The notes under the pieces were generated by a model. It made no database searches. It was not told where the DNA came from and saw only the letters and a list, made by a program, of their open reading frames with translations. Source: Nitrospirota bacterium (GTDB lineage: Bacteria; Nitrospirota; Nitrospiria; Nitrospirales; Nitrospiraceae). From it: a stretch of DNA of 64,000 bases. Of this stretch, positions 1 to 64,000 are shown one piece after another. How positions within the stretch are numbered: position 1 is the stretch's first letter; each line of letters starts with the position of its first letter. The position numbers were made by a program, and so were the translations under genes. Location of the stretch: NCBI GenBank assembly GCA_016219645.1, contig JACRLR010000021.1, positions 62,001-126,000 on the forward strand. The letters run 5' to 3'.

Positions 1-95
1 ATGCCCAGCATCTGTGCCAGTTGGCGAGATGATAGCCTGGTGCCTGTGATCATGTCGATGATCCGTTGACGCGGCGTCCGTTCGGGAGGCAACAT
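1..95 (-). CDS. N-terminal fragment of a helix-turn-helix protein (runs off the window)
   Basis: Reading leftward from an ATG at 93-95, 31 codons stay open to the window edge. The peptide begins MLPPERTPRQRIIDMITG and continues with TRLSSRQLAQMLG. Its pattern of a basic helix, a turn and SxRQLAQ is that of a winged-helix DNA-binding N-terminus. It resembles small transcriptional regulators in which an HTH is followed by a zinc ribbon, but the zinc ribbon would lie outside the window, so that identity is a guess. No strong Shine-Dalgarno precedes the ATG. It diverges from tldD, with about 80 bases between the start codons. Confidence 0.5.
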   Translation of the reverse strand, partial: MLPPERTPRQRIIDMITGTRLSSRQLAQMLG

Positions 96-174
96 GCAAG
101 CTATCGTAGGGGATTGCGTGAGGAAAACCAAGTGAGTTGAACAGCGCCGATACCTCTGTCAGGATAATGAGCCT

Positions 175-1641
175 ATGCCCGCTCATCCGATGCCTCATCA
201 GGACGAACTCGCTGAACTCGCGTTGAAGCGCGTGGTTGCTTCAGGGGCTGAGTACGGTGACATCCGTCTCCTGGACAGTGCAACCCAGGCTGTACGAGGA
301 GAAGATCGCCGCATTGCTTCCGTCCGAGAAACGCAGGACAGGGGGTTTGGAATCCGCGTCCTCTATCACGGCGCCTGGGGATTTGCCGCTAGTTCTGTCC
401 TTTCGTCGGAAGAGGTCCCGCGGGTGGCTGACTTGGCGATCGAAATCGCGAAGGGCTCCGCGTCCCTCGCGAGTGAACGAGTGAAGCTTGCCGATGAACC
501 GATTCATCGCGACCGGGTCGTCACGGCGCGGCGGATCGATCCGTTTGCCGTCAAGCTCGAAAGTAAAACAGCGCTCCTTTTGGAAACGATGGAGTGCGTC
601 CATCGTCAGCCCGGCGTCGTGCGGAGCAGTGCGAGCCTCTGGGCCCGTCAGGACCGAAAGCTTTTTGTCTCAACTGAAGGATCACGCCTAGAATTCGACC
701 TCCTGGCCACGAGCGGCGATTTCGATGCCACAGCGGTTCATGACGGTCGGTTCGCTTCGCGCTGCTTCAATACTCCGCATCTTCGGATGGGTTATGAACT
801 GATCGAGGAGGCTGATTTCCTCGCCGAGGCCCCGCGCATCGCGTCTCAGGCTGTCGAGAAGGTAAAGGCACCTACCACCAAACCAGGTCTGTACGATCTT
901 GTCCTCGATCCTGAGCATCTGTCGCTCACCATGCATGAATCTTGTGGTCACCCAAGCGAGCTCGACCGCGCACTCGGGTACGAGGCCAACTATGCAGGCA
1001 CCAGTTTTCTCACAACCGAGAAACGCGGGACCTATCGGTACGGTTCTCCGCATGTGAGTCTCGTGGCTGACAATATGGAACCGGAGACCCTTGCCGCGAC
1101 CGGCTACGATGACGACGGAGTGGCGTGCCAGCGATGGGACATCGTGCGCGATGGGATATTCGTCGGCTATTGCACAAACCGTGAAGTCGCGCCGAAAATC
1201 GGGGAGACCCGCTCACGCGGGTCCAATCGGGCGGACAGCTGGGGCAGTGTCCCGATTGTCCGCATCGCCAACATCGGCCTTGAGCCTGGAACCGCTACTC
1301 TGGACAATCTGCTCGCCGACGTGAAACGCGGCATCTATATCGAAGGCCACGGGTCCTTCAGCATCGATCAGCGACGGTATAACTTCCAATTCGGCGGCGA
1401 CGCATTTTGGCTGATCGAAAACGGGAAACGAACACACATGGTGCGAGATGTCATCTACCATGGCATCACACCGGAGTTTTGGAGCAGCTGCGACGCGGTT
1501 GCGGATCGCTCGCACCGCCGTCGGTATGGGTTTATCACGTGCGGCAAGGGCCAGCCTGGTCAGTCCGGTTGGATGACCCACGCGGCCTCACACGCGCGAT
1601 TTCGCAACGTAAGCGTCATTGGGGGGCCTGGCGCATCATGA
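175..1641 (+). CDS. tldD: TldD family metalloprotease subunit
   Basis: This encodes one half of the cytosolic TldD/TldE protease, which in characterised bacteria trims unfolded or modified peptides and acts on antitoxins and microcin precursors. The 488-residue product has the family's zinc-binding HExxxH motif, read as HESCGH at residues 254-259, followed by a conserved region containing GYEANYAGTSF and a C-terminal beta-rich domain with the family's GQPGQSG-like loop. The start at 175 has an AGGA about 14 bases upstream. The gene overlaps the start of the next gene by four bases (ATGA), so the two subunits are probably translationally coupled and made in equal amounts, which fits a TldD-TldE heterodimer. 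The motif is complete, so this copy is probably active. Confidence 0.93.
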   Translation: MPAHPMPHQDELAELALKRVVASGAEYGDIRLLDSATQAVRGEDRRIASVRETQDRGFGIRVLYHGAWGFAASSVLSSEEVPRVADLAIEIAKGSASLASERVKLADEPIHRDRVVTARRIDPFAVKLESKTALLLETMECVHRQPGVVRSSASLWARQDRKLFVSTEGSRLEFDLLATSGDFDATAVHDGRFASRCFNTPHLRMGYELIEEADFLAEAPRIASQAVEKVKAPTTKPGLYDLVLDPEHLSLTMHESCGHPSELDRALGYEANYAGTSFLTTEKRGTYRYGSPHVSLVADNMEPETLAATGYDDDGVACQRWDIVRDGIFVGYCTNREVAPKIGETRSRGSNRADSWGSVPIVRIANIGLEPGTATLDNLLADVKRGIYIEGHGSFSIDQRRYNFQFGGDAFWLIENGKRTHMVRDVIYHGITPEFWSSCDAVADRSHRRRYGFITCGKGQPGQSGWMTHAASHARFRNVSVIGGPGAS

Positions 1642-2981
1642 CTACAGCTGGCCACAAGACCTGGCCGAAGTTGACGAGCCGAGAGGAGTTCAAGTTTATC
1701 GCCGAGCAGGTCCTGAAACGTTCGACCGGGGACCACACGGTTGTCACGTTGCACGATCAGCATAGCGGGACGACGAGGTTTGCCAACAATCAGATCGTCC
1801 AGAACGTCGATACAAGGCGCGGGTCTTTGAGCGTGATGGTGGCGTTCGGGCAGCGCCACGGCAACGCAAACACGACGGACTTCACGGCCGGGGCTGTGCA
1901 AGAGATTGTGACAAGAGCCACCGAGATCGCACAGCTGTCGCCGGACGATCCGGAATACCTCCCACCGGTTGAGCGACAATCGTATCTGACGCTTCCGACA
2001 ATGCGAGCCGAAACTGCCGTGGCCGGGCCGGCCCGTCGGTTGGAATATACGAATGAGGCGATCGGGCAATGCCGGATGGAAAACCTTGGCGCAGCCGGGA
2101 TCGTCTCTTCGGCGCTTACATCGGTCGGTGTTGCGGCGAGTACGGGACTCTTCGCCCATGAGGAACGGACCGATGCACGATTCAGCCTCACAGCTCAGGC
2201 CGGCGAGTCCACTGGCTGGAGCGCAACGGCCCATCGGTCTATCGACCATTTGAGAATCCAGGAACGGACACTCACCGCAATCGATAAGGCGAAACGGGGT
2301 CTGGAGGTACGCGAACTGCCACCGGGGCGTTATACGGTGATTCTTGAGCCAGCTGCCGTCGCGGGGCTGTCGTCTTCGTTGCTCTGGATGCTCGATGCGA
2401 AGTCCTACGAGAAGGGCACGAGTGCATTCTCAGGCAAACTCGGCAAGTTGATCGTGGACGAGCGGCTGACGTTCCGAAATCTGCCGGCGCACGAGGATCT
2501 CCTGGGAATTGGTTTCACAGCCGAGGGGTTACCGACCATGGCATCTGACTGGATTTCAGACGGGGTGCTCACTCAGCTTGCATACGATCGGTTCACGGCG
2601 AAGGCGCACGGGATCGATCCAATCCCTACGCTCGATGCCCCCTGCCTCTCAGGGAGGGGATCGTCCTTGCCGACGCTGCAAGAGATGATCAAGCAGGCGG
2701 AGCATGCCATCCTCGTCACGAACTTCTGGTACATCCGAACGGTCAACCCGACCGATCTCACCCTGACCGGGATGACCAGGGACGGCACCTTTCTCGTCGA
2801 GAAGGGAGCGATTGTGTCGGCGGTGAAGAATTTTCGATTTCACGAGAGTCCTCTGCGGGTCTTCAACCGGATCGAGGCGTTCACCAATCCGGCTGAAGCC
2901 ATCACGTCCGAAACGAGCAAGCTTCTCGTGCCGGCGATGACGCTCAACGACTTCAACTTTTCCAGCGTCACTCGATTCTGA
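1638..2981 (+). CDS. pmbA: TldE/PmbA family metalloprotease partner
   Basis: This 447-residue product is the second subunit of the TldD/TldE protease. It belongs to the same fold family as the upstream gene but lacks the HExxxH zinc motif, as expected for TldE, which supports the TldD active site. Recognisable features are the N-terminal RFANNQIVQNVDTRRG strand-turn segment and a C-terminal ...LSGRGSSLPTLQEM region ending in a typical TldE tail (MTLNDFNFSSVTRF). An open frame extends further upstream inside tldD, but the ATG at 1638 overlaps the tldD stop as ATGA and has a G-rich stretch just before it, so I place the start there. A word palindrome follows the stop codon closely and may terminate this operon. 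Confidence 0.92.
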   Translation: MTTAGHKTWPKLTSREEFKFIAEQVLKRSTGDHTVVTLHDQHSGTTRFANNQIVQNVDTRRGSLSVMVAFGQRHGNANTTDFTAGAVQEIVTRATEIAQLSPDDPEYLPPVERQSYLTLPTMRAETAVAGPARRLEYTNEAIGQCRMENLGAAGIVSSALTSVGVAASTGLFAHEERTDARFSLTAQAGESTGWSATAHRSIDHLRIQERTLTAIDKAKRGLEVRELPPGRYTVILEPAAVAGLSSSLLWMLDAKSYEKGTSAFSGKLGKLIVDERLTFRNLPAHEDLLGIGFTAEGLPTMASDWISDGVLTQLAYDRFTAKAHGIDPIPTLDAPCLSGRGSSLPTLQEMIKQAEHAILVTNFWYIRTVNPTDLTLTGMTRDGTFLVEKGAIVSAVKNFRFHESPLRVFNRIEAFTNPAEAITSETSKLLVPAMTLNDFNFSSVTRF

Positions 2982-3005
2982 GGTTTGCCCGGAGTGGAGT
3001 TTCTC

Positions 3006-3078
3006 GTTTCATGTTTCACGTTTGGCCTTGAAGTTTCCGCAATTCGAAACGAACAACTTGAAATCAGAAACATGAAAC
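3006..3078. repeat. Family W palindrome downstream of tldE
   Basis: The arms GTTTCATGTTTC (3006-3017) and GAAACATGAAAC (3067-3078) are perfectly complementary over 12 bases. Inside them are further GTTTC/GAAAC words (3016-3056), so several alternative stems can form. It starts 24 bases after the tldE stop and ends 13 bases before the next gene, so a terminator role is plausible, although no T-run follows. Confidence 0.7.
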
Positions 3079-3091
3079 TTGAAACGCTCGA

Positions 3092-4753
3092 ATGAGATAC
3101 GTTGTACGAGGATCGATGGTCGCTACTTTCTTGCTGATCGGTATTATGTGTTGGCTCGTGATGTTCTCTCCGGTGGAAGCTGCGTCTGCTGACCAGATTG
3201 AAGCTTCGCCGCTCTTCGACGATCTTGGTTCCCTCCATCATCCGATCACCACTACATCGGAATTGGCCCAACAGTACTTTGATCAGGGGCTCCGACTCGT
3301 CTATGCCTTCAATCACGAAGAAGCGATCCGTTCGTTTGAAGCTGCGGCTCGTCAGGATCCGCAGGCGGCTATGCCCTATTGGGGGATTGCATTGGCGCTG
3401 GGCCCCAATATCAATAGTGAGATGGGGAAGCAAGATGAACGTCGTGCGATCGAAATGGTTCAGAAGGCCCGACGGCTGGCAACCAACGCGATTCCACGGG
3501 AGCAAGCGTATATAGAGGCGTTGACTGCGCGGTACGTGGGCCGGAAGGGTGTGAAGCGTAAGGGTCTCGAAGAGGCCTATGCGAAGGCCATGCGATTGGT
3601 GATGCAGCAGTTTCCCGATGACCTCGATGCCGCCACGCTGTTTGCGGAAGCGCTGATGGATCTCCGGCCCTGGGATTTGTGGAAGCAGGACGGGAGACCA
3701 CAGCCGGGCACCGAGGAGATCGTCACGACGTTGGAGTCCGTACTCGCGCAGAACCCCGACCATCCAGGAGCCTGCCACTACTACCTTCATGCAGTCGAGG
3801 CGTCACAGCAGCCGGAACGGGCTTTGCCCTGTGCGGAACGGTTGCCCGGTCTGATGCCGGGAGCCGGTCATCTTGTTCATATGCCCGCCCACATTTACAT
3901 GAAGCTTGGGAAGTACCACGAAGCGGTCGAACGGAATCAGGAGGCGGCCCATGTCGATCAACTATATCTGGCCGGCCGGAACCAGGGGGGCGAATATGCA
4001 GACGGGTATTACACCCACAATCTCCATTTTCTCTGGGCCTCCTTGATGATGGAGGGGCGCAATGACGATGCTCTGAAAGCGGCGCGCGACTTGACCGCCA
4101 CGATCGCACTGGAGGAGGTCCGGAAGGATCGCGGGAAAGAACTCTACCTATCGGCGCCGATCTTCTCGATGATACGGTTTGGCCGGTGGGAGGAGTTACT
4201 CCGGGAGCCAGCGCCTCCCAAGGGATTGCGGTTGTTGGATGGAATGTGGCGGCTGGGTCGAGGGCTCGCCCTCGTGGCGACAGGTCGGCTTCCCGGAGCT
4301 GAAGGGGAACATGTGGTCTTGGCCGGTCTCACGAAGCAGATCCGTCGTGATCGTACGCCAGAAGAAAAGACTGAGCGGGCGCTTCTCAAGATTGCTGAGC
4401 GGGTTCTGGCAGGAGAGCTTGCTGCGCGCCGTCAACATTATGATGACGCGATCCGGTTGCTTGAAGAGGCAGTCAAAATGGAAGAAGCGCTCCCCTATTC
4501 CGAGCCGCCGCTCTGGCCCCTGTCCGTGCGGCATCACTTGGGCGCTGTGCTCTTGTCGGCCGATCGCCCATCCGAAGCTGAAGCGGTGTATCACGCGGAT
4601 CTCCTACACCATCCGGACAACGGCTGGGCCTTGACCGGACTAATCCAGAGCCTCAGTATCCAACAGAAAGACGATCAGGCTGCTGAGGCAGAGGAGCGTT
4701 TCAAGAAAGCCTGGGCCCATGCAGACTACAGTCCGTCTAATTCTCGGATGTGA
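3092..4753 (+). CDS. Exported tetratricopeptide-repeat protein
   Basis: This 553-residue protein starts with a basic residue and a hydrophobic segment (about residues 10-28) ending in PVEAAS, a probable signal peptide, so it should act in the periplasm or envelope. The rest is helical with TPR-like units, for example AQQYFDQGLRLVYAFNHEEA near residues 60-80, YWGIALALGP, HYYLHAVEASQQPERAL and HIYMKLGKYHEAVERNQEAA. It resembles a widespread family of large exported TPR proteins of unknown role. No catalytic motif was seen. The ATG at 3092 lacks a Shine-Dalgarno; an ATG at 3116 is preceded by GAGG and may be the true start, still keeping the signal peptide. It is monocistronic between two repeat regions. 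Confidence 0.8.
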   Translation: MRYVVRGSMVATFLLIGIMCWLVMFSPVEAASADQIEASPLFDDLGSLHHPITTTSELAQQYFDQGLRLVYAFNHEEAIRSFEAAARQDPQAAMPYWGIALALGPNINSEMGKQDERRAIEMVQKARRLATNAIPREQAYIEALTARYVGRKGVKRKGLEEAYAKAMRLVMQQFPDDLDAATLFAEALMDLRPWDLWKQDGRPQPGTEEIVTTLESVLAQNPDHPGACHYYLHAVEASQQPERALPCAERLPGLMPGAGHLVHMPAHIYMKLGKYHEAVERNQEAAHVDQLYLAGRNQGGEYADGYYTHNLHFLWASLMMEGRNDDALKAARDLTATIALEEVRKDRGKELYLSAPIFSMIRFGRWEELLREPAPPKGLRLLDGMWRLGRGLALVATGRLPGAEGEHVVLAGLTKQIRRDRTPEEKTERALLKIAERVLAGELAARRQHYDDAIRLLEEAVKMEEALPYSEPPLWPLSVRHHLGAVLLSADRPSEAEAVYHADLLHHPDNGWALTGLIQSLSIQQKDDQAAEAEERFKKAWAHADYSPSNSRM

Positions 4754-4766
4754 TGGGCGAGTCCAA

Positions 4767-4814
4767 GGGACTGGCTCCCTCCGTCGCCTCTGGGCTGAGG
4801 AGGGTGCCTGTCCC
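4767..4814. repeat. Left arm of a 48-bp perfect inverted repeat around msrA
   Basis: The 48 bases beginning GGGACTGGCTCCCTCCG and ending GGTGCCTGTCCC are the exact reverse complement of 5590-5637. The outer ends, GGGACTGG and CCTGTCCC, are themselves nearly complementary, so each arm can fold alone. GGGACAGGCACC-type words are typical of REP palindromes mobilised by REP-associated (IS200-like) transposases; no such transposase is in the window. Confidence 0.9.
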
Positions 4815-4884
4815 GCTACTCCACGCACGTGAGATGTAAGGCTGTGCGACGATATTCGACTGAATCAGTGAGGAGGACAATCCC

Positions 4885-5505
4885 ATGAGAAGACGAGCAA
4901 CCCTGTCAGTTTTTGCTCTGGCCATTTTCCTCATAGGATCTTGGACTGTTCAGTCGGCCAGCCAGGCTGCGGGAAATGGAATTCCCAGCAAAGCCTACTT
5001 CGCGGGGGGCTGTTTCTGGTGCATGGAAGAAGCCTTTGAAAAGGTCGAAGGGGTGTTGTCCGCGACTTCAGGCTATATGGGGGGTACGGTTGCTAATCCG
5101 AGCTATGAAGCAGTGTCGGCTGGGCGGACGGGCCATGCGGAATCGGTCGAAGTCGTTTATGACCCGGCCAAGGTGAGTTACCAGAGGTTACTGGACGCCT
5201 TTTGGCATAATGTCGATCCGGTTACACCGAATGCACAGTTCTGCGACCACGGCAGCCAGTATCGCTCCGCTATTTTTTTCCAGACAGAGGAAGAGAAACG
5301 TGCGTCGGACGCCTCCAAACAGGCGATCGAACAGTCGAAACGGTTTAATGAGCCGATCGTCACGCAGATCGTGATGGCCTCACAGTTCTACCCGGCCGAG
5401 GAGTACCACCAGGACTACTACAAGAAAAATCCTTTCCGTTACAAGGTCTACAAATACAACTGCGGTCGCGCCAAGCGGTTGGAGGAATTGTGGGGAAATC
5501 CATAA
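4885..5505 (+). CDS. msrA: Peptide methionine-S-sulfoxide reductase MsrA, exported
   Basis: MsrA reduces the S form of methionine sulfoxide in oxidised proteins. The catalytic signature GCFWC is present, with the nucleophilic cysteine at residue 43 and a second cysteine at 46, preceded by AYFAGG. The C-terminus carries another cysteine in KYNCGRAKR that could act as resolving cysteine. At 206 residues it is longer than cytosolic MsrA because of an N-terminal signal sequence (about residues 1-30, ending SASQAAG), so it probably repairs periplasmic proteins. The start is supported by a GAGGAGG motif 8 bases upstream of the ATG. The gene sits alone between the two arms of a perfect 48-bp inverted repeat, an unusual setting that could allow the segment to flip. 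Confidence 0.95.
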   Translation: MRRRATLSVFALAIFLIGSWTVQSASQAAGNGIPSKAYFAGGCFWCMEEAFEKVEGVLSATSGYMGGTVANPSYEAVSAGRTGHAESVEVVYDPAKVSYQRLLDAFWHNVDPVTPNAQFCDHGSQYRSAIFFQTEEEKRASDASKQAIEQSKRFNEPIVTQIVMASQFYPAEEYHQDYYKKNPFRYKVYKYNCGRAKRLEELWGNP

Positions 5506-5544
5506 CCCGCATGATTCAAGCGCGGTTCTGCTACTGCGATGTTG

Positions 5545-5577
5545 GAGACTGGCACCCTTCTTTTTGGTGCCTGTCTC
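5545..5577. repeat. Short hairpin with REP-like words, possible msrA terminator
   Basis: The arms GAGACTGGCACC and GGTGCCTGTCTC pair at 11 of 12 positions around a 9-base loop that ends in TTTTT. It lies 40 bases after the msrA stop and just before the right inverted-repeat arm, and shares its GGCACC/GGTGCC words with that arm. No T-run follows on the + strand, so termination is uncertain. Confidence 0.6.
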
Positions 5578-5589
5578 CGTCCTAGGGGT

Positions 5590-5637
5590 GGGACAGGCAC
5601 CCTCCTCAGCCCAGAGGCGACGGAGGGAGCCAGTCCC
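5590..5637. repeat. Right arm of the 48-bp perfect inverted repeat around msrA
   Basis: This is the exact reverse complement of 4767-4814. The two arms enclose 775 bases containing only msrA and the hairpin at 5545-5577. Confidence 0.9.
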
Positions 5638-5699
5638 GCCGCGACAACTCCTTCTCCCCCGGTGTATATTTCTAGCCCAGCAACCTGTGCCGATACTCT

Positions 5700-5878
5700 G
5701 CCCGCATTATTCATGAGGGTTCGTGACGAAACCGCTGAGACGCATTGTGAGACGGACAAGCGCAGCCGGGAAGGAGGGAAGCATACTTGAACAGTATGTT
5801 GACCGACTGAGTGGCGAGCGCGCCCGTCGGAACAGCGTATCGGCGGTTGCAGCAGAAGCCTTCGTGAATAATGCGGGC
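5700..5878. mobile_element. Family M element: 179 bp with about 44-bp imperfect terminal inverted repeats
   Basis: The left end (5700-5743, GCCCGCATTATTCATGAGG...) and the reverse complement of the right end (GCCCGCATTATTCACGAAGG...) agree at most of 44 positions, 14 of the first 15 being identical. The interior has no convincing gene. The size and structure are those of a MITE or a REPIN-like pair of repeats. A solo end of the same family lies at 26970-27013. The element occupies the space between msrA and the LOG-like gene, and its right end is 20 bases before that gene's start. Confidence 0.7.
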
Positions 5879-5898
5879 CAGCCCGGGGAGGTGGGTCC

Positions 5899-6408
5899 GT
5901 GAAACGTCCGATCCGACAATCGACAAGAAAGCCAGTGATTGGCGTTATGGGTCCGGCTAAGGCCGGTATTCGAGAATTGGCTGATGCCAAGGTCTTGGGA
6001 GAACTCATTGCACGCCAAGGGTGGGTGGTATTGACGGGAGGGCGTGCGAGCGGTGTGATGGATGCGGCCAGCGAGGGTGCGAAGTCAGTGCCCGGCAGCT
6101 TGACGATTGGAATTTTGCCGGATGCCAAGGTGGGGGTGTCTCGGCATGTGGATGTAGCGATTGTGACGGACCTGGGCCAGGCCCGCAATAACGTGAACGT
6201 GATGTCCAGCGACATCATTGTGGCCTGTGGGCTCGGTGGCACAGGAACCGTCTCAGAAGTCGCACTGGCGTTGAAGGCCAAGAAGACCGTAATTCTTCTG
6301 GGAGCCAATAAGGCCGGGGTGAACTTGTTCAAGAACCTCGCGCCGCATCACGTCCATGCCGCTGCCTCTCCGGAAGAGGCGGTCAAGCTGATCGGCGATT
6401 TGCTCTAG
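5899..6408 (+). CDS. LOG-like Rossmann-fold protein (TIGR00725 family)
   Basis: This 169-residue protein has the nucleotide-binding loop family seen in LOG/lysine-decarboxylase-like proteins: VIGVMGPAKAG near the N-terminus, VVLTGGRASGVMDAASEGA around residues 50-68 (the GGxxxGxMxxxxxGA pattern), and CGLGGTGTVSEVALAL around residues 112-127, matching the GGxGTxxE motif. Relatives cleave nucleotide 5'-monophosphates (cytokinin-activating LOG) or have unknown substrates; this branch is uncharacterised. It starts with GTG at 5899, preceded by GGGGAGGTGG, a strong ribosome site. A family W palindrome begins a few bases after the TAG stop. Confidence 0.85.
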   Translation: MKRPIRQSTRKPVIGVMGPAKAGIRELADAKVLGELIARQGWVVLTGGRASGVMDAASEGAKSVPGSLTIGILPDAKVGVSRHVDVAIVTDLGQARNNVNVMSSDIIVACGLGGTGTVSEVALALKAKKTVILLGANKAGVNLFKNLAPHHVHAAASPEEAVKLIGDLL

Positions 6409-6414
6409 CCAGCC

Positions 6415-6508
6415 TTGTTCATTTGGTCTATTCGGTCTGTCTGGTTTGTTTGGTTGAACGAAACTAACCAGATAAACACAATAAACCAGATAGACCAGAT
6501 GAACCATA
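6415..6508. repeat. Family W palindrome (TTTGGT/ACCAAA words)
   Basis: The left half reads TTCATTTGGTCTATTCGG and onwards and the right half ends TAGACCAGATGAACC; the halves are imperfectly complementary over about 38 bases. It starts 7 bases after the stop of the LOG-like gene. Related palindromes with the same words occur at 18113-18203 and 45584-45664, each downstream of a gene. Confidence 0.7.
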
Positions 6509-6734
6509 GCCCCCATCTCACCCGTCCCGCTTTTCCCGCCAGTCTCGCGTGTCTCGCGCGCCTATCCTGCGGGGCACGCTGACAGTTCCCAAACGTCCAC
6601 ATTGTCCAGATCGGGCCACATTTGGCTCGATGGCATAGTGGTCGTTTCCCCTATCCTATCCGCATGTTAGTGGAGACCAGGTTCGGCATGGATCTTGAGA
6701 CCTTTCTGTGGGTTCTCTTGTATATGGGGTATAG
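6509..6734. other. Intergenic stretch before the transglycosylase gene
   Basis: No gene was recognised here. The left part (6525-6580) contains CCCGTCCCGC, GTCTCGCGTGTCTCGCGCGC, short reiterated CTCGCG words like those in other family W regions. The right part, 6650-6730, holds the probable promoter region of the following gene but no clear -35/-10 pair. Confidence 0.4.
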
Positions 6735-7307
6735 GTGCCCACCATGGCCAACAACACAGAAAGGAGACCTCTCTATTCAAGCCTGTTACCCCCAGTTTGT
6801 GCGCTGGTTCTGTTCTGTCTGCTGATCGTAGCCACTCCCACACACACGAAACCTGACTATGACGGCGCCTACCCTCGGTATTCTAATGCGGAGATCCGCC
6901 GGGCCATCAGCTGGTACGCGAAGAAATACCGTCTCGATCCTGCTCTGCTGCGTGCGGTCATCAAGACCGAATCTGATTTTCACCAGCATGCCGTCTCTCG
7001 CAAGGGCGCAATCGGATTGATGCAACTGACCCCGGCTGCCGCAGAGACGTTGCGCGTCGGCGACGCCTACGATTCCATCCAGAATATCCGAGGAGGCGCC
7101 AAGCAACTGCGACATCTATTGAATCTCTACCAAGATGATCTTCCCCTGGCTTTAGCGGCCTACAATGCAGGGGTCCATCGGGTCAAAAATCGCAAAGTTC
7201 CGCGCATTCGGGAAACCCGTACCTACGTGAAAAAAGTATTGCGGAACTACGAAATGTTCCGTTCCCACCAGAAGCCCTCGCCCAATAAAGAGAATAAGCG
7301 CGTGTAG
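6735..7307 (+). CDS. Lytic transglycosylase with SLT domain
   Basis: This enzyme cleaves peptidoglycan between MurNAc and GlcNAc. The 190-residue product has an N-terminal hydrophobic segment (about residues 19-35) that should export or anchor it. It then has a compact SLT domain with the catalytic glutamate at E79 in KTESDF, the GLMQL motif at 94-98, and AYNAGV at 141-146. All three motifs are intact. The start may be GTG at 6735 or the ATG three codons later; neither has a strong ribosome site, although the overlapping GCCCACC suggests little. The small size and single domain resemble the minimal SLT proteins found across Gram-negative bacteria. Confidence 0.9.
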   Translation: MPTMANNTERRPLYSSLLPPVCALVLFCLLIVATPTHTKPDYDGAYPRYSNAEIRRAISWYAKKYRLDPALLRAVIKTESDFHQHAVSRKGAIGLMQLTPAAAETLRVGDAYDSIQNIRGGAKQLRHLLNLYQDDLPLALAAYNAGVHRVKNRKVPRIRETRTYVKKVLRNYEMFRSHQKPSPNKENKRV

Positions 7308-7417
7308 GACGGGCTGCTGACTGCCTTGGACTTCCCCCGCCGATTGCTCCGCCCCCTTGACCTAACCGGACCAGCTCTGCGACAAAAGAGGTTCTTGGGT
7401 CAGGGAGGAATGCGACG

Positions 7418-8575
7418 ATGGAACGGCACATCAACAGACGAATGGCCACATTGGCCCATTCGGAGATTCGAGCGATGACCCAAGCCTGTGTGCAGGCAAA
7501 GGGACTCAACATGGCGCAAGGGGTTTGTGACACGCCGGTTCCACCGGTGGTGATTCGAGCCGCGGCGGAGGCGATGGAGCAAGGAAAGAATATCTACTCG
7601 CGATTCGACGGATTGCCCGAACTACGGCAGGCGGTCGCCAAGAAACTTGCGCAATACAACGGTATAGTGGCTGACCCCGAAACAGACATTACGATCAGTG
7701 CCGGAGCGACCGGAGCGTTTCATTGTGCCTGCTTGGCGCTGCTCAGTCCCGGCGACGAGGTGATCCTCTTTGAGCCCTACTACCAGTACCACATCAGCGC
7801 GCTGTTGGCGGTTGAGGCGGTTCCGGTGATGGTAAAGTTGAGGGCTCCCGATTGGATCTTTTCCTCAGCCGATGTGGAGTGCGCAGTCACTCCCCGAACG
7901 AAGGCGATCATTGTGAACTCGCCGGGGAACCCATCCGGGAAAATATTCAGCCGGCAAGAACTGGAAACCATAGCGGCCGTTGCGCTCCAGCATGATCTGT
8001 TCCTGTTCACCGACGAAATCTACGAGTACTTTCTGTACGACGATCGAACACATGTGAGCCTGGCAAGTCTGCCTGGCATGGCTGACCGGACGATCACCAT
8101 CGGCGGTTACTCGAAGACATTCAGCATTACCGGCTGGAGGATCGGCTACAGTGTGGCGGCAGCTCGTTGGGCGCAGGCGATCGGAGCGATGAACGATCTG
8201 CTCTATGTCTGCGCCCCGACGCCGTTGCAGGCGGCAGTCGCAGTGGGAATTCAGGAACTTCCCGACATCTTCTACCGCGACCTGGCCCGCGACTATCAAC
8301 GGAAGCGCGATCGGTTCTGCCGGGCCTTGACTCAGGCAGGCCTGACCCCGTCGATTCCACAGGGCGCCTACTACGTGCTGGCCGATACGTCGCGTCTGCC
8401 CGGCGCAACGGGCAAAGAGCGGGCGATGTTCCTCCTCAAGACGATCGGCTTGGCCGGTGTGCCAGGCGAAGCTTTCTTTTCCGGGCCTGGAGGAAGTCGG
8501 TTCATTCGATTCAGTTATGCAAAAATCGATGCCGATATCGACGATGCCTGCAGCCGGATCGCACGACTTGGGTAA
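7418..8575 (+). CDS. Class I/II pyridoxal-phosphate aminotransferase
   Basis: This 385-residue protein is a fold-type I aminotransferase of the aspartate/aromatic/methionine group. The PLP lysine is K233 in GGYSKTFSITGWRIGY, matching the class signature SKxFxxxGxRxG. Other conserved parts are NSPGNPSGKIF (the Asn that contacts PLP), FTDEIYEYF with the Asp that holds the pyridine nitrogen, and RFIRFSYA near the C-terminus with the substrate-carboxylate arginine. The substrate cannot be read from the sequence. The start is supported by GGGAGGAATG upstream. The gene stands alone. Confidence 0.9.
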   Translation: MERHINRRMATLAHSEIRAMTQACVQAKGLNMAQGVCDTPVPPVVIRAAAEAMEQGKNIYSRFDGLPELRQAVAKKLAQYNGIVADPETDITISAGATGAFHCACLALLSPGDEVILFEPYYQYHISALLAVEAVPVMVKLRAPDWIFSSADVECAVTPRTKAIIVNSPGNPSGKIFSRQELETIAAVALQHDLFLFTDEIYEYFLYDDRTHVSLASLPGMADRTITIGGYSKTFSITGWRIGYSVAAARWAQAIGAMNDLLYVCAPTPLQAAVAVGIQELPDIFYRDLARDYQRKRDRFCRALTQAGLTPSIPQGAYYVLADTSRLPGATGKERAMFLLKTIGLAGVPGEAFFSGPGGSRFIRFSYAKIDADIDDACSRIARLG

Positions 8576-8609
8576 CAGTCTGTTTGAAATATCCCTGCAG
8601 AGTTTGGGC

Positions 8610-8690
8610 AGGTCAATGTTGAGATTAAGGCCAAGAAAGCCAGAGCCTGACAGACGCTTAACCTTAACCTCGACCTTAACCTGTTGCACT
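8610..8690. repeat. Weak family W region after the aminotransferase gene
   Basis: GTTGAGATTAAGGCC on the left and CTTAACCTTAACCTCGACC on the right are reiterated words with imperfect mutual complementarity. The pairing is looser than in other family W palindromes. Confidence 0.45.
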
Positions 8691-8757
8691 CGACTGCTTG
8701 TCTGCACCTTCATCAAAATGGTAAGTAGGATGCCGCGATTCATGTTGACTTGTCATT

Positions 8758-9252
8758 ATGCTCCTACGAAACGTCGCACTCTCTCTCCTTATTGTTCCCG
8801 CGTTGCTCGCCGCTGCTTGCGCCAAGCCGGTGGCTCATCAGGCTGTTCCCATGGATTTCTCTCCTCCACCGCCTGGCTCTCAGCCCGGTGACCGCCATGT
8901 CCTCGCCGGTGAATGGGAATATGTCGATACAGATGGTGCGGTCGATCGAGTGACACTCGACGGGGAGGGAAACGGTCGCTATAACTGGAAGGATGGGCGC
9001 TTCGAGACATATACGTTCGTCGGTCATACCTGGCAAGGTAAGTGGTATCAGAAGGAGAATAACCGGGACGGAGGGTTTGCAGTCGAATTCTCGCCTGATT
9101 TTTCAGAAGGGGAGGGTCGCTGGTGGTACAGCCGCATCGGGGCCGATCAGGCACCGACGCTCAAGGGCGGAACCTTTCATCTTCGAAAAAAGGCTTCTCG
9201 TACGCATCGCAGCGATACTCTGCGGAACCGTGGGAAACATATCACGCCATAG
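8758..9252 (+). CDS. Small lipoprotein of unknown function
   Basis: The 164-residue product begins MLLRNVALSLLIVPALLAAACAK, a classic lipoprotein signal with lipobox LLAAAC and the lipidated cysteine at residue 21. The mature part has a lipocalin-like or copper-resistance-like beta pattern with repeated GEWEYVDTDGAVDRVTLDGEG and TWQGKWYQKENNRDGG segments, suggesting a small beta-sheet domain. No family was recognised with confidence. It is followed 23 bases later by a PilZ gene on the same strand, so they may be cotranscribed. Confidence 0.75.
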   Translation: MLLRNVALSLLIVPALLAAACAKPVAHQAVPMDFSPPPPGSQPGDRHVLAGEWEYVDTDGAVDRVTLDGEGNGRYNWKDGRFETYTFVGHTWQGKWYQKENNRDGGFAVEFSPDFSEGEGRWWYSRIGADQAPTLKGGTFHLRKKASRTHRSDTLRNRGKHITP

Positions 9253-9275
9253 GCTGATGACCAGCAGGGAGCCTG

Positions 9276-9590
9276 ATGAAAGGACGTAAACATACCCGAT
9301 TCGCAGTACAATTTCCTGTCTCGTTCAAGGGAGATCAGCTGTCTGGCGAGGGTACGATCTTGAATGTGTCGGGCGAGGGTTGTGCCATCACTGCTGAAAC
9401 CATTGCCGACGTTGCTGCCTATCTACAGATGATGATGCAACTCCGGGCGGGAGAAGAGCCGATCCAAGTCGATCTGGCCGCGGTCCGATGGTCATCTGCA
9501 ACAAGGTTCGGTGTTGAGTTTATCAAGATTCGTCCTGAAGAAGAGGGACGGCTGAAGAACTTTGTCAAGGCACTGGAATCTACGACCTGA
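9276..9590 (+). CDS. PilZ domain protein
   Basis: This 104-residue protein is a single PilZ domain, the common receptor for cyclic di-GMP. It starts MKGRKHTRFAVQFPVSF, in which the arginines are placed like the N-terminal RxxxR binding motif, and continues with ILNVSGEGCAI, which matches the second motif (D/N)xSxxG. The rest is the expected beta-barrel ending with a C-terminal helix. The first motif is not a perfect RxxxR (R4xxxR8), so binding is likely but not certain. It faces a convergent GspE/PilB ATPase gene; PilZ proteins often control pili and secretion, but a link here is only a suggestion. Confidence 0.85.
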   Translation: MKGRKHTRFAVQFPVSFKGDQLSGEGTILNVSGEGCAITAETIADVAAYLQMMMQLRAGEEPIQVDLAAVRWSSATRFGVEFIKIRPEEEGRLKNFVKALESTT

Positions 9591-9619
9591 GGGCGTCGAC
9601 CACGGCGAGATATGGCCGG

Positions 9620-11371
9620 CTATTTCATGGCGACGGAACGGACCTGTTCATAGGTGGTCAGGCCCGCGAGCACTTTCAGAATCCCGTCCTGCACAAGTGT
9701 AATCATTCCTTCCTTCGCAGCCAGGCTCTGCATTTCCGATGTCTTGGCCCGGTTCTGGATCAGGTTTCGTAGTTCATCCGATCCGCATAGGAGTTCGTGC
9801 AAGGCAACCCGACCTTTGAGGCCTGTCTGGTTGCAGGTGCTACACCCACGCCCTCGGTAGACCTGAAAGTTCTCGCCATAACTCAGTCCGAGTGTTTCCC
9901 AGGCCTGCGCACCGTATCCGTGCACCAATTTATCGTACTCCTGCGCCGTCAAATGGTATAGTTCTTTGCACGTGACACAGATCCGCTTGCACAGGCGTTT
10001 TGCCAGCACCCCTTGCATGGCATCGGCAAAGTTGAAGGAGTCGCAGCCCAGGTCGAGGAGACGGACCACAGTCTCGACCGCCCCATTTGTGTGTAACGTG
10101 CTCAAGACCAGGTGGCCGGTCAGTGAGGCCTCGATGGCCACATCAGCAGTTTCCCTATCCCGCATCTCACCGATCATGATGACATCCGGGTCGGCTCGCA
10201 AGAACGATCGCATGGCGGACGCGAAGGTAAACCCAATCTTGGGATGGACCTGCACCTGGCGAAGCCCTTCCTGAGTGATCTCGATGGGGTCTTCCGCCGT
10301 CCAGATTTTTCGTTCGTCTGTATTGAGATGGCGAAGCAGAGCATGCAGAGTCGTCGTTTTTCCTGATCCGGTGGGGCCGACGCACAAGATGATGCCGTGC
10401 GGTTTCTCCGCGATCTCCAGGAGCTTCGTAAGGGTGGCTGGAGCAAACTCCATGGCATCGAGCGGGAGCGGATCCTTCGCCGAGAGCAGACGCATGACGA
10501 TGTCTTCGTTGTTGCCGGCGGTCGGCAATGTCGCTACGCGCAGCTCAATTTCCCGATCCTGGCTCATCTTGAATCGGATCTTCCCGTCCTGCGGTTTCCG
10601 TCGTTCGGATATATCGAGACTGGACATGATCTTGATACGAGACACCAGAGCTCGCCGATAGATCGCGGGAATCTTCATGTACGTGGAGCACGTCCCATCT
10701 ACGCGAAAACGAATGGCCGTCTCCTTGCGGTCCGAGTAGGGTTCAATATGGATGTCGGAGGCGTCATGCCGGAATGCTTCGGCAATGATCTGATTCGCGA
10801 GCCGTACGATCGCGGAATCGTTCTCGTCAATGCCGTCGGAATTGACGTCGAGAGACTGTTCCTGGTACGCGTCGTGGACCAGCTCGCCCAATGTATCCGC
10901 AATAGACCCACAGTCTGTGTCTCCGATCGTGTCACTCAGGAACCGCTCGATATCGCACCGTAGGCCTAACGCGTACCGGATCGTCATGCCGGGGAATGAG
11001 CGCCGGATGTCATGACCTCTATCGAGATCGTGGGGGTTATCGATCAGGACATCCAGAATATCACCCTGCTGTTTCAGGGGCAGCCAATGGTGCCTTCGGA
11101 GATAGTCTTTACTGAGATTATTGAGGAGTTGGGGATCAGCCAGGGTCCGTTCGTCGTATGGAATATAGGGACAGTCGAAAAACGCGCTCAGGGTTTTGCC
11201 GAGTGCGGCTTTCGGGATTCGGTATTTCTCGAGCAGCAGGCCTTCCAAGTCGGTCGCTCCCTGCAGGGATTCCTGGATGGCCTTCACGAGGTCCGTCTGG
11301 CGGATGAGGCCCTCCTGGATCAAGGCATCGTAGGCACGTGGTTCGATAGCTCTATGGGCTGCCTTTTGCAT
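9620..11371 (-). CDS. GspE/PilB-family secretion or pilus assembly ATPase
   Basis: This hexameric cytosolic ATPase powers a type II secretion system or type IV pilus. The 583-residue protein has an N-terminal T2SSE_N-like domain (about residues 30-150), then the ATPase domain with Walker A GPTGSGKTT (332-340, lysine 338), the Asp box DPDVIMIGEMRD, the His box STLHTN, and C-terminal paired cysteines CVTC and CSTC that bind zinc in GspE/PilB. An upstream in-frame extension exists to 11437, but the ATG at 11371 is preceded by TAGGAACG and I prefer it. It is not next to other secretion genes; the secretin GspD in this window is 27 kb away, so the apparatus is dispersed. Confidence 0.92.
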   Translation of the reverse strand: MQKAAHRAIEPRAYDALIQEGLIRQTDLVKAIQESLQGATDLEGLLLEKYRIPKAALGKTLSAFFDCPYIPYDERTLADPQLLNNLSKDYLRRHHWLPLKQQGDILDVLIDNPHDLDRGHDIRRSFPGMTIRYALGLRCDIERFLSDTIGDTDCGSIADTLGELVHDAYQEQSLDVNSDGIDENDSAIVRLANQIIAEAFRHDASDIHIEPYSDRKETAIRFRVDGTCSTYMKIPAIYRRALVSRIKIMSSLDISERRKPQDGKIRFKMSQDREIELRVATLPTAGNNEDIVMRLLSAKDPLPLDAMEFAPATLTKLLEIAEKPHGIILCVGPTGSGKTTTLHALLRHLNTDERKIWTAEDPIEITQEGLRQVQVHPKIGFTFASAMRSFLRADPDVIMIGEMRDRETADVAIEASLTGHLVLSTLHTNGAVETVVRLLDLGCDSFNFADAMQGVLAKRLCKRICVTCKELYHLTAQEYDKLVHGYGAQAWETLGLSYGENFQVYRGRGCSTCNQTGLKGRVALHELLCGSDELRNLIQNRAKTSEMQSLAAKEGMITLVQDGILKVLAGLTTYEQVRSVAMK

Positions 11372-11590
11372 CGTTCCTATTTCGTTCGTTCCAGGAGCGT
11401 GACCGACATTGGCCTGGCTTCTCGGCTGACAACCCACGGCCGTCTGTTTCTTGCTCGATCCGACACCATCCCAGCCCTATCACGACGAATAGGCCTCCGT
11501 GTTCCCAGGCCTCCGGCTGAGCACTTGTCCCCCTGTGCCCGGCCTAGAAAACCTGTTCACGCGCGCGATCGGCTGGTCGTCGCATGATCA

Positions 11591-11618
11591 AGTATAGAGG
11601 CATTTTTCTTGCGCACAA
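11591..11618 (-). promoter_or_regulatory. Candidate sigma70 promoter for the secretion ATPase gene
   Basis: On the - strand, TTGTGC (11613-11618), a 16-base spacer and TATACT (11591-11596) form a plausible promoter. The leader to the start codon at 11371 would be about 215 bases. In that leader (11372-11590) I see no gene. Confidence 0.35.
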
Positions 11619-11701
11619 CCAATATCGACTATGGGAGCGAGCCTTTGCACCCTCAAGATAGGGCATCTGCAGCAAGTTTGGAGAGGGTAGCGAGGCGCTG
11701 G

Positions 11702-12517
11702 TTATGGAGCAGGCTGCTGTAGCTGTGAATGAGCGTTGGCATGTTCTGCATGGGTCTGGAGTTGCGCTCGTAGATCCCGGTCGATTGTGGTAGCCATAGC
11801 GATGACGCCGCGAAATCTTGGTGTCGGCTGATTGAAGGCGAAGGCTTTTCCATCTGCGTCGCGGACGGTCCCGCCGCTTTCTTCGATCAGCAGCACTCCT
11901 GCCGCGAGATCCCATTCGTTTTCCGGCTCGATAGTCAAGGCGGCCTGGATGCGACCGGCGGCGACTAGGGCCAGCGCGTAGGCGATGGAGTATATGGGGC
12001 GGCAGCGGACGGTCTTGGCGAGCATTGACCATCGGTCGGTCCGGAGTTCCCACGCATTGACCATGATCACAGGATCAGTCTTCTGATCGGCCGAGATCGT
12101 CACACGTGCCCCATTCAAGAACAGTCCACCGCCGCGTACCGCGGTGAAGAGCTCGTCCGTCGAGGGATTCAGGATTGCAGCGACGACCGGTACACCCCGT
12201 TCGACCAACGAGGCAGAAATGCAGAATTCCGGCATTCCCTTCACCAGCGCCTTTGTGCCGTCGATGGGGTCCACGATCCAGACTCGTGGACGAGTCAGTC
12301 GCGCTGAATCGTCGGGAGACTCTTCCGAGAGCCATCCGTCCAATGGAAACTCCCGGCGTTGCATCTCATGCAGGATACGGTTGACCTCGAGGTCAACCGT
12401 GGTGACCGGCGAGTGGTCTGATTTCGTCTGTACCTCAAATCCACTCCTGACCAATTCGCGCACCTTCGCTCCAGCCTTCCGGACTGTTTCAGCCAGCAGG
12501 GTCAGTTCTCGCTCCAT
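11702..12517 (-). CDS. Inositol-monophosphatase family phosphatase, CysQ-like
   Basis: The product (271 residues) is a magnesium-dependent phosphatase of the IMPase superfamily. The signature WIVDPIDGTKAL supplies the metal-binding DPxDGT, the upstream EESPDD supplies the acidic residue of the first metal site, and the C-terminal WDLAAGVLLIEESGG is the second IMPase signature. The spacing and the GTKALVKGMPEFCIS segment favour 3'(2'),5'-bisphosphate nucleotidase (CysQ), which removes PAP made during sulfate assimilation, but inositol phosphatase activity cannot be excluded. The ATG at 12517 has GAGGAG just upstream; a longer frame to 12688 exists but overlaps a different reading frame that looks like a gene relic. 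Confidence 0.85.
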   Translation of the reverse strand: MERELTLLAETVRKAGAKVRELVRSGFEVQTKSDHSPVTTVDLEVNRILHEMQRREFPLDGWLSEESPDDSARLTRPRVWIVDPIDGTKALVKGMPEFCISASLVERGVPVVAAILNPSTDELFTAVRGGGLFLNGARVTISADQKTDPVIMVNAWELRTDRWSMLAKTVRCRPIYSIAYALALVAAGRIQAALTIEPENEWDLAAGVLLIEESGGTVRDADGKAFAFNQPTPRFRGVIAMATTIDRDLRAQLQTHAEHANAHSQLQQPAP

Positions 12518-12678
12518 ATGCTTCTCCTCATAGAGTGGAACATTAGAGAGTAAGAGGCATCTTTGCCGGTACGACCGTCGATGTTGGTGATGCGATCGGC
12601 GGTGAATTCCAACGCCCAGGTCGGTGCATTGGCCCCAACGCTTATCGCGAGAAGCCGGATCGCGAGGACTCGTGACAT
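12502..12678 (-). pseudogene. Possible relic of a small exported protein overlapping the cysQ-like start
   Basis: An ATG at 12678 opens a 58-codon frame beginning MSRVLAIRLLAISVGA, a signal-peptide-like start, followed by LEFTADRITNIDGRTGK. The segment resembles the N-terminus of exported proteins of the DUF4412/lipoprotein-sorting type (FxADR..., then a GK turn), but it stops after 58 residues and overlaps the first codons of the downstream phosphatase gene in another frame. It may be a truncated remnant or a short leader gene. The family match is from memory and is weak. Confidence 0.3.
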
Positions 12679-12720
12679 TGCCGCTCACTGTACCATAGCA
12701 GAGGGACCGGTTTGCCAGCG

Positions 12721-13728
12721 TCAGCCGGAAATCGAAAGGACCGCCGCGCCTTGAAATGATCCGGACTTGAGAGCCTGCAATGCCCGGTTGGCCTCTTCAA
12801 GTGGGAAGAGAACTCTGTGGGGTTTAATGGGAATCGCAGCAGCCTCCCGAAGCAGATCGAGGCCATCCTGCCTCGTATTGGCCGTGACGCTTCGGATGGT
12901 TCGCTCGCCAAAGACCTCGCGATCGTAGTCGAGGGAGGGAATGGGCGTCATGTGAATACCGGCAATGGCCAGCGTGCCGCCTCGTTCCAATGCACGCAGG
13001 GCCGGCGGGACCAACTCACCGGCCGGCGCAAAGATGATCGAGCTGTGGAGCTTGTCCGGCGGACTGTCCGTCGCCCCACCCACCCATGCGGCGCCCAACT
13101 TATGCGCCAGACGTTGATGCTCTGGTTTCAAGGAACTGACATAGACCTGACAGCCCCAATGGCGAGCGATCTGAATGGCAATGTGCGCGGATGCGCCAAA
13201 CCCATAGAGGCCGAGCCGTTGGCCTGGTTGGATTCCACTCAGACGCAGAGCCCGGTAGCCAATGATCCCGGCACAGAGGAGGGGAGCGGCTTCTTCATCA
13301 CTGAACACCGGCGGAATCGGATAGGCAAACGCTGCCGGGATGAGCGCATACTCTGCGTAGCCGCCGTCGACCTGATAGCCGGTGAATCTGGCATGCTCAC
13401 AGAGATTCTCTCGCCCGCCTGCACAAAATTCGCACAGGCCGCATGTGTGCTGCAGCCAGGCGATTCCGACTCGTTCGCCGACTTTCCGTTCAGTCACATC
13501 CACGCCGACCCGACTGACAATCCCGACTGCCTGGTGGCCAGGAATGAGCGGAAGCGCGGGGTTTGGCAACTCACCTTCGATGACATGAAGATCCGTCCGG
13601 CAAACTCCACAGACAGAGACGCGGACCAAAATTTCTCCGAGGCCCGGCTCAGGTATTGGAATCTCCCGCAACTGTAGCGGGGAGGTCCCCACGTCCGCTG
13701 TATGATCCAGAACCATCGCGTTCATCAT
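12721..13728 (-). CDS. Zinc-dependent alcohol dehydrogenase
   Basis: The product (335 residues) is a medium-chain dehydrogenase with catalytic zinc ligands CGVCRTD (first cysteine near 38) and PGHQAVG, where the usual Glu after His is replaced by Gln. Structural zinc cysteines are in [15 protein letters not shown]. The NAD-binding part shows [17 protein letters not shown]. The architecture is that of the bacterial AdhA-like zinc alcohol dehydrogenases; a GHQ motif is common in that subfamily. The start ATG has AAAGG about 6 bases upstream; a second ATG lies three codons in. A family T repeat begins directly beyond its upstream region, so it probably has its own promoter. Confidence 0.87.
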
Positions 13729-13762
13729 CAGTGCCTTTGACTCCCTAGGAGATCAAAACGAT

Positions 13763-13887
13763 GCAGGCTGTTCAAAAAGGCCGTCAGCAAGGCCGCAGCG
13801 AGCGAAGAGGCGAGGCGTACCCTTGTGGTACGTTGAGCCTCTGAGCGAAGTGAGAACGAAGCTGGCGGATTTTTTCAACAGCCTGCT
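13763..13887. repeat. Family T repeat, copy 1, supplying the stop codon of the yceI-like gene
   Basis: This 125-bp palindrome has an outer stem (CAGGCTGTTCAAAAAGGCC at the left, TTTTTTCAACAGCCTGCTA at the right) and an inner hairpin GAGGCGAGGCGTACC...GGTACGTTGAGCCTC. Further copies are at 15571-15693, 20266-20389 and 59806-59933. The right terminus read on the - strand is TAGCAGGCTGTTGAAAAA, and its TAG is the stop codon of the YceI gene. Confidence 0.9.
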
Positions 13888-14485
13888 AGGGTTTGGCTTT
13901 GATGCATTCGACATCCAGTCGTATCTGGACCTCATCGCCCACAACAAGCCCGCCATTATCCAATGTCTTGTTCCAGATCATCCCGAAGTCTTTGCGATTG
14001 AGTTTCCCCTCTGCGCTGAAGCCGGCCCTGGTATTGCCCCAGGGGTCTTTCGTCGACCCATTATAGCGGCCCGTGAGGAGCACTTCCTTCGTCACCCCGT
14101 GCAGTGTCAGGTCTCCCATAGCGGTAAAGCCTTCTGAGGTCTTCTTGTAGTTTTTCATCTTGTAGGTGATCGTCGGATACAGTTTCACGTCTAAAAATTC
14201 GGCATTCCGCAAGTGGGCGTCCCGCTTTATGTGATTGGTGTTCACCGACTCGGCTTTGATCGTGGCTTCAATCGCCGTCACCGTTCCGTCTTCGGCATCC
14301 ATGTCGATGTAGCCGGCATAGTCTGTGAATTGGCCCGTAGTTTTTGAGACGACCATGTGGGTGATGCGAAACTCGATCGTCGAATGTTCATGATCCAGGT
14401 TCCAACGAGCCGGTTCTGCGTAAACTGCAGGCGGAAACCACGCCAGCACTCCAAGCCATAGAAGCATGAGCCACATCTTCGGCAT
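13886..14485 (-). CDS. YceI family periplasmic protein
   Basis: The 199-residue product has an N-terminal signal peptide (MPKMWLMLLWLGVLAWFPPAVYA, cut before EPARW given in two parts here only as a region, residues 1-23). The mature part is a YceI lipocalin-like barrel: WNLDHEHSTIEFRITHM, GYIDMDAEDGTVTAIEATI, LRNAEFLDVKLYPTITYK and GDLTLHGVTKEVLL are the conserved strands. YceI proteins bind isoprenoid lipids such as polyprenyl phosphates in the periplasm; the physiological role is usually stress-related but unproven. The stop codon TAG is the first three bases of a family T repeat. The gene is 11 bases downstream of the TonB-C protein gene, so the two are probably cotranscribed. Confidence 0.9.
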   Translation of the reverse strand: MPKMWLMLLWLGVLAWFPPAVYAEPARWNLDHEHSTIEFRITHMVVSKTTGQFTDYAGYIDMDAEDGTVTAIEATIKAESVNTNHIKRDAHLRNAEFLDVKLYPTITYKMKNYKKTSEGFTAMGDLTLHGVTKEVLLTGRYNGSTKDPWGNTRAGFSAEGKLNRKDFGMIWNKTLDNGGLVVGDEVQIRLDVECIKAKP

Positions 14486-14496
14486 GAATCCTCCTC

Positions 14497-15465
14497 TTAC
14501 TTCTTCAAAGGCTGGTCCAATGCATGAGACTTGCCAGTTGACCGAATCCCGACGGACTGCACGTCGCGCGACTGTCCCCGACTACCGGTTCGCATCCGGA
14601 TGTGCACGTCCACTGCACCCTCCCCCAGCTCGCTGGAGAACGGCAGGAACGGTTGAGCATTGACCACCGCATAGATTCCAGCCTCATCGATTTCGCGCAC
14701 ACCGGAGCCTTTCTCAATCTCGATCAGCTGGGCGCGGCCGTTGGGAAACAATTTGAAACGGACCTTCACCGTTTCACTGGTTGGCCTATGCCTGACTCCA
14801 CGGACCTGGCGGGCCCAACTTCGGCTGATGAGATGGCTCACATACTGCCAGTAGGCTTCCCCCTCTCCTGATGAGGGAAACGGGACGAGATCCTCCTCGG
14901 CTAAAGTACCCGTTGCTACCGGCTCCACGTCCGATTGTACTTCTTGCAAGATGACGATGTCGCTTTGCGACTCCTCCTGGTGAACAGGCGACGACTCATG
15001 ACTCTCATTCACCGGCTCCGAGCGATCCATTGTCAGATACACGACCCGTTGCATGAACCGTTCGAGTTTCTCCTGGCGGGACCGAGCAAACGTCACTTGG
15101 ACTCGCGCCGCTCTGGGCGGGACAGTAGTCCGACTCATTAGAATTGGTTCGAGCATGACGGTTCCTTTCAATGCCATCGACTCTGCATCTGGCTCAAGAG
15201 TGACCGTTTGACCTCGAAACGCAATCGATTCACAGATCGCGACCACTGGAGTTGTGCTCGAAGTCACGCCTCTCAGGAAAATTGTCAGCGTGACGGGCTT
15301 GCCCGGTTGCGGGTCCCCTATGGACTCCGCCTGGCTCAACTCGAACTGAACCCACCGCTTCGTGGGACCGGATGAAGAAGCCGTCTGCGACGATGATTGG
15401 GCATGTGCTGGTAGGATGGGGCCAGGCCAGGCGACCGCCGCACAACAGACCCCTGCCAACAACAT
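14497..15465 (-). CDS. Exported protein with TonB C-terminal domain
   Basis: The last 100 residues form a TonB-C-like domain: RSWARQVRGVRHRPTSETVK, VRFKLFPNGRAQLIEIEKGS, REIDEAGIYAVVNAQPFLPF. Such domains pass energy from the inner membrane to outer-membrane receptors, or serve as periplasmic adaptors. From the ATG at 15465 the N-terminus MLLAGVCCAAVAWPGP ending in AHAQ is a signal peptide, so unlike classical TonB there may be no membrane anchor. The frame is open to 15582, and the start is uncertain since neither candidate has a good ribosome site. The middle (about residues 30-220) is not recognised. Cotranscription with the YceI gene is likely. Confidence 0.75.
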   Translation of the reverse strand: MLLAGVCCAAVAWPGPILPAHAQSSSQTASSSGPTKRWVQFELSQAESIGDPQPGKPVTLTIFLRGVTSSTTPVVAICESIAFRGQTVTLEPDAESMALKGTVMLEPILMSRTTVPPRAARVQVTFARSRQEKLERFMQRVVYLTMDRSEPVNESHESSPVHQEESQSDIVILQEVQSDVEPVATGTLAEEDLVPFPSSGEGEAYWQYVSHLISRSWARQVRGVRHRPTSETVKVRFKLFPNGRAQLIEIEKGSGVREIDEAGIYAVVNAQPFLPFSSELGEGAVDVHIRMRTGSRGQSRDVQSVGIRSTGKSHALDQPLKK

Positions 15466-15570
15466 AACATTTCGGTAGTGCAGTGCATGGATAGCAGGCT
15501 GTGGAAATACTCTGTGGGTACGTGTAAATTTCACTGGTCTGCGCGTCTTGGATAACAGTGGTACCCCATG

Positions 15571-15693
15571 CAGGATGCTCAAAATGGCCGTCCAGCAAGG
15601 CCGCAGCGAGCGAAGAGGCGAGGCGTACCCTTGTGGTACGTTGAGCCTCTGAGCGATGCGAGAACGATGCTGGCGGACTTTTTCAGCATCCTG
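15571..15693. repeat. Family T repeat, copy 2
   Basis: Same organisation as copy 1 with outer words CAGGATGCTCAAAATGGCC and TTTTTCAGCATCCTG. It lies between the divergent TonB-C gene and tdh. Unlike the other three complete copies its terminus reads ATCAGGATGCTG rather than TAGCAGG, and it does not touch a stop codon. Confidence 0.9.
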
Positions 15694-15780
15694 ATAGGCA
15701 GCATCCTACCGATCTCGCTCATTCCGGCGCAACCCCCAGGAAGGGTAGGCGGGATCGAGCGAGTGGTATACAATGACATA

Positions 15781-16815
15781 ATGCAAGCCCTCGTGAAGAC
15801 ATCGACAGGACCGGGGTTGACCGCCTCCGATAGGCCGGATCCGAAACCAGGCCCCACCGATGCGGTCGTTCGCGTCAAGGCCACCTCTCTCTGCGGGACG
15901 GATGCCCATATCTACAATTGGGATCCGTGGGCGCACAGCCGTATCCACCCGCCGCGCATCATCGGCCATGAAATGTGTGGTGAAGTCGTGGAAGTCGGCT
16001 CGGATGTGACGCTCGTCAAGACGGGAGATTACGTCGCCGCCGAGTCGCATCTCACATGTGGTCACTGCTTCCAATGTCGAACCGGACAGGCGCATGTGTG
16101 TAAGAATTACCGTATTCTCGGGGTCGATAGAGACGGGTCATTCGCAGAGTACCTGGTCCTGCCCGAAACGGTGCTCTGGAAGTCTTCGCCTACCCTCCCA
16201 CCGGAACTCGCCTGCCTTCAAGAACCGCTCGGCAACGCAGTCGACGCAGCCTTAGTCGAAGACCTCACCGGACAGACGGTCTTGATCACTGGATGCGGTC
16301 CGACCGGACTCTTCGCTGCTGCCGTCGCACGAACAGCCGGGGCTGCCATGATCATTGCCACGGATGCCAGCGCGTATCGCCTGGACCTTGCCCGCCAGGT
16401 CGGCGTCGATCATGCGCTCAACGCCAAGACCGAGACGGCGGACCGCATCGCCGCCGCCATTCGTGACATCACCGGCGGTGAGGGCGTCGACGCCTCGCTC
16501 GAAATGTCGGGGAACCCCACCGCACTACACCAGGCTTTCAATGCCGTGAAGAACGGAGGTCGCGTCACGCTTTTTGGTATTCCAACCGGGTCCGTGTGTT
16601 TTGACCTGCCAAACGAAATTATTTTTAAAGGCATCCGCGTGTATGGGGTGACAGGCCGCCGGCTCTTCAAAACCTGGTATCGCTTGGCCGGTCTCTTCCA
16701 GGCAGGACTCAATATCAAGCCGGTGATCACCCATACGTTTCCGATGAGAGACTTTGCGCGCGGATTCGAATTGATCAATTCAGGCCAATGCGGGAAAGTG
16801 GTCTTGATTCCGTAA
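15781..16815 (+). CDS. tdh: L-threonine 3-dehydrogenase
   Basis: TDH oxidises threonine to 2-amino-3-ketobutyrate with NAD. The 344-residue protein keeps the catalytic zinc ligands C38, H63 and E64 (SLCGTD; IGHEMCGE) and the structural-zinc cysteines 93, 96, 99 and 107 at the numbering familiar from the E. coli enzyme. The nucleotide loop is TGCGPTGLFAAAVA. An in-frame extension runs back to 15568 through a family T repeat and is not credible, so the ATG at 15781 is chosen. The next gene is kbl, so the pair should convert threonine to glycine and acetyl-CoA. The TAA stop lies inside the left arm of a family W palindrome. Confidence 0.95.
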   Translation: MQALVKTSTGPGLTASDRPDPKPGPTDAVVRVKATSLCGTDAHIYNWDPWAHSRIHPPRIIGHEMCGEVVEVGSDVTLVKTGDYVAAESHLTCGHCFQCRTGQAHVCKNYRILGVDRDGSFAEYLVLPETVLWKSSPTLPPELACLQEPLGNAVDAALVEDLTGQTVLITGCGPTGLFAAAVARTAGAAMIIATDASAYRLDLARQVGVDHALNAKTETADRIAAAIRDITGGEGVDASLEMSGNPTALHQAFNAVKNGGRVTLFGIPTGSVCFDLPNEIIFKGIRVYGVTGRRLFKTWYRLAGLFQAGLNIKPVITHTFPMRDFARGFELINSGQCGKVVLIP

Positions 16816-16912
16816 GGGGTTAGGCGTCAGGCGTAAGGTGATGGAAACCCGTGCTCCGTTCTTGCCAGCGCTTCACGTTTCACGCCTTACCCCTGACGCC
16901 TAACGCTTCACG
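16811..16912. repeat. Family W palindrome between tdh and kbl
   Basis: The left arm (16811-16840, CGTAAGGGGTTAGGCGTCAG...) pairs with the right arm (16871-16912) at about 25 of 30 positions. The left arm contains the TAA stop of tdh and is identical at 29 of 30 bases to the arm at 31670-31699. The right arm ends 6 bases before the kbl start codon, so on the mRNA it could both weaken read-through and mask the kbl start. Confidence 0.8.
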
Positions 16913-16918
16913 AAAAAG

Positions 16919-18109
16919 ATGGCGTATCACTCGCTCAAGCAAACTATTTCAGAACGACTCGCAGAAATCCGCGCGGCGGGGCTCTACAAATCCGAGCGAC
17001 AGATCCTTGGCCCGCAGGGGGCTGAGATTCGTGTGGCTCAAGGTGAGGTCCTCAATCTTTGCGCCAACAACTATCTGGGACTCGCCAACCACTCCGACAT
17101 CAGACAGGCCGCTGCTGCCGGACTGCAAGAGCATGGCTACGGTATGGCCTCGGTCCGGTTCATCTGCGGCACGCAGGATCTTCATATACAACTTGAACAA
17201 GCACTCAGCACCTTTTTGGGTACCGAGGACACAATTCTCTATAGTTCCTGCTTCGACGCCAACGGCGGACTTTTTGAAGTACTTCTCGGGGAGCAAGACG
17301 CCGTCATCAGCGACTCTTTGAACCACGCCAGCCTCATCGATGGCATCAGGCTCTGCAAGGCCACCAGGCTCCGCTATACGCACTCCGATATGGAGGATCT
17401 GGAGACCAAGCTGCGCGAGGCGGTATCGTGTCGCCTTCGCTTGATTGCGACGGACGGAGTCTTCTCCATGGACGGCGATCTCGCGAAACTCGATCGAATC
17501 GTCGAGCTGGCGGATCGGTATGATGCAGCGGTGATCGTGGACGACAGTCACGCGACCGGTGTGCTCGGGCGCAACGGGCGAGGCACCCCGGACCATTTCG
17601 GCGTCGCCGATCGGATCGAGATCGTCACCAGTACGCTGGGAAAAACATTGGGCGGCGCGACAGGCGGGTTTACGACCGGACGGAAGGAAGTCATCGAGCT
17701 GCTGCGGCAGAGGTCGCGACCCTACTTGTTTTCGAACTCACTCCCGCCGGTCATTGCCGCAGCGGCCCGACGGGCCGTGGTCCTCGTGGCTCAAGGAGAC
17801 CAGTTACGGATCAGGTTGCGAGAGAATGCGGCCTTTTTCCGCGCACAACTCACTGCACTGGGATTTCGACTGATTCCCGGCGAGCATCCCATCATTCCGA
17901 TTTTGCTGGGTGACGCCTCACTCGCTACCAAAATGGCAGATCGACTATTGCAGGAAGGGATCTATGTCGTGGGGTTCAGTTACCCGGTTGTGCCGGAAGG
18001 TCAGGCAAGGATTCGTGTCCAGATGTCGGCGGCCCATACGCAGGCACAGCTAGAGCGAGCCGTCGCGGCCTTTGCCACAGTCGGTCGGGAACTGGGCCTG
18101 ATACGGTAA
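16919..18109 (+). CDS. kbl: Glycine C-acetyltransferase (2-amino-3-ketobutyrate CoA ligase)
   Basis: KBL cleaves 2-amino-3-ketobutyrate with CoA to glycine and acetyl-CoA, the second step of threonine breakdown after TDH. The 396-residue length equals the family norm. The PLP lysine is K242 in [13 protein letters not shown]. The motifs [11 protein letters not shown] (the Asp and His of the PLP site), NNYLGLANH and [14 protein letters not shown] are all intact. It belongs to the alpha-oxoamine synthase group together with BioF and HemA; the tdh neighbour supports KBL rather than BioF. The start codon follows a family W arm and no clear ribosome site is visible besides GAAAAAG. Confidence 0.95.
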
Positions 18110-18112
18110 AAA

Positions 18113-18203
18113 TGTTTGTTTAGTTTATTTGGTCTATTTGGTTCATCTGGTTTCTCTCGTTCACAACCAAACAAACCAGACCAACAAGATGAACTAAACA
18201 AAC
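18113..18203. repeat. Family W palindrome (TTTGGT/ACCAAA words) after kbl
   Basis: GTTTGTTTAGTTTATTTGG begins the left half four bases after the kbl stop, and the right half ends GATGAACTAAACAAACC. The halves are complementary in several registers because of reiterated GTTTGG/CCAAAC words. It lies between two convergent genes (kbl and mlaA), where a bidirectional terminator would be expected. Confidence 0.75.
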
Positions 18204-18212
18204 CGGGCTTCG

Positions 18213-19088
18213 TTATTCCGCGATTGCCTGGGAGCGTTTCTGCAGATAGGCGTTGCGGACGGCTGTATAGAGGTCCAACGTCGCTTCCTCAACTCCCTGA
18301 AACTTTTCGAGATTCCGAGACCGGTCATTAATCACCTCACCCACGCGGGACCCGGTCTGGATGATGCTCGTCGTCATACGATCCTCGTGGTCGATTGCGG
18401 AGGGTACACCCTCGACTTCAATGATCGGTAAGACCAACCAGTTGATCGGGTTGAGAAACACGTCGCCGACAAATCCCACAAAATCCCGAACGGTGAAGGG
18501 TGGCAGGAACGGCAACACGAGGTAGGGGCCCGGCTTGACTCCGTAGAAACCCAGTGTCTGTCCCAAATCCTCTTCCGGCGTTACCAGATCGATCTTTTTC
18601 GCAACGTCGATAAATCCTGCAATGCCGACGGTGCTGTTGATCACAAACCGCCCCAACTCGATACCGGCGCCTTTCATCTTCCCCTGGAAGATATTGTTCA
18701 GGAAACGAGGGACAAAGCGAACGTTATAGAAGAAGTTGCTGACCCCGACCTGAGCCAGATCCGGCATAATAAAATTGTAGCCCTTTGCCACCGGCTTGAG
18801 CACATAGCGATCGAGCTTGAGGTTGAACTCGAAGATGTTGGAGTTCACTGGCTCCCAGGGATCATATTCCTCGCCAGCTCCCTCACCGGCCCTGGCAAAG
18901 GGATCGAACGGTTCATCCGATTGGGTGCCTGGCGGCGGCGAGGGGGCCGGCGCAGCAGCCTGGCCCGCCACCAGCGTCGTGTCACTCAATCCCTGTGGCA
19001 GCACTGTGCCGGATTTCCCGGCACAACCACTGGCAAGCGCGATCACGAAACCCAGCAGACCGAACGCTAGTAGACGACAGAGAATCAT
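18213..19088 (-). CDS. mlaA: MlaA (VacJ) outer-membrane lipoprotein
   Basis: MlaA sits in the outer membrane and removes misplaced phospholipids from its outer leaflet, passing them to the Mla pathway. The 291-residue product begins with a lipoprotein signal with lipobox ALASGC (cysteine 22). The conserved MlaA segments are DPWEPVNSNIFEFNLKLDRY, FFYNVRFVPRFLNNIFQGK, GRFVINSTVGIAGFIDVA, EDLGQTLGFYGVKPGPYLVLP and the C-terminal YTAVRNAYLQKR. A proline-rich linker of about 40 residues precedes the domain. No other mla genes are in the window. Confidence 0.93.
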   Translation of the reverse strand: MILCRLLAFGLLGFVIALASGCAGKSGTVLPQGLSDTTLVAGQAAAPAPSPPPGTQSDEPFDPFARAGEGAGEEYDPWEPVNSNIFEFNLKLDRYVLKPVAKGYNFIMPDLAQVGVSNFFYNVRFVPRFLNNIFQGKMKGAGIELGRFVINSTVGIAGFIDVAKKIDLVTPEEDLGQTLGFYGVKPGPYLVLPFLPPFTVRDFVGFVGDVFLNPINWLVLPIIEVEGVPSAIDHEDRMTTSIIQTGSRVGEVINDRSRNLEKFQGVEEATLDLYTAVRNAYLQKRSQAIAE

Positions 19089-19396
19089 CAGCCCGGCCTC
19101 CTTAGTAACCTGCTTTCCTCATGAACGCGCTTGCTGCAATCGACGACCCTTTGCTCTCGCGCGTGAAGCGTATTTCGTTTCGGAATCGATCGCTCCATGT
19201 TTTGCGCCTACTTCCAACGCTTCACGCTTCACGAGATACGCGTCACTCTCTGCGCGCTTCGCCCGTCTCGCTCTTCTCGCAAGTCTCGCGCAAATTTAGC
19301 CGTCGGGCACTCTACCAAATGGCGCGTGCGCTCGCCAATCACTTTTTGAGACATCATGCACAAGGGGCGCGTGAAGCGCGCCTGCGCGACCGCAGA
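19089..19396. other. Intergenic region with family W words between mlaA and a hydrolase gene
   Basis: No gene was recognised. GCGTGAAGCGTATTTCG (about 19161-19177) and CGCTTCACGCTTCACGAGAT (about 19220-19240) are partly complementary, and CTCGC/GCGCTT words continue to 19290. The stretch 19370-19383 has GCGTGAAGCGCGCCTGCGCG, also palindromic. It contains the upstream region of mlaA and lies downstream of the hydrolase gene. Confidence 0.45.
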
Positions 19397-20158
19397 CTAG
19401 GATTGGAGGGCGGTCTGGACAAATTCAGACCACCGTTTGAAATAGGCCGCGCCTCCGACCTGGTAGGTGTTGTTATGGTCCGCGCCGGCAATGACGTAGA
19501 AGAATTTGGGTGGCTTGGCTGCCTCGAAGACCTGCCGGCCCAACTCGATGGGGATGATGTCGTCCTTGTCGCCGTGAATAATCAGCTTCGGCAACGAGAG
19601 ATACGGAAGGCGATCGATTAATTTGAAGCCTGCCCCGAGCAGCCAATGGACCGGCAGTCCCCCGTAATGGAACTTGGCCACCGCTTCGATGGACGCAAAC
19701 GCCGATTCGAGAATCAATCCAGCGGCAGGCTTCTGCGTGGCAAGTTCCCCTGCAACAGCCGCGCCGAGTGAACGTCCGAAGATGATGACGCGCTCCGGAC
19801 GAATCATTCTGGTTCGCGTGAGATAATCATGCGCCCCGATCGCATCCTGATAGAGCCCCTCTTCAGAAGGAGACCCTTGGCTGCGCCCATACCCGCGATA
19901 GTCGAAAATGAAGACAGACAATCCGATCCGGTAGAGTTCGCGCAAATTCTCCAGCCGATTGATGATGTTCCCCGCGTTGCCATGACACCAGAGTATGATC
20001 GGACGATCTGCCTGCGCCTCCACATACCAGCCGAACAGCTTCGTCCCGTCCCCCGACTGAAACCAGACCTCTTCCAGAGGCAAGCTGCTGCGGACCTTCC
20101 AATCCTGATCCTTCCAGGGGTCTGGGTGATAGACGAAGAATTGGTCAAGGATGCCCAT
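19397..20158 (-). CDS. Alpha/beta hydrolase (BEM46/ABHD13-like)
   Basis: The 253-residue protein is a serine hydrolase of the alpha/beta fold. The oxyanion region is LWCHGNAGN, the nucleophile elbow is FGRSLGAA with the catalytic serine, the acid is in IIHGDKDDIIP and the histidine in IAGADHNNTY. FIFDYRGYGRSQGSPSEEG is the diagnostic segment of the BEM46/YfhR-type hydrolases, which have unknown lipid or peptide substrates. There is no signal peptide; a short hydrophobic stretch is not evident. Upstream (20186-20200) is a remnant of a family T end, then a full family T copy. Confidence 0.87.
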   Translation of the reverse strand: MGILDQFFVYHPDPWKDQDWKVRSSLPLEEVWFQSGDGTKLFGWYVEAQADRPIILWCHGNAGNIINRLENLRELYRIGLSVFIFDYRGYGRSQGSPSEEGLYQDAIGAHDYLTRTRMIRPERVIIFGRSLGAAVAGELATQKPAAGLILESAFASIEAVAKFHYGGLPVHWLLGAGFKLIDRLPYLSLPKLIIHGDKDDIIPIELGRQVFEAAKPPKFFYVIAGADHNNTYQVGGAAYFKRWSEFVQTALQS

Positions 20159-20185
20159 CGTGCCTTACTTTGGAGAACGCCGATT

Positions 20186-20200
20186 TAGCAGGCTGCTGAA
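20186..20200. repeat. Remnant of a family T terminus
   Basis: TAGCAGGCTGCTGAAAC is the conserved family T end without the rest of the element. It lies about 65 bases from the complete copy 3. Confidence 0.6.
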
Positions 20201-20265
20201 ACACTCGGTTCATACATAACACACCGTTGGAACATCACGGAATGGCGTTGATGCCACAAAAGCCT

Positions 20266-20389
20266 CAGGATGCTCAAAAAGGCTGTCCAGCAAGGCCGCA
20301 GCGAGCGAAGAGGCGAGGCGTACGCTTCGGTACGTTGAGCCTCTGAGAGAAGCGAGAACGATGCTGGCGGACTTTTTCAGCATCCTGCT
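20266..20389. repeat. Family T repeat, copy 3, supplying the stop codon of the outer-membrane barrel gene
   Basis: The element runs from CAGGATGCTCAAAAAGGCTG to ACTTTTTCAGCATCCTGCTA with the inner hairpin GAGGCGAGGCGTACG...GTACGTTGAGCCTC. On the - strand its end reads TAGCAGGATGCTGAAAAA, and this TAG is the stop codon of the gene at 20388-21041. Confidence 0.9.
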
Positions 20390-21041
20390 AGAAACGCAGC
20401 CCGATGCCGAACAAGGCATACTGGGAGCGGAAATCCAGCGCGAGTTCCTTCCAGTGGTAGTCGGCCGAGAGGTATTTGTACTCGCTGAACAGAAACACCT
20501 TTTCAGTCAGATTGCCTTGCAGTCCGCCAAAGAATTGATAGCTCAACGTCCATGAACCTTCAAAGTCACGGTCCGAACGACCAGGAATGTTGGCATGGGT
20601 GAGCACTCCGCTCGAATAACCACCCCCGACCCCGATGTAAGGGACAAACGCCTTCCCGGGGTAGCGAAGAGTCAAATTCACCGTCGAATTGAAGACCCAG
20701 AGGTTTGTACTAGCAGTAGGCCCTGTGGGCGCCGACGAAGAAAATGTAATCTCACTCCCGTGACCGAAAAACTCCAATCCGACCCCGACGATGTTTCCAA
20801 AATAGTGCGGGAACACCGCGGCTTTGATACCGGCTCCAGCCCCATCGGCAATCCTGGCATCCGAGGAGTTGCCCCCCTGGGCAACGAGGCCTTGATCTGA
20901 TGGAAATGCCCCCAGTGCGTACAGGCCAACATCTACGTCGGCGGTCTCAGCGGCTGCAACCCAGCCGGGTTGCAGCAATACAATCATGAGGGCAAGCGAC
21001 AACGAGAAGAAAACAGGGAGCGCCAATGGGAATGACCACAT
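20388..21041 (-). CDS. Outer-membrane beta-barrel protein
   Basis: The product (217 residues) has an N-terminal signal sequence (hydrophobic residues about 5-28, cut near VAAAETADVD). The mature part alternates polar and hydrophobic residues with many glycines and aromatic girdles, for example VNLTLRYPGKAFVPYIGVGG, WTLSYQFFGGLQGNLTEKVF and FLFSEYKYLSADYH. It ends with ALFGIGLRF, and a terminal phenylalanine is the BAM recognition signal of outer-membrane proteins. The size suggests an 8-strand barrel like OmpW/OmpA-type small porins. The substrate is unknown. Because the barrel ends correctly, the TAG from the family T repeat has not truncated it. Confidence 0.8.
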   Translation of the reverse strand: MWSFPLALPVFFSLSLALMIVLLQPGWVAAAETADVDVGLYALGAFPSDQGLVAQGGNSSDARIADGAGAGIKAAVFPHYFGNIVGVGLEFFGHGSEITFSSSAPTGPTASTNLWVFNSTVNLTLRYPGKAFVPYIGVGGGYSSGVLTHANIPGRSDRDFEGSWTLSYQFFGGLQGNLTEKVFLFSEYKYLSADYHWKELALDFRSQYALFGIGLRF

Positions 21042-21082
21042 CTCGAGCCTACCCTACCGCACTTTGGTCAGCAGCGCCGGCC

Positions 21083-21124
21083 AAAATAAAAGGGCCTCTG
21101 GGGCTTCTACCCCAAAGGCCCCTT
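21083..21124 (-). terminator. Rho-independent terminator of the TRL-like gene
   Basis: On the - strand a stem GGGGCCTTTGGGG / CCCCAGAGGCCC with loop TAGAAG is followed by TTTTATTTT. It starts about 20 bases after the stop of the gene at 21145-21471. It is the clearest intrinsic terminator in the window. Confidence 0.85.
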
Positions 21125-21144
21125 CGATTGCGGATGTTCGAGAA

Positions 21145-21471
21145 TCAGTTGCCCTTGACGATCGTGCACCATTCGCCGTAGATCCCCAAGATGTTCTTGG
21201 CGTAATGATCCACTGACGTGACTTTCGTGATTCCACCATTGGCTTTGGCAGCAACGATACTCGCATCACCCTGGGCAAACGCCCCCAGAATCGACGTACC
21301 GCAGGCTTTACCCTCCTTGGTGGTAGCGGTTTCAGCCGTGGCGATGTTTCCGTACTTCGTCTCGTTGAAAGTTGTACCAGCCATCGGTGAGGCGACGATC
21401 TGACAGGCAGCCAGGCTAAACGCTGCCGCCGTAATTCCTACGAGTGCCAACGCAACTTTTATCTGCTTCAT
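21145..21471 (-). CDS. TRL-like family lipoprotein
   Basis: The 108-residue product starts with a lipoprotein signal (lipobox SLAAC, cysteine 23). The mature 85 residues match the small TRL-like family: KEGKACGTSILGAFAQGDAS, IVAAKANGGITKVTSVDHY, and NILGIYGEWCTIVKGN. Two further cysteines (in ACGT and EWCT) could form a disulfide. The function of the family is unknown; members are common as tandem genes in many Gram-negative bacteria. A very good Shine-Dalgarno (AAGGAGG) precedes the ATG, a strong promoter lies 90 bases upstream and a good terminator follows, so this is likely a highly expressed single gene. Confidence 0.85.
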   Translation of the reverse strand: MKQIKVALALVGITAAAFSLAACQIVASPMAGTTFNETKYGNIATAETATTKEGKACGTSILGAFAQGDASIVAAKANGGITKVTSVDHYAKNILGIYGEWCTIVKGN

Positions 21472-21558
21472 GAATCCTCCTTGTGATGGTTAGAGTCCGG
21501 AGCTTGTTAGCGAGCAATCTGAGTATCCATCTCAGTACGTAGCAGTACTATGGGCGCG

Positions 21559-21586
21559 AGTATATACAGTATTGGAAAGATGTCAA
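21559..21586 (-). promoter_or_regulatory. Strong sigma70-type promoter of the TRL-like gene
   Basis: On the - strand TTGACA (21581-21586), a 16-base spacer and TATACT (21559-21564) form a near-consensus promoter. Transcription should start near 21552, giving a leader of about 80 bases. Confidence 0.7.
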
Positions 21587-21626
21587 CGATAAAACGATGA
21601 CTTCCGAGACGGCGAGGTCGAGGCGC

Positions 21627-23570
21627 TCAGAAGAACGCCTGCATGCTGAAGACCACATCGTTGTCGCGGTCGCGGTGGTTGTAGTCGAGCCTGAGCGCCC
21701 AGTTCTGACTCAACGTATAACGCGACCCGACAAACCACCTGATGTCATCGGACTTGTCTCCAAGTACATATCCCAAGTACGAACCGGTCGCCATGAGTTT
21801 CCATCGATCTGTCAGATCCGTCAACATACCCACGGTACTTCCACCACCGATTCGATGTCGTTCATCATACGCATTGCTGTAGTTCGCTTCTGCTTCTGCA
21901 AAGGCGAAGAAGACTTCCCGTTTCAGCCAGTGAGATTCCACCGCCGCTCCGATGCCGCCATTGACCACACCGTTGCTGCAGAGCTGACAGTCGCCGAAAC
22001 GAATCGTATTCATGCCCATATTGATCTTCCACGATGGTGCATGAAAGACCGAGTCAATCGGTGAGAGGGACATGACATTGGCCAGTGTCGCCCGTTCAAC
22101 CCTCGTCTGATCGACGCGGTTGTAGTGACGCAAGCTTATTGAAGCCAGCTCAATCTGCGCATCCGGCGTATACCCGACCTCCGGATCGAGTAGATCGTGA
22201 TAGCCGGCCCGCACCGAGATTTCCTCGAAGGTATCGTCATTCCGCCAGCCGGCGCCCACCGTGGTGCGGGACGTCTTGTGCCCCAACTCCGGTTGTTTCG
22301 CAAAGGGCACCACCTTGAACTCCGGAGATGGAATTCGGAGTTGGCTGCGGGCAGTCAGGATTGCCCGGTTTCGCTCCTTCAACTCGGGCGGCGGGGAATC
22401 GGTCGTCTCGACCCGATACCGGAGATAGTCCGACGCAAGATCAAGCAGAAACGCCTGCTTCGCCAGACCCAATTGGGCAAACGTGGGTGTGGTGAGTTCA
22501 CCGAGATCTTGCGTGATCCGATGCGCCAGTTCTCGTTCACTTCCCGGCAAAGATTCACGCTTCCGACGGATCACGTTGCTGCGGGAGGGCCGATAGGCGA
22601 TGTCAGAAACCAACCCGGGCTTCGAGGCAATCAGCCGGACTGTGTCGGCAGGAACGGTCCACACAAGAAATTCGTCGGTGAGATGTAGGGTGGGATCGGC
22701 ATAATCGAGAAGCGCCAGGAGATGGTAGGAGCAGTTCTCTTTGAAGAAAAAATAGTCAAAGGAGGCATTCCCCATTTCCCACGAGTGCATCAGCAGCCGC
22801 CGTACTTGATGTTCCGAGAAATTGAGGCGATATTCCCAGATATCCCGATTTTCGATGTCCCGATATTCCTGTACCTTCAAATAGTAAGGATACGTCGAGA
22901 AGTATCCGCTGTACCCGCCGAAAATGCCACGGATCGGATAGGCTATTCCAGCGTCAGGAGGTACGTACGCCGCATAATTGATCGTATAGGCCAGAATTCT
23001 GGTCTGTTCGGTCTGGCCCCTCTGATCAATTCGAAGAAAAGTGTGACCGAACATGGATGCGGGATTGTTCAAGTAGGCAGAGGGGAAAATGAGCGTGATC
23101 GATTGGGCCTCAAAGTCATTGAACCAGCGGTCAAACCGTTCGCATGCCATCTTCGGCAAACGGGAATCGTCGAATTGCAACCGTTCCCGCAACCAGTGGT
23201 ACCGGGCGATAAAGGCGCATTGAGCCGTCTGCTTCGAGCGCCCAATGAGTTCCTCGGAGAAGAATTGCCTCAGCGTCGCGACGAGTTCTGCCTGTGGATC
23301 GGTTTTCCCATCGGGCGACATGAAAAATCCCGGGTCGTCCTGCTCACTGGTATGGCCCCCGAAAAGATTTTCTCTATAGTGGAGCAGAAGATGCCACTCT
23401 CGCTCGCTGGCGAGCTTGGCCTGCAGACCCTTGTCGATCAATTCGACAAGGTATGCATTATCGGGAGACACACCAGCATCAACCGGCAAGACTGGGGCGA
23501 GAAGCAAAGTGAACAACAGTAGAGCGATATACAAGCAGCGGGCCGGAAAGACACAGGGCTTCGACCTCAT
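21627..23570 (-). CDS. DUF4105 (Lnb N-terminal periplasmic domain) protein
   Basis: The product is about 647 residues. After a signal peptide (hydrophobic residues 13-32) it has an N-terminal helical domain. The DUF4105/Lnb-type domain follows, with LIFPSAYLNNPASMFGHTFLR (given as a region near residues 170-190), YTINYAAYVPPDAG, GIFGGYSGYFSTYPYYLKV and FKENCSYHLL, where the Ser, His and Cys are the conserved residues of this papain-like fold. The C-terminal 250 residues look like a beta-barrel (YLGYVLGDKSDDIRWFVG and a final DNDVVFSMQAFF), so it may be an outer-membrane protein with a periplasmic hydrolase-like domain. Function unknown. The ATG at 23570 is in the loop of a perfect hairpin. 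The gene follows the DUF3015 gene closely. Confidence 0.82.
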   Translation of the reverse strand: MRSKPCVFPARCLYIALLLFTLLLAPVLPVDAGVSPDNAYLVELIDKGLQAKLASEREWHLLLHYRENLFGGHTSEQDDPGFFMSPDGKTDPQAELVATLRQFFSEELIGRSKQTAQCAFIARYHWLRERLQFDDSRLPKMACERFDRWFNDFEAQSITLIFPSAYLNNPASMFGHTFLRIDQRGQTEQTRILAYTINYAAYVPPDAGIAYPIRGIFGGYSGYFSTYPYYLKVQEYRDIENRDIWEYRLNFSEHQVRRLLMHSWEMGNASFDYFFFKENCSYHLLALLDYADPTLHLTDEFLVWTVPADTVRLIASKPGLVSDIAYRPSRSNVIRRKRESLPGSERELAHRITQDLGELTTPTFAQLGLAKQAFLLDLASDYLRYRVETTDSPPPELKERNRAILTARSQLRIPSPEFKVVPFAKQPELGHKTSRTTVGAGWRNDDTFEEISVRAGYHDLLDPEVGYTPDAQIELASISLRHYNRVDQTRVERATLANVMSLSPIDSVFHAPSWKINMGMNTIRFGDCQLCSNGVVNGGIGAAVESHWLKREVFFAFAEAEANYSNAYDERHRIGGGSTVGMLTDLTDRWKLMATGSYLGYVLGDKSDDIRWFVGSRYTLSQNWALRLDYNHRDRDNDVVFSMQAFF

Positions 23571-23587
23571 GGTCGAAGCCCTGTGTC
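23550..23587 (-). terminator. Perfect 17-bp hairpin with a 4-base loop containing the DUF4105 start codon
   Basis: The arms 23550-23566 (GACACAGGGCTTCGACC) and 23571-23587 are exact reverse complements around the loop TCAT, which on the - strand reads ATGA and holds the proposed start codon of the DUF4105 gene. It follows the DUF3015 stop by 6 bases. Only three T's follow the stem, so it is either a weak terminator/attenuator or a structure that controls translation of the next gene. Confidence 0.7.
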
Positions 23588-23592
23588 GATTA

Positions 23593-24102
23593 TTAGCGAG
23601 CTGAAGCCTGGGCAAGGACTGGATGCGCGGCAATTGCGTCGTTGATTGCTTTCACCATTGCGACTGGTGAAGCTTCCCCCGCCTTGACCAAGTAGGTGTA
23701 CCGCTCCTGAGTCATAGCAAAGAACGCGGTCTGTTGCTCAACCGGCACACCCATTAAGGTAGCGAGTGATGCGAGATGCTCGCCCTGGCCTTGTGCCATT
23801 TCCTGGGACAGGTTTTCAAAATTGAGCTCAGCGAACAATGTCGTCTTGTGCTCAGCCATCACCTTTCCGTCGTTCGTACAGCCTGATGTTCCGCTGCTGA
23901 TCCCAAAAGTCGCACTCCCGAACGTACCATTCGTAGTGGCCATCATCACCTGCGGCGCGATGTTTTTTTGGTGCGCATAATCAGCCCACGCGAGCTTGCC
24001 CAGCCCGCAGCCAGGGCCAGTGTCTGGATTGGCCGCCATTGCGAGGCCTGCCTGCATACCAAAGAGTGCCGCGACCGATAGCATGATTACTTTCTTGACC
24101 AT
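23593..24102 (-). CDS. DUF3015 family periplasmic protein
   Basis: The 169-residue product has a signal peptide (cut near AMAANPDTG). The mature domain matches DUF3015: GPGCGLGKLAWAD, MMATTNGTFGSATFGISSGTSG, EHKTTLFAELNFENLSQEMAQ, GQGEHLASLATLMGV. Cysteines at GPGCGLG and TSGCTN are conserved and may form a disulfide. The function of DUF3015 proteins is unknown; they are abundant exported proteins in several Proteobacteria and Nitrospirota. The ribosome site AAGGAGGAGG is excellent. The downstream DUF4105 gene and the nearby PEGA-DUF3015 hybrid suggest a shared envelope role. Confidence 0.88.
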   Translation of the reverse strand: MVKKVIMLSVAALFGMQAGLAMAANPDTGPGCGLGKLAWADYAHQKNIAPQVMMATTNGTFGSATFGISSGTSGCTNDGKVMAEHKTTLFAELNFENLSQEMAQGQGEHLASLATLMGVPVEQQTAFFAMTQERYTYLVKAGEASPVAMVKAINDAIAAHPVLAQASAR

Positions 24103-24161
24103 AAGCCCTCCTCCTTGTGTGAGTGGATAGTTCCCCGTTGCTCGTAAGATGCGACGGGCGC

Positions 24162-24186
24162 ATTATAGCCGAAACAGAACGTTCTG
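24162..24186 (-). promoter_or_regulatory. -10 element and 12-bp palindrome upstream of the DUF3015 gene
   Basis: On the - strand a perfect TATAAT (24162-24167) is preceded by the perfect palindrome CAGAACGTTCTG (24175-24186), which fills the spacer and reaches towards the -35 position. No good -35 is present. This is what a promoter needing an activator, or one with an operator, would look like; the regulator is unknown. Confidence 0.5.
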
Positions 24187-24331
24187 GTGAGAAAAAATAC
24201 CCGTCGCTTTCCCACGCTTCTACGAATGGATCCTCACGCAACGTATTTCTTCACCCGTCTACGCAGGAAGCTACGGCTATGAAGCCGTGGGGCTCCGCCT
24301 CAACATTTCAAGGCGCTAAGTCCGGCCTGTT

Positions 24332-24880
24332 TCACCAGAACCGTGCCACATGAAAACGATCGAGAACCTTATCCGAAAAATCTAATGGGTCCGCTGAATC
24401 CGCTATCAACTCCCGTAACTGACGTATCGCATTGCCTTGCTCAGGTTCTGGCACCCTCAACGTTATCAATAGACTCGCGAGATATTCTCCCTGCCCAACG
24501 GCCAAATTTTGTTGAACCTCTGGATAACCCATCACTGTGAGATTCCTCACTGTCTTAAATCGTGCAAACTGCTTTCTTTGTTCAGGGGAAGCCTTCCTCG
24601 GATTCAGCACGACGTGATAGTGACGTCTCAGGAGGAGATTGTGGTCTTCATATCCTTCTTTCTTTAGCGTCACGAACGGATTCTGAGCCCGTTCAATCGT
24701 TACATCCAGAAGTGGAGTCTCGCCGAGAGGTATGGAGCCCATGAGAAAAACCTCTGCACCGGGAGGATCTGACGTAATCCTCATTTTCTGGTCCATCCCC
24801 CCTTTGTTAGCCGGGGAGACTGCGCTCGTGCAACCAGCAAAGACTATTCCCATTACGGTCAGGCACAATAGGCCTCTCAT
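24332..24880 (-). CDS. PEGA-domain lipoprotein with a DUF3015-like C-terminus
   Basis: The 182-residue product begins MRGLLCLTVMGIVFAGCTSA, a lipoprotein signal with lipobox FAGC (cysteine 17). Residues about 33-95 are a PEGA domain: MRITSDPPGAEVFLMGSIPL, GETPLLDVTIERAQNPFVTL, KKEGYEDHNLLL. The last 75 residues contain EVQQNLAVGQGEYLASLLITL, very like the end of the DUF3015 gene next door (GQGEHLASLATLM). The combination looks like a fusion of a PEGA surface module with the DUF3015 tail. Function unknown; PEGA domains are found in cell-surface and lipoprotein settings. Confidence 0.75.
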   Translation of the reverse strand: MRGLLCLTVMGIVFAGCTSAVSPANKGGMDQKMRITSDPPGAEVFLMGSIPLGETPLLDVTIERAQNPFVTLKKEGYEDHNLLLRRHYHVVLNPRKASPEQRKQFARFKTVRNLTVMGYPEVQQNLAVGQGEYLASLLITLRVPEPEQGNAIRQLRELIADSADPLDFSDKVLDRFHVARFW

Positions 24881-25245
24881 GCTTCTCCTCTTATTTTCGT
24901 TCCTGCTAAGGGGACTTCTAAAATGCGTGATTGCAAGAGGTTAACAACTTATGGATAGATTCTTGAATTGTCAACGTCCTCCGATCAACTGTGAACCTCA
25001 CTCAATCCTGTTCTTCATGCTCCCCAGTCTTCCATAAACAACAGTGTCAACTATAATAAGCTTGAACACCACCACTTCCCTTCGGATACCAGCATTTCCT
25101 CTCTTGGTCCTTGCACTTTTCCGTGACGCCTTCCTACAATACGCCTCCCTACGAGGCTCCTATGCTCTTCTCGGTTCGTCCCCACCGCGATCCCCTGTGC
25201 GATCAATGCATCTTTGACCCCCTGGTGAAGACCACACCTGAGAGC
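24881..25245. promoter_or_regulatory. Divergent intergenic region with a candidate -10 at 25052-25057
   Basis: The stretch between the PEGA lipoprotein gene and the BamE-FlgO-like gene is AT-richer than its surroundings. A TATAAT at 25052-25057 faces the rightward gene, with only a weak -35 (CTTCCA, 25029-25034). An in-frame TTG-started extension of the right gene begins at 25111 but has no signal peptide at its front, so I treat 25058-25245 as leader. Confidence 0.4.
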
Positions 25246-26139
25246 ATGATGGAATACCGTCCCTACAAGTATGTCGTGAGACTCATGGCCGGTCTTGCGC
25301 TGACAAGTACTCTAAGCGGATGTTCGATCGGCATGGCGCTCAGTGGGCATAGGGATCCGAATCTGCAAAGCCTGCACGTTGGCTCAACCAGGGGAGAGGT
25401 CGAACTGGAATTGGGTCAGCCTAAAGAGTCGCACCCGACCAGCTATGGAGCGCGGACTGACATTTACGAGTACGAAGTCAATAATGAACCCAGTTCAGCT
25501 CGAGCTGGTATGTATCTAATCTATGACTTGGTGACGTTGGGAATCGCTGAGATCATTCTCACTCCGGCAGAACTGATGACTGGTGAGAAGAAACGTCTCC
25601 CTATCTACTATGGAGTAGACGGACGTGTGGCAGGAATCAATGAGATTGCTCCAGAGATGCCGGTGACGCCTATTGAGACAAGGCTTCATGCAGTTAATCT
25701 CGGACCTATGCAGGCACAGTTCAAAGACTTGGCAGACCAGCTTTCAATTGGCATGAAGAGGCATCCTATTTCTCGGCTTGCCATCTTGCCTCTGGCTGAC
25801 GCTGCCCAGAATGCGAACACACCCCTTGGCAACTATCTGACAGACAAGCTTACGAACCAAGTCTACATGACCTCCTCGGCGAAAGTGATTGAACGTCCAC
25901 AGTTGCAAAGGGTCATGGATGAGCAACATTTATCTTTGAGGGCCATGTTCGATGATGCATCGGTAAAGAGAATTGGAAGTCTTCTCGGTGTTGATGCGGT
26001 GATTATGGGCACGTATGCAGAGATGGGCCTGGATTCTATAGAAGTGAACGTCAGAAGTGTGGCGGTAGAGACGGCAGAAGTTGTTGGGGTAGGATCAATT
26101 CTAATTCCCAGAGCTTCAGTTGAGAAGTTAATACGATGA
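25246..26139 (+). CDS. Lipoprotein combining a BamE/SmpA-like and a FlgO-like domain
   Basis: From the ATG at 25246 the 297-residue product has a lipoprotein signal (MAGLALTSTLSGCSIG, lipobox TLSGC). The first mature segment, LHVGSTRGEVELELGQPKES followed by TDIYEYEV, is the pattern of BamE/SmpA-OmlA domains, which bind phospholipid or assist outer-membrane assembly. The C-terminal half, SRLAILPLADAAQNANTPLG, NYLTDKLTNQVYMTSSAKVIE, RPQLQRVMDEQHLSL and LLGVDAVIMGTYAEM, is the FlgO/CsgG-like fold seen in flagellar lipoproteins and curli secretion proteins. Two domains in one lipoprotein is unusual. No flagellar or curli genes are nearby. The start is supported only by GAGAG just upstream. Confidence 0.75.
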   Translation: MMEYRPYKYVVRLMAGLALTSTLSGCSIGMALSGHRDPNLQSLHVGSTRGEVELELGQPKESHPTSYGARTDIYEYEVNNEPSSARAGMYLIYDLVTLGIAEIILTPAELMTGEKKRLPIYYGVDGRVAGINEIAPEMPVTPIETRLHAVNLGPMQAQFKDLADQLSIGMKRHPISRLAILPLADAAQNANTPLGNYLTDKLTNQVYMTSSAKVIERPQLQRVMDEQHLSLRAMFDDASVKRIGSLLGVDAVIMGTYAEMGLDSIEVNVRSVAVETAEVVGVGSILIPRASVEKLIR

Positions 26140-26227
26140 ACAGGAGCCTGCATGGCAAACGTTTCCGCCGCAAGAATCCCCCTAACCAGCATTCCTGAAA
26201 CCGCCTCCCTGAACCATGAGATTCTTC

Positions 26228-26806
26228 TCAGTACTTGGCCTCTCCCGCCAGTGCCACCAGTTGATCACTGGTCCATTGTTTGACCACCTGGCAGTCGTGA
26301 TCGAGGAGAGTGACGCTCCCATCCTGTCCCTTTTCCGCCTCCGCGAGCGAGGCTCCGGTCTCATCGATCAAACGATAGCCAGTCTCGCTCGTTTCGATTA
26401 TGGCCCGCCGTTCGACGATTCCGTTTCGTTCATAGGTCACCGCCGTGCCTCGATCACTCTCGGCCATCGTCACAGTGAGCCCACCCAGCCGGACGATGCG
26501 GGTCCCTCCATCGCCTCCCGCATCGTCGGCCTTGACGGGATTGCTCCCGGTCCAGAACTGAATGGAATTGAAGATAAAGGCGTCGAGCAGCGCTGAGAAC
26601 ATATACACCGGAATGATGATCATGCCGAAGAAGACGAATTCCTTCATCCACTTCTCGCTCACTTCGCTGCTGCCTCTGATGCTGCTGTTCCAGTGGTAGA
26701 CCCCTCTGGTCAGATTGAACGATCCGTAACAGCCCGTCGTGACCGTCAGGAAACTTCCCACCACTATCGTCGCGACAATCCTCTTACTCAACGTGTTTCC
26801 CTTCAT
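26228..26806 (-). CDS. DUF3332 family lipoprotein
   Basis: The product (192 residues) starts with a basic region and a lipoprotein signal, lipobox VTTGC, cysteine 26. The mature part begins YGSFNLTRGVYHWNSSI, the typical start of DUF3332, followed by a hydrophobic segment EFVFFGMIIIPVYMFSALLD and AFIFNSIQFWTGSNP, also family-like. The last 90 residues form a beta-rich region with GYRLIDETGASLAEAEKGQD. Function unknown. AGGAG lies 8 bases before the ATG. Its start codon overlaps, as ATGA, the stop codon of a gene fragment upstream, so it was once the second gene of an operon. Confidence 0.85.
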   Translation of the reverse strand: MKGNTLSKRIVATIVVGSFLTVTTGCYGSFNLTRGVYHWNSSIRGSSEVSEKWMKEFVFFGMIIIPVYMFSALLDAFIFNSIQFWTGSNPVKADDAGGDGGTRIVRLGGLTVTMAESDRGTAVTYERNGIVERRAIIETSETGYRLIDETGASLAEAEKGQDGSVTLLDHDCQVVKQWTSDQLVALAGEAKY

Positions 26807-26970
26807 GCCGTCTCTCCTTTCTTCTTGGGCAACTTCACATCTGTGGATCTATTTTGCTGATTCGCATTATCGCTCAAGCGAATCAGCTTGGGTAGGACCT
26901 TTCCCTTCCGAATGGTCAGAAGGCCGATCCCGCGTGGGAGTGAGAACCGCTTAGGGCCGGCGGACCCTAG
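26803..26970 (-). pseudogene. C-terminal remnant of a metallophosphoesterase gene
   Basis: Upstream of the DUF3332 gene a 55-codon frame on the - strand reads LGSAGPKRFSLPRGIGLLTI then RKGKVLPKLIRL and ends in TGA at 26803-26805, overlapping the DUF3332 ATG. It closely matches the C-terminus of the intact metallophosphoesterase at 29211-29711 (GSAGPKRFKLPRGLGILTIE). There is no start codon: its 5' side is cut exactly where a family M end (26970-27013) begins. So a paralogue was lost by insertion or recombination at that repeat. A 10-bp stem at 26856-26865/26878-26887 lies inside it. Confidence 0.75.
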
Positions 26971-27013
26971 CCCGCATTATTCACGAGGGTTCGCGACGAA
27001 ACCGCCGAGACGC
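26970..27013. repeat. Solo end of family M
   Basis: GCCCGCATTATTCACGAGGG and the following 24 bases match the left end of the element at 5700-5743, including GACGAAACCGC and GAGACGC. No second end was found nearby, so it is a solo terminus or a breakpoint. Confidence 0.75.
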
Positions 27014-27029
27014 CAAGAGAGGAGCCAGA

Positions 27030-27104
27030 GGGGTCAGTTCTTGACCTCGCACTTTTCTGCCAAGCACTGATACCCTTTGAATGCAAGGTCAAGAAGCTGA
27101 CCCC
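27030..27104. repeat. REP-like palindrome with GGTCAAGAA words
   Basis: GGGGTCAGTTCTTGACCT (27030-27047) and AGGTCAAGAAGCTGACCCC (27086-27104) pair almost perfectly around a 38-base loop. It lies beyond the stop of the leftward gene at 27132-28025 (read on the - strand) and may terminate it. GGGGTCAG...CTGACCCC words are typical of REP sequences moved by IS200-like transposases. Confidence 0.65.
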
Positions 27105-27131
27105 ATCTTCCTCTCCCGTGTCGCCTTGGGG

Positions 27132-28025
27132 TTAACTGCTATTCTCGCCCTCGCCTTCAGGAGGCCAGCCGGCAGGGAAGCGACCGTACACCTGCTGATA
27201 CGCACGCACCGTGGCCGGAGGCAGATCGTGTCGGGCTTCCTCCACGGATTCCTTGTAGGCCTCATCCAGGTTCCGCTGGAGATCGGCCACCTCGGCATCA
27301 CGCGCCGCTTCTCTTCGCTCGCGCCAGTAGTTCTCCGTTGGATCGTACCTGACCGCTTCTGGAACGTTCTCGCTCTCCAACGCCTCATGGAGCGGACGAA
27401 GGTCCACAAGCATGAGCCGCGGGTGGACATACCGCCAATCCAAGCCGAGTTGCTGCATACGACGAAAGATCAGTTCGTAGACCGGCGTCAGATCTGCGCG
27501 GTGCCGGACCATCCAGGTGCCAAGGTAGAATTCGATGTAATCTCTGCGCTCGGTGAGCCGTGCCTCGGAGTGGCTCCGGCGATGTCGAAAGTCCGCAATG
27601 AAGCCGGCCGCGGCGCGGAAAGATCCCAGATCGACGAGCGCACCCTTGTCGGTGCACACATCATGGTTGTCGGCGAACACATCCCACAAGCAGCAGCCCA
27701 GCAGGTCAGCGCACTCCTTGGTTGGTTTCGGCGCATCAACCGGCATCTCTCGGCGGAGAGCGTCGAGCATGATCTGCGGTTCCTCTTCAGGCGGCGACGT
27801 CCTCCTCCTCAACCGCCTGAGATTGTCACGAAGCCGCAACGTTTCTTCATACACCTGCTCCGCCGTCGGGTGATATACGAGCACCAGCGGAGACCGCTCC
27901 CATCCCTTGGGCGCCAGTTTCTGTACCAGAGACGGATCATGAAGCCCGTTCGGGAAAAGACGCTGAAACAGATCCCAGTGCTGCTCTTCTGTCAAATGCT
28001 TTTCCACAGTCGCCTCGGTCTTCAA
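27132..28025 (-). CDS. Conserved-looking protein of unknown function
   Basis: I do not recognise this 297-residue protein. It has no signal peptide or membrane segment, so it should be cytosolic. It is rich in Arg, Glu and Leu, with helical charged stretches (EETLRLRDNLRRLRRRTSPP near residues 62-80 and RERREAARDAEVADLQRNLD near 235-255) and a central CADLLGCCLWDVFADNHDVC with four cysteines and a histidine that might bind metal. RHRRSHSEARLTERRDYIEF follows. The gene is isolated between a REP-like palindrome and the RES toxin gene. Codon pattern and length favour a real gene; the opposite strand also has a long frame, which I judge to be a shadow. Confidence 0.65.
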   Translation of the reverse strand: MKTEATVEKHLTEEQHWDLFQRLFPNGLHDPSLVQKLAPKGWERSPLVLVYHPTAEQVYEETLRLRDNLRRLRRRTSPPEEEPQIMLDALRREMPVDAPKPTKECADLLGCCLWDVFADNHDVCTDKGALVDLGSFRAAAGFIADFRHRRSHSEARLTERRDYIEFYLGTWMVRHRADLTPVYELIFRRMQQLGLDWRYVHPRLMLVDLRPLHEALESENVPEAVRYDPTENYWRERREAARDAEVADLQRNLDEAYKESVEEARHDLPPATVRAYQQVYGRFPAGWPPEGEGENSS

Positions 28026-28062
28026 AGATACTCACACCGTCTATGCTAACTACTCAGGTAGA

Positions 28063-28112
28063 TAGGCTGAAGGCTTTTAGCCTTCGGCCGTCGACCTTCA
28101 GCCTGAACACCC
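28063..28112. repeat. Hairpin upstream of the unknown gene
   Basis: AGGCTGAAGG and CCTTCAGCCT flank GCTTTTAGCCTTCGGCCGTC, so two mutually exclusive stems (AGGCTGAAGG with CCTTCAGCCT, or GAAGGCTTTTAGCCTTC) can form. It also lies downstream of the RES toxin gene read on the - strand and could end that operon. Confidence 0.5.
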
Positions 28113-28177
28113 GGAAACATCACGAGGGAGTCTTTTCTAGACCCCTGGAAGAGCGAGGGAGATTGGAAGCTCGGCTT

Positions 28178-28639
28178 TCATTTCCACATACGTGGATCGA
28201 AGTGGAATGCCTCGGGCCTGTTGAGGCGAAGCCGCTTGAAATCGGGATGGGCGGGGTTCAAAAGGTAATTGCGCTCATCGGGAATCACGGCTGATGGGAC
28301 GACCAGCATCGCCGTGGAAGCACTTGCCACCCAAGCCGTTCCAAAATCCTGCAACTCTTCCGGCACAGGATAGCTGCGCCAGTTCTTCGGAAGGTCCGAG
28401 ACTTCAATGTGTCCAATGCGCAAATCATCCGGGATGTCGGCGGAGATGGCAACGAGTTGATCGGGCTCCGTATCCCGGTCCAGGTTCACAAAGAATTCGA
28501 GGGCGGCAAGAGACAACGTCGCAGAAGTATAGACAACCCGCGTACCGATACGGTTCCAGCGCCCTCCAAACTGTCGAGCCCCCTCGCCATCAAACGCTTG
28601 CGACAGATGAAGCTTGGGAATGATTCGCCAGACGCGCAT
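28178..28639 (-). CDS. RES-domain toxin (NAD+ phosphorylase family)
   Basis: RES toxins deplete NAD+ by phosphorolysis or hydrolysis and arrest growth. The 153-residue product spans one RES domain: MRVWRIIPKLHLSQAFDGEG, the arginine in FGGRWNRIGTRVVYTS, the glutamate in LSLAALEFFVNL and the serine in MLVVPSAVIPDE, the three residues that name the family. ERNYLLNPAHPDF is the usual end. It lies 8 bases after the Xre-type antitoxin gene on the same strand, the standard order for this toxin-antitoxin class. The domain is complete, so the system is probably functional. Confidence 0.92.
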   Translation of the reverse strand: MRVWRIIPKLHLSQAFDGEGARQFGGRWNRIGTRVVYTSATLSLAALEFFVNLDRDTEPDQLVAISADIPDDLRIGHIEVSDLPKNWRSYPVPEELQDFGTAWVASASTAMLVVPSAVIPDERNYLLNPAHPDFKRLRLNRPEAFHFDPRMWK

Positions 28640-28647
28640 GGCCGGGA

Positions 28648-29082
28648 CTAACTATACACACCGTACTCAATTCGCCCCAAGACTTCCTCGACCTGCCTGG
28701 CCCCGATATCGCTTTCGAGAAGCTCCAAGGGAACCTCGTTGCCCAAGGCACGGTTGGGCCTTCGCAGCCATCTGGCGGCTTTCTCCTCGCTTCCCAAAAC
28801 ATACGCAGCCTGCGCGCCAAGACGGGCAAGCCGGAGCAGTCGATCCGATTCGCCGGCACGAAGCTTGCGTTCTTTTTTGCGGCGCGCGAAGGTCCGCTGC
28901 GGCAAATGCAGGGCAGATGCCGCCTCCCCACGGGCGAGCCCGAATTTCACCATCACCGCTTCGAGCGACGCATAGGGCAATCCTGCGTCCACGGTTTGCC
29001 GCAGCTCATTCAAGTTCGAGATATGCCGCCTCAAAACCTTTCGGCCTCCGAGCGCCTCGACGATGTCCGCTGTACGCAGCAT
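28648..29082 (-). CDS. Xre/MbcA/ParS-type antitoxin of the RES toxin
   Basis: The 144-residue product neutralises the downstream RES toxin. Its N-terminal half has a Xre-like HTH (LEAVMVKFGLARGEAASALH, LPQRTFARRKKERKLRAGES) and the C-terminal half is the toxin-binding DUF2384 region: DRLLRLARLGAQAAYVLGSE, EKAARWLRRPNRALGNEVPL, ELLESDIGARQVEEVLGRIE. The last residues (RIEYGVYS) are the strand that blocks the toxin active site in known complexes. A near-palindrome 40 bases upstream of the start may be the operator for autoregulation. Confidence 0.92.
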   Translation of the reverse strand: MLRTADIVEALGGRKVLRRHISNLNELRQTVDAGLPYASLEAVMVKFGLARGEAASALHLPQRTFARRKKERKLRAGESDRLLRLARLGAQAAYVLGSEEKAARWLRRPNRALGNEVPLELLESDIGARQVEEVLGRIEYGVYS

Positions 29083-29121
29083 GCCATCCCTCCAATGTCA
29101 GCCAAATTGCACTTATGGTAC

Positions 29122-29143
29122 TGCCACATGGCATCTTGAATCA
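29122..29143 (-). promoter_or_regulatory. Candidate promoter-operator of the RES-Xre operon
   Basis: On the - strand TTGATT (29138-29143 region) and TACCAT about 18 bases downstream resemble -35 and -10 elements, and between them lies TGCCA-TG-TGGCA (29122-29133), an inverted repeat with 5-base arms. A palindrome inside the promoter just before the antitoxin gene fits autorepression. Confidence 0.4.
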
Positions 29144-29210
29144 AGGCAATACAGAATCGGCATCCCCTTTTCTTTCGGCACCGGGAGGCGGTATAAATGG
29201 ACGCCTGGTT

Positions 29211-29711
29211 TCACTCCACGCGATCGCCCAGTATGATCAGGGCGGGCTTGATACGACCGTCCTCAATCGTGAGGATGCCAAGCCCCCGAGGCAGTTTGAA
29301 TCGCTTCGGCCCCGCAGAACCAGGGTTGAACAGGAAAGTCGACCCGTGCCAGCCTGTTTTTGCTTGGTGGGTATGGCCGAACACGCAAATGTCCGGTTGT
29401 TCACACTGAAGAAACGCTCGCCCGTCCTTCGTGAGCTTCCCGCTTTCGTACAGAATGTGACGGATGGCGATCCGGCGACCAGCCAGTTTGATCACGGCCT
29501 CGGACGGCAGCCCGCACTGGTCGTCATCGACATTGCCAAAAACAGCGGTGACGGGTGCGATCTGCTCCAGCTGTTCGATTACGGACCGATCACCGATATC
29601 TCCGGCGTGGAGAATGTGATCGACGCCTTTGAAATGTCGTTGAACTGCCAGGTCGAATAATCCATGGGTATCGGCGATCACCCCGATCCGAATGGTTTTC
29701 CGCCGGTTCAT
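29211..29711 (-). CDS. YfcE/MJ0936-type metallophosphoesterase
   Basis: The 166-residue enzyme hydrolyses phosphodiesters with two metal ions. All motifs of the calcineurin-like family are present: IADTHG, HAGDI, FGNVDD, RHILYESGK (family loop), FGHTHQAK and NPGSAGPK. The size is typical of MJ0936/YfcE proteins, whose natural substrate is unknown. The start ATG overlaps the stop of the upstream M48 protease gene by four bases (ATGA), so both are cotranscribed. A broken paralogue of this gene lies at 26803-26970. Confidence 0.93.
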   Translation of the reverse strand: MNRRKTIRIGVIADTHGLFDLAVQRHFKGVDHILHAGDIGDRSVIEQLEQIAPVTAVFGNVDDDQCGLPSEAVIKLAGRRIAIRHILYESGKLTKDGRAFLQCEQPDICVFGHTHQAKTGWHGSTFLFNPGSAGPKRFKLPRGLGILTIEDGRIKPALIILGDRVE

Positions 29712-30841
29712 GGAGCGGCGACTGGCTGGGATCCGAGGGAGGCCTGTATCTGTTTCCAGTCAAACGTAAAAGGCGCCGGTGATGTTTTCGGCAGGGCAGC
29801 AAGCTCCGCTTTCAATCGTTCGGCCCTGGCGGCGCTCATCGGATGTGTCGAGAGCCATTCCATCCGTCCTTCGTCTTTTTCCGAGAGGCGTTCGAAAAAC
29901 CGGATCATGCCGGAGGGATCGATCTTCGCCCGCTGGAGTAGCTGCAATCCCGTTAGATCGGCTTCGGTCTCCTGCTCCCGGCCGAACTTGAGCGTGAGTA
30001 GTTCAAGTCCGAGCTGCTTCATCATTCCGACGAGTCCCTGTTGATTGCCGAACACAATGGCCACCACTGTCAACAGCCCAAGATTTTTGACGGTCCGTTC
30101 GAGCCCATGCCGCTGCAGCACGTGGTTCAACTCATGGCTCAGCACACCCGCCACTTCTTCACCGCTCTCCGCCTTTTTCATGAGCCCGGTGAAGACCACC
30201 ACAAACCCGCCAGGTAAAGCGAATGCATTGATGATGTCGCTCCTTACCACAGTCACTTGAAACTTGTAGGGATTGTTCAGAATCTGCTCGGTCAGGCGAT
30301 GGGTCATTTCCTCAACTGCCGCAACCCCCGGCCCCTCTTTGACGACCTCCTGATGGCTGAGAAAATCTCGATAGGCTGATTCGCCAAGTTTTTGTTCCCA
30401 CTCCACGGGAATCCGGCTCACGGCGATATCGACCAAAATATCGGCCCCGAACCAAAGTCCCAGCACCGAAGACAGGATTGCCCCGCCAACTATGCTCCAG
30501 ACGAGCCGGCGCCGGTGACGCACCTGACGCACCTGCTCCGCAGCCTGCGCAAAGGAGTGACTCAAATGATCAGGCGCCGCTTGGCGGAATGCGCGAATCA
30601 CATCAGGGTTCTTTAAATAGAGCGTCCGCTCCCCTTTCTGCCCGGCCCACTTCACGACAAGTTGGTCGTGGTCCAGGCCCCCTGCCGAGACAGTGAGGCT
30701 TGAAAAAAGAACGGGCTCCTGATGGCCGTCGGCAGTATCAGGCTCAAAAGTGACGGTGAGTCCATGTCCCTCGATTTGAACAAGACATGGCACGCCGGCA
30801 GCGGGAAACTCGTCGCCGAAACAGAGGGCGTTGGGACTCAT
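29708..30841 (-). CDS. M48 family zinc metalloprotease, membrane-anchored
   Basis: The product (377 residues) has a cytosolic or N-terminal beta-rich region (1-105), a basic stretch RHRRR, one membrane helix (about 114-131) and then an M48 peptidase domain. The zinc motif is HELNH at 236-240, with the distal glutamate in EQETEADLTGLQLL. Conserved M48 parts NAFALPGGFVVVFTGLM and WLSTHPMSAARAERLK are present. It is related to BepA/HtpX-like proteases that degrade or assemble envelope proteins. Cotranscribed with the downstream phosphoesterase. The N-terminal region, possibly a DUF-like beta domain, is not part of standard M48 proteases. Confidence 0.9.
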   Translation of the reverse strand: MSPNALCFGDEFPAAGVPCLVQIEGHGLTVTFEPDTADGHQEPVLFSSLTVSAGGLDHDQLVVKWAGQKGERTLYLKNPDVIRAFRQAAPDHLSHSFAQAAEQVRQVRHRRRLVWSIVGGAILSSVLGLWFGADILVDIAVSRIPVEWEQKLGESAYRDFLSHQEVVKEGPGVAAVEEMTHRLTEQILNNPYKFQVTVVRSDIINAFALPGGFVVVFTGLMKKAESGEEVAGVLSHELNHVLQRHGLERTVKNLGLLTVVAIVFGNQQGLVGMMKQLGLELLTLKFGREQETEADLTGLQLLQRAKIDPSGMIRFFERLSEKDEGRMEWLSTHPMSAARAERLKAELAALPKTSPAPFTFDWKQIQASLGSQPVAAP

Positions 30842-30844
30842 AGC

Positions 30845-30940
30845 GGGGGAACCGGGGTAAGGGGACAGCGGGGTAACGCGGTGCTTGTCTTGTCACTCAT
30901 TCCTCTATCCCCTTACACCCCATATTCCGTTTCCCCCTCG
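30845..30940. repeat. Imperfect family W palindrome (GGGGTAAGGGG words)
   Basis: GGGGGAACCGGGGTAAGGGG on the left and CCCCTTACACCCCATATTCC then CCCC on the right are partly complementary. It fills the region between the stop of the AIM24 gene (leftward) and the start of the M48 gene. Confidence 0.55.
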
Positions 30941-30967
30941 ATTCCTCTACTTCCCACTTTCTACTCA

Positions 30968-31651
30968 CTACTCACTTACTGGGATGAATTGCCGTATCCA
31001 CGCCCCAAAACTTCCCGGATTCCGGCTTTGAATATAGACGAGTCCTGGCCCTCGGAACCGGCAGACAAACCCCTCGCCCGAGGTGAAGCTGGCCACCCAA
31101 CCGGAGGTGGCCTTTTCGATATTGTAGGAGGTCGTCGTGGACCAGGCCACCAGGTGGCTGTTGTCGACAATGTATTCCTGGTTGGGCTTCAGTTCGATTT
31201 TGTGAATGGCCCCGAAGCTGTTCAGAACGAGCATCCCCTTCCCGCTGATTTTCAGAATGAAGAAGCCCTCGCCGCCCAGCAATCCACGGCTCATGCTCTG
31301 CATTTGGCTTTCGATGACGATCCCGTCGGCGCCGGCGAGGAATCCGTCTTTTTGCACCATGTACTCGTTCACACCATCGAGTTCCAAGATGGCAATTTCC
31401 CCCGGCACGGTCGGCGCCAGCAAGGCTTCACCAGGGCCGCGGCTGGCGCGTAGGGTCTGGAAAAAGAATTTTTCTCCTGTCAGGAACTTTCGAGACAGGG
31501 CTCCAAGAAAACCACCTTCCATCTTGCTTTCAATGTCGATGGTCGGGGAACAGGCTACCATCGCGCCCGACTCAGCTTTGATGTTCTCACCCGCTGCCAA
31601 TTCCACCCGCACCATGGGAAATGCCCCTGGATATAGAATTTCAGACTTCAT
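30968..31651 (-). CDS. TIGR00266/AIM24 family protein
   Basis: The product (227 residues) is a double-psi-like beta-barrel protein of the AIM24 family. Diagnostic segments are GAFPMVRVELAAGENIKAES, GAMVACSPTIDIESKMEGG, EALLAPTVPGEIAILELDG and YIVDNSHLVAWSTTTSYNIE. The family occurs in bacteria and mitochondria; in bacteria it is of unknown function. No signal peptide. A good ribosome site (GGGAGG) precedes the ATG. The final residues RGPGLVYIQSRNP SFGAWI end in the family manner. Confidence 0.92.
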   Translation of the reverse strand: MKSEILYPGAFPMVRVELAAGENIKAESGAMVACSPTIDIESKMEGGFLGALSRKFLTGEKFFFQTLRASRGPGEALLAPTVPGEIAILELDGVNEYMVQKDGFLAGADGIVIESQMQSMSRGLLGGEGFFILKISGKGMLVLNSFGAIHKIELKPNQEYIVDNSHLVAWSTTTSYNIEKATSGWVASFTSGEGFVCRFRGPGLVYIQSRNPGSFGAWIRQFIPVSE

Positions 31652-31669
31652 GCATCGATCCTCCCGATT

Positions 31670-32151
31670 CGTAAGGGGTTAGGCGTCAGGCGTAAGGCGC
31701 AAAATACTCCCGACCAATGTCCGCCATTAGTGCTTACCGCTGTTAGCCTTCTGATGACGAATGAGCCCGCTAAGCATCTTGTCAATTCGCTCAACTTGCT
31801 GATCAAAGATCAGCCAATTGTCGTGCTCAACGTACCCAAGCCTTTTTGCAAGTTCGAGTTGAGTATCTAATTCGCTCAGCGACCCTTGCGCCATGTGTAG
31901 GTAGTTGATGAACTCTTTTCGGGTTTGACGACCTGCTCCCTCGGCAACATTGCTCGGAACACTCAAAGCAGCCCTTCGGATTTGGTCGGTGAGACTATAG
32001 CGTTCGTCCTTGGGAAAGCCTTCTGTAGCACGATAAAGGTCGACCGCCAGTTCCAGAGCTGTATTCCACAGGTCTAGTTTTTTATGCGGCTTGTCCATGT
32101 CTTGGCCGCTTTCTGAGATATCGCCTCACACCTTACGCCTAACGCCTCACG
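31670..32151. mobile_element. Family W palindrome with a four-helix-bundle gene between its arms
   Basis: The left arm 31670-31700 (CGTAAGGGGTTAGGCGTCAG...) and the reverse complement of the right arm 32121-32151 agree at 25 of 31 positions. The left arm is 29/30 identical to the arm at 16811-16840, where the same palindrome has only about 30 bases between the arms. Here the 420-base interior holds one small gene (31727-32098). The structure suggests that a gene has inserted into the loop of an intergenic palindrome. Confidence 0.6.
31727..32098 (-). CDS. Four-helix-bundle protein (23S rRNA intervening-sequence type)
   Basis: The 123-residue product matches the S23/IVP family, first seen in intervening sequences of bacterial 23S rRNA genes: LDLWNTALELAVDLYRATEG, FPKDERYSLTDQIRRAALSV, PSNVAEGAGRQTRKEFINYL, MAQGSLSELDTQLELAKRLG. 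These proteins form a pentamer of four-helix bundles and may bind nucleic acid; related Avd proteins assist retroelements. It is not in an rRNA gene here. It has no clear ribosome site. The whole gene sits inside an inverted repeat of family W, reminiscent of the way 23S intervening sequences occupy helix loops. Confidence 0.9.
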   Translation of the reverse strand: MDKPHKKLDLWNTALELAVDLYRATEGFPKDERYSLTDQIRRAALSVPSNVAEGAGRQTRKEFINYLHMAQGSLSELDTQLELAKRLGYVEHDNWLIFDQQVERIDKMLSGLIRHQKANSGKH

Positions 32152-32155
32152 GCAT

Positions 32156-33640
32156 CTACCCCGCTACCCATCCATACACTCGGTGACTCGGTTCCGGTCC
32201 TTCATCGAGGTAACTCATCCTGATTTGGCCTAGCGCATCCTTGGGCACTTCATGCCGTTTTGCCTTCACATCGATTCCAAAAATTCTGGCCGCGTTGAGT
32301 CCAAAGATCTGCTCCTTCACCCGTCGTGTGAGAGGTTGATAGCGATGCCTGTCGAGCAGTTGGTCGGGAATCTGAAATCGTCTGAATGCCTCAATTTGCC
32401 ATTGCGGCGTCCCGTACCAAATCGAGTCAGTTCCCCATAGCACATGATCGGCACCGAATGTTTGAATAATCTGCCCCAGCAGATGCGCGCAGGCTGACGG
32501 CTGAGTTGTCACAAGCTGGCCGAAGGTCGAGCCGAGTTCCATATAGATATTGCTGATTCCCGGCTCTTGCTGTTTCATGCGGCAAAACTCGGTCGTCCAG
32601 GGAATCTCGCCCGTCCTTAGCGCGCCCTCGTTCATATTTGCCGTGCTCTTGAGCCCCGAGTGATAGACTAAAAAGTCGATGTCGGGGAAATCCTTCGCGG
32701 CTTTGATCAAATCCCTTGGGTGGTTGTAGTCCGGCACGGGGCCAAGCGGCAATCCCTTGTGGACACAGACCCTCTTTACGTTGAGCTTGCGTGCCTGCTC
32801 CAACATGGGATAGGCAATCCGCTCATCATCCATCCACCAGCCCCGATCGAATCCCTTTGGACAGGATCCGGTATAGCACTTCCAGGCCTCGACCTTGAGA
32901 GTTTCCGCCTGTAGGGCCATGAAGTCGAGATCTGCTGTGCCAAGCTGTGGTGTGACGAGTCCATGGGCCAACATGCGCTGGGAACCGGCAACACGATTCA
33001 CCTCATCGCGAATATGCGCCATCTCCTGCGGCGGTACAACGGCCTCTTGCGGATAGGGTCCTGGTGGCGTACTGATCAGTCCGATATTTGTCTCACTGTC
33101 GAGAAAGACTTCTTTCACAAAGTTGCGCCAGGAGAGGTCGTCAAGTGTACCTGTATCGCCTGCCAGCTTGGGGTTAAGTCCCGCTTCGCGGATCCTGCGG
33201 CGCAGAGATAGCAATGCCTGTTTGGACACTCCTCCTCTGCGATGGCTCTCCGCCTCCGTGGGGTCGTAATGAGATCCCACATAATGGGTCTGTACGTCAA
33301 AGATGAAGTAGGGGTCTCCCTGTTGTTCTGCAAAGGCGGCAGACTCGAATAACTCGATTTCTCCTATGTCGAAGAACCGTCCGAAGACCGAATTCATCGC
33401 CAGCAACGCACCGGCCACTCCGCTCGTCGTTTTGAGAAAGTCTCTGCGGGTAAGGCCCTGTCGTGCGGCGGATTGTTCAATTATCGCTGCTGCGATCTGT
33501 TCAACGCGAGCTTGGTCTGCGGTCTGGCCAAAGGGCGCAAACTCCCCGTTTGAGACGCTCTGAGTCGGTACCGCAGAACGAAGGGTTTTGCCTTGTTGTA
33601 CTACGAGGCTTTTCCAAGCGGGATGTTGGAGAGGCGCCAT
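32156..33640 (-). CDS. Tat-exported amidohydrolase (Amidohydrolase_2 type)
   Basis: The 494-residue product has a twin-arginine signal with TRRDFLK (arginines 65-66) followed by TTSGVAGALLAMNSVFG. A 60-residue segment precedes the Tat motif, unusual for a simple signal, so an internal start is possible. The mature part resembles amidohydrolase-2 TIM barrels: IFDVQTHYVGSHYDP at the start, RVCVHKGLPLG, DIDFLVYHSGL, YMELGSTFG, and VLWGTDSIWYGTP near the end with the metal-binding Asp. The usual HxH is replaced by QTHY, so the first metal site may be altered. Substrate unknown. A promoter with TTGACA lies upstream. Confidence 0.82.
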   Translation of the reverse strand: MAPLQHPAWKSLVVQQGKTLRSAVPTQSVSNGEFAPFGQTADQARVEQIAAAIIEQSAARQGLTRRDFLKTTSGVAGALLAMNSVFGRFFDIGEIELFESAAFAEQQGDPYFIFDVQTHYVGSHYDPTEAESHRRGGVSKQALLSLRRRIREAGLNPKLAGDTGTLDDLSWRNFVKEVFLDSETNIGLISTPPGPYPQEAVVPPQEMAHIRDEVNRVAGSQRMLAHGLVTPQLGTADLDFMALQAETLKVEAWKCYTGSCPKGFDRGWWMDDERIAYPMLEQARKLNVKRVCVHKGLPLGPVPDYNHPRDLIKAAKDFPDIDFLVYHSGLKSTANMNEGALRTGEIPWTTEFCRMKQQEPGISNIYMELGSTFGQLVTTQPSACAHLLGQIIQTFGADHVLWGTDSIWYGTPQWQIEAFRRFQIPDQLLDRHRYQPLTRRVKEQIFGLNAARIFGIDVKAKRHEVPKDALGQIRMSYLDEGPEPSHRVYGWVAG

Positions 33641-33672
33641 GGCGGATTATCCTCTGCACTGGCCTGTGCGCG

Positions 33673-33701
33673 ATTCTGTGAAATACTACCGTCAGTGTCA
33701 A
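33673..33701 (-). promoter_or_regulatory. Candidate promoter of the amidohydrolase gene
   Basis: On the - strand TTGACA (33696-33701), a 17-base spacer and CAGAAT (33673-33678). The leader to the ATG at 33640 would be about 26 bases and contains GAGG. Confidence 0.55.
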
Positions 33702-33846
33702 GCATCTCCTAACCAGATAGCCCATCCCATCCGGCTCTTTGACGTAGAAATCAATCCATGACGAGGGGGAAATCAGAAATCTCCGGCTTCGAAAGGGTGT
33801 AGTGGATTATTTGGACCGGGGCGGGAACAGGGAGCAGCGCTCTCGT

Positions 33847-36800
33847 TTACGATCGATTGAACTTGGGAATTGTTGCGACGACATCGTGCAGGGAGTCGCC
33901 TTCCTGATCCTTGCCGTCTTGTCCGATACTATACATCACGCCCCTCTCCTGATCGAGCAGCATGGGAAGACCGGTAAAGGGATCATAGTAGGCCTGTCCT
34001 GCCTTTGCGAGACGCGTAAGCACGCTTTCCTCTTGCGCCCCTCGTCTGATCCAGACTTGCAGGCTTGCCAAACGGAGCCGTGCGTCGATCTCCACCATAC
34101 GCCCGACATAGGGATCCCATGAGGGGAGCGGTTCAATTCCGATGATGTGTTCGATCGGGTTTGCCAAGTAGTCCAACGTGCTGACAGCGGGAGTCCGAAT
34201 AAAGCTGGACGGTTTCGGCAGGTTGGTGTAACGCCCTTCAGCTACCGACTTGCTCGCCGCCTCGTAGTAGTCCGCATAGGCATTGGATCGCCGCTGTATG
34301 GGAAGGGGCATCGCCGCGGCAAGCGCAACGTGTAGGGGGCGCTCGTCGGTCTTGTCGTGCTTCAACCTTGTCGTCACGGCCTTCGTCGCCCACGCGAGAT
34401 GGCTCTGCATCGGCCAGCGGAGCGACAACTCAACCGGATCGAGGGGACGGACGATCTTGTCGAGACGACCGATGGCTTCCCCATCGAGATTCTGCCGGAT
34501 CAAGAGTCCGGATGCGATGGCAATATTGTCTTCGACTGCTGTCGCTGCGAGCATTTTTATCATCAGAGTCTTCGACTGTTCCAGCACGACGCGCCAAGAT
34601 CTCATATCGGTTTCAAGTCGTTCGAGACCGGTGTTGGTGTCCTGCGCAAATCCCTCTGCGAGATAGAGCCGATGGGCCAGCAGTATAAGGGCACAGTTCG
34701 GGCTCAAGATCTGCCCATATCCGATATCTTCAAACGGCATCGAAAGCCATTGTCGATAGCGCCTAAGGGCAAGCGATTCTTGAGCTGCCGCTGATCGTAT
34801 TGCTGTAGTCTGCAGCGCTAGCTGTGCCGCTGGGTCGGCAGTGGTGAACCAGCCACGGACTATGTTGGGCGAGGCTCCGGTGGTTGCCGTCCCTTTACCC
34901 TCATCACCCCGCATACAGGCGTTCGCCGCTTGGAGATCGTTCCTTTCAGCCTTGCGTTCGTAACCCGCTTGGAGAGGATTCTGTTCCGCAGGAGCCTCAA
35001 AGCCTAGGAGCAAGAAGTATCCGTTTTTTCTTGAATCAGTGCTCGCCTGTGGAGGACTCAGTGTCAGGTCGTGATAGACCGACGAGGGGGGAGTCTCCAT
35101 CACGATCCAAGCCAATCCAATCGCTCCGATGCCAATTGCCACCAGTAGAGCAGAGGAGAGCGTCAACCCCACGCACAGCAAGACGATTGATCGCGTCGTC
35201 GAAAAACAGGTTCCGATAAATGACGAAATACCGATTCGGATCCGAGCCACCCGCCCGGCACGCCTCGGGCGCGGCCTTGGCGATGCGACATGATTATCCG
35301 CGAGTATCCGGCTATTCTCTCCAGTTGAATTAAATAGCACATCAACGGCCGATGCAGCGACTGAGAGATCAGTCCCTCCTGTCACGTGAGAGGATTCGCT
35401 ACTCGAATCCTGCCACGCTGTGGAAGGTGATGGAAGAGGATCCACAAAGGTGATCGATTCACTCGCCCGAACCCAATCAGGTCGCGTATCTTCTTGAGGA
35501 ATAACCTTTTCCACAATGGGGGCCGCTGCTTCAACGGCAGGGGTTACAGCCTCTGAAGGAGCCAACGCCCATCCACCACTTCGCAACAGCTCAGCGACCG
35601 GTTCAGAGGATTCTTCAACCAGATGTAAGGGAGCCGGCTGAACGACCGGGGCCTCCTCTCCAGTCTCCTTGTCCCAGTTTCGTTTCTTCTCGGACAGACG
35701 ATGGAGCTGAACCGCAACTTCCCCAGTGCTCCATTGGGTCAATGTATCCGTTGAGGCAGTGGAAGCCGATGGCGAATCACTTGGTGCTGGAGAGAGCGGC
35801 GGGACCGCAGCCTTGCGGAAGTCTCTATCGGGTATTTCTTGGTTCTCTGTGGAAACCGGTTCAGATACACGAGCTGGTTCGACGGACGCTGACTGAGGCG
35901 ACGCTGGAAGGTCCACCATGAAGGAGCTCGAGGTCTCGCTCAAAACAACCGGCGGCTCCTTTGCCCGTGAGGGTTCTTCCGGGCTTGCCTCTGTTCTATC
36001 AAGCGGTTCACTTGCTTCACTTACAGTCGAAGGATGAGTCGATGGCAATGACTCGGAATCGCTGAGCGAAACGGGCGGTTCAGAGGTTGATTCCGTTTCT
36101 CTCGTATCCGGTAGTTTTGCATCCGGCTTGGATGGTGTGGCAGGCGAACTCGACGACAAAGTTCCTGCGGAGAATGGCTCTGTGGCATCGAAGGCGGTGT
36201 ACCATGAAGGTGGTGCACTGGACGAAGAGTCAGAGGCGGGTGGAGTCAGGGATTCGGGTTCAGGAAGCTCTGCGGGTGTGGTTGACGGCTCTGCGGCAAA
36301 GATCGATTCGCTCGGCTCCGTCAGATCTGGGGCCGGTGCTCGATCCGACAACTGATCTGAGACAGATTCGGGTTGAGGGATAACGGGTGGAGTCAGGGAT
36401 TCGGGTTCAGGAAGCTCTGCGGGTGTGGTTGACGGCTCTGCGGCAAAGATCGATTCGCTCGGCTCCGTCAGGTCTGGGGCCGGTGCTCGATCCGCCAACT
36501 GATCTGAGACAGATTCAGGCTGAGGGGTAAGGGCTGCTCCCTCCTCAATCTTGATGGTGGAGTTCTCAATCTGCTCCCAGGGCATAGGAGAAGATAGCCC
36601 CGATGAATTGGCGGAAACGACATTCCCGCTCCCATCTTCCACTGCATGCTTCTCTAGGGTGCTAGGGGGAAGGCCCTCGTCCACCAAGATCGAAGGTTCG
36701 ATGATCGTCTCTCCCATCCCACTATGCCGATCTCCATTCGATGGAGGAGGTGGTTCGGATAAAGTCGATGTAACCGTATCCTGATTAGAGCCATTGGCCT

Positions 36801-37662
36801 CCTGGATTGGCCCAGAAGATTCGGATGGCGAGACAACCGTTTCCTGGGGAGCCAAACCGGTTGGCGCTGTGGCTATGAGAGTGTCCGGAGCATCCGGCAG
36901 TGATTCGATAACGGAATTCGACGGAATGGATGGCAGGATCTCATGGCTCAGAGGAACCCCATCCAGCTGTTCCCACGGCATCACATCGACGGCTCTGGGT
37001 TCTTCAGCGGTGGGTGAGGTGTCCTTGGGCTGCGAAACATCTACCTCCAAGGATTTCACTGTGACAGAAGTCAGCGGACGGGGAACAAGAAGTTCGCCTG
37101 TTTGTATGTCGAAGAGAGAAGCAAACTGGCAGGCAACAGAGCTGGCTGGTGCCAGTTCTCTCACTTTTGTATAGAGCTGGGAAGGCTTCCCGGGGTTTTC
37201 TGAGTCCGGATCCTCTAGGAGAATCTCAATTGCCTTGCCCAATTCCGTCACTGCAGCAACGGCGTCCCCTTTTCCCTCATGCACATGGGCCAATAGCTCA
37301 AGGAACGGAATGCATCGAGGTCCGGCAGCCAAGTATTCACGCAACAAGGATTCAGCTAACCAGAAGTCCTGCCGTTCGATTGCTTCTTTGGCAAGAGACT
37401 CAAACTCTTGTCGAGCTGGGACAAGACTGCCTAGTCGTAGATGCAATGTGGCAAAGAGTCGTCGAGCTTCTGTGTTATGAGGATCAAGTGCGAGCAGCTG
37501 TTTTAGCGCCGCAGACGACCGGCCGTACTTGCCGGTATTCATGTGGGTGATGGCTTCTTCGAGGAGCGCGCTTTTCTTGCTGTAACCGACAACACCCCGA
37601 TTGTGTACCCGGGATAGAGGCTTTTTATCAGATTTTTGGAGGGGTTTCTTATCGGTCCGCAC
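33847..37662 (-). CDS. 1271-residue TPR / disordered linker / membrane protein
   Basis: I cannot name this protein. Residues about 30-170 contain TPR-like helices (AITHMNTGKYGRSSAALKQL, ALDPHNTEARRLFATLHLRL). Residues about 200-820 are low complexity, rich in Pro, Ser, Glu and Thr, with a 49-residue tandem duplication and a recurring PMPWEQ/VMPWEQLDG motif. A single membrane helix follows (about 828-857, LLCVGLTLSSALLVAIGIGA). The last 410 residues should be periplasmic, with a mostly helical character and GYERKAERNDLQAANACMRG then ...NPIEHIIGIEPLPSWDPYVG. It starts with GTG. It is divergent from gspD, 460 bases away, and its topology (cytosolic TPR, long linker, periplasmic domain) would suit an assembly factor of a secretion or pilus machine. 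Confidence 0.8.
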   Translation of the reverse strand: MRTDKKPLQKSDKKPLSRVHNRGVVGYSKKSALLEEAITHMNTGKYGRSSAALKQLLALDPHNTEARRLFATLHLRLGSLVPARQEFESLAKEAIERQDFWLAESLLREYLAAGPRCIPFLELLAHVHEGKGDAVAAVTELGKAIEILLEDPDSENPGKPSQLYTKVRELAPASSVACQFASLFDIQTGELLVPRPLTSVTVKSLEVDVSQPKDTSPTAEEPRAVDVMPWEQLDGVPLSHEILPSIPSNSVIESLPDAPDTLIATAPTGLAPQETVVSPSESSGPIQEANGSNQDTVTSTLSEPPPPSNGDRHSGMGETIIEPSILVDEGLPPSTLEKHAVEDGSGNVVSANSSGLSSPMPWEQIENSTIKIEEGAALTPQPESVSDQLADRAPAPDLTEPSESIFAAEPSTTPAELPEPESLTPPVIPQPESVSDQLSDRAPAPDLTEPSESIFAAEPSTTPAELPEPESLTPPASDSSSSAPPSWYTAFDATEPFSAGTLSSSSPATPSKPDAKLPDTRETESTSEPPVSLSDSESLPSTHPSTVSEASEPLDRTEASPEEPSRAKEPPVVLSETSSSFMVDLPASPQSASVEPARVSEPVSTENQEIPDRDFRKAAVPPLSPAPSDSPSASTASTDTLTQWSTGEVAVQLHRLSEKKRNWDKETGEEAPVVQPAPLHLVEESSEPVAELLRSGGWALAPSEAVTPAVEAAAPIVEKVIPQEDTRPDWVRASESITFVDPLPSPSTAWQDSSSESSHVTGGTDLSVAASAVDVLFNSTGENSRILADNHVASPRPRPRRAGRVARIRIGISSFIGTCFSTTRSIVLLCVGLTLSSALLVAIGIGAIGLAWIVMETPPSSVYHDLTLSPPQASTDSRKNGYFLLLGFEAPAEQNPLQAGYERKAERNDLQAANACMRGDEGKGTATTGASPNIVRGWFTTADPAAQLALQTTAIRSAAAQESLALRRYRQWLSMPFEDIGYGQILSPNCALILLAHRLYLAEGFAQDTNTGLERLETDMRSWRVVLEQSKTLMIKMLAATAVEDNIAIASGLLIRQNLDGEAIGRLDKIVRPLDPVELSLRWPMQSHLAWATKAVTTRLKHDKTDERPLHVALAAAMPLPIQRRSNAYADYYEAASKSVAEGRYTNLPKPSSFIRTPAVSTLDYLANPIEHIIGIEPLPSWDPYVGRMVEIDARLRLASLQVWIRRGAQEESVLTRLAKAGQAYYDPFTGLPMLLDQERGVMYSIGQDGKDQEGDSLHDVVATIPKFNRS
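36241..36534. repeat. 147-bp tandem duplication inside the 1271-residue protein gene
   Basis: 36241-36387 and 36388-36534 are nearly identical (only a few substitutions, mostly in the last 25 bases). The unit encodes 49 residues with PQPESVSDQL, APDLTEPSESIFAAEPSTTP and ELPEPESLTPP. The in-frame period and low divergence indicate a recent duplication in a disordered linker. Confidence 0.9.
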
Positions 37663-38122
37663 GTTACAACCTTAGCAGATCATCGAAGGATGCGAAGTGT
37701 TTCCCCATCCCATTTCTCACAAGATTGCCATCTGTTGTGTTTCTCACGGTCGTGAGGGGGGGGCAAACTGGATGGGCAAGTGCAATCCCGGTGCCATAGT
37801 AGTTTTGGAAATCAATTTGAATGTCCTTCATTATTCATGTGTTAGGAACTAGGCGCCTCCTCGGCTTCTTGGTTATCTGTCAAAAATGGACATGCGATCC
37901 AAGAAATTGCTGCCGAAAGAAAGTTCCCGTGGGACGATTTGTCGGAGCTTCTGAGCAACGGTACGGGAAGAGTGCCGGTGCGAGAAGCATCCGGGCCCTC
38001 TTGCAACCAGTACGGAAGGCTTGTTGTGTCGATACAGGCCTTGTGGTACCGTCCACGAGTCCCTTGTTCATGCTCGACGTTGTGGAGGGATCGGTTTCTC
38101 AATAAACATTGCTCTAAGAAGT
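37663..38122. other. Divergent intergenic region between the 1271-residue protein and gspD
   Basis: The 460 bases hold the promoters of both neighbours, but I find no consensus -35/-10 pair I would defend. There are several overlapping short frames on both strands without motifs or ribosome sites. A GGGGGGG run is at about 37757-37763. No riboswitch or terminator was recognised. The length is unusual for this gene-dense region, so a small RNA is possible but not shown. Confidence 0.35.
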
Positions 38123-39715
38123 ATGGACCTTTCACTTTTCAGAAACTTGAGGCGGAGCAGCCGGATCTTCATGATCTGTCTGCTGGTTGTGGTGAGTGGG
38201 TTTCTGCTGCCCTTCCCCCTGCGGGCTCAGTCTGGAGGGAGCTCATCAGGGCGGGTCTCTCTTGATTTCAACGATGTCGAACTATCGGTTTTTGTTCGAT
38301 TTATTAGCGAGTTGACCGGCAAGAACTTTGTCTTAGACGAGGTTGTGAAAAAGGCCGGGGGAAAAATCAGCGTGTATTCCCCTACCAAAGTCACGCCCGA
38401 CCAAGCGTACAGCATGTTCGTGGCAGCGCTCGAAGTCAGCCGTCTGGCTGTCGTTCCGAAAGGGAGTGTCTATCAGATCGTGGCGATGGGGGACCTTCCT
38501 CCGGAACGCGGGACGTTCGTGTACAAGCTCAAAAACGCCAACGCGACGGACCTTGCCGCCATCCTGACCAATCTCGTCGCTCGATCTCAGACCGTGGCAC
38601 AAACGGCACCGGGCGCACGACCATTGTTCAGACCCTTGAGCGAATTCGAAGCCCCCGTCCAGGTCTTTGCGGACAAGGCCACGAACGCGATCATCATCAG
38701 TTCGACCAAAAGCGCCTATACCAGGTTGCAGTCCGTGATTCGAGATCTGGATACCAAACGCAAACAGGTCTTTGTCGAAGCCGTCATCCTGGAAGTCCAA
38801 GTGGACCGGCTGAGAGAAATCGGGACCGATCCGCTTCAGGTTCTTGCAGCCGGGCAGAGCGGCTCCACTCGGGCAATCGGGGGATTAAATCGCGCACCGG
38901 AAGATTTGGCCTCCGTCGCCCAGACCATACTTGGAATAGCCGGGGGTGCGAGTGGCGGAGTGTCCGTCCTGAATACCATCAACATACGCGCGTTTATGCA
39001 CCTGCTGATGAGTCTCACTGATACAAACATTCTCTCGACCCCGCAAGTTCTTGCGGCAGATAATCAGAAAGCCAAGATTGTCGTTGGCGAGAATGTTCCA
39101 TTCCCAACCGGGCAGGCCCAAGGAATCACGGGCGGCACCCTTGTCACGATCGAGCGGAAAGATGTCGGCGTCACACTGGAAATCACTCCGCAAGTGCTGG
39201 AAGATGACCTGGTCCGGCTCGAGATTAAGCAAGAGCTCACAGCCGTTCAGCCCGGACCCCAAACTATCGGGGTCGGCACATCTTCTGTACCGGTAGGTCC
39301 CACCACCACGAAGCGGTCCATGGAAACCACTACCATCGCAAAGGACATGCAGACTCTTGTGATTGGCGGGCTCGTGCGGGACAACATTGTGTTAGTTGAA
39401 AATAAGATTCCCTTTTTTGGAGACATTCCCTTGTTGGGCTGGCTGTTTCGATCCCAGAGCCGTCAGACAAACAAATTCAATCTCCTCGTTTTCTTGACGC
39501 CTCAAATCGTCCGGGATGATACGGATGTCGTCGAACTGAATGCCCGGAAGGGAAAAGACCTCAACGTTCTTCAGCGCGAGAGCCATGTTGAAGAACCCAC
39601 GAGGCTCAAACAAGAGGTTCTTGAAAAACTCGAACGCCCGAATGGAACTTCCCGCCCCCTTCCGAATACGATAGATCCATCTGCTCCGCTCCATCCGCCC
39701 GTGCGCCCTGAGTAA
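38123..39715 (+). CDS. gspD: GspD-type secretin of a type II secretion system
   Basis: GspD forms the outer-membrane channel of type II secretion. The 530-residue product has a signal sequence (RSSRIFMICLLVVVSGFLLP, cut near RAQSGG). It then has an N0 domain (VSLDFNDVELSVFVRFISEL, GKNFVLDEVVKKAGGKISVY), N1/N2 modules (FVYKLKNANATDLAAILTNL, ATNAIIISSTKSAYTRLQSV) and the secretin core (VGENVPFPTGQAQGITGG, VGVTLEITPQVLEDDLVRLE, MQTLVIGGLVRDN, IPFFGDIPLLGWLFR, NLLVFLTPQIV). It lacks the N3 repeat of the longest GspDs. The ATG at 38123 is chosen because it starts just before the signal peptide. No other gsp genes are adjacent. Confidence 0.93.
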   Translation: MDLSLFRNLRRSSRIFMICLLVVVSGFLLPFPLRAQSGGSSSGRVSLDFNDVELSVFVRFISELTGKNFVLDEVVKKAGGKISVYSPTKVTPDQAYSMFVAALEVSRLAVVPKGSVYQIVAMGDLPPERGTFVYKLKNANATDLAAILTNLVARSQTVAQTAPGARPLFRPLSEFEAPVQVFADKATNAIIISSTKSAYTRLQSVIRDLDTKRKQVFVEAVILEVQVDRLREIGTDPLQVLAAGQSGSTRAIGGLNRAPEDLASVAQTILGIAGGASGGVSVLNTINIRAFMHLLMSLTDTNILSTPQVLAADNQKAKIVVGENVPFPTGQAQGITGGTLVTIERKDVGVTLEITPQVLEDDLVRLEIKQELTAVQPGPQTIGVGTSSVPVGPTTTKRSMETTTIAKDMQTLVIGGLVRDNIVLVENKIPFFGDIPLLGWLFRSQSRQTNKFNLLVFLTPQIVRDDTDVVELNARKGKDLNVLQRESHVEEPTRLKQEVLEKLERPNGTSRPLPNTIDPSAPLHPPVRPE

Positions 39716-39974
39716 TCTCCGGTCAATAGCGTCGACAATCGCCGTCTTGGTCGCAGAATCTCACAATTGGATCGTCCATACTTTCTTCAAAGGCAGAAGT
39801 CTACAATCCACATTATTAAAGGATTCGACGCGAAACGTCGCAACGTACCGTTCCCAGTGAAGCGGGTCTTGGCAGGACCAGAAACGCTCCTGAGCGATGT
39901 AGCGTGGGCGGTCGCAACACCGTGTGGCGTTAACAAACCACAGTAACAATTATGGGGATCAGTAACCGGTTGTA

Positions 39975-40052
39975 TGGGGTGGATGACGGGTTTCGAACCC
40001 GCGACCTCCGGATCCACAATCCGGCGCTCTAACCAACTGAGCTACACCCACC
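39975..40052 (-). tRNA. tRNA-His (anticodon GTG)
   Basis: Read on the - strand, the cloverleaf is complete: acceptor GTGGGTG/CATCCAC, D arm with AGCTCAGTTGGTTAGAGC, anticodon stem-loop CCGGATTGTGGATCCGG with anticodon GTG, and T arm GCGGGTTCGAACCCG. The histidine-specific extra G at position -1 is encoded and faces a C at position 73, and the CCA end is encoded as well. Coordinates include G-1 and CCA. Confidence 0.96.
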
Positions 40053-40077
40053 ATGCAGGAGTGACTGAAGAGGAGCG

Positions 40078-40107
40078 ATCATAACAAAGGAGGAATCGCC
40101 GCCGCAA
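40078..40107 (-). promoter_or_regulatory. Candidate promoter of tRNA-His
   Basis: On the - strand TTGCGG (40102-40107), an 18-base spacer and TATGAT (40078-40083) precede the tRNA by 26 bases. The promoter is in the gap between pyrF and the tRNA. Confidence 0.5.
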
Positions 40108-40189
40108 CCGCATCCGGGAGCAGTCATTGATCAAGGGTCATTTGTCATTGGCGCATAATTGACTGTTGACCAGTTGCCACTGACTTTCA

Positions 40190-40903
40190 TCACCCCCGCG
40201 CATCAAAAGCCACCTGCATCTCTGAGAGGATTGCGGCGGCGGCGGCAGCAGGATCCGAGGCATCCCTGATAGGTCGCCCCACCACCAGGTAGTCAGCTCC
40301 CGCTGATATTGCCTGGGTCGGCGTGGTGGCTCGCGCGTGGTCGTCGACATCCTTGCCGATCGGACGGACACCGGGCGTGACGATCAGAAATCGTGGACCG
40401 ACTTTGGGGCGGAGGATCGCCGGCTCTTCGCCCGAGGCCACAACCCCGTCACAGCCCATCTCGGACGCCAACAGGGCGCGCGCGGTAACCAAGTCCTGGA
40501 CAGTCCGTTGAATTCCCATCTCACGGAGATCCTGGCTGTCAAAGTTGGTCAGTACCGTCACCGCCAATAGTTTCAGCCGAGAGTCTCCACGGCCTTGGAC
40601 GGCTGCAGCCAGCGCTTTCCGGTTTGCATGAACCGTCAAGAATTCCACTCCCATCGCCGCAACCCGAGCTGTGGCTCGACGAACTGTTTCCTCAATGTCT
40701 AAAAATTTGAGATCCAGGAACACCCGCTTACCTTGTGCGATCAGGCGTTGCACCATCTCCGGTCCGGCGGCTGTGTAGAGTTCGAGACCGACCTTCACAA
40801 ACACGATCTGATCCTGCACGCGATTGAGAAGCCGGTCCGCTTCGTCGCGTGAGGGAACGTCGAGGGCCAAGATTAAACGGTCACGGGCTATGATGGTTGA
40901 CAC
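40190..40903 (-). CDS. pyrF: Orotidine 5'-phosphate decarboxylase
   Basis: PyrF makes UMP from orotidine 5'-phosphate, the last step of pyrimidine synthesis. The product (237 residues) shows LILALDVPSRDEADRLL at the start, VFVKVGLELYTAAGP, the catalytic FLDLKFLDIEETVRRA (the DxKxxD triad is intact; the common His within the motif is Leu here), FLTVHANRKAL, and C-terminal VTPGVRPIGKDVDDHARATT with ADYLVVGRPI. It starts with GTG, preceded by AAAGGA. It is upstream of tRNA-His on the same strand and divergent from rpsT. Confidence 0.95.
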   Translation of the reverse strand: MSTIIARDRLILALDVPSRDEADRLLNRVQDQIVFVKVGLELYTAAGPEMVQRLIAQGKRVFLDLKFLDIEETVRRATARVAAMGVEFLTVHANRKALAAAVQGRGDSRLKLLAVTVLTNFDSQDLREMGIQRTVQDLVTARALLASEMGCDGVVASGEEPAILRPKVGPRFLIVTPGVRPIGKDVDDHARATTPTQAISAGADYLVVGRPIRDASDPAAAAAAILSEMQVAFDARG

Positions 40904-40988
40904 AGGTTTGTCCTTTTGAGGAATGGTTCACCTTGACGCGTCGGAGAACCGTGTGGTACAAGTGCGTTCTTTCCTAGAGGAGTCTACT

Positions 40989-41267
40989 ATGCCGGTTGTA
41001 CACAAATCGACGATTCGTCGAGCTCGCCAGTCCGTGAAGCGGCAGGCCCGGAACCGGGCAACGCTGGGTGCCCTCAAGAGCCTCGTCAAGAAAGTCCAAG
41101 CGGCGGTGGCCGAAAAGAAAGTCGAGGATGCGAAGGTATCTCTGCGCCAAGCCACGTCGGCCCTCGGCAAGGCTGTGACGAAAGGTGTGATAAAGCCGAA
41201 CACAGCATCGCGCCGGATTGCCCGTCTTACGCTCCACGTCAATTCCTTGTCGTCCTCCCCTTCGTAA
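40989..41267 (+). CDS. rpsT: 30S ribosomal protein S20
   Basis: S20 binds 16S rRNA early in assembly of the small subunit. The 92-residue basic protein begins MPVVHKSTIRRARQSVKRQA, with the typical NRATLGALKSLVKKVQAA and VSLRQATSALGKAVTKGVIK, NTASRRIARLT. The ATG at 40989 is chosen over an upstream in-frame GTG/ATG at 40923, because GAGGAG lies just before it and the family starts there. Its last 29 bases overlap the 3' end of the convergent holA. Confidence 0.95.
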   Translation: MPVVHKSTIRRARQSVKRQARNRATLGALKSLVKKVQAAVAEKKVEDAKVSLRQATSALGKAVTKGVIKPNTASRRIARLTLHVNSLSSSPS

Positions 41268-42354
41268 TCGTACGCACATTCGAGATCGTTCTTGCCCTCA
41301 CCGGTTGCGGTGCATCAGAGCCACGTCTCGACGAGGGTGGGGGTGCGTTCGGCCTCATACGATCGCATAAGTGCAACAATAGGTCCTCAAGAATTCGTAC
41401 AGGGCGCCCAGCACTTCCACCCTTCAGCTTGGCGTCGGCATCCAGAAATAACCGAAGTGCCTCATGTAAATGAAGGTCAGGGAACTGTTCGAGAAAGGCG
41501 CGCACCTTGGAAGGATCCATGCGCAGGGTCCTCGCAACTTCCCCCTCACGACCTCCTTGCTGGAGGACTTCCTTGGCCTTCCACAGTCTCCGATATTGCC
41601 AGGCGAGTGAGCCAAGGATTCTCAGTGGAGCCTCCCCTGCTTCAAGATTCCTAGCCAGAATCGCCAACACCCGCCCACGATTGCTTTCCCCGATGGCCAA
41701 CGTCAGATCAAATACCGACGCGCCGGGCTCCGTTCCCCGAAGGGCGGCGACATCGACCGCGGTGACAGCCTGGCCTGGGGAGACATACGCAGCCAGCTTT
41801 TCCAGTTCGCGACGAACGGAGTAGAGTGAGCCGCCACAGGCTTCTTTCAGTAGCTCGATCGCGTCCTCATGAAGTCTGATCCCGACCCTTTCAGCCTCCT
41901 GTTTCAGCCAAGGAAGCCACTGCGCCTCTCTGAGGGGTGAGCAGTCAACCATCACCGCAGTCCGTGTGAGGGCTTGCGTGAACTTGAGCCGTCCATCGAG
42001 TTTCGGTGCAGCGAAAATCATGGCAGTGGTATCATTCGGCTCCTTCAAATAGGGAAGGAGCGCCTCACACTCCCGGGCTGGGAGTTTATCTGCTGCCCGT
42101 ACCACTACCACTCGCCGAGCCGAGAACACCGCGACTTCCGAGGCACAGGTGACAATTTCTGTCCCGCTCGAGTCATCCCCATAGAACAGATCGCAGTTGA
42201 AATCACTCTCGCCTTCCCCTAATAGCGCGGTCTTCAGCGCACCCAGAGCCATGTCGCGCAGCAAATCTTCTTCACCGACCACCGCATACAACGGCACCAC
42301 CGTTCCTTGCGCAAGCTGTGCGTTGAGTTGGGCATGAGAAATGGCAGAACCCAT
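41239..42354 (-). CDS. holA: DNA polymerase III delta subunit
   Basis: HolA opens the beta clamp as part of the clamp loader. The product (371 residues) has the N-terminal AAA-like domain starting with SHAQLNAQLAQGTVVPLYAV, VGEEDLLRDMALGALKTALL, a degenerate nucleotide site as usual for delta, ARRVVVVRAADKLP, then the lid and collar: EDAIELLKEACGGSLYSVRR, ELEKLAAYV, AWQYRRLWKAKEVLQQGG. It is the third gene of a leuS-lptE-holA run (gap to lptE 13 bases). The extreme C-terminus (RTISNVRTITKGRTTRN) is basic and overlaps rpsT from the other strand. Confidence 0.92.
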   Translation of the reverse strand: MGSAISHAQLNAQLAQGTVVPLYAVVGEEDLLRDMALGALKTALLGEGESDFNCDLFYGDDSSGTEIVTCASEVAVFSARRVVVVRAADKLPARECEALLPYLKEPNDTTAMIFAAPKLDGRLKFTQALTRTAVMVDCSPLREAQWLPWLKQEAERVGIRLHEDAIELLKEACGGSLYSVRRELEKLAAYVSPGQAVTAVDVAALRGTEPGASVFDLTLAIGESNRGRVLAILARNLEAGEAPLRILGSLAWQYRRLWKAKEVLQQGGREGEVARTLRMDPSKVRAFLEQFPDLHLHEALRLFLDADAKLKGGSAGRPVRILEDLLLHLCDRMRPNAPPPSSRRGSDAPQPVRARTISNVRTITKGRTTRN

Positions 42355-42367
42355 AGGAATATCCAGT

Positions 42368-43021
42368 TTACTTGGCGGTGGCGTCCTCGTTGTCCGACGC
42401 TGGGTGCAGGGCAGGCTTCGTCAGCTGTCCCGATTCCAACAGGAGCAGAAAACGGGACGCCAAGTCCTCGGCGATAAAACGGCCGGCCTGTTCCAACGCC
42501 CGGTTCTGTAAGGCTCGGTTGAAATTTAGGTCGGTTGTCACGAAGAACTCCGAGGCGCCCTTCGCCGTTTGTGTCCACACGACACGTTTTGTCCTCGTCT
42601 CCTCCACCTTGACCACCACCACGACCTCTGTTCGGCTTTCGAGCGTAGTGGTCCGGCTGAAGCTGAGCGTCGGCATGATCACTGAGAGAATTTGCCCGGA
42701 GAGTACGAGATCAGCCGCCTCACTATCCGCAACAATCTGAGCCCCACTGCCGGAAGAAAATTCATGCCGCAGGTAGTTCGTGTAGCGGGTTTCCAGGTTT
42801 GGCTCAAAACTCTTGTTTTCCAAGGTCTGAACTATCAGCCGGGGTGGCGGTGACGTGGAAGATGATACCGCCGTTGTGCTTCCGATTGTGGGTCCCGCTC
42901 CCTCTACACGGAATTGGTAGCCGCAGCCGACCAAGAGCGCGAGACATGCGAGACTAGCGAGACTTGCTCGACAAGCAAGAATCAGATCCCGCGGGGCACG
43001 TTGTTTGTCCACGTCTCGCAT
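42368..43021 (-). CDS. lptE: LPS-assembly lipoprotein LptE
   Basis: LptE plugs the LptD barrel that inserts lipopolysaccharide in the outer membrane. The 217-residue product has a lipoprotein signal with LALLVGCGYQFRVEG (lipobox LVGC). The mature domain shows LIVQTLENKSFEPNLETRYT, NYLRHEFSSGSGAQIVADSE, AADLVLSGQI, then EFFVTTDLNFNRALQNRALE and QAGRFIAEDLASRFLLLLES, the LptE pattern. The start at 43021 gives a 20-residue basic N-region before the hydrophobic core; an internal start is possible. It follows leuS by 24 bases and precedes holA, the common arrangement leuS-lptE-holA in many Gram-negatives. Confidence 0.9.
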   Translation of the reverse strand: MRDVDKQRAPRDLILACRASLASLACLALLVGCGYQFRVEGAGPTIGSTTAVSSSTSPPPRLIVQTLENKSFEPNLETRYTNYLRHEFSSGSGAQIVADSEAADLVLSGQILSVIMPTLSFSRTTTLESRTEVVVVVKVEETRTKRVVWTQTAKGASEFFVTTDLNFNRALQNRALEQAGRFIAEDLASRFLLLLESGQLTKPALHPASDNEDATAK

Positions 43022-43045
43022 TTCGCGCTCTTCTCGCGTCGTCGC

Positions 43046-45481
43046 CTAAACGACGAAGTTCATCAGTTTTTTTTCGACATAGATAATCTTTTTCGGTTCT
43101 TTGCCCTGCAGCCACTCCGCAATCTGCCCGAGAGCCAGCCCTTCGACCTGCTCCCTCGTCGCATCGGTCTCCACGTCGAGTTTGGCCCGCAACTTTCCAT
43201 TCACCTGGATCGGAATGGTCAACCGATCACTTACCGTCAGGGTTGGATCGAAGATCGGCCAAGGTTGCTGAGAAACGCTTGGTTGGTGACCGAGCACTTC
43301 CCATAATTCTTCCGCCAGGTGGGGGGCGAAAGGCGCCAGGATCAAGACGAATGGTTCGAGCAAGCCACGGGAACGCTGCTCGGCCTTCGTCATCTCATTG
43401 GTAAATACCATCATCTGGGAGATGGCGGTATTGAACCGCAACGCTTCTATATCCTCCGTCACCTTTTTGATCGTCTGATGGAGCAACCGTTGCTGTTCGA
43501 GGGTAGGAACTGTCTCCACCACACTACTTGAGACATGCCCCTCTTCATTCACCATGAGCCGCCAGGCCCGTTCGAGAAACCGTGTCACTCCTTCTACGCC
43601 CCTCGTACTCCAGGGCTTCACGGCTTCCAGCGGGCCCATGAACATTTCATAGAGCCGCACCGCGTCGGCTCCAAAGTGATCCATCATCTCGTCTGGATTG
43701 ACTACGTTGCCGCGTGATTTCGACATCTTCTGGTTGTCTTCTCCCAGCACGATCCCCTGATGCACCAATTTCTTGAACGGCTCCGGTGTACTGACCACCC
43801 CGATGTCGAACAAAATCTTGTGCCAAAACCGCGCATAGAGCAAATGCAACACTGCATGTTCGCTCCCGCCGATGTAGAGATCCACCGGCATCCAATAGCG
43901 TTCTTTGGTCGGATCGATCAACGAACCTTGATTCCTCGGATCGATAAATCGGAGGTAGTACCAGCAGGAGCCGGCCCACTGAGGCATGGTGTTGGTTTCG
44001 CGACGTGCCGGCACCCCGCTGACCGGGTCAGTGGTCGTCAGCCAGTCGGTGAGATTTGCAAGCGGACTTTCGCCGCTTCCGGACGGTTTGAAATTGCTGG
44101 TTTCGGGTAATAGCACCGGCAGCTGCTCTTCCGGAAGCGGAAGGGCTTGGCCATCTACCCACACAATCGGAAAGGGTTCGCCCCAATACCGCTGACGGGC
44201 AAAGAGCCAATCCCGTAACCTGTAGTTTACTGCCTTGCGGCCCTTCCCACGTGACTCTAACCAGGACGTAATTTTCGGGATCGCGTCACTCGGCGCCAGT
44301 CCATCGATGGTAAAGCTTCCATCCGGCGTTGTGGAGTTGACGACAGTCCCCTTGTCGGTTGCGACAAAGGCCGCCTGTTCTACCTGACCGCCGGCGATGA
44401 CTTCACGGATCGGCAGATCATAGGTTTTTGCAAAGGCCCAGTCGCGCTCGTCGTGCGCTGGTACAGCCATGATGGCCCCGGTCCCATAGCCCATTAATAC
44501 ATAGTCGGCAATCCAAATGGGTAGCGGCTCATTGTTCACCGGATTCACCGCATACCCGCCGGTGAAGACCCCGGTCTTTTCCTTTTCGAGTTCCTGCCGT
44601 TGGAGATCGCTTTTTCTGGACGCCGCCTCGCAGTAGGCGGTGACCAGGGTGAGACATTCGGCAGTCGTGACGACCTTCACTAACGGATGTTCTGGTGCCA
44701 ACACCATATAGGTTGCACCGAATAGGGTATCGGGCCTTGTCGTATAGACCCGAACTGTTCCGGTGGCGCCAGCCAAATCGAACTCGACTTCTGCCCCGAT
44801 TGATCGGCCGATCCAATTTTTCTGCATTTCCAGCGTGCTGGCAGGCCATTCGACCAGCTTCAAATCTTCGAGGAGTCGGTCGGCATAGGCCGTGATTTTC
44901 AATACCCATTGACGCATTGGCTTGCGGACCACATCGAACCCACCGACTTCACTCTTGCCATCGATGATTTCTTCATTTGCGAGCACCGTCCCCAGTGCCG
45001 GACACCAATTCACCGGCACTTCCGCCACGTAGGCCAGCCCCCGTTCGAACAATTTCAAGAAGATCCACTGAGTCCAGCGATAATAATCGGGATCGATGGT
45101 GCTGATCTCACGCTCCCAGTCGTAAGAAAGGCCGATACGTTTCATCTGGCGTTTGAACGTCTCGATGTTCTGGGCTGTCGTGATGGCAGGATGGACCCCG
45201 GTCTTTACGGCGTATTGCTCTGCTGGCAGTCCGAACGCGTCCCACCCCATCGGGTGCAGCACGTTGAATCCCTTCATCCGCTTGTAGCGGGACACGATGT
45301 CTGTCGCAGTATAGCCTTCCAAATGACCCACATGGAGTCCCGACCCTGAGGGATAGGGGAACATATCAAGGCAGTAGAATTTTGGCTTGGTCTGGTCTTC
45401 CGCCACACGGAAAGTCCGGTGCTGCTCCCAATAGGCCTGCCATTTCTCTTCGAGGGCTTGGTGATTGTAGGTTTTGCTCAT
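43046..45481 (-). CDS. leuS: Leucyl-tRNA synthetase
   Basis: LeuRS charges tRNA-Leu. The 811-residue protein has the class I signatures HVGH at 50-53 (in [16 protein letters not shown]) and KMSKS at 585-589. The CP1 editing domain is present with [40 protein letters not shown], and the tRNA-binding part with [19 protein letters not shown]. The C-terminus ends [14 protein letters not shown], usual for bacterial LeuRS. The sequence is complete. First gene of leuS-lptE-holA; a family W palindrome and a family T end lie upstream. Confidence 0.97.
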
Positions 45482-45583
45482 ACAGCAACCGGCTGCCGAT
45501 CCATAGAAAAGAGGGAGGACTCTAACATAGACCTACGGGAGCAACAAGAATCGAGGAGGGGTCGGGCTCACACGGCACAGGCC

Positions 45584-45664
45584 CGGTTTATCCGGTTCAT
45601 TTGGTTCGTTTTGTTCATGTAGTTGGTCTTGTTTAACCAAACAAACGAGACAAACCAAATAACG
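45584..45664. repeat. Family W palindrome (TTTGGT/ACCAAA words) upstream of leuS
   Basis: GGTTTATCCGGTTCATTTGG on the left and ACCAAACAAACGAGACAAACC near the right end are complementary in several registers. It lies between the stop of the YrfG-like gene and the start of leuS. It belongs with the palindromes at 6415-6508 and 18113-18203. Confidence 0.7.
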
Positions 45665-45667
45665 GGA

Positions 45668-45685
45668 TTCTTCAGCATCCTGCTA
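45668..45685. repeat. Family T terminus fragment that provides the stop codon of the YrfG-like gene
   Basis: TTCTTCAGCATCCTGCTA is the last 18 bases of a family T copy. On the - strand it reads TAGCAGGATGCTGAAGAA, and the TAG is the stop codon of the gene at 45683-46381. The rest of the element is missing; the sequence passes directly into the family W palindrome. Confidence 0.75.
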
Positions 45686-46381
45686 GACCACGGGCCGTCT
45701 GCTGAATAGCGGTGAAAAATCTGTGACCGAGACGAACTGGGTGAGCGGGGTGGGGGGCAGTTGAGAACTCGACTTGGCACTATGAATGAGATGGGCGACG
45801 CCAAATTCTTTTGCTGCAGTCAGGCAATGCTCATCATCGTCCATGAAGAAGGATCTTGCCACGTCGAATCCCAGTAACCGCTGGCAACTGGGCCAGTACT
45901 CCGGACGCATTTTCAGATACCCGACTTCAAACGCGTTCACAATTCGATCGACATGCCGGTCCAGCCCGGTCTTGGCGACTTTGATGGCTACGCCCGATTC
46001 ATGGGCATTCGTCACGATCGTCACCCTCTTTCCCAGCTGGTGTAGGTGTTGCAGAAATTCTTCCGCACCCGAAAGAAATCCGATCATGTGATCCAATTCC
46101 CGATGCAAGGCGACGACATCGATCCCCACACGCCTGGTCCAATAATGCAGATCAGTCCAGGCTAACTCGCCTTCGACTGAGCGGTACATTTCCAGTAGTG
46201 TGTCGCGAGATTCCTCAAGCTGTAGATCATGAAGTGCGGCATAACGACGGGGCAGCTCCTCTTCGAAAAAAAAGTTGTCGAAATGCCGGTCGAGCAGAGT
46301 CCCGTCCATGTCGAGCAGGACATCGTCGATCTGGCTCCAGTCGACGACGTGAGGGGTAAGGGGTAAGGGGTAAGGGGTCAC
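45683..46381 (-). CDS. HAD phosphatase, YrfG-like (GMP/IMP nucleotidase)
   Basis: The product (232 residues from GTG 46381) is a HAD hydrolase close to E. coli YrfG, which dephosphorylates GMP and IMP. Motif I is LLDMDGTLLD, motif II VTIVTNAHES and motif IV SFFMDDDEHCLTAA. The segment DMDGTLLDRHFDNFFFEEEL resembles YrfG. The frame is open to ATG 46459, but a TATACT six bases before GTG 46381 suggests a leaderless start there. The first residues, [11 protein letters not shown], are coded by a family W arm that faces the mirror arm in der. The stop codon comes from a family T end. Confidence 0.85.
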   Translation of the reverse strand: MTPYPLPLTPHVVDWSQIDDVLLDMDGTLLDRHFDNFFFEEELPRRYAALHDLQLEESRDTLLEMYRSVEGELAWTDLHYWTRRVGIDVVALHRELDHMIGFLSGAEEFLQHLHQLGKRVTIVTNAHESGVAIKVAKTGLDRHVDRIVNAFEVGYLKMRPEYWPSCQRLLGFDVARSFFMDDDEHCLTAAKEFGVAHLIHSAKSSSQLPPTPLTQFVSVTDFSPLFSRRPVV

Positions 46382-46537
46382 GAGCAGAGTATAGCGAATG
46401 CCAGGGACGAACACGAGAGCCGTTGTCTTTGTCGAAACTCCTGTGTTACGGTCCAACACGAGTTTTCAGTTCTTCGTTTCTCCGGTTTCACCATGACTTC
46501 CAACCCCTTACCCCTTACCCCTTACCCCTTACGCATT
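46350..46537. repeat. Family W palindrome reaching into both the YrfG-like gene and der
   Basis: The left arm (46350-46381, GTGAGGGGTAAGGGGTAAGG...) and the right arm (46504-46537, AACCCCTTACCCCTTACCCC...) are made of four GGGGTAA/TTACCCC words each. The arms encode PLPLTPYPL-like residues at the N-termini of both divergent genes. About 120 bases of intergenic sequence lie between them. Confidence 0.85.
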
Positions 46538-47848
46538 CCGATTGTGGCCATTATCGGCCGCCCCAACGTCGGCAAGTCGACCCTCTTCAATCGTATTCTC
46601 GGCAAGCGAACGGCTATCGTGGACGATGTCCCTGGTGTCACGCGGGATCGTAACTATGCCGATGCCACCTATCGGAATCGGCCGTTCCGCCTGGTTGATA
46701 CAGGGGGCCTGGACCCGTCTGCCTCTGAAGGCATGTTGGTTCTCATCAAGCGTCAATCCGAGCTTGCTATAGCGGAAGCGGACATTCTGATCCTGCTCAT
46801 GGATGGTCGCACTGGGTTGACGACTCCGGACCAGGAAGTGGTCCGTCTCTTGCGCGGGACACCGAAGCCGTTATTTGTCGTGGTTAACAAGATCGACCAG
46901 CCCAAGGTTGAAATGCTTGTGGCGGACTTCTATCAATTGGGCACAGAGACGCTCTATCCCATCTCTGCGGAGCATGGTATCGGTGTCTCCGAACTGCTGG
47001 ATGCGATCTACCCGTTCCTCCCGGCCCCAGATGAGAACCCTGAACAGACGGCCATGCCTCGCATAGCTGTCGTGGGGCGCCCGAATGTCGGCAAATCCAC
47101 CCTGGTCAATGCCGTACTCGGGGAAGATCGAGTCGTAGTCAGCGATGTGCCGGGAACGACTCGGGATTCGATTGACTCCATCGCACTCCATCGGGGACGG
47201 CGGTATGTCTTCACCGATACGGCTGGAATTCGTCGGCGTGGAAAGATCGACAGAGGGATCGAAGGCTATAGTGTGGTCCGATCGCACCTGGCGATCGGTC
47301 GGTCCGACCTCGGGATCTTGTTGCTCGATGCTACGGAAGGCGTGACTGAGCAGGATACCAAAATCGCCGGGATCATCATTAAGCAGGGAAGGGCCTGCAT
47401 CCTCCTGGTCAATAAATGGGACCTTCGGGAAGGCGATAACCAGGCCCGGCAGGAGGTCGAGCTGGAACTTCGTCGTCGATTTCCTTTTTTGACCTGGGCC
47501 CCGGTCCTCTTCGCCTCGGCAGCTCATCCCGACTCGCTTGACCAGCTCTTTCCTACCATTGACAGGGTAGTCGCAGCTTTCTCAAAACGGATCCCGACCG
47601 GAGCCTTGAACAAGTTTCTCCAGGACATTCTCACCACCCACCCGCTGCCGGTGCGAAAAGGCAAGCCGACGAAGATCACCAAATCAGCCTTCATGACCCA
47701 GGTTACGACACAACCGCCGGTCTTTGCGTTGTTTGTCGGGCACCCGGACAATATCACACCCGCCTACCTGCGCTTTCTCGAGAATCAACTCCGCGAGGAG
47801 TATGGATTCGAGGGCACCCCGATTCGCATACTGGTTCGAAAGAAATAA
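46493..47848 (+). CDS. der: GTPase Der (EngA), ribosome assembly
   Basis: Der is the double GTPase needed for maturation of the 50S ribosomal subunit. The 451-residue protein has two G domains: GRPNVGKST at 22-30 and again near residue 194, with DTGGL and DTAGI G3 motifs, and NKID and NKWD G4 motifs. A C-terminal KH-like domain ends in RILVRKK. The N-terminus [20 protein letters not shown] carries a 14-residue extension before the usual [10 protein letters not shown]; it is coded by a family W arm. There is no other start codon between that arm and the G1 motif, so the extension seems to be translated. No Shine-Dalgarno is visible. Confidence 0.96.
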
Positions 47849-48010
47849 GGGCGTGGTCCAATTTCCGCCGCTCTTCGACCCTAATTGTGCGCCAACGGCC
47901 TCTGAGTGCCACGTTATGGTCGGTATTCGCAGGGTAGTTATCCTTTTTGCATCTCAGGTTTGGGTGCAACTCTTGCACAACCCGAAGAACATTTTTCCGA
48001 AAGGATCTCT

Positions 48011-48475
48011 ATGCCGCGATCAGCTCTGCAAAACCAAGGTAACTCTCCGCGACTCCTGCTTCCTTCCCCTGACTCAGGCATGATCGTATTTTCTTCGTCC
48101 GCTCGTATCCTGCACATGAATGGATCAGCTCGTGCGCTCATGGCGTTGTTCGGTACGTCCCACGAGCTCTGGCCGCAGATGGCGCCAGAATCTATGCCAT
48201 CTATCCTCACGGAATTCTGCGGGGATGTCCTGGTACAACTTCGACACCGGGTCGAGGCACAGGACTGGGCACAGTTCGAAATGCGCCGCATATGCCATAT
48301 GGTCACACCAGCGCTCTTGCTCACGGGATTTGGTGTGCCCAATGCAACCAATCGAGAGATTCGGGTCATCCTGACCCTCACCCCTCTGTCATCAATGCCT
48401 TGCACAGCTCAGAACCCACGGCATTCCCAATTATCGGCCGACATACTCGCTTCAGTCAGTCACGCACTTTCATAG
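48011..48475 (+). CDS. Small protein with PAS-like N-terminal segment
   Basis: This 154-residue protein is not clearly recognised. The start at 48011 has AAAGGA 6 bases upstream, whereas the frame is open further to 47906. The segment MIVFSSSARILHMNGSARAL (about residues 24-43) resembles the start of a PAS domain (a strand, then LxxNxxA), followed by helices (QLRHRVEAQDWAQFEMRRIC) and beta-like VILTLTPLSS. This suggests a small sensory or protein-binding domain without an output module. No signal peptide or membrane helix. Confidence 0.6.
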   Translation: MPRSALQNQGNSPRLLLPSPDSGMIVFSSSARILHMNGSARALMALFGTSHELWPQMAPESMPSILTEFCGDVLVQLRHRVEAQDWAQFEMRRICHMVTPALLLTGFGVPNATNREIRVILTLTPLSSMPCTAQNPRHSQLSADILASVSHALS

Positions 48476-48620
48476 GGCAACGCCTTCTGAACCACTGCCG
48501 TGACCGGTTTTCACCTTGACTCCCTCTGAGACATCATGGTATTCGCTCAATCTGGTGACGGATTTCAGATATAGAGGGACTCTTCGCCCTGCGGATTGCC
48601 ACGACAAACGAGGTCCGGGG

Positions 48621-49457
48621 ATGCGCGATTCCTTTCCCAGCAGGCTTCAGCGACGTGCCATCGAGGCCCTCTGCGCCGGGGTGGCCGTCGCCACTCTCTG
48701 CGGTCCCATCTATGCCGAGGAACCAGTTGGGCCAGCCGAAACGGCTTCACCCCAAGCAATTGAATCTCTTGCTCAGTCTCCTGCTGCGACTGCCCAGGCC
48801 CCGGTCGATCCCTTTATAAAATTACAAGGATCTGTGTGGCGGACCAAGGCAGGTATCGTCTTTCTCAAGACCCCGATAGGATTATTAACGCTCACTTCCA
48901 AGACAACTCTGAAGGATCTCAAAGCCTCGCAAGAAGTACGTTTTTGGCTGCACGACCGCCATTGCATCGTTGAGATCAGAAAGAGGGCCGACGGATCGTT
49001 GGTCCACCGCTATCTCAGTGGGCCGATGCCGTCCGGGGCTGATGTCTCGAAAACGTTACGTTGGTGGGGGCCTGACGGTGACCAGACTGTCCATGTCGGC
49101 ACGCAAGAGGAACGCCTTGCTGATTATCGCGAGGGAGATCCGCTGACCATAGAAGTCGATGAAACCAATACGATCAGCGGAGTGCACGACCTACAATTTG
49201 ATCTTCAAGTCAGTCAGGCTCCAGAGGCCAGCGCCGACGTATCTCTCCTCCTCTCGGGAACCGTGTCCAAGCTCAAATCCAACTTCGTCTTTGTCCGCAC
49301 ACCTATCGGCCTCGTCATGCTTAATTCGAAGATCGGGGTTCCTCATGTGAAGGTGGGACAGCCCTTGACGGTGCACATTGACCGCGAGCAGGTGACAGTC
49401 ACGGTTCGATCCCCTGAGACCGCGACCCCCAATCGCGGTGCCTCACTGACCCACTAA
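48621..49457 (+). CDS. Exported protein with two similar beta modules
   Basis: The product (278 residues from ATG 48621) has a signal peptide (RRAIEALCAGVAVATLCG, cut near IYAEEP). Two segments are alike: LQGSVWRTKAGIVFLKTPIG followed by LLTLTSKTTL near residues 65-95, and LSGTVSKLKSNFVFVRTPIG followed by LVMLNSKIGV near residues 210-240. Each continues with a KxxxxVxxWxxDxxxxVxIR-like strand pattern. The repeated unit looks like a small beta-barrel (OB-like) module found twice. Function unknown. The start is chosen because GGTCCGGGG precedes it and the signal peptide begins there. Confidence 0.7.
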   Translation: MRDSFPSRLQRRAIEALCAGVAVATLCGPIYAEEPVGPAETASPQAIESLAQSPAATAQAPVDPFIKLQGSVWRTKAGIVFLKTPIGLLTLTSKTTLKDLKASQEVRFWLHDRHCIVEIRKRADGSLVHRYLSGPMPSGADVSKTLRWWGPDGDQTVHVGTQEERLADYREGDPLTIEVDETNTISGVHDLQFDLQVSQAPEASADVSLLLSGTVSKLKSNFVFVRTPIGLVMLNSKIGVPHVKVGQPLTVHIDREQVTVTVRSPETATPNRGASLTH

Positions 49458-49522
49458 CCGATAACCAATCAACAGCACGATTTTGGCAGGAAGACCAACG
49501 GCGATACAGCCACGACGGTTGC

Positions 49523-49551
49523 TTGACAGGGATCATTTCGCTCCCTAGACT
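49523..49551 (+). promoter_or_regulatory. Near-consensus promoter of the ECF sigma operon
   Basis: TTGACA (49523-49528), a 17-base spacer and TAGACT (49546-49551). The start codon is at 49563, only 11 bases after the -10, so transcription would begin about 5 bases before the ATG. No Shine-Dalgarno is present, so the transcript is nearly leaderless. Confidence 0.7.
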
Positions 49552-49562
49552 TCGTCCCAGCC

Positions 49563-50183
49563 ATGTGCGCAGCTGCTTCAAAAAAGCCTCCCCAACATCC
49601 AGTCAGGCAAGGGCTCGAAGGATTTGATAGCCTGTATCGAGACCATGTTGATCTGATTTATCGGTACGCACACCGCCTGTGCGGCGAGACAGAGTCGGCA
49701 AAGGATCTCGTTCAAGAGACCTTTCTCAATGCCTATCAGGGGCTGAAAGATTTTCGAGGCGAGGCGAAGGTCTCCACCTGGCTCTACACCATCGCCTCGC
49801 GGGCCTGCATTCGGATGCGGCGCAAGCGTAAAGGAGAGCCGGAGCATGAGCTGTCGCTTGAAGAGTTCGTGCCTACTTCAGAGGGAGAGTTTCGTCTCCA
49901 GATTCCAATGAGCGGGCTCAGTCCCGAAGAAGCACTCCAGAACAAGGAACTCCGGGAGGCCCTCGACCAGGCGATCGACAAACTGCCGAAAAAATATCGC
50001 ATGGCTCTGGTGCTCCGCGACATGGAAGGATTGAGCGCCAAGGAAGTGGGGACCATCATGGGCGTGAATGAGCGCGCCGTAAAGTCGAGACTGCATCGAG
50101 CACGCTTGTTTGTGCGGCGAGAGCTTAGCGCCCGCGGCATTACCGAGCACGGTAATCAGAGATCGGGAGGCTTGCGCTCATGA
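49563..50183 (+). CDS. ECF sigma factor (RpoE-like)
   Basis: The 206-residue protein is an extracytoplasmic-function sigma factor. Region 2 covers FDSLYRDHVDLIYRYAHRLC, DLVQETFLNAYQGLKDFRGE and VSTWLYTIASRACIRMRRKR, and region 4 covers ALDQAIDKLPKKYRMALVLR, DMEGLSAKEVGTIMGVNERA and VKSRLHRARLFVRREL. Both regions are intact. The linker carries an acidic stretch. Its stop overlaps the start of a zinc-finger anti-sigma gene by four bases and that gene overlaps a cupredoxin gene, so the three make a compact operon. The target regulon cannot be read from the sequence. Confidence 0.93.
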   Translation: MCAAASKKPPQHPVRQGLEGFDSLYRDHVDLIYRYAHRLCGETESAKDLVQETFLNAYQGLKDFRGEAKVSTWLYTIASRACIRMRRKRKGEPEHELSLEEFVPTSEGEFRLQIPMSGLSPEEALQNKELREALDQAIDKLPKKYRMALVLRDMEGLSAKEVGTIMGVNERAVKSRLHRARLFVRRELSARGITEHGNQRSGGLRS

Positions 50184-50485
50184 ACAAGAAAAAGACGGTG
50201 ACGCCAAAGAAACGTTCCAGGTCCTTATCTCACCATCATACGCATAGCGAAGGCCGGTGCGTGGATCTTCTCCGGCAGTTGTCTGCCTATATCGACGACG
50301 AACTTCCATCCGACATTTGCGGGGAGATACGCCGGCATCTGGGGGCCTGTCCGAATTGCGAAGTTTTTATCGCGTCCCTCCAGCAGACCGTCACACTCTG
50401 TCGACATCGGTCAGCCCCGGAGTTGACGTCAGTTGACCGGATGAAGATGCGTCGCGCGATCCTCACCGCGGCTAATGCACGGTGA
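50180..50485 (+). CDS. Zinc-finger anti-sigma factor
   Basis: The 101-residue product is a soluble zf-HC2 anti-sigma factor. The zinc-binding motif is CVDLLRQLSAYIDDELPSDI followed by CGEIRRHLGACPNCEVF: the HxxxCxxC pattern (His in RRHLGACPNC) is intact. There is no membrane helix, unlike many ECF anti-sigma factors, so it senses cytosolic signals or is regulated by a partner. It is translated from an ATGA overlap with the sigma gene, and its stop overlaps the cupredoxin GTG. Confidence 0.92.
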   Translation: MNKKKTVTPKKRSRSLSHHHTHSEGRCVDLLRQLSAYIDDELPSDICGEIRRHLGACPNCEVFIASLQQTVTLCRHRSAPELTSVDRMKMRRAILTAANAR

Positions 50486-50883
50486 AAGGAGCGTTCGGGC
50501 TCATATGTCTGGTTTGGATGCTGGCCATTCCAATCACTGCGCTTTCAGCCGAGGCCGAGATGGAATCGGTCACCGTGGAGATCCGCTCGCGGGTGTTCAT
50601 CCCACAACAGATCCACTTACATCATAGTCGCAAGACCCTGCTCCGGTTCCGCAACTACGACACAGAACTCCATACCGTAGTAGCCAAGGAGCTCTTCCTC
50701 AGTGACGACCTCACCCTGAGCGGTAACGGAGCCCCAGAGTTCGGCCCGGAAGGGCTCAAGAAAGTGATCATCCCGCCTGATGGCCTGATTGAATTTCAGT
50801 TTACGCCGGCACGTATTGGAACTCTCTCCTACCTGTGCGACATGCCGGGTCATAACATGCAGGCCACAATCGTAGTTGAATGA
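50482..50883 (+). CDS. Exported cupredoxin-domain protein
   Basis: The 133-residue product begins with a signal peptide (LICLVWMLAIPITALSAEAE). The mature part is a single cupredoxin fold with copper ligands: H64 in TELHTVV, C119 in YLCDMPGH, H124 and M126. This is the type 1 copper pattern C-x4-H-x-M. The start GTG overlaps the anti-sigma stop (GTGA). A copper protein governed by its own ECF sigma/anti-sigma pair suggests that the switch responds to copper, redox or periplasmic stress, but that is inference. Confidence 0.85.
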   Translation: MKGAFGLICLVWMLAIPITALSAEAEMESVTVEIRSRVFIPQQIHLHHSRKTLLRFRNYDTELHTVVAKELFLSDDLTLSGNGAPEFGPEGLKKVIIPPDGLIEFQFTPARIGTLSYLCDMPGHNMQATIVVE

Positions 50884-51087
50884 GAAAGAGAGGGGTCGCC
50901 TTCATCGTACCTCGTCGTTCGTAGGCGGAAGATTTCCTAGCTCGCGAGATACGCCTCACGATTCACGCTTCACGGGTGTCGAGTGCGATGCATGGGAACG
51001 GGCGCACCCATGGCCTCTTCCAGGTATTCAAAGCAGCGTGATACAGTATCGCGTTCTTCTCGTCATTTTAGTAGGAGTTTGTCTGAC

Positions 51088-52800
51088 ATGCCGTGCTTGC
51101 ATACCTTCCAACGTGACTGGTTCAGTATCCTGTTCCTCGCCGGAATTCTATCGATGGTTACTGCAACGACCTTGATCGACACGTCATCGGCATCGGCCGC
51201 CACCAAGAAGTCTAAGCAGGTCGTCACCTCAGCTGAAGCGACTGCGTTGCGTTATGCAGAAGCGATGGGAGCGGGAAATAAGGTTGTCGTCGGCCAGCTC
51301 GACTTTGCCTGCCAATATCCCTTTGTCACTACCTCCCCGCATGGCATCAAGACCTATCCGTCAGACGCTGACTCGATGTATGACTCCTGCTGGCAGGGCC
51401 TGAAAGGCGTACACGCCCCCACACTGGCCCGAAGCGATGTCGGTATGGAGGTTGTGTGGCCCAGTAGTGGCGAATTGGTCTTTTTCAGCGAAGACGTGAG
51501 TAGCTATCCCGCATCAGCCTTCGTAGCAGACTCGCTGGGTCTTAAGCCACCTGGAACTGGATTCCATGTTCGCATTGTCGGAAGTAAGCCGCTTCCCTCT
51601 GCTTCATTCCGTCTTCGACCGAATGGCCCGATCGTATCGGTGCCGACGACCTTGGTGAAATTGTCCATCAGTTACCAGGATCCCCTCACGGCTCCGTTGA
51701 CCTATGCTGCCGGCTCGGTCAAATGGACCAATACGATTAAGCGGACCAGGCGTGCGCTGAAAGAGATCACCATCCAGTGGGTTGTCCTCTCCGGGCTCAA
51801 GAAACACGGCTTCGCGGGTGACAGGGCGGTCGTAAACCTTCCCGTCACCAGCGGGGCATTGTTCGGCAGTGGCGACCGGGAGAAGATCCCGTTTGTGACG
51901 GAAACCAGTCGTGCCCTCTCCGACTCACTGGTTTGGTGGGGGCCGACCGACGTCCCGGGTATCTTGACCGCCGGAGTCGCTCACGCCGCCACCCTTCCCG
52001 AACTGCGTGACCAAGTGGCCCTATTGAATCGTGTGCTCATCATTGACCCGAATCAGGCCGACGCCCTCACAGTATTGAGCCGACACCTCTATGCTGTCGT
52101 TCTGCGCGAGGCCATTCCGTTTCACAAGCTCACGGTGGGCGATCCAGCGCTTGCGTTGGTTGTGAACGAGCATTTTTGGAATATCTATGCCCAATCAGTG
52201 CGCATGGACCTCTCCTTGGGGATGGAGATGGGAGGATTCGACAAACCGACGACCGCCGACTACCTGTACCGTATGCTCTCGGCCATGAAGACCTTGGCTG
52301 CAGTACGGCCGGAACGACTCGATAACCGGTTTCAGTTAGGTGTAGCCTATCGCTGGAACAACGATCAAACAGCCTCGATCGAGACCCATGAGTCTTTGGT
52401 CAAGGCCATCCCTGTGGAGCAAAGAGCCGGCAGAGCTGAAGCGCTACTCCAGCTAGCCTGGTCCCGCATCAGCAAAGTGGCCTGGAACCGTATTCTCGAC
52501 GACCCGGACATTCGGGTTGCCTATCAGGATGCCGACGAGGCGCTCGCGCTCGCCGACCTGCCGCTCGATAAGTTTTTGGCCGAATACAGCAAAGCCTACA
52601 GCTTGCTCTTCACTCCGGACCGGGACAATCGGGCGCTTCTGGAGCGATTGACAGAAGCCAAACGTTGGTTTGCTGAAGTTCCCGGGCAGACTCCGGAGAT
52701 CTGGCAATTCTTCATCGGGGCGGAGTCATTGAAGGCGGTGCTGGATGCAGATCCCATCTTCCGTCCGTTGCTGGCACAGGCAGAAGAAAAGAAAGGGTGA
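51088..52800 (+). CDS. Exported protein of unknown function, helical C-terminus
   Basis: From ATG 51088 the product has 570 residues. It has a signal-like segment (WFSILFLAGILSMVTATTLI) followed by ASAATKKSKQ. The N-terminal 270 residues are beta-rich with SWxx patterns and ARSDVGMEVVWPSSGELVFF. The C-terminal 280 residues are helical and TPR-like: ELRDQVALLNRVLIIDPNQA, DALTVLSRHLYAVVLREAIP, NRFQLGVAYRWNNDQTASIE, AGRAEALLQLAWSRISKVAW. No catalytic residues were recognised. TAGGAG lies 12 bases before the ATG. It follows the cupredoxin operon but with a 200-base gap. Confidence 0.7.
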   Translation: MPCLHTFQRDWFSILFLAGILSMVTATTLIDTSSASAATKKSKQVVTSAEATALRYAEAMGAGNKVVVGQLDFACQYPFVTTSPHGIKTYPSDADSMYDSCWQGLKGVHAPTLARSDVGMEVVWPSSGELVFFSEDVSSYPASAFVADSLGLKPPGTGFHVRIVGSKPLPSASFRLRPNGPIVSVPTTLVKLSISYQDPLTAPLTYAAGSVKWTNTIKRTRRALKEITIQWVVLSGLKKHGFAGDRAVVNLPVTSGALFGSGDREKIPFVTETSRALSDSLVWWGPTDVPGILTAGVAHAATLPELRDQVALLNRVLIIDPNQADALTVLSRHLYAVVLREAIPFHKLTVGDPALALVVNEHFWNIYAQSVRMDLSLGMEMGGFDKPTTADYLYRMLSAMKTLAAVRPERLDNRFQLGVAYRWNNDQTASIETHESLVKAIPVEQRAGRAEALLQLAWSRISKVAWNRILDDPDIRVAYQDADEALALADLPLDKFLAEYSKAYSLLFTPDRDNRALLERLTEAKRWFAEVPGQTPEIWQFFIGAESLKAVLDADPIFRPLLAQAEEKKG

Positions 52801-52809
52801 GGGGATGGG

Positions 52810-52907
52810 GAGGGAGCGGCCAGGTGCCCTTCTTGCTCGCAGAACGCGCACGATGAAACGGTGCTCGTTCGATGCGCGCAGTAAAGGGCAGCCTTGGCCA
52901 CTCCCTA
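52810..52907. repeat. Family S repeat, copy 1
   Basis: About 97 bases beginning AGGGAGCGGCCAGGTGCCC and ending TTGGCCACTCCCTAA, with the central words CTTGCTCGCAGAACGCGCAC and GTGCTCGTTCGATGCGCGCA. The outer ends are complementary. The inverted copy is at 55853-55949; the two share most bases when one is reversed. Confidence 0.85.
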
Positions 52908-53223
52908 AATCGAAGTTTAGAGATTTGGAAGGCCCTCGCCAGGGCTAATGGCACGTCCCGGGAAATCGATTGCGAAGCAATCGGAGGGTTGGGGGGGTGA
53001 AAAATATCTGCCAGTGGGTGGGCGGGTGAGAAAGCCGCGCGCAGTGGAAGATCAATCAGCCCCCATCCCTAGAGAGAAAACGAGCCTTTTTGACCATCCC
53101 GCAACGGTTTTGACATCAGCGCCCTTGGAGGATTCTATCGGCGTTGTGTGTGTGAACCGAGTTTTTCCGCAGCCTGCTAGAAACCGTAGCCTTTTGACGT
53201 CGTGTCGCGTAACTTGTTGAGCC
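52908..53223. other. Intergenic region before aat
   Basis: No gene was recognised in these 316 bases. Noteworthy are the hairpin GATTGCGAAGCAATC (about 52968-52982), a GGGGGGGG run (52989-52997) and a remnant of a family T end, GCAGCCTGCTAG, at 53169-53180. The region may contain the promoter of aat. Confidence 0.4.
53160..53181. repeat. Remnant of a family T terminus
   Basis: GTTTTTCCGCAGCCTGCTAG is the family T right end with one change (CCGC for CAGC). On the - strand it reads TAGCAGGCTGCGGAAAAAC. The rest of the element is missing. Confidence 0.6.
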
Positions 53224-53919
53224 ATGTTCAGGCTCAGTGCAAACCCGTCTGATCTGCGCTTCCCGCCCGTTGATCTGTCCACCCCTGAGGGTCTGCTCGC
53301 AGTCGGGGGAGATCTAAGGCCAGAGCGATTGCTCGAAGCCTACCGCCATGGCATCTTTCCCTGGTACAGCGACGATCAGCCGATCTTGTGGTGGTCGCCC
53401 GATCCACGGGCTGTCCTCTTTCCAGATAAGCTTCATATCTCACGTAGCCTGAAAAGAAGCCTTCGCCCCGGTCTATTTCAGGTCACGCTCGACCGGTGTT
53501 TTCGCGACGTCATGCAGCATTGCGCAGGTCCAAGGCCTCAATATCCGGATGGCGGCACCTGGATCACAGTGGAGATGCTCGAGGCCTACACGAAATTACA
53601 CGAACTGGGGTACGCTCATTCCGTCGAAACCTGGCAGGAAGGACAACTCGTAGGCGGACTGTACGGCGTGGCGCTCGGCGGCGCGTTTTTCGCAGAATCA
53701 ATGTTCACGAAGGTGGACGACGCCTCAAAAGTGGCGCTAGTTTTCCTCGTGCGCCAATTGCAACAGTGGAGATTTCGTCTCATGGACTGCCAACAATCCT
53801 CACCGCATGTGATGGCATTCGGCGCAGAAGAAATTCCCCGCCACGATTTTCTCAATAATTTGACCGCAGCGCTTGCTCTTCCTGAACGACGTGGATACTG
53901 GCAGTTCGACATTCCATGA
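53224..53919 (+). CDS. aat: Leucyl/phenylalanyl-tRNA-protein transferase
   Basis: Aat adds Leu or Phe to proteins with N-terminal Lys or Arg, marking them for ClpAP degradation. The product (231 residues) is complete: [112 protein letters not shown] and [19 protein letters not shown]. GxFFGESMF is here GAFFAESMF (a glycine changed to alanine), which occurs in some members. ATG at 53224 has no strong ribosome site. Confidence 0.95.
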
Positions 53920-54268
53920 TATAAGTAGTGAGCCGGTAGATCAGTAAATGTATTCATAAGTAGATGATATTGCTACATATTTAGAGTAGTTACGTAACCG
54001 ATTATCTAACTTCATTCATTATTCTCACCATTCGTGTTCTGATTAGCCCTTCAGCGTGTGCCAGAACACACAGAATCCTCAAGTCCCTTCGGAGAGCCTC
54101 TACACGCCGCTCCAATCGCCAACGCGACCCTCTTCTCTCTGACAGACTTTCAGTCGTTGATTTAGACAGCTTGGTGCTGCGAGAAGGGTACTATTCTGGT
54201 GGGCATGGCATCACACGAACCCTCCTGCGCCTTGACGGTTTCACGGGTCCACGCCATACTATGCCACC
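53920..54268. other. AT-rich intergenic region between aat and the SEL1 gene
   Basis: No gene was recognised. The first 120 bases (to about 54040) are clearly AT-richer than the flanking genes, with TGTATTCATAAGTAGATG and ATATTTAGAGTAG. The last 30 bases hold a promoter for the SEL1 gene. The middle is ordinary. Confidence 0.4.
54232..54260 (+). promoter_or_regulatory. Candidate promoter of the SEL1 gene, giving a leaderless mRNA
   Basis: TTGACG (54232-54237), a 17-base spacer and CATACT (54255-54260), with the start codon at 54269. Transcription would begin about two bases before the ATG; no Shine-Dalgarno is present. Confidence 0.5.
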
Positions 54269-55378
54269 ATGCGTATCTTCTCAATCCTAATCATTCTTGT
54301 TACACTCTTTTCCCTTGCTGGGCATGTACCTGCTTCCCCGTTGATCGAAATTTCGAAAGAAGACTTGCAGAAACTGCATACACAGGCAGCGCAGGGCAAC
54401 GTGAGGGCACAGACCGCGCTCGGGGAGTTCTATGACATTGGGGACTATGTCCCACAGAATTATGCCACGGCACGGGGGTGGTACGAGAAGGCGGCAGCCC
54501 AGGGGGACAAGGAGGCGCAGTACAACCTTGGGCTGCTGTATGCCGAAGGGCGTGGTGTGCCACAAGATTATACGACGGCACGGCAGTGGTGGGAAAAATC
54601 CGCTGTCCAAGGCACCGCGCAGGCGCAGTACAATCTCGGTATCCTCTATGATAAGGGGCGGAGTGTGCCGCAGGACTATCCGGTAGCACGTGAGTGGTAC
54701 CAGAAAGCCGCTGTTCAGGGACTTGCGGAGGCGCAATCCAATCTCGGGCTGATGTATCAAAACGGAAGCGGCGTCCCACAGGACTATACTCAAGCGCGGC
54801 TATGGTTCGAAAAATCAGCAGCACAGGGGTTTGCAACTGCGCAGGTCAATCTTGGCGGTCTCTATGCGACCGGACTGGGCGTCCCGCAGGACTATACAGT
54901 GGCACGTGCGTGGTATGAGAAAGCCGCTGACCATGGCGATGCGAATGCGCAGTTCAACCTTGGAGTTCTGTATGCCAAGGGACGGGGTGTCCCACAGGAC
55001 TACACTCAAGCGCGGCTATGGTACGAAAGATCGGCAGCGCAGGGGAATGCAAATGCGCAAATCAATCTCAGCGCTCTCTATGCGACCGGACAGGGCGTCC
55101 CGCAGGACTATGCGAAAGCACGACAGTGGCTTGAACAGGCGGTTGCCCAGGGGAACGCGGTTGCGCAGAACAACCTCGGTTATCTTTACGTCGATGGCAA
55201 GGGCGTTCCGAATATGTGGTTCAACCTCTCGGTCGAGCAATATCTAAGACAGAGCAGAAAGAACATGGAGACAGCACAACGTCGAGATGCCATTGCGAAG
55301 CAGCTCACTCCCGCACAGATCGCCGAAGCCCAGCGACTCGCGCAACAGTGTCAAGCACAGCAGTTCAAGGGCTGCTGA
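54269..55378 (+). CDS. Exported SEL1-like repeat protein
   Basis: The 369-residue product starts with a signal peptide (MRIFSILIILVTLFSLAG, cut near PASPL). Seven complete SEL1/TPR-like units of 36 residues follow, each built as GxAxAQxNLGxLYAxGxGVP then QDYxxARxWYExAAxQ; an eighth is shortened (GVPNMWFNLS) by loss of about six residues and leads into a C-terminal helix with RDAIAKQLTPAQIAEAQRLA. SEL1 repeats form curved helical scaffolds for protein contacts. The repeat DNA is nearly regular with a 108-base period. A partner cannot be named. The ATG has no ribosome site and lies next to a -10 element. Confidence 0.9.
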   Translation: MRIFSILIILVTLFSLAGHVPASPLIEISKEDLQKLHTQAAQGNVRAQTALGEFYDIGDYVPQNYATARGWYEKAAAQGDKEAQYNLGLLYAEGRGVPQDYTTARQWWEKSAVQGTAQAQYNLGILYDKGRSVPQDYPVAREWYQKAAVQGLAEAQSNLGLMYQNGSGVPQDYTQARLWFEKSAAQGFATAQVNLGGLYATGLGVPQDYTVARAWYEKAADHGDANAQFNLGVLYAKGRGVPQDYTQARLWYERSAAQGNANAQINLSALYATGQGVPQDYAKARQWLEQAVAQGNAVAQNNLGYLYVDGKGVPNMWFNLSVEQYLRQSRKNMETAQRRDAIAKQLTPAQIAEAQRLAQQCQAQQFKGC

Positions 55379-55580
55379 GTAGGATCCGTCGCAGTCAAGC
55401 CTTCACCGCCTCCCCCCCGCGCGCGATACTCGCAGTAGAGACGCAGGCGCTCTTCGCAATCGGTGTTCCTGGGATTTCATCGAAACGTAGCTTTCAGAAG
55501 ATCACTCGCCTTTTTATTAGGTGAGGCTAAGGATCGCGGAATATCATGACTATCGGAAAGTTTTTCCGCAAGGAGGAGTT
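55379..55580. other. Intergenic stretch between the SEL1 gene and the AbrB remnant
   Basis: No gene was recognised. A CCCCCCCGCGCGCG run is near 55411, and a weak stem CTCGCCTTTTTATTAGGTGAG at about 55506-55526 might end the SEL1 transcript. Confidence 0.3.
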
Positions 55581-55697
55581 ATGGATTCTGTCCATGTAAC
55601 AACGAGGGGTCGGATTGTCACTCCGGCTCGGCTTCGTCGGAAACTGTGCATTAAAACAGACACGAAGGTGTGCTTCATCGAGCGTGGGGGTCGCTGA
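55581..55697 (+). pseudogene. Truncated AbrB/SpoVT-type antitoxin gene
   Basis: A perfect ribosome site (AAGGAGGAG) precedes an ATG at 55581, but the frame ends after 38 codons: MDSVHVTTRGRIVTPARLRR, then KLCIKTDTKVCFIERGGR. This is the complete swapped-hairpin DNA-binding half of an AbrB/MazE-like antitoxin (xVTxxGRIxxPxxLRxKL). The C-terminal half that binds a toxin is absent, and the sequence after the stop codon does not continue it convincingly in another frame. No toxin gene follows; a family S repeat begins about 155 bases on. It may be a remnant of a lost type II toxin-antitoxin pair, or a short stand-alone DNA-binding peptide. Confidence 0.6.
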
Positions 55698-55852
55698 TAA
55701 CGGGGACATTCTTGTTTGTTGGGATGTCTGGTCGAAGATTCGAAGCCGATGGGGCTGCCTGGTGTGGACTTTATCGGAGGCGCTTCACAGGAGCGCGCTT
55801 GGACAAGTGATGAGGGCACTCTCTCTGGAACAGAGTAAAATCTTCTCTTGGT

Positions 55853-55949
55853 AGGGAGTGGCCGGACTGTCTTTCACTGCGCGCATCGAACGAGCACATT
55901 CCTATCGTGCGCGTTCTGCGAGCAAGAAGGATGGTCCGGCTACTCCCTA
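55853..55949. repeat. Family S repeat, copy 2 (inverted relative to copy 1)
   Basis: The reverse complement begins AGGGAGTAGCCGGACCATCC and continues CTTGCTCGCAGAACGCGCAC, matching copy 1 at 52810-52907 in the central 60 bases almost perfectly. The two copies enclose aat, the SEL1 gene and the truncated AbrB gene. Confidence 0.85.
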
Positions 55950-56045
55950 CACCTTCCGCTGAGACCGGGCATTGCGCGATCATAGAAGTTCACCAGACTT
56001 AATCCCCTCATCTGTCCCGCGAGTAGGCGGACGGCCAGGCAGTTT

Positions 56046-57413
56046 TTATCCCTTACCCATTTCCACCAATTCAGAAAAATAATGTGCGAAAGCCTTCATC
56101 CCGCCTGAGGCCTGGCCCCAGTCGAAATATTCGTTCGGCGCATGGTAGCCATGCTCTGGCAAGCTCAGCCCCATGAACAGGATCGGCACCTTCCAGGCTT
56201 TCTGCATGGTGACCACCGCTCCGATCGATCCTCCTTCGCGGACGAAGGCCGGTTCTTTGCCGAATCCCGCTTTCACCGCCCGCTTAACGCAATCGACATA
56301 AGGCCCGTCGAAACTGCCTTTGAACGGGTGCAGCATCCCTTCCCGCTCGACTTTTATGCTCGGATTCAGCTTCGCCACATGGCGCTTGAGCAAGGCAAAG
56401 ATTTTTTCAGGAGTCTGATTCGGCACCAACCGCATACTCACTTTGAGTTCACCATGGCCCGGCACGATGGTTTTCACTCCCGGCCCGTGATAGCCACCGG
56501 TCAGGCCATGAACCTCAAACGTCGGCGCAGCCCAGATACGCCGCATGATCTCGGCGGGATCGCTCGTCCGTAGCGTCTGAAATCCATAAGCCTGCTTGAA
56601 GCTCCTGACCTGGAAACCTGACGCAAGAAAACTCCTGATCTCCGCTTTCGTCGGTTCGACCACATCCTGATAGAACCCGGGAATCTTCACCCTGCCGCTC
56701 TTGGCATCGACACAGGAGTGCGCCACTTCAATCAGTTCCGCGAGCGGATTACGGGCAGCCCCTCCGGTCACGCCGGAATGGGCGTCTTTCGTTCCCGTGC
56801 ATAGCGTGAGGCGCGCACCCAGCAGGCCTCGCAGGCCATAGGGCATGGCGGGCTTTCCTTTCGCGAGCCAGATGGTATCCGACACGACGACTGAATCCGG
56901 CCGAGGAATCGCCGTTCGATTTTTCAGCCCGGCTGCAAAGTTCGGACTGCCTATTTCCTCTTCCAGCTCCCAGAGAAACCGAACGTTGATCGGGAAGCCC
57001 TGCTCGATGGCATAGCGCGCACCGAACAAGGCTGCCAGCGCTGGTCCCTTGTCATCTGTCGCGCCACGGCCGTGATACAGCCCGTTCTCGTTTTTGAACG
57101 CAAAGGGCGCCTGCGTCCATTCAGGCTCCTGCGCCGGCTGCACATCCATATGGTTATAGATGGTCACTGTCGGATGATGGAATCCGGTCATCCAGCCGCC
57201 GGACAGGATCGGATAGCCGCCGGTCTCCACGATCTGGGCCTCAGCTCCAAGATCCGTAAGGACCTGCCGGGCGAAATCTGCCATGCGCCGTATATCAGGG
57301 GCCTTGGCCGGGTCCATGCTGATGGAGGGGATCTCTACCATCTGGCCCAGTACATCTTCAAACCGCCGGCGGATCTCTGTGACGTAACGTTCAAGGTGCA
57401 CGCGCTCGATCAT
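56046..57413 (-). CDS. M20 family metallopeptidase (dipeptidase-like)
   Basis: The product (455 residues) is a zinc peptidase of the M20 family. Metal and catalytic residues are intact: YNHMDVQPA (H88, D90), RGATDDKGP (D120), ELEEEIGSP (E151-E153) and PEHGYHAPNEYFDW at the C-terminus with the last zinc histidine. The dimerisation domain inserts in the middle (ARLTLCTGTKDAHSGVTGGA). It resembles cytosolic dipeptidases or carnosinase-like M20A enzymes rather than ArgE/DapE. No signal peptide. It is divergent from the next gene, 91 bases between starts. Confidence 0.93.
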   Translation of the reverse strand: MIERVHLERYVTEIRRRFEDVLGQMVEIPSISMDPAKAPDIRRMADFARQVLTDLGAEAQIVETGGYPILSGGWMTGFHHPTVTIYNHMDVQPAQEPEWTQAPFAFKNENGLYHGRGATDDKGPALAALFGARYAIEQGFPINVRFLWELEEEIGSPNFAAGLKNRTAIPRPDSVVVSDTIWLAKGKPAMPYGLRGLLGARLTLCTGTKDAHSGVTGGAARNPLAELIEVAHSCVDAKSGRVKIPGFYQDVVEPTKAEIRSFLASGFQVRSFKQAYGFQTLRTSDPAEIMRRIWAAPTFEVHGLTGGYHGPGVKTIVPGHGELKVSMRLVPNQTPEKIFALLKRHVAKLNPSIKVEREGMLHPFKGSFDGPYVDCVKRAVKAGFGKEPAFVREGGSIGAVVTMQKAWKVPILFMGLSLPEHGYHAPNEYFDWGQASGGMKAFAHYFSELVEMGKG

Positions 57414-57504
57414 GGATGGTTCTCCAGAAAATGTTGGCGGATTATATCGAGTTCGTCGAGGTGGCGGAAGGGACTTCTAAGTCGACCTCCTGTAAAATGA
57501 CACC

Positions 57505-57984
57505 GTGATACAAGGAAGAGTACTTCGCGCACAAACATTGGTAGGCCTTCTTGTAGTCCTCTGGCTTGGGTGGCCCTCAGTCGGCCCCACCCGGGTCTCA
57601 GCTGCCGAGCCCATTACCATTCAGGAGATCATCGAGGAGCCGAAGTCCTTTCATTTGAAGCAGGTCACCTTGCGGGGTACTGTGCGCAATGTGACGCCGC
57701 TCGATCCCTATAAGGTCCAGGCCGGTACAATGTGCTATGGCGCCTATTTGTTCTCTCTGGAAGATGAGACATCCTCGATCAATGTCGCCGTCTATGGACG
57801 TTGCGGAATTCCGACTGTCAAAGACCCCGACGTCGATGACGGGCAACGGATCGAACTTGCTGCCACGATTCAGGCACCGAGTCACGGGGGTTACTATTTA
57901 AGTTTTCAAGGACTGAAGGTGGTGAGAGACCGCGAAGGCGTCATTCAGGCAGTAGCGGATCGAATCACTCCCCTCGCCGAATAA
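57505..57984 (+). CDS. Exported protein with OB-fold-like domain
   Basis: The 159-residue product has a signal peptide (LLVVLWLGWPSVGP, cut near VSAAEP). The mature part, with FHLKQVTLRGTVRNVTPLDP, CYGAYLFSLEDETSSINVAV, YGRCGIPTVKDPDVDDGQRI and ELAATIQAPSHGGYYLSFQG, has the beta pattern of a bacterial OB-fold (BOF-like) protein. Two cysteines (TMCYG, GRCG) may pair. It starts with GTG at 57505; TAAAAT lies six bases before the GTG, suggesting a leaderless transcript. It precedes an oxidoreductase gene by only 6 bases and is likely cotranscribed with it. Confidence 0.7.
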   Translation: MIQGRVLRAQTLVGLLVVLWLGWPSVGPTRVSAAEPITIQEIIEEPKSFHLKQVTLRGTVRNVTPLDPYKVQAGTMCYGAYLFSLEDETSSINVAVYGRCGIPTVKDPDVDDGQRIELAATIQAPSHGGYYLSFQGLKVVRDREGVIQAVADRITPLAE

Positions 57985-57990
57985 CCGGAC

Positions 57991-58923
57991 ATGCGAACGA
58001 TGACGGTTCATTTTGCTATGCCAACGGCGACCAGGATCGGCTGGATCGGTACCGGCGTAATGGGGTCGTCGATGTGCCGCCATGTGCTGGCAGCCGGGTA
58101 TCGCGTGACCCTGCATAGCCGTACGAAAGGCAAGGCCCAGCCGTTACTTGATCTCGGGGCAATGTGGGCTGAGACCCCGCATGCCGTCGCCGCTGAATCG
58201 GACATTCTCTTCACGATGGTGGGATTTCCTCAGGATGTACGTACTGTCTATTTTTGTGAGACTGGAGCCATCGCGGGAGCACAACCTGACACTATCCTCG
58301 TCGATATGACGACGACAGACCCGGCGCTCAGCCGCGAGATGGCCGAACGTGCGACAGCCAGGGGGCTCTTTGCGATCGACGCTCCGGTATCCGGGGGCGA
58401 TATCGGTGCGCGCAATGCTGCCCTCTCGATCATGGTGGGAGGCGACGGCGTTGCAGTGCAGGCTGCGATGCCGCTCTTCGAGCTCTTGGGCAAAAAGATC
58501 GTGCATCAGGGAGGGCCCGGCACCGGGCAACAGGCCAAACTCTGTAACCAGATCGTGATTGCCGGCACAATGATCGGTGTCTGCGAGAGCTTGCTCTATG
58601 GCTACAAGGCAGGGCTCGATCTGAACCGGATGCTGGACTCCATCCGCGGCGGCGCAGCCGCCTGCTGGACCCTGGACAATCTGGCGCCGAGAATTCTTCA
58701 GCGCAACTTCGAACCGGGATTTTTCGTGGAGCACTTCATCAAGGATATGGGCATCGCGCTGGAGGAGTCGAAACGTATGGGCGTCGTGCTGCCCGGTCTC
58801 ACACTGGCGCGCCAGCTCTACCAGAGAGTCGTGGGCCTGGGGCATGGCCGCAGCGGTACCAACGCGCTGATCCTCGCGCTTGAGGACCTGGCAAAAGCCC
58901 ATGTGAACCTGCCACCGGCATGA
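57991..58923 (+). CDS. NAD(P)-dependent beta-hydroxyacid dehydrogenase
   Basis: The 310-residue product is of the 3-hydroxyisobutyrate/tartronate semialdehyde reductase family. The Rossmann loop is RIGWIGTGVMGSSMCRHVLA, the substrate loop IDAPVSGGDIGA, and the catalytic lysine is in GTGQQAKLCNQIVI. GFFVEHFIKDMGIALEESKR is the C-terminal signature. The enzyme likely oxidises a small beta-hydroxyacid or reduces a semialdehyde; succinic semialdehyde/glyoxylate reductase of the GLYR type is another option. ATG at 57991; a second ATG 30 bases in begins just before the Rossmann strand. Confidence 0.9.
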   Translation: MRTMTVHFAMPTATRIGWIGTGVMGSSMCRHVLAAGYRVTLHSRTKGKAQPLLDLGAMWAETPHAVAAESDILFTMVGFPQDVRTVYFCETGAIAGAQPDTILVDMTTTDPALSREMAERATARGLFAIDAPVSGGDIGARNAALSIMVGGDGVAVQAAMPLFELLGKKIVHQGGPGTGQQAKLCNQIVIAGTMIGVCESLLYGYKAGLDLNRMLDSIRGGAAACWTLDNLAPRILQRNFEPGFFVEHFIKDMGIALEESKRMGVVLPGLTLARQLYQRVVGLGHGRSGTNALILALEDLAKAHVNLPPA

Positions 58924-58984
58924 ATTCCTGCCGGATCCGCTGAACGTGTATCGTCAGAGATAATCTACGGTTGGGGAAGCAGGG

Positions 58985-59728
58985 TTACGGCGAGAGCCGT
59001 CGGTACTGTTTCACGAGTAGCAGCCCACCCCAAGCGAACGAGGCCAGCATGAGGAGAATGCCGAGGTTATAGGTGAGGTGAGCCAAGCGATGGTCGTACT
59101 CAAGCCCATCCAACATGGTCAGGATATTGTTCCAGTCATGCCCGTCCGTTTCCTTTCCAGTGACCCCGCCAAGCAGCATGAGATCCATCGCCCGCGCATC
59201 GTTGATATAGGGAGCAATATCCATGAAACTCTCGGCCGTCCACCAGAGGGCCACTGAGGCGCCGAAGGGATCGCGCGTCTTGATGAGAAAGGTGGCCAGG
59301 CAGACGAGCGGCATCAGGATCTGGCCGAGACTTCCGCCCAGAATCGTCATGAAGCGCCCCAACGGGATAAAGAGAAGATGGCCGGCTTCATGGAACGGTA
59401 GATTGATCAGATGGAAAAACGACTCCCCTGTGTAGTTGGTTTCGAGCGGCGTAAAAATGAACCCTCGGCCCCACCAGACCAACAACAGAAACACTGCGAC
59501 CCGGCCGGCAAACGTCAACGAGTCGGTCGACGTATCTGAGTCGACGAGCCATTCCTTGGCAAGAGACACCCAGCGCGAGCTATTCGGTGATTCCTGCTGG
59601 CGCTGCAGCGAGACCAGCGGCCGATATTTTGCAAAGATAATCCCGCATTTCACACACTCGGTCGCTCCGTCAGGCTGGTCAGTCTGACACTTGGGACAGG
59701 ATTGGGTCGAGGTCGCCGTGGAGTCCAT
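58985..59728 (-). CDS. Membrane protein with zinc ribbon and HEAGH motif
   Basis: From ATG 59728 the 247-residue product has an N-terminal zinc ribbon (cysteines 11, 14, 25 and 28: CPKC...CVKCGIIF) and then several membrane segments. HEAGH at 113-117 is a zinc-protease motif of the M50 kind, followed by GRFMTILGGSLGQILMPLVC. Later parts are hydrophobic: ATFLIKTRDPFGASVALWWT and LTYNLGILLMLASFAWGGLL. The motif suggests an integral membrane metalloprotease, but the usual LDG/DG third-ligand motif of site-2 proteases was not found. The adjacent gene is a true M50 protease. A TTG-started extension to 59818 enters a family T repeat and is unlikely. Confidence 0.75.
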   Translation of the reverse strand: MDSTATSTQSCPKCQTDQPDGATECVKCGIIFAKYRPLVSLQRQQESPNSSRWVSLAKEWLVDSDTSTDSLTFAGRVAVFLLLVWWGRGFIFTPLETNYTGESFFHLINLPFHEAGHLLFIPLGRFMTILGGSLGQILMPLVCLATFLIKTRDPFGASVALWWTAESFMDIAPYINDARAMDLMLLGGVTGKETDGHDWNNILTMLDGLEYDHRLAHLTYNLGILLMLASFAWGGLLLVKQYRRLSP

Positions 59729-59805
59729 AGCCACATGGTAGGGCCGAGCGCACGATCGGACAAGAAAATCTCCGGATTGAACCAGACACTGTACGGAATC
59801 CAAGT

Positions 59806-59933
59806 GCAAGCTGCTCAAACAGCCCGTCCAGCGAGGCCGCAGCGAGTGAAGGCCCGAGGCGTACCCTCAGGGGTACGTTGAGGGTCTGAACGATGCGAGA
59901 ACGAAGTTGGCGGGTTGTTTCAGCAGCTTGCTA
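59806..59933. repeat. Family T repeat, copy 4, supplying the stop codon of the M50 protease gene
   Basis: The most diverged copy: GCAAGCTGCTCAAACAGCCC at the left, inner hairpin GAGGCGTACCC...GGGGTACGTTGAGGGTC, and TGTTTCAGCAGCTTGCTA at the right. On the - strand its end reads TAGCAAGCTGCTGAAAC, and this TAG is the stop codon of the gene at 59931-60905. Confidence 0.88.
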
Positions 59934-60905
59934 GTGGAAGGAGAACGGAACAGGAGCAAACGTAAGGATAAACACCGCGAGTGCGATCCATCCGACAGCG
60001 ATGCGTCCTCGGCCCAGCGGCACGTGGAGATCGTGTACCGGCGGATGTCCAAAACCCCACAAGCCTGCCATGAAGGCCCAGAGCCACCAACCGGGCCATC
60101 CGACGTATCCCAGCACGATGAGGATCGGAACCATGACAAAGGCCATCGTGCGTTGGTGTCTACCCCACAGGGCATAGGCGACATGCCCTCCGTCGAGTTG
60201 GCCGATGGGAAGGAGATTCAGTGACGTGACAAACAGGCCAAACCATGCGGCGAATCCGATAGGATGCAAGATGATATCGGCCTGCGGAGGAATGGATCCC
60301 ATAATCAACCACGCGATGAATTGCAAGAGCAACGGTTCGCCCAACTGCATTCCATGAGTAGACGGGTGTTCGACAACCGTTGATAGGTTCAGGCCGACAA
60401 CCAATGCCATCACTGCGGCGATGAAACCAGCCAACGGACCGGAAACGCCGACATCGAACAGTGCGCGCCGGTTCATGATCGGCCCGTGCAGGCGGATGAT
60501 CGCCCCGAAGGTGCCGATGAAGTAGGGGGGACCAGGAATGAACAGCGGCAGCGACGCCGGCACCCTGTGAATACGTGAAAGCACATAGTGCCCGCACTCA
60601 TGGGTGACCAGAATCGCCAGCAGCGTGGCGGCAAAGGGAATGCCGCGCCAGAGTATTGTGGGTTCTTCGAGCAGAAGATTTACCGGCCCACGGATCGGCC
60701 CGTTGTAGACTTGATAGGCCCCGGCCCATAGTGTGGTAAAGATCGTCGCGATAAAGAGGCTGATGGGCAGGGTCCATTTCGAGAAGGGGGTCTCCTCGAA
60801 TTCGTCGTCCACAGGGCGATCTGAGGGGGCCGCAGGCGGGTCTGCCACAATCGGCAGTTCTCCGCTGCGGATCGGCCGGTCGTCGTTCCGCTCGTCGAGA
60901 TTCAT
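59931..60905 (-). CDS. Site-2 protease family (M50) membrane protein
   Basis: The 324-residue product is an intramembrane zinc protease. HECGH at 102-106 in AILVTHECGHYVLSR supplies two zinc ligands and LNLLPIGQLDGGHVAYAL the third (Asp in LDGGH). At least six membrane segments are visible, e.g. LPISLFIATIFTTLWAGAYQ, GVSGPLAGFIAAVMALVVGL and IAVGWIALAVFILTFAPV. The long acidic N-terminus (residues 1-40) and GTFGAIIRLHGPIMNRRALF resemble plant EGY1-like and cyanobacterial S2P proteins. Targets unknown. The stop codon is part of a family T repeat. It is downstream of the HTH-MBL gene with 11 bases between, so they form one transcript. Confidence 0.92.
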   Translation of the reverse strand: MNLDERNDDRPIRSGELPIVADPPAAPSDRPVDDEFEETPFSKWTLPISLFIATIFTTLWAGAYQVYNGPIRGPVNLLLEEPTILWRGIPFAATLLAILVTHECGHYVLSRIHRVPASLPLFIPGPPYFIGTFGAIIRLHGPIMNRRALFDVGVSGPLAGFIAAVMALVVGLNLSTVVEHPSTHGMQLGEPLLLQFIAWLIMGSIPPQADIILHPIGFAAWFGLFVTSLNLLPIGQLDGGHVAYALWGRHQRTMAFVMVPILIVLGYVGWPGWWLWAFMAGLWGFGHPPVHDLHVPLGRGRIAVGWIALAVFILTFAPVPFSFH

Positions 60906-60915
60906 AACGCCGTCT

Positions 60916-61758
60916 TCAATAATCCTGCGTAAAGGGGTTGTGGTCGAGTTCTTCCCGAACCGTCGTGGCCGGTCCGTGACCCGGCAACAGGATGCAATCG
61001 TCAGGTAATTTCAACACGCGCTGCCGCACGGAGTCCAGGTGGGTTCTGTAGAGGGTGTGGGGATTGGACCGCCCAATCGATCCGGCAAATACGGTGTCAC
61101 CCACGAAGCAGACAGGCTGGGACCCGGCATCAATCCGATAGCAGATACCGCCAGGTGTATGGCCTGGAGTAGTGAGACAACGGACGCTCAGACGCCCGAC
61201 TGGGATGGTGCGGTCATCGTTCGGGGCAGTAAGACGATCCTTCGAAGGCTTCCAATGCAGGAGACTGACATCGTCAGCGCCCAGATAAACGGGAACTTGC
61301 CATCGTGCCAGGAGTTCTTGAATCCCTTCGGCGTGGTCCGCATGCCCATGGGTGAGGCAGATTCCGGTCAGCCGGACGCAATGGGATTCGAGCCAAGCAA
61401 TCATGGCGGGCGCATTGTAGGCCGTGTCGATTAACAAGGCTTCTCCCCCGTCGTGGAGAATGTACCCCTGCACTCCATAGCCGTTGATGGAGCCATGGAC
61501 CGTCTCGATCCAGACCGGCATGCGTTGCGGGATCGGTTCCCATTTGTCGATCACAATCTGTTCAAGCGGTGCAGATCGCAGACCCAATGCCTTCGCCAGT
61601 ATCTGTACCTCAGCACGATCGTGTGGCTGGTCTCCTCGTTCCAGGGTTGTAATGGCTTTGGTGGATAAGCCCGTCGCACGAGTGATGTCACCGACCGAAA
61701 GCCCTTGCCCGGTCCGCGCCTTCTTGAGGATATCGGAAAAGTCGTCTTCAAGCGGCAT
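60916..61758 (-). CDS. HTH-metallo-beta-lactamase fusion protein
   Basis: The 280-residue protein fuses an XRE-type HTH (residues about 8-70: ILKKARTGQGLSVGDITRAT, GLSTKAITTLERGDQ) to a metallo-beta-lactamase-fold hydrolase. The metal motifs are CLTHGHADHAEG (H137, H139, D141, H142), TTPGHTPGGICY, VCFVGDTVFAGSIGRSN and LLPGHGPATT. The hydrolase part is glyoxalase II-like (hydroxyacylglutathione hydrolase or persulfide dioxygenase group), so a DNA-binding sensor fused to a thiol-ester hydrolase is possible. Complete domains are visible, so the fusion is not an assembly artefact. Cotranscribed with the downstream M50 protease. Confidence 0.85.
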   Translation of the reverse strand: MPLEDDFSDILKKARTGQGLSVGDITRATGLSTKAITTLERGDQPHDRAEVQILAKALGLRSAPLEQIVIDKWEPIPQRMPVWIETVHGSINGYGVQGYILHDGGEALLIDTAYNAPAMIAWLESHCVRLTGICLTHGHADHAEGIQELLARWQVPVYLGADDVSLLHWKPSKDRLTAPNDDRTIPVGRLSVRCLTTPGHTPGGICYRIDAGSQPVCFVGDTVFAGSIGRSNPHTLYRTHLDSVRQRVLKLPDDCILLPGHGPATTVREELDHNPFTQDY

Positions 61759-61767
61759 GTGAAAAGC

Positions 61768-61840
61768 CTTCAGCTGTCAGCAGTCAGCTCTCAGGTCCGG
61801 ATTCGGTCTTTGCGGAAACCTGAAGGCTGACCGCTATCGA
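61768..61840. repeat. Family W-type region with TCAGC/GCTGA words
   Basis: AGCCTTCAGCTGTCAGCAGTC on the left and AACCTGAAGGCTGACCGC on the right are partly complementary (CCTTCAG with CTGAAGG). It lies between the GYD gene's 3' end and the HTH-MBL gene's start on the - strand. Confidence 0.5.
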
Positions 61841-61863
61841 TTTTGTTCCACATCTACCCATTC

Positions 61864-62157
61864 TTAGCTTAGGCCGCTAATGATACGTCGGTAATCGTCC
61901 TCAGGAAATGCTTTTAACGTCGTGGAACGTACATTACCCAGCGATCCCAGCTTGAGACCGAAACTCGCTAGCTTGTCGTTGTTGGGCATATCCACAATGA
62001 GCACCAGATCGTACACCCCCAGCGTCATATAAACCGATTTGACCTCGCCACCCATGACCTTTGCGAGCTTCTTCACCCCATCCAGCCGCTTCGGCGACTC
62101 CTTCACGTTCTTGATTCCGTGATCGGTCCAGTTGAGCAGCATCACAGCGGTCACCAT
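61864..62157 (-). CDS. GYD domain protein
   Basis: The 97-residue product is a single GYD domain, a small ferredoxin-like fold of unknown function: MLLNWTDHGIKNVKESPKRL at the start, GGEVKSVYMTLGVYDLVLIV with the GxYD motif that names the family (GVYD here), and LGSLGNVRSTTLKAFPEDDY near the end. Families of this type occur in many bacteria as small soluble proteins. The start ATG has AAGGAGAC upstream. Confidence 0.88.
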   Translation of the reverse strand: MVTAVMLLNWTDHGIKNVKESPKRLDGVKKLAKVMGGEVKSVYMTLGVYDLVLIVDMPNNDKLASFGLKLGSLGNVRSTTLKAFPEDDYRRIISGLS

Positions 62158-62316
62158 TGTAGTCTCCTTTCTACTCCCTCACCCAAAGCTCCGGAGGCTT
62201 TCCTTCCCTCGAGCGGGTGGCGCCGATCTGGGAGCCCGACCGCCCGCAGCGGGGTCCCTACACCGGGCGGGGTGCGAGGACGGTCGGGCTGGTCGGCGAC
62301 AGGACCCGCTCTCTCC
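62158..62316. other. Intergenic region with GC-rich stem-loops after the M16 peptidase gene
   Basis: GCCCGACCGCCC and GGGCGGGGTGCGAGGACGGTCGGGC (about 62236-62290) can pair as nested stems. It lies just downstream of the stop of the leftward M16 gene and may terminate that operon; there is no T-run. Confidence 0.4.
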
Positions 62317-63798
62317 TCAGCTCTCCGGAGCCAACTTTATTTCTTTCACCTCCCCGAATCCCGACAGCAGCTTCGGCAGGGCTTCGCCGGAGCCGACTGC
62401 CAAAATGGTCAGCCGCTCAGGGTGAAAATGCTTCTTCGCCGCCGCCAGGATGTCCTCTTTCGTCAATGCGATCACGCGAGCACGCAATTGCTGGAGGAAA
62501 TCCTTGGGAAGCCCGTCATATTCCAGTGTCATCAACCGCCCCACGATCGCGGACGAACTGGCAAACGAGAACACAAATGAATTGACATACGCCTCTTTCG
62601 CTTCTGCCAGTTCGGTGTCTGTCACCAGCTCGGCCCTCATCCGTTCTATGTTCGCGACAAACCGGGTAATGACCTCCTGCGTCGAGGGCAGCTTCGTCTC
62701 TGCACGCATCAGCCAAACGCCTTGATCGTGCATGCCGGTGTTCAAACGGCTGCCGACCGAGTAAGCCAGACCCTGCCTGGTCCGCACGTCGTTAAAGAGG
62801 CGGCTGCGGAAGGAGCTGCCACCAAGAATGTCGTTCGCGATTGCCAAGGCGACATAGTCCGGATCGTTCTCTTTGATCGACAGATGGCCGATGCGGAGAT
62901 GCGTTTGAGATGTATCCTTGCTCACGAACCGTACAACGGGCTTTGCTGTCTTGACCTGGGGGACGTCGGCAATTGTCAGAACCGGCACCTCGCCTCTCTT
63001 CCAACCGCCGAACACGTCTTGCAGAAGGATCAGCATAGCGGACTTGTCGAAATCACCAGTCACTCCCAACATCAGGCCGTTTGGATGAATGGTCTTCCGG
63101 TGAAAGGCCACCAGATCGTCTCTGGTGATGCGGGTGATGGACGTAATGTCGCTTTCACGCGCCGTCGGGTGGTCTGCTCCGTACAGAAGCTTCATGAACT
63201 CGCGGCCGACAATAGAGCCGGGGTTGTCTTGCCTGCGGCGAATTCCTTCGATAGCCTGAAGCTTGGCCAGGTCGACCCTCGCCGGCTCAAAGGCGGGTGT
63301 CTGGATGAGACCTGCAAAAATCTGAAGGCCCCGCTTCAGATCCTTGCTGAGCACATCGAGTGACGCAGTACCGGATTGCCGTCCAATCGAGATGTTCACG
63401 TCCCCGGCAAACTGTTCGAGCTCTTCGTCCACTTGCTTGGATGATAAACCGCCGCCCCCCCCGGTTCGCATGACGGAGCCGGTCAAGGAAGCCAAGCCGA
63501 TCTTCCCTGCCGGATCGAGCCAGCTGCCTGTTCGCATGGTCGCAGTGATGCTGACCAAGGGCAGCTCATGGTCCTCAAGAAAATATACGGTCATCCCGTT
63601 CTCGAGTACCACGCGATCCGGTTCTGGCGGGGTGAACTCAACCGGTGGAAATGTCATCTGCCGCGGATCGCCCAGCGCCATCTCAGCCGCACAAGCGCTG
63701 AGCGCCGGGAGCAGAATCGAGATGACCAACAAACCGACGGCCATTGCACTACGCCTTACCCCTAACTCCTTACCCCTTACACGTTTCACGCCCCTCAT
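62317..63798 (-). CDS. M16 peptidase-like subunit lacking the active-site motif
   Basis: The 493-residue product is an M16 (insulinase-type) fold protein of the kind that pairs with an active M16 subunit. VVLENGMTVYFLEDHELPLV and SITATMRTGSWLDPAGKIGL are the first strands, but the HxxEH zinc motif is missing: the stretch reads ASLTGSVMRTGG. HNPGLILGVTGDF-like HPNGLMLGVTGDFDKS and VNSFVFSFASSSAIVGRLMTL are from the second half. The N-terminus contains a lipoprotein-like signal (MAVGLLVISILLPALSAC). The ATG at 63798 overlaps the upstream gene's stop by four bases; the next residues (RVRGKELGVRR) are coded by a family W half-site, so the start could be ATG 63744. Confidence 0.88.
   Translation of the reverse strand: MRGVKRVRGKELGVRRSAMAVGLLVISILLPALSACAAEMALGDPRQMTFPPVEFTPPEPDRVVLENGMTVYFLEDHELPLVSITATMRTGSWLDPAGKIGLASLTGSVMRTGGGGGLSSKQVDEELEQFAGDVNISIGRQSGTASLDVLSKDLKRGLQIFAGLIQTPAFEPARVDLAKLQAIEGIRRRQDNPGSIVGREFMKLLYGADHPTARESDITSITRITRDDLVAFHRKTIHPNGLMLGVTGDFDKSAMLILLQDVFGGWKRGEVPVLTIADVPQVKTAKPVVRFVSKDTSQTHLRIGHLSIKENDPDYVALAIANDILGGSSFRSRLFNDVRTRQGLAYSVGSRLNTGMHDQGVWLMRAETKLPSTQEVITRFVANIERMRAELVTDTELAEAKEAYVNSFVFSFASSSAIVGRLMTLEYDGLPKDFLQQLRARVIALTKEDILAAAKKHFHPERLTILAVGSGEALPKLLSGFGEVKEIKLAPES
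63744..63792. repeat. Family W half-site inside the start of the M16 gene
   Basis: The words CGCCTTACCCCTAACTCC and TTACCCCTTACACGTTTCACG are the same as in the palindromes at 16811-16912 and 46350-46537, without an obvious second arm nearby. It overlaps codons 3-19 of the M16 gene. Confidence 0.6.
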
Positions 63799-64000
63799 TG
63801 CGCCACCTCCTGCTGTGGCACAGTTGCAACGTGCTTCCCACCGGCCTTTTTCACCAATGTGGCCACTGTCCGGTTCGACTTTATGAAATACTCCGCTGCC
63901 ACTCGCTGAATATCCGCAGGCGTCACAGCCGCAATTTTGTCCCGGGCCTTTAATGCATAACGCCAGTCTCCTGCCACCGTCTGATAGAGTGCCAATTGAG
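63795..64000 (-). CDS. C-terminus of an M16 peptidase (5' part outside the window)
   Basis: A leftward frame enters from beyond the window end and stops at 63795. The last 68 residues, LALYQTVAGDWRYALKARDK, IAAVTPADIQRVAAEYFIKS and NRTVATLVKKAGG, are the typical end of an M16 peptidase (xQxxxGDWRxxLxxxDKIxxVTPxDIQRVAxxY). This should be the active partner subunit whose HxxEH motif would be upstream, outside the window. It is coupled to the next gene by an ATGA overlap. Confidence 0.85.
   Translation of the reverse strand, partial: QLALYQTVAGDWRYALKARDKIAAVTPADIQRVAAEYFIKSNRTVATLVKKAGGKHVATVPQQEVAQ

Follow-up and report, generated by a model that had tools for sequence, protein, structure and literature searches.

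A small Avd-like four-helix-bundle gene between inverted tandem-heptad arms as a candidate transposase-free mobile element of an undescribed type

We found that an intergenic gene of the IVP family and the two inverted arms around it look like an undescribed kind of mobile element, one without a transposase. Comparison between genomes showed the association of gene and arms, repeat units cognate to protein subfamilies, a common polarity of the arms, turnover at fixed sites, exchange of contents, inversion and constraint on the protein. We consider it probable that this is a mobile palindromic element in which two inverted arms surround a single gene, whose product is a small four-helix-bundle protein like Avd, and which spreads by hairpin replacement; each arm consists of four to five tandem copies of a unit of about 7 nt.

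The IVP protein, probably a pentamer, would bind the cognate repeat array, perhaps with one subunit per repeat, and would favour the spread of its own palindrome, with gene-less palindromes as non-autonomous relatives that depend on it. Since the element carries neither nuclease nor transposase, the exchange would have to be done by host replication or repair enzymes or by an enzyme acting in trans. The simplest route would be strand or template switching at hairpins, by which one hairpin replaces another. On this view the 23S rRNA intervening sequences already described would represent the rare cases in which a copy came to lie on an rRNA hairpin. A wider proposal is made tentatively, at a little under an even chance: IVP would be the protein half of bacteria-wide, transposase-free mobile palindromes with tandem-heptad arms, which spread by replacing resident hairpins and account for several orphan heptamer families, including the 23S intervening sequences landed on rRNA hairpins. 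A literature search with preprints and most subscription journals outside its scope turned up no paper that connects IVP with heptamer palindromes, and neither the pairing of arms and gene outside rRNA nor the replacement behaviour was found in the literature searched.

On this proposal an unexplained family with two crystal structures gains a natural partner sequence, several orphan heptamers gain a candidate protein, and the pairing can be tested from both sides by binding assay. The form of mobility it suggests, hairpin replaced by hairpin with no carried recombinase, would, if true, explain why intervening sequences occur at the tips of rRNA helices.

The window locus and its protein

The window (the whole stretch analysed, 64,000 nucleotides) is part of a 141-kb contig (G000:C21) of the Nitrospira genome G000, and its features are listed in Table 1. 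The earlier note had described two arms complementary at 25 of 31 bases around a complete four-helix gene, with the left arm (31670-31699) identical at 29 of 30 positions to an arm beside tdh (16811-16840). Recomputation gave the same figures, and the gene proved complete. The loop of the tdh palindrome, put there at about 30 bases, measured about 46 nt between strict arms. An independent repeat search returned the window arms as a 30-nt pair with 83% identity. The 350-nt flanks of the gene reached a local alignment score of 35, a value attained by 0 of 500 dinucleotide shuffles (maximum 28). An Rfam search of positions 30500-33000 gave no match.

Table 1. Positions of the IVP element, its neighbours and other repeats in the window
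Feature	Position	Strand	Remark
Left arm, four tandem heptads GTNAGGS	31670..31700	+	G-rich strand inward
Right arm, four tandem heptads GTNAGGS, inverted	32121..32151	-	
IVP gene, four-helix bundle, PF05635/TIGR02436	31727..32098	-	123 aa
AIM24-like neighbour, conserved side of site	30968..31651	-	name from earlier note
Amidohydrolase neighbour, other conserved side of site	32156..33640	-	name from earlier note
Gene-less palindrome, GTNAGGS unit, beside tdh	16808..16915		loop inverted in relative G023
Gene-less palindrome, related unit (GTAAGGG)4	46348..46533		
Single heptad array GTAAGGN overlapping ORF start	63754..63790	-	
Gene-less palindrome region, 6-mer GGTTRA	8640..8682		ends approximate; unit of IVP locus L003
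9-mer GTTTRTYTG array	18114..18152		unit of IVP locus L004
GTGAGTA array	30949..30976		unit of IVP locus L002

A profile search identified the gene as PF05635 (23S_rRNA_IVP) with an E value of 1.7e-37, and its protein scored above the curated cut-offs of both family profiles (128.3 vs 33.8 bits for PF05635; 125.8 vs 24 bits for TIGR02436). An AF2 model of the protein (pLDDT 96) matched the crystal structures 2gsc (TM 0.90) and 2rld, and also Avd, the accessory protein of DGRs (4dwl, TM up to 0.80, probability 1.0). The fold is thus held in common with Avd, and the protein scored below the Avd profile cut-offs (bAvd 23.7 vs 40; NF033474 38.2 vs 80). Among the structure matches listed for the model there was no nuclease or transposase fold. 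Both crystal entries contain five chains each, which suggests, without proving, that the protein is a pentamer. The dN/dS ratio of IVP was about 0.09 over 183 pairs, with dS saturated in some, which indicates purifying selection and hence that the protein matters.

The IVP open reading frame is enclosed by terminal inverted repeats, as in the 23S intervening sequences with an IVP/S23p ORF of Coxiella and Leptospira, where a gene of the same family lies between stem-forming inverted repeats. Unlike these, the window locus is intergenic and lies between protein genes, not in rRNA; more generally, the loci studied here are intergenic, their arms are cognate to the protein subfamily, gene-less copies are dispersed, and there is no bias towards one RNA strand. 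The assembly of G000 yielded no 23S rRNA gene. Authors writing in 1990 and 1993 guessed that the 23S insertions might be transposition remnants or might encode a mobility factor, as cited in a later paper (PMC4990558).

Inverted arms around IVP genes across phyla

Loci were compared by aligning the upstream 350 nt of each IVP gene with its downstream 350 nt after reverse complementation; the null came from pairs whose two flanks belonged to different genes, and windows shifted by 850 nt at the same loci served as controls. Inverted arms exceeded the 95% null at 192 of 235 IVP loci and at 9 of 431 control windows; the census contains some nearly identical viral loci and counts L069 a second time as L257. 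The remaining ~18% of IVP loci had no arms above the threshold. The flanking repeats that the earlier note had suggested looking for in Nitrospirota were present at 82 of 94 loci from Nitrospira relatives and at 17 of 20 in a second batch; the corresponding counts were 37 of 44 on viral contigs and 56 of 77 in genomes of about 25 phyla. The association far exceeds chance in many phyla, the point on which the earlier note had staked its idea, and the pairing of IVP gene and arms is a general rule, not a peculiarity of the window. One scan gave at least 580 candidate IVP stretches.

Among the positive loci, the median arm was 28-32 nt and the best period was 7 in 132 of 178 (55/85, 34/37 and 43/56). 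The strand reading inward was G-rich in 174 and C-rich in 18 of the 192 elements, a polarity common to unrelated units and phyla. Arms made of short repeats do raise the odds of a self-match. A chance or low-complexity artefact is nonetheless refuted by the controls, namely the shuffles at the window, the shifted windows and a reversed heptad pattern that occurred 0 times in G000, and we regard it as having practically no likelihood.

None of the 60 genome loci tested for position lay in rRNA, so rRNA looks like the exception and intergenic DNA the usual habitat; the 23S insertions that gave the family its name look like exceptions.

IVP genes and palindromes of several families were also seen to cluster in hot-spot-like regions (G018:C6:39-49 kb, G018:C10, G019:C5 and G027:C10). 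A SAH riboswitch, probably unrelated, lies near an IVP gene in a Bordetella-labelled MAG (L249:369-445).

Turnover and exchange at fixed sites

At the window site, gene and arms were present in G000, G013 and G014. Three relatives (G004, G005 and G006) had 39 nt without arms there, the close relatives G018 and G023 as well as G019 had unrelated hairpins, and G024 had a single arm. In this comparison of orthologous loci with and without the gene, a check named in the earlier note, most relatives lack the arms as well as the gene, and in one a lone arm is present; the gene and its arms thus act as a single element. This locus gave no support to the view that the arms are a fixed landing pad older than the gene.

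Nine tandem-repeat palindrome families of similar size were found between the same two genes at the secG site (locus L065; secG named from the protein start MESILYIF) in 26 species. Some palindrome was present in 24 of the 26 and one species had 25 nt only. The IVP gene occurred there only in G001, and the nearest relatives, G003, G010 and G015, carried another palindrome family. The family must have changed at least 17 times on the tree, which is weakly resolved. Contents were exchanged within TCAGC-type arms at the L045 site, where five species had an IVP gene, eight had a DUF559 gene (PF04480, E 6.5e-33; two tested by profile, the others assigned by shared ends) or its apparent remains, and other species had short loops or stumps, with at least 12 content changes. 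At L366:1100-1384 and L381:3056-3472, DUF559 genes accompanied by CCTCCCCTTTGTAAGGGGAGG repeats of their own were nested in TCAGC arms. Besides IVP, DUF559 may be another gene family that belongs to palindromic elements.

The earlier note had proposed that stem-loops serve as landing sites outside rRNA. Exchange at the secG site (one IVP gene) and at L045 (IVP, DUF559 or short loops) speaks for this; against it, the arms are not neutral pads that were there beforehand, and the unit goes with the IVP subfamily. The idea is borne out in a modified form, in which one hairpin element displaces another and the arms belong with the gene.

The retention of a palindrome at the secG site in 24 of 26 species would also be expected if hosts need a hairpin at certain intergenic sites, where palindromes arise and are turned over by replication slippage and template switching, with IVP a mere rider in these tolerant places. 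Arms that remain complementary while diverging agree with such a need, and inversions fit template switching. It leaves unexplained the link between unit and IVP subfamily, the restriction of the GTNAGGS unit to IVP-bearing genomes and the consistent arms around IVP in many phyla, and we consider it unlikely.

In G027 (L070) the IVP gene was inverted relative to both flanks. Such inversion at the same site bears on a reading at the RNA level, in which selection acts on an RNA stem of the paired arms, RNase III cleaves this stem to take the insert out of operon transcripts, and IVP is incidental. A stem of this kind is known from the 23S intervening sequence of Coxiella, where the RNase III site lies at tandem heptamers (PMC4990558), and the window gene runs in the same direction as both neighbours. 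A selected stem in gene-sense RNA should show an excess of arm mismatches that allow G-U pairs. Compatible and other mismatches on the gene-sense strand numbered 99 vs 99, 27 vs 27 and 62 vs 83; with no strand bias, these counts give selection for an RNA stem no support. Along with the inverted gene, the lack of rRNA locations among the 60 loci and the constraint on the protein make the RNA-level reading improbable. The Coxiella heptamers are also what would be expected if 23S insertions are landed palindromes.

Some observations count against the mobile-element reading. Homologues with more than 90% protein identity had homologous outer flanks in every pair, so gene-bearing copies move rarely. 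We found no clean insertion with a target-site duplication; exchanges replaced most of the intergenic region, and empty sites were not alignable to base resolution in this comparison. IVP elements resemble MITEs and insertion sequences in their inverted terminal repeats and short gene-less copies. They differ in that they carry no transposase and no clear target-site duplication was seen, in arms that are tandem repeats with variable positions, and in that different families share one site.

Over long divergence, and only in the range of 60-75% protein identity, an element's two arms resembled each other more closely than the same-side arms of homologues did (36.7 vs 29.0). Short-term concerted evolution of arms was not seen, as above 75% identity the same-side arms of homologues were more alike than the two arms of one element.

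Cognate repeat units and gene-less copies

Comparison of proteins with arms showed that the repeat unit groups with the IVP subfamily. Arm similarity was 0.57 at 60-70% protein identity vs about 0.22 below 50%, and the link held also for pairs without similar outer flanks. The protein search gave eight IVP matches in the genome of the window and the family profile nine. Inverted arms enclose five of the best of these genes, and the unit differs in each case: GTNAGGC, GTRAGTR, GGTTRA (6 nt), a GGTTGATCT-like unit (9 nt) and an AGATTTC-like unit. The three-heptad pattern occurred 117 times in this genome.

Fifteen of the 37 gene-less arrays on G000:C21 matched arms of the genome's own IVP genes. 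Own IVP arms were the best match to a genome's arrays in three of four genomes (G000, G018 and G019); the exception was G026, whose arrays fit the IVP arms of other genomes better than its own. The GTNAGGS pattern was found in 25 of 38 sampled genomes with IVP and in 0 of 23 without, and within the genus in 22 of 28 with IVP and 0 of 4 without; this co-occurrence is partly a matter of ancestry, since both are mostly absent from the other families of the order. Densities were taken from 141 kb of G000 and from sampled parts of relatives: per 100 kb, the IVP-free G020 had 0 tandem-arm palindromes, G019 had 5 and G026 had 12, and the IVP-free G015 had one tandem palindrome in 46 kb. This palindrome in G015, short arrays of the GTGCTGA unit in G002 and G009, the poorer fit of the G026 arrays to its own arms and the IVP loci without arms above the threshold count against our preferred explanation.

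A further point against it is that gene-less palindromes have loops with no relation to the inner ends of the IVP element, so these palindromes are not simple deletion derivatives, and their origin as internal deletions of the element was rejected.

In REP/BIME systems with RAYT, the gene is flanked on either side, in opposite orientations, by a repeat whose family also occurs scattered with no gene and is specific to the protein subfamily. The IVP gene likewise lies between inverted, dispersed, subfamily-specific repeats, so here too a protein subfamily is paired with a cognate dispersed palindrome. The differences are that RAYT is a Y1 (HUH) transposase and IVP a four-helix bundle without such a domain, the gene between the window arms being PF05635, and that REPs are single hairpins and IVP arms tandem heptads.

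A cognate unit that occurs next to the gene as well as at scattered places, in tandem arrays that resemble iterons, could also belong to a sequence-specific DNA-binding regulator or nucleoid protein. The repeats would then be operators, serving autoregulation beside the gene and a regulatory or structural role at other places, with no mobility involved. The TAACTGA and Geobacter heptamers have been interpreted as regulatory (PMC4679880, PMC2700814). Yet the arms stand inverted on both sides of the gene, not upstream only; sites switch families and contents between close relatives; the element is absent in some relatives; and IVP is present on viral contigs and plasmids. We give this reading little credence.

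The cognate pairing assumed for the mobile element extends to Xanthomonas, where three orthologues of XCC0516 lie between GGGAATC arms. Rehm et al., published 2015, describe this heptamer as scattered, each genome holding 70-75 inverted pairs, and their paper does not mention XCC0516 (PMC4692102). The orphan heptamers of Xanthomonas (GGGAATC), Geobacter and Beggiatoa (TAACTGA) are likewise tandem, the first two often in inverted pairs, and in the accessible parts of the papers they are presented as G-quadruplex or regulatory repeats without a protein partner (PMC4692102, PMC2700814, PMC4679880).

Several further arrays of the window differ between relatives. The palindrome at 46348..46533 has a counterpart in G018, where the loop is homologous, the left side carries a GTGCTGN array and the right arm is missing. 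The place of the GTGAGTA array holds another repeat element in G018 and a GGGATAN array in G023. In G018 the counterpart of the array at 63754-63790 is of the GTGAAAC/GCGAAAC type.

Core sites of integrons resemble GTTAGGC; this likeness was dropped, because the other units do not fit.

A further dispersed palindrome of about 120-180 bp (GCAGGATGCTCAAAAAGGCCG ... CCGCCAGC) was observed in several copies on the contig (in the window at ~5700-5878, 13763-13886, 15571-15693 and 20266-20387) and at exchange sites in relatives. The intergenic site 42938-42967 (G000:C21:104930) holds a GCGAGAN palindrome in G000 and G023 and a AAGTACAAAGT palindrome in G018.

Follow-up and report, generated by a model that had tools for sequence, protein, structure and literature searches.

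Does a cupredoxin gene that overlaps the genes of an ECF-type sigma factor and its anti-sigma factor mark a dedicated copper switch, or does the sigma pair answer to something else? The question is raised by three consecutive genes in the window, the stretch of 64,000 nucleotides that was analysed (contig JACRLR010000021.1, positions 62,001 to 126,000), whose host genome is a Nitrospiraceae MAG of 3.65 Mb in 71 contigs. The original prediction read the trio as a compact copper-protein switch controlled by copper or by thiol-redox state. On present evidence the locus is real and conserved, and it is not a copper-protein switch. The features on which the argument turns, all on the forward strand of the window, are as follows.

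48516 to 49457, forward strand: "up", a conserved exported protein and the upstream neighbour of the trio, recognised from the family loci, with no Pfam match
49523 to 49551, forward strand: promoter of the sigma gene, TTGACA-17-TAGACT, agreeing with the sigma-70 consensus at 10 of 12 positions
49563 to 50183, forward strand: ECF-type sigma factor of 206 aa (Pfam Sigma70_r2 and r4_2)
50180 to 50485, forward strand: soluble zinc-type anti-sigma factor of 101 aa (zf-HC2), with C27, C47, H53, C57, C60 and C74 and a His-rich N-terminus
50482 to 50883, forward strand: exported cupredoxin of 133 aa with a GTG start (Cupredoxin_1), predicted copper ligands H64, C119, H124 and M126
51039 to 51047, forward strand: TGATACAGT, an extended -10-like box read from the window sequence, candidate promoter of the 570-aa protein gene
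51088 to 52800, forward strand: conserved exported protein of 570 aa to the right of slot 3, located by tblastn in the family loci

The three genes and their products

The arrangement itself had been described correctly. Neighbouring genes of the trio overlap by four bases each, with ATGA common to the sigma and anti-sigma genes and GTGA common to the anti-sigma and cupredoxin genes, the coordinates agree, and the near-consensus promoter is present ahead of the first gene. The sigma factor scores above the Pfam cut-offs for both Sigma70_r2 and r4_2, which places it among the ECF sigma factors, and reaches 116 bits against a cut-off of 42.9 for the sigma70-ECF superfamily of NCBIfam; no NCBIfam equivalog cut-off is reached among the best 25 matches listed.

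The anti-sigma factor matches zf-HC2 at 31.4 bits against a Pfam cut-off of 22.2. Its full motif is C27...H53xxxC57xxC60, plus two further invariant cysteines at C47 and C74. All 133 family orthologues keep C47, H53, C57, C60 and C74, and 132, all but one truncated row, keep C27; at least two histidines stand within the 14 residues ahead of C27 in 122 of these 133 proteins. The hydropathy of 19-residue windows peaks below 1.6 in every one of them, so that a membrane helix is absent, as had been claimed together with the HxxxCxxC site. The Hx3Cx2C signature beside an ECF gene identifies the protein as a class I zinc-type anti-sigma factor, with zinc binding and inhibition as predicted properties. 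According to PMC7406223, zinc motifs are enriched among soluble anti-sigma factors of class I, which are tied to redox sensing inside the cell. More distant pairs from other families, read by eye, also have a cysteine where C47 stands and none where C74 stands, thus C74 looks specific to the Nitrospiraceae.

The third product is an exported type 1 copper protein, as originally proposed. The numbering of its four ligands was right, and the four, together with M121, are conserved in every one of 45 cupredoxins. It matches Cupredoxin_1 at 46.9 bits (Pfam cut-off 27), and with a Cys, two His and a Met on a modelled cupredoxin fold it belongs with the type 1 copper cupredoxins, copper binding being a prediction. 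The fold comes from the one usable model of five (pLDDT 73, medium confidence; the other four ranged from 57 to 34), which matches PDB cupredoxins, namely 4hcf (Cupredoxin_1) and auracyanin, at about 19% identity. The profile match to auracyanin A has an E-value of 2.7e-5, and the likeness to the auracyanin and Cupredoxin_1 blue copper proteins thus takes in the Cys, His, His and Met ligands as well as profile and fold. Azurin has the spacing C-x4-H-x3-M, and the C-x4-H-x-M of the window cupredoxin is shorter. Signal peptides were assessed within the window, where the N-terminus of the cupredoxin looks to be of the Sec type by eye and by hydropathy. Some cupredoxins of the window's genus, g1 (loci L079, L080, L175, L073, L072 and L071), carry an insert of 11-63 residues at the junction between signal peptide and domain, and the four-base overlap is kept in these.

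Contents and history of the slot across the Nitrospiraceae

The family survey covered 147 Nitrospiraceae genomes. An anti-sigma orthologue was matched in 134 of these, and with G094 left out of the locus set (its match, at E 3.4e-6, was unlike the others) 133 usable loci remained. For G069 the slot was taken from a second contig (an anti-sigma fragment and a cytochrome on C18), and G026, where one contig carries fragments of cupredoxin and cytochrome but an anti-sigma match is lacking, lies outside the 133. The cupredoxin query matched 61 of the 147 genomes at E 0.001, a number that includes weaker paralogues.

The sigma pair is near-universal in the family, and the original prediction depended on the cupredoxin gene staying beside it in relatives. 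This did not hold up: the cupredoxin adjoins the pair in 44 of the 133 loci, while 37 have a cytochrome c instead and 52 have neither. Read from the DNA at all 133 loci, the slot, by which we mean the interval between the anti-sigma gene and the 570-aa protein gene, contains the cupredoxin together with a mono-haem cytochrome c in 17 cases and the cupredoxin only in 27. Where both are counted, they lie within 3 kb, some with another gene between; at the cupredoxin/cytochrome locus of G021 this is a gene for a bacterial PH-domain protein. The slot cytochrome is a class I mono-haem protein, with matches to Cytochrom_C and Cytochrome_CBB3 in 21 of 21 (Pfam), an invariant CxxCH and a best PDB match to 6h5l chain B (E 1.2e-27). 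What is seen at the locus is therefore a sigma pair beside a slot for small exported carriers, followed by a conserved exported protein. Because the slot can hold a copper protein or a haem protein, the two together, or none of them, the pair is, judging from gene content, probably not a dedicated copper switch, and given the 52 loci with neither, the carriers cannot be its sole purpose.

The form of the slot follows lineage. Most of g1 has the copper form, g18, g2 and g14 have the haem form, the deep genera have both, and most of g6 has neither. The ammonia monooxygenase (AMO) gene, which the window's genome also encodes, was found in 46 of the 147 genomes and is confined to g1 and g6. Where a g1 genome is AMO-positive and its locus usable, the cupredoxin is there in 11 of 11 cases. 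A simple rule tying AMO to the cupredoxin was considered and rejected, as g6 is mostly without a cupredoxin at the locus.

In some genomes the locus has the two carrier genes together and in others one of them has been lost (17, 27 and 37 of 133 for both, cupredoxin only and cytochrome only), a distribution like that of an exchange pair of the plastocyanin and cytochrome c6 kind. Parsimony gives 5 changes for the cupredoxin and 6 for the cytochrome on a tree of 121 of the 133 loci, from which rows without the sigma, anti-sigma or 570-aa protein gene, or with an internal stop, had been dropped; its root is a chosen outgroup, long branches are present, and a cytochrome relic in G087 was scored as absent. 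This relic, a C-terminal piece directly 3' of the cupredoxin (L075, 6806 to 6922), is a cytochrome loss caught in progress, and in the window's genus the cytochrome is mostly gone. The deep-branching genera carry the two carriers. A check for reciprocal loss gave a sign-test p of 1, with only 4-5 independent pairs. Fifty-five cytochromes reach 137 bits or more, one for each of the 54 loci that have the gene and one in G026, and no other match anywhere exceeds 121 bits; given this gap, the cytochrome was lost and not moved where it is absent.

Outside the family we examined the cupredoxin in 20 of the 27 genomes that had a match at E 1e-15. At 17 of these 20 loci it adjoins the 570-aa protein gene. 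At the other three (L278, L282 and L283, from a third family, f3) it overlaps or abuts the end of der, a GTPase gene, without a 570-aa protein gene; der was assigned by Pfam in L278 and by reading in L282 and L283. The sigma pair does not adjoin the cupredoxin at any of the 20, nor in G006, which lies inside the Nitrospiraceae and has der, cupredoxin and 570-aa protein gene without the pair. Related sigma pairs in other families are found without cupredoxin or 570-aa protein gene at 10 of 10 loci examined. In the simplest history the pair joined, or was lost from, an older cupredoxin locus downstream of der, a change whose direction we infer.

Operon coupling and promoters

An in-frame cupredoxin start that overlaps the anti-sigma stop by four bases is found at 23 of the 24 g1 cupredoxin loci against 3 of 20 elsewhere, and the cupredoxin gene of several deep genera stands 76-209 bases from the anti-sigma gene, with -10-like boxes of its own. 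The "one overlapping operon" of the original prediction is therefore mainly a trait of the window's genus. This is a caution for similar cases, as an operon recognised by four-base overlaps in a single genome can be late and lineage-specific.

For the window alone, promoter matches at two mismatches or fewer are not beyond chance, with 2 seen against 2.41 expected. Across the family, 120 of 130 loci have the Nitrospiraceae form of the motif, TTGAC[A/T]-16/18-TA[G/C]ACT, ahead of the sigma gene with 11 or more of 12 positions matched, compared to 2 of 2600 shuffles. The distance from the -10 box to the start codon is 8-14 bases in 117 of the 120 motif-bearing loci, and in the window the box ends 11 bases ahead of the sigma ATG. 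Given this short distance, a near-leaderless sigma messenger is probably a conserved feature, with the start point of transcription inferred from the box. Of the 10 loci without the promoter, 6 have the end of the "up" gene 7-17 bases ahead of the sigma gene, and in the remaining 4 an "up" gene was not found.

In its strict form the motif is all but confined to the locus: 49 of the 147 genomes have it, with roughly one site each. A search for a regulon by motif returned no recurrent second target across the 147 family genomes. A looser g1 motif also occurs upstream of unrelated genes and is conserved there between G000 and its relatives. These matches, at two mismatches or fewer, precede genes that we take from their translations to be gmhA-like, pilC-like, of the yidC region and outer-membrane-protein-like, as well as one for a small exported protein. 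The promoter of the sigma gene may therefore be an ordinary sigma-70 promoter. At L187 a promoter like that of the sigma locus, conserved in G000 and G060, precedes the gene of a small exported protein.

The 570-aa protein gene has a candidate promoter of its own. TGNTANAGT lies upstream of it in at least 81 of 127 loci (18 of 2540 shuffles), and also in G006; the 81 is a lower bound because a script assigned the gene starts outside the window, in some cases wrongly, for example that of the 570-aa protein gene in G000.

Possible roles of the sigma pair

The sigma pair reads as a thiol- or metal-sensing one that is linked to a locus for periplasmic electron carriers. The explanation we favor, to which we give slightly less than even confidence as a whole, is that the locus is vertically inherited within the Nitrospiraceae, and that the zinc anti-sigma factor releases the sigma factor upon thiol oxidation or metal exchange, with the sigma factor then driving the operon including the carrier. 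In its zinc-bound form the anti-sigma factor would keep the sigma factor bound in the cytoplasm, and oxidation of the thiols, or exchange of the metal, at the invariant cysteines would set it free. The freed sigma factor would transcribe its targets, including its own operon and hence the carrier, at least in the window's genus. The carrier would then be exported, given copper (or haem), and shuttle electrons in the periplasm. As no part of the anti-sigma factor reaches the periplasm, the signal would be sensed within the cell. The cupredoxin would be the output and not the sensor.

It may instead be that the pair and the carriers are unrelated neighbours, an alternative that we take seriously while leaning against it. 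The pair would have landed between der and an old locus of cupredoxin and 570-aa protein gene, the overlap would be later compaction, and the real targets would be elsewhere. Such a history fits the loci beyond the family, where cupredoxin and 570-aa protein gene do without the pair in 17 of 20 cases, the cupredoxin follows der in the other 3, and related pairs stand alone in all 10; G006 repeats the picture inside the family. In f3 the cupredoxin gene has a similar overlap or direct junction with the end of der, so the overlap by itself says little, and both the cupredoxin and the 570-aa protein gene have promoter candidates of their own. However, the cupredoxin remains by the pair in most genera that have both, and the overlap is exact and in frame at all but one of the 24 g1 loci. 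A copper switch proper, with the anti-sigma factor as copper sensor and cupredoxin made by way of the sigma factor when copper permits, we consider improbable, and it was rejected as the leading reading since the pair is kept at 89 of 133 loci without the cupredoxin. The His-rich N-terminus and the invariant cysteines could be metal sites, and the organism has a copper monooxygenase gene, but the identical cysteines are kept where the cupredoxin is missing, and AMO is confined to g1 and g6, yet g6 mostly lacks the cupredoxin at the locus. With the sensor unchanged where the copper protein is absent, the copper-specific half of the proposed control is left without support, while thiol-redox control fits the invariant cysteines. 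Thus the non-random operon, the soluble zinc-type anti-sigma factor and the exported type 1 copper protein of the original prediction stand, and the dedicated copper switch falls away.

Comparison with known systems bears on the same choice. CorE of Myxococcus xanthus is a copper-dependent ECF sigma factor, and a CorE-type protein is listed for Nitrospira defluvii (NIDE1902), both according to PMC3107203. As in the window, an ECF sigma factor is associated with copper proteins there; CorE, as that text has it, carries a C-terminal Cys-rich domain and has no linked anti-sigma factor, and the window sigma factor is the reverse, with an anti-sigma gene adjacent and no such domain. None of 131 sigma proteins of the family has a cysteine in its last 40 residues, and this lack of a CorE-type tail also counts against a copper switch. 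The nearest regulator in kind is SigR/RsrA of Streptomyces, with which the locus shares an adjacent sigma factor and soluble zf-HC2 anti-sigma factor and a Cys followed by HxxxCxxC, making a thiol switch plausible. We nevertheless hold it to be very improbable that the pair serves general disulfide stress in the way of SigR/RsrA, with the carrier as one of many targets. RsrA is the best NCBIfam match of the anti-sigma factor, which is soluble and has the Cys-His-Cys-Cys pattern with a weak RsrA alignment; but the 28.3 bits fall short of the TIGR03988 equivalog cut-off of 62.5, the PDB profile match to RsrA is weak and not significant (E 0.55), and no regulon, of thiol stress or otherwise, is seen by motif. 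The window protein also differs from RsrA in having the further invariant C47 and C74, and its pair in adjoining periplasmic electron carriers.

For the carriers of the slot, the nearest parallel, by analogy, is the exchange of plastocyanin and cytochrome c6 in cyanobacteria, where PetR/PetP, a CopY-type repressor with a protease, is in control (PMC10141476). In both cases a regulator is linked to a copper and a haem carrier, which in the Nitrospiraceae too may replace one another; in contrast to the cyanobacterial case, the Nitrospiraceae have a sigma/anti-sigma pair, and their exchange is seen across genomes, not within one cell. The locus might then be a non-photosynthetic counterpart of plastocyanin and cytochrome c6, with an ECF sigma factor and a thiol- or metal-responsive anti-sigma factor controlling a copper-or-haem carrier whose forms are fixed by lineage, a proposal that we regard as rather unlikely. 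No description of a sigma-pair/carrier locus in Nitrospiraceae was found in the mainly open-access literature searched. In nitrite- and ammonia-oxidising members of the Nitrospira group the periplasmic electron carriers are, to our knowledge, mostly unassigned. A slot that varies by lineage is a lead on how nitrifiers set copper versus iron use in electron transport, and the carrier exchange is open to comparison across cultured relatives.

Across the family the gene of the 570-aa protein constantly borders slot 3 on the right, and the proteins have a mean alignment identity of 61%. Of 21 members, none matches a Pfam family; the window protein has no PDB match, and its fold model was uninformative (pLDDT 35). 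Elsewhere in the window, positions 54269 to 55378 encode a Sel1-repeat protein with seven repeats.
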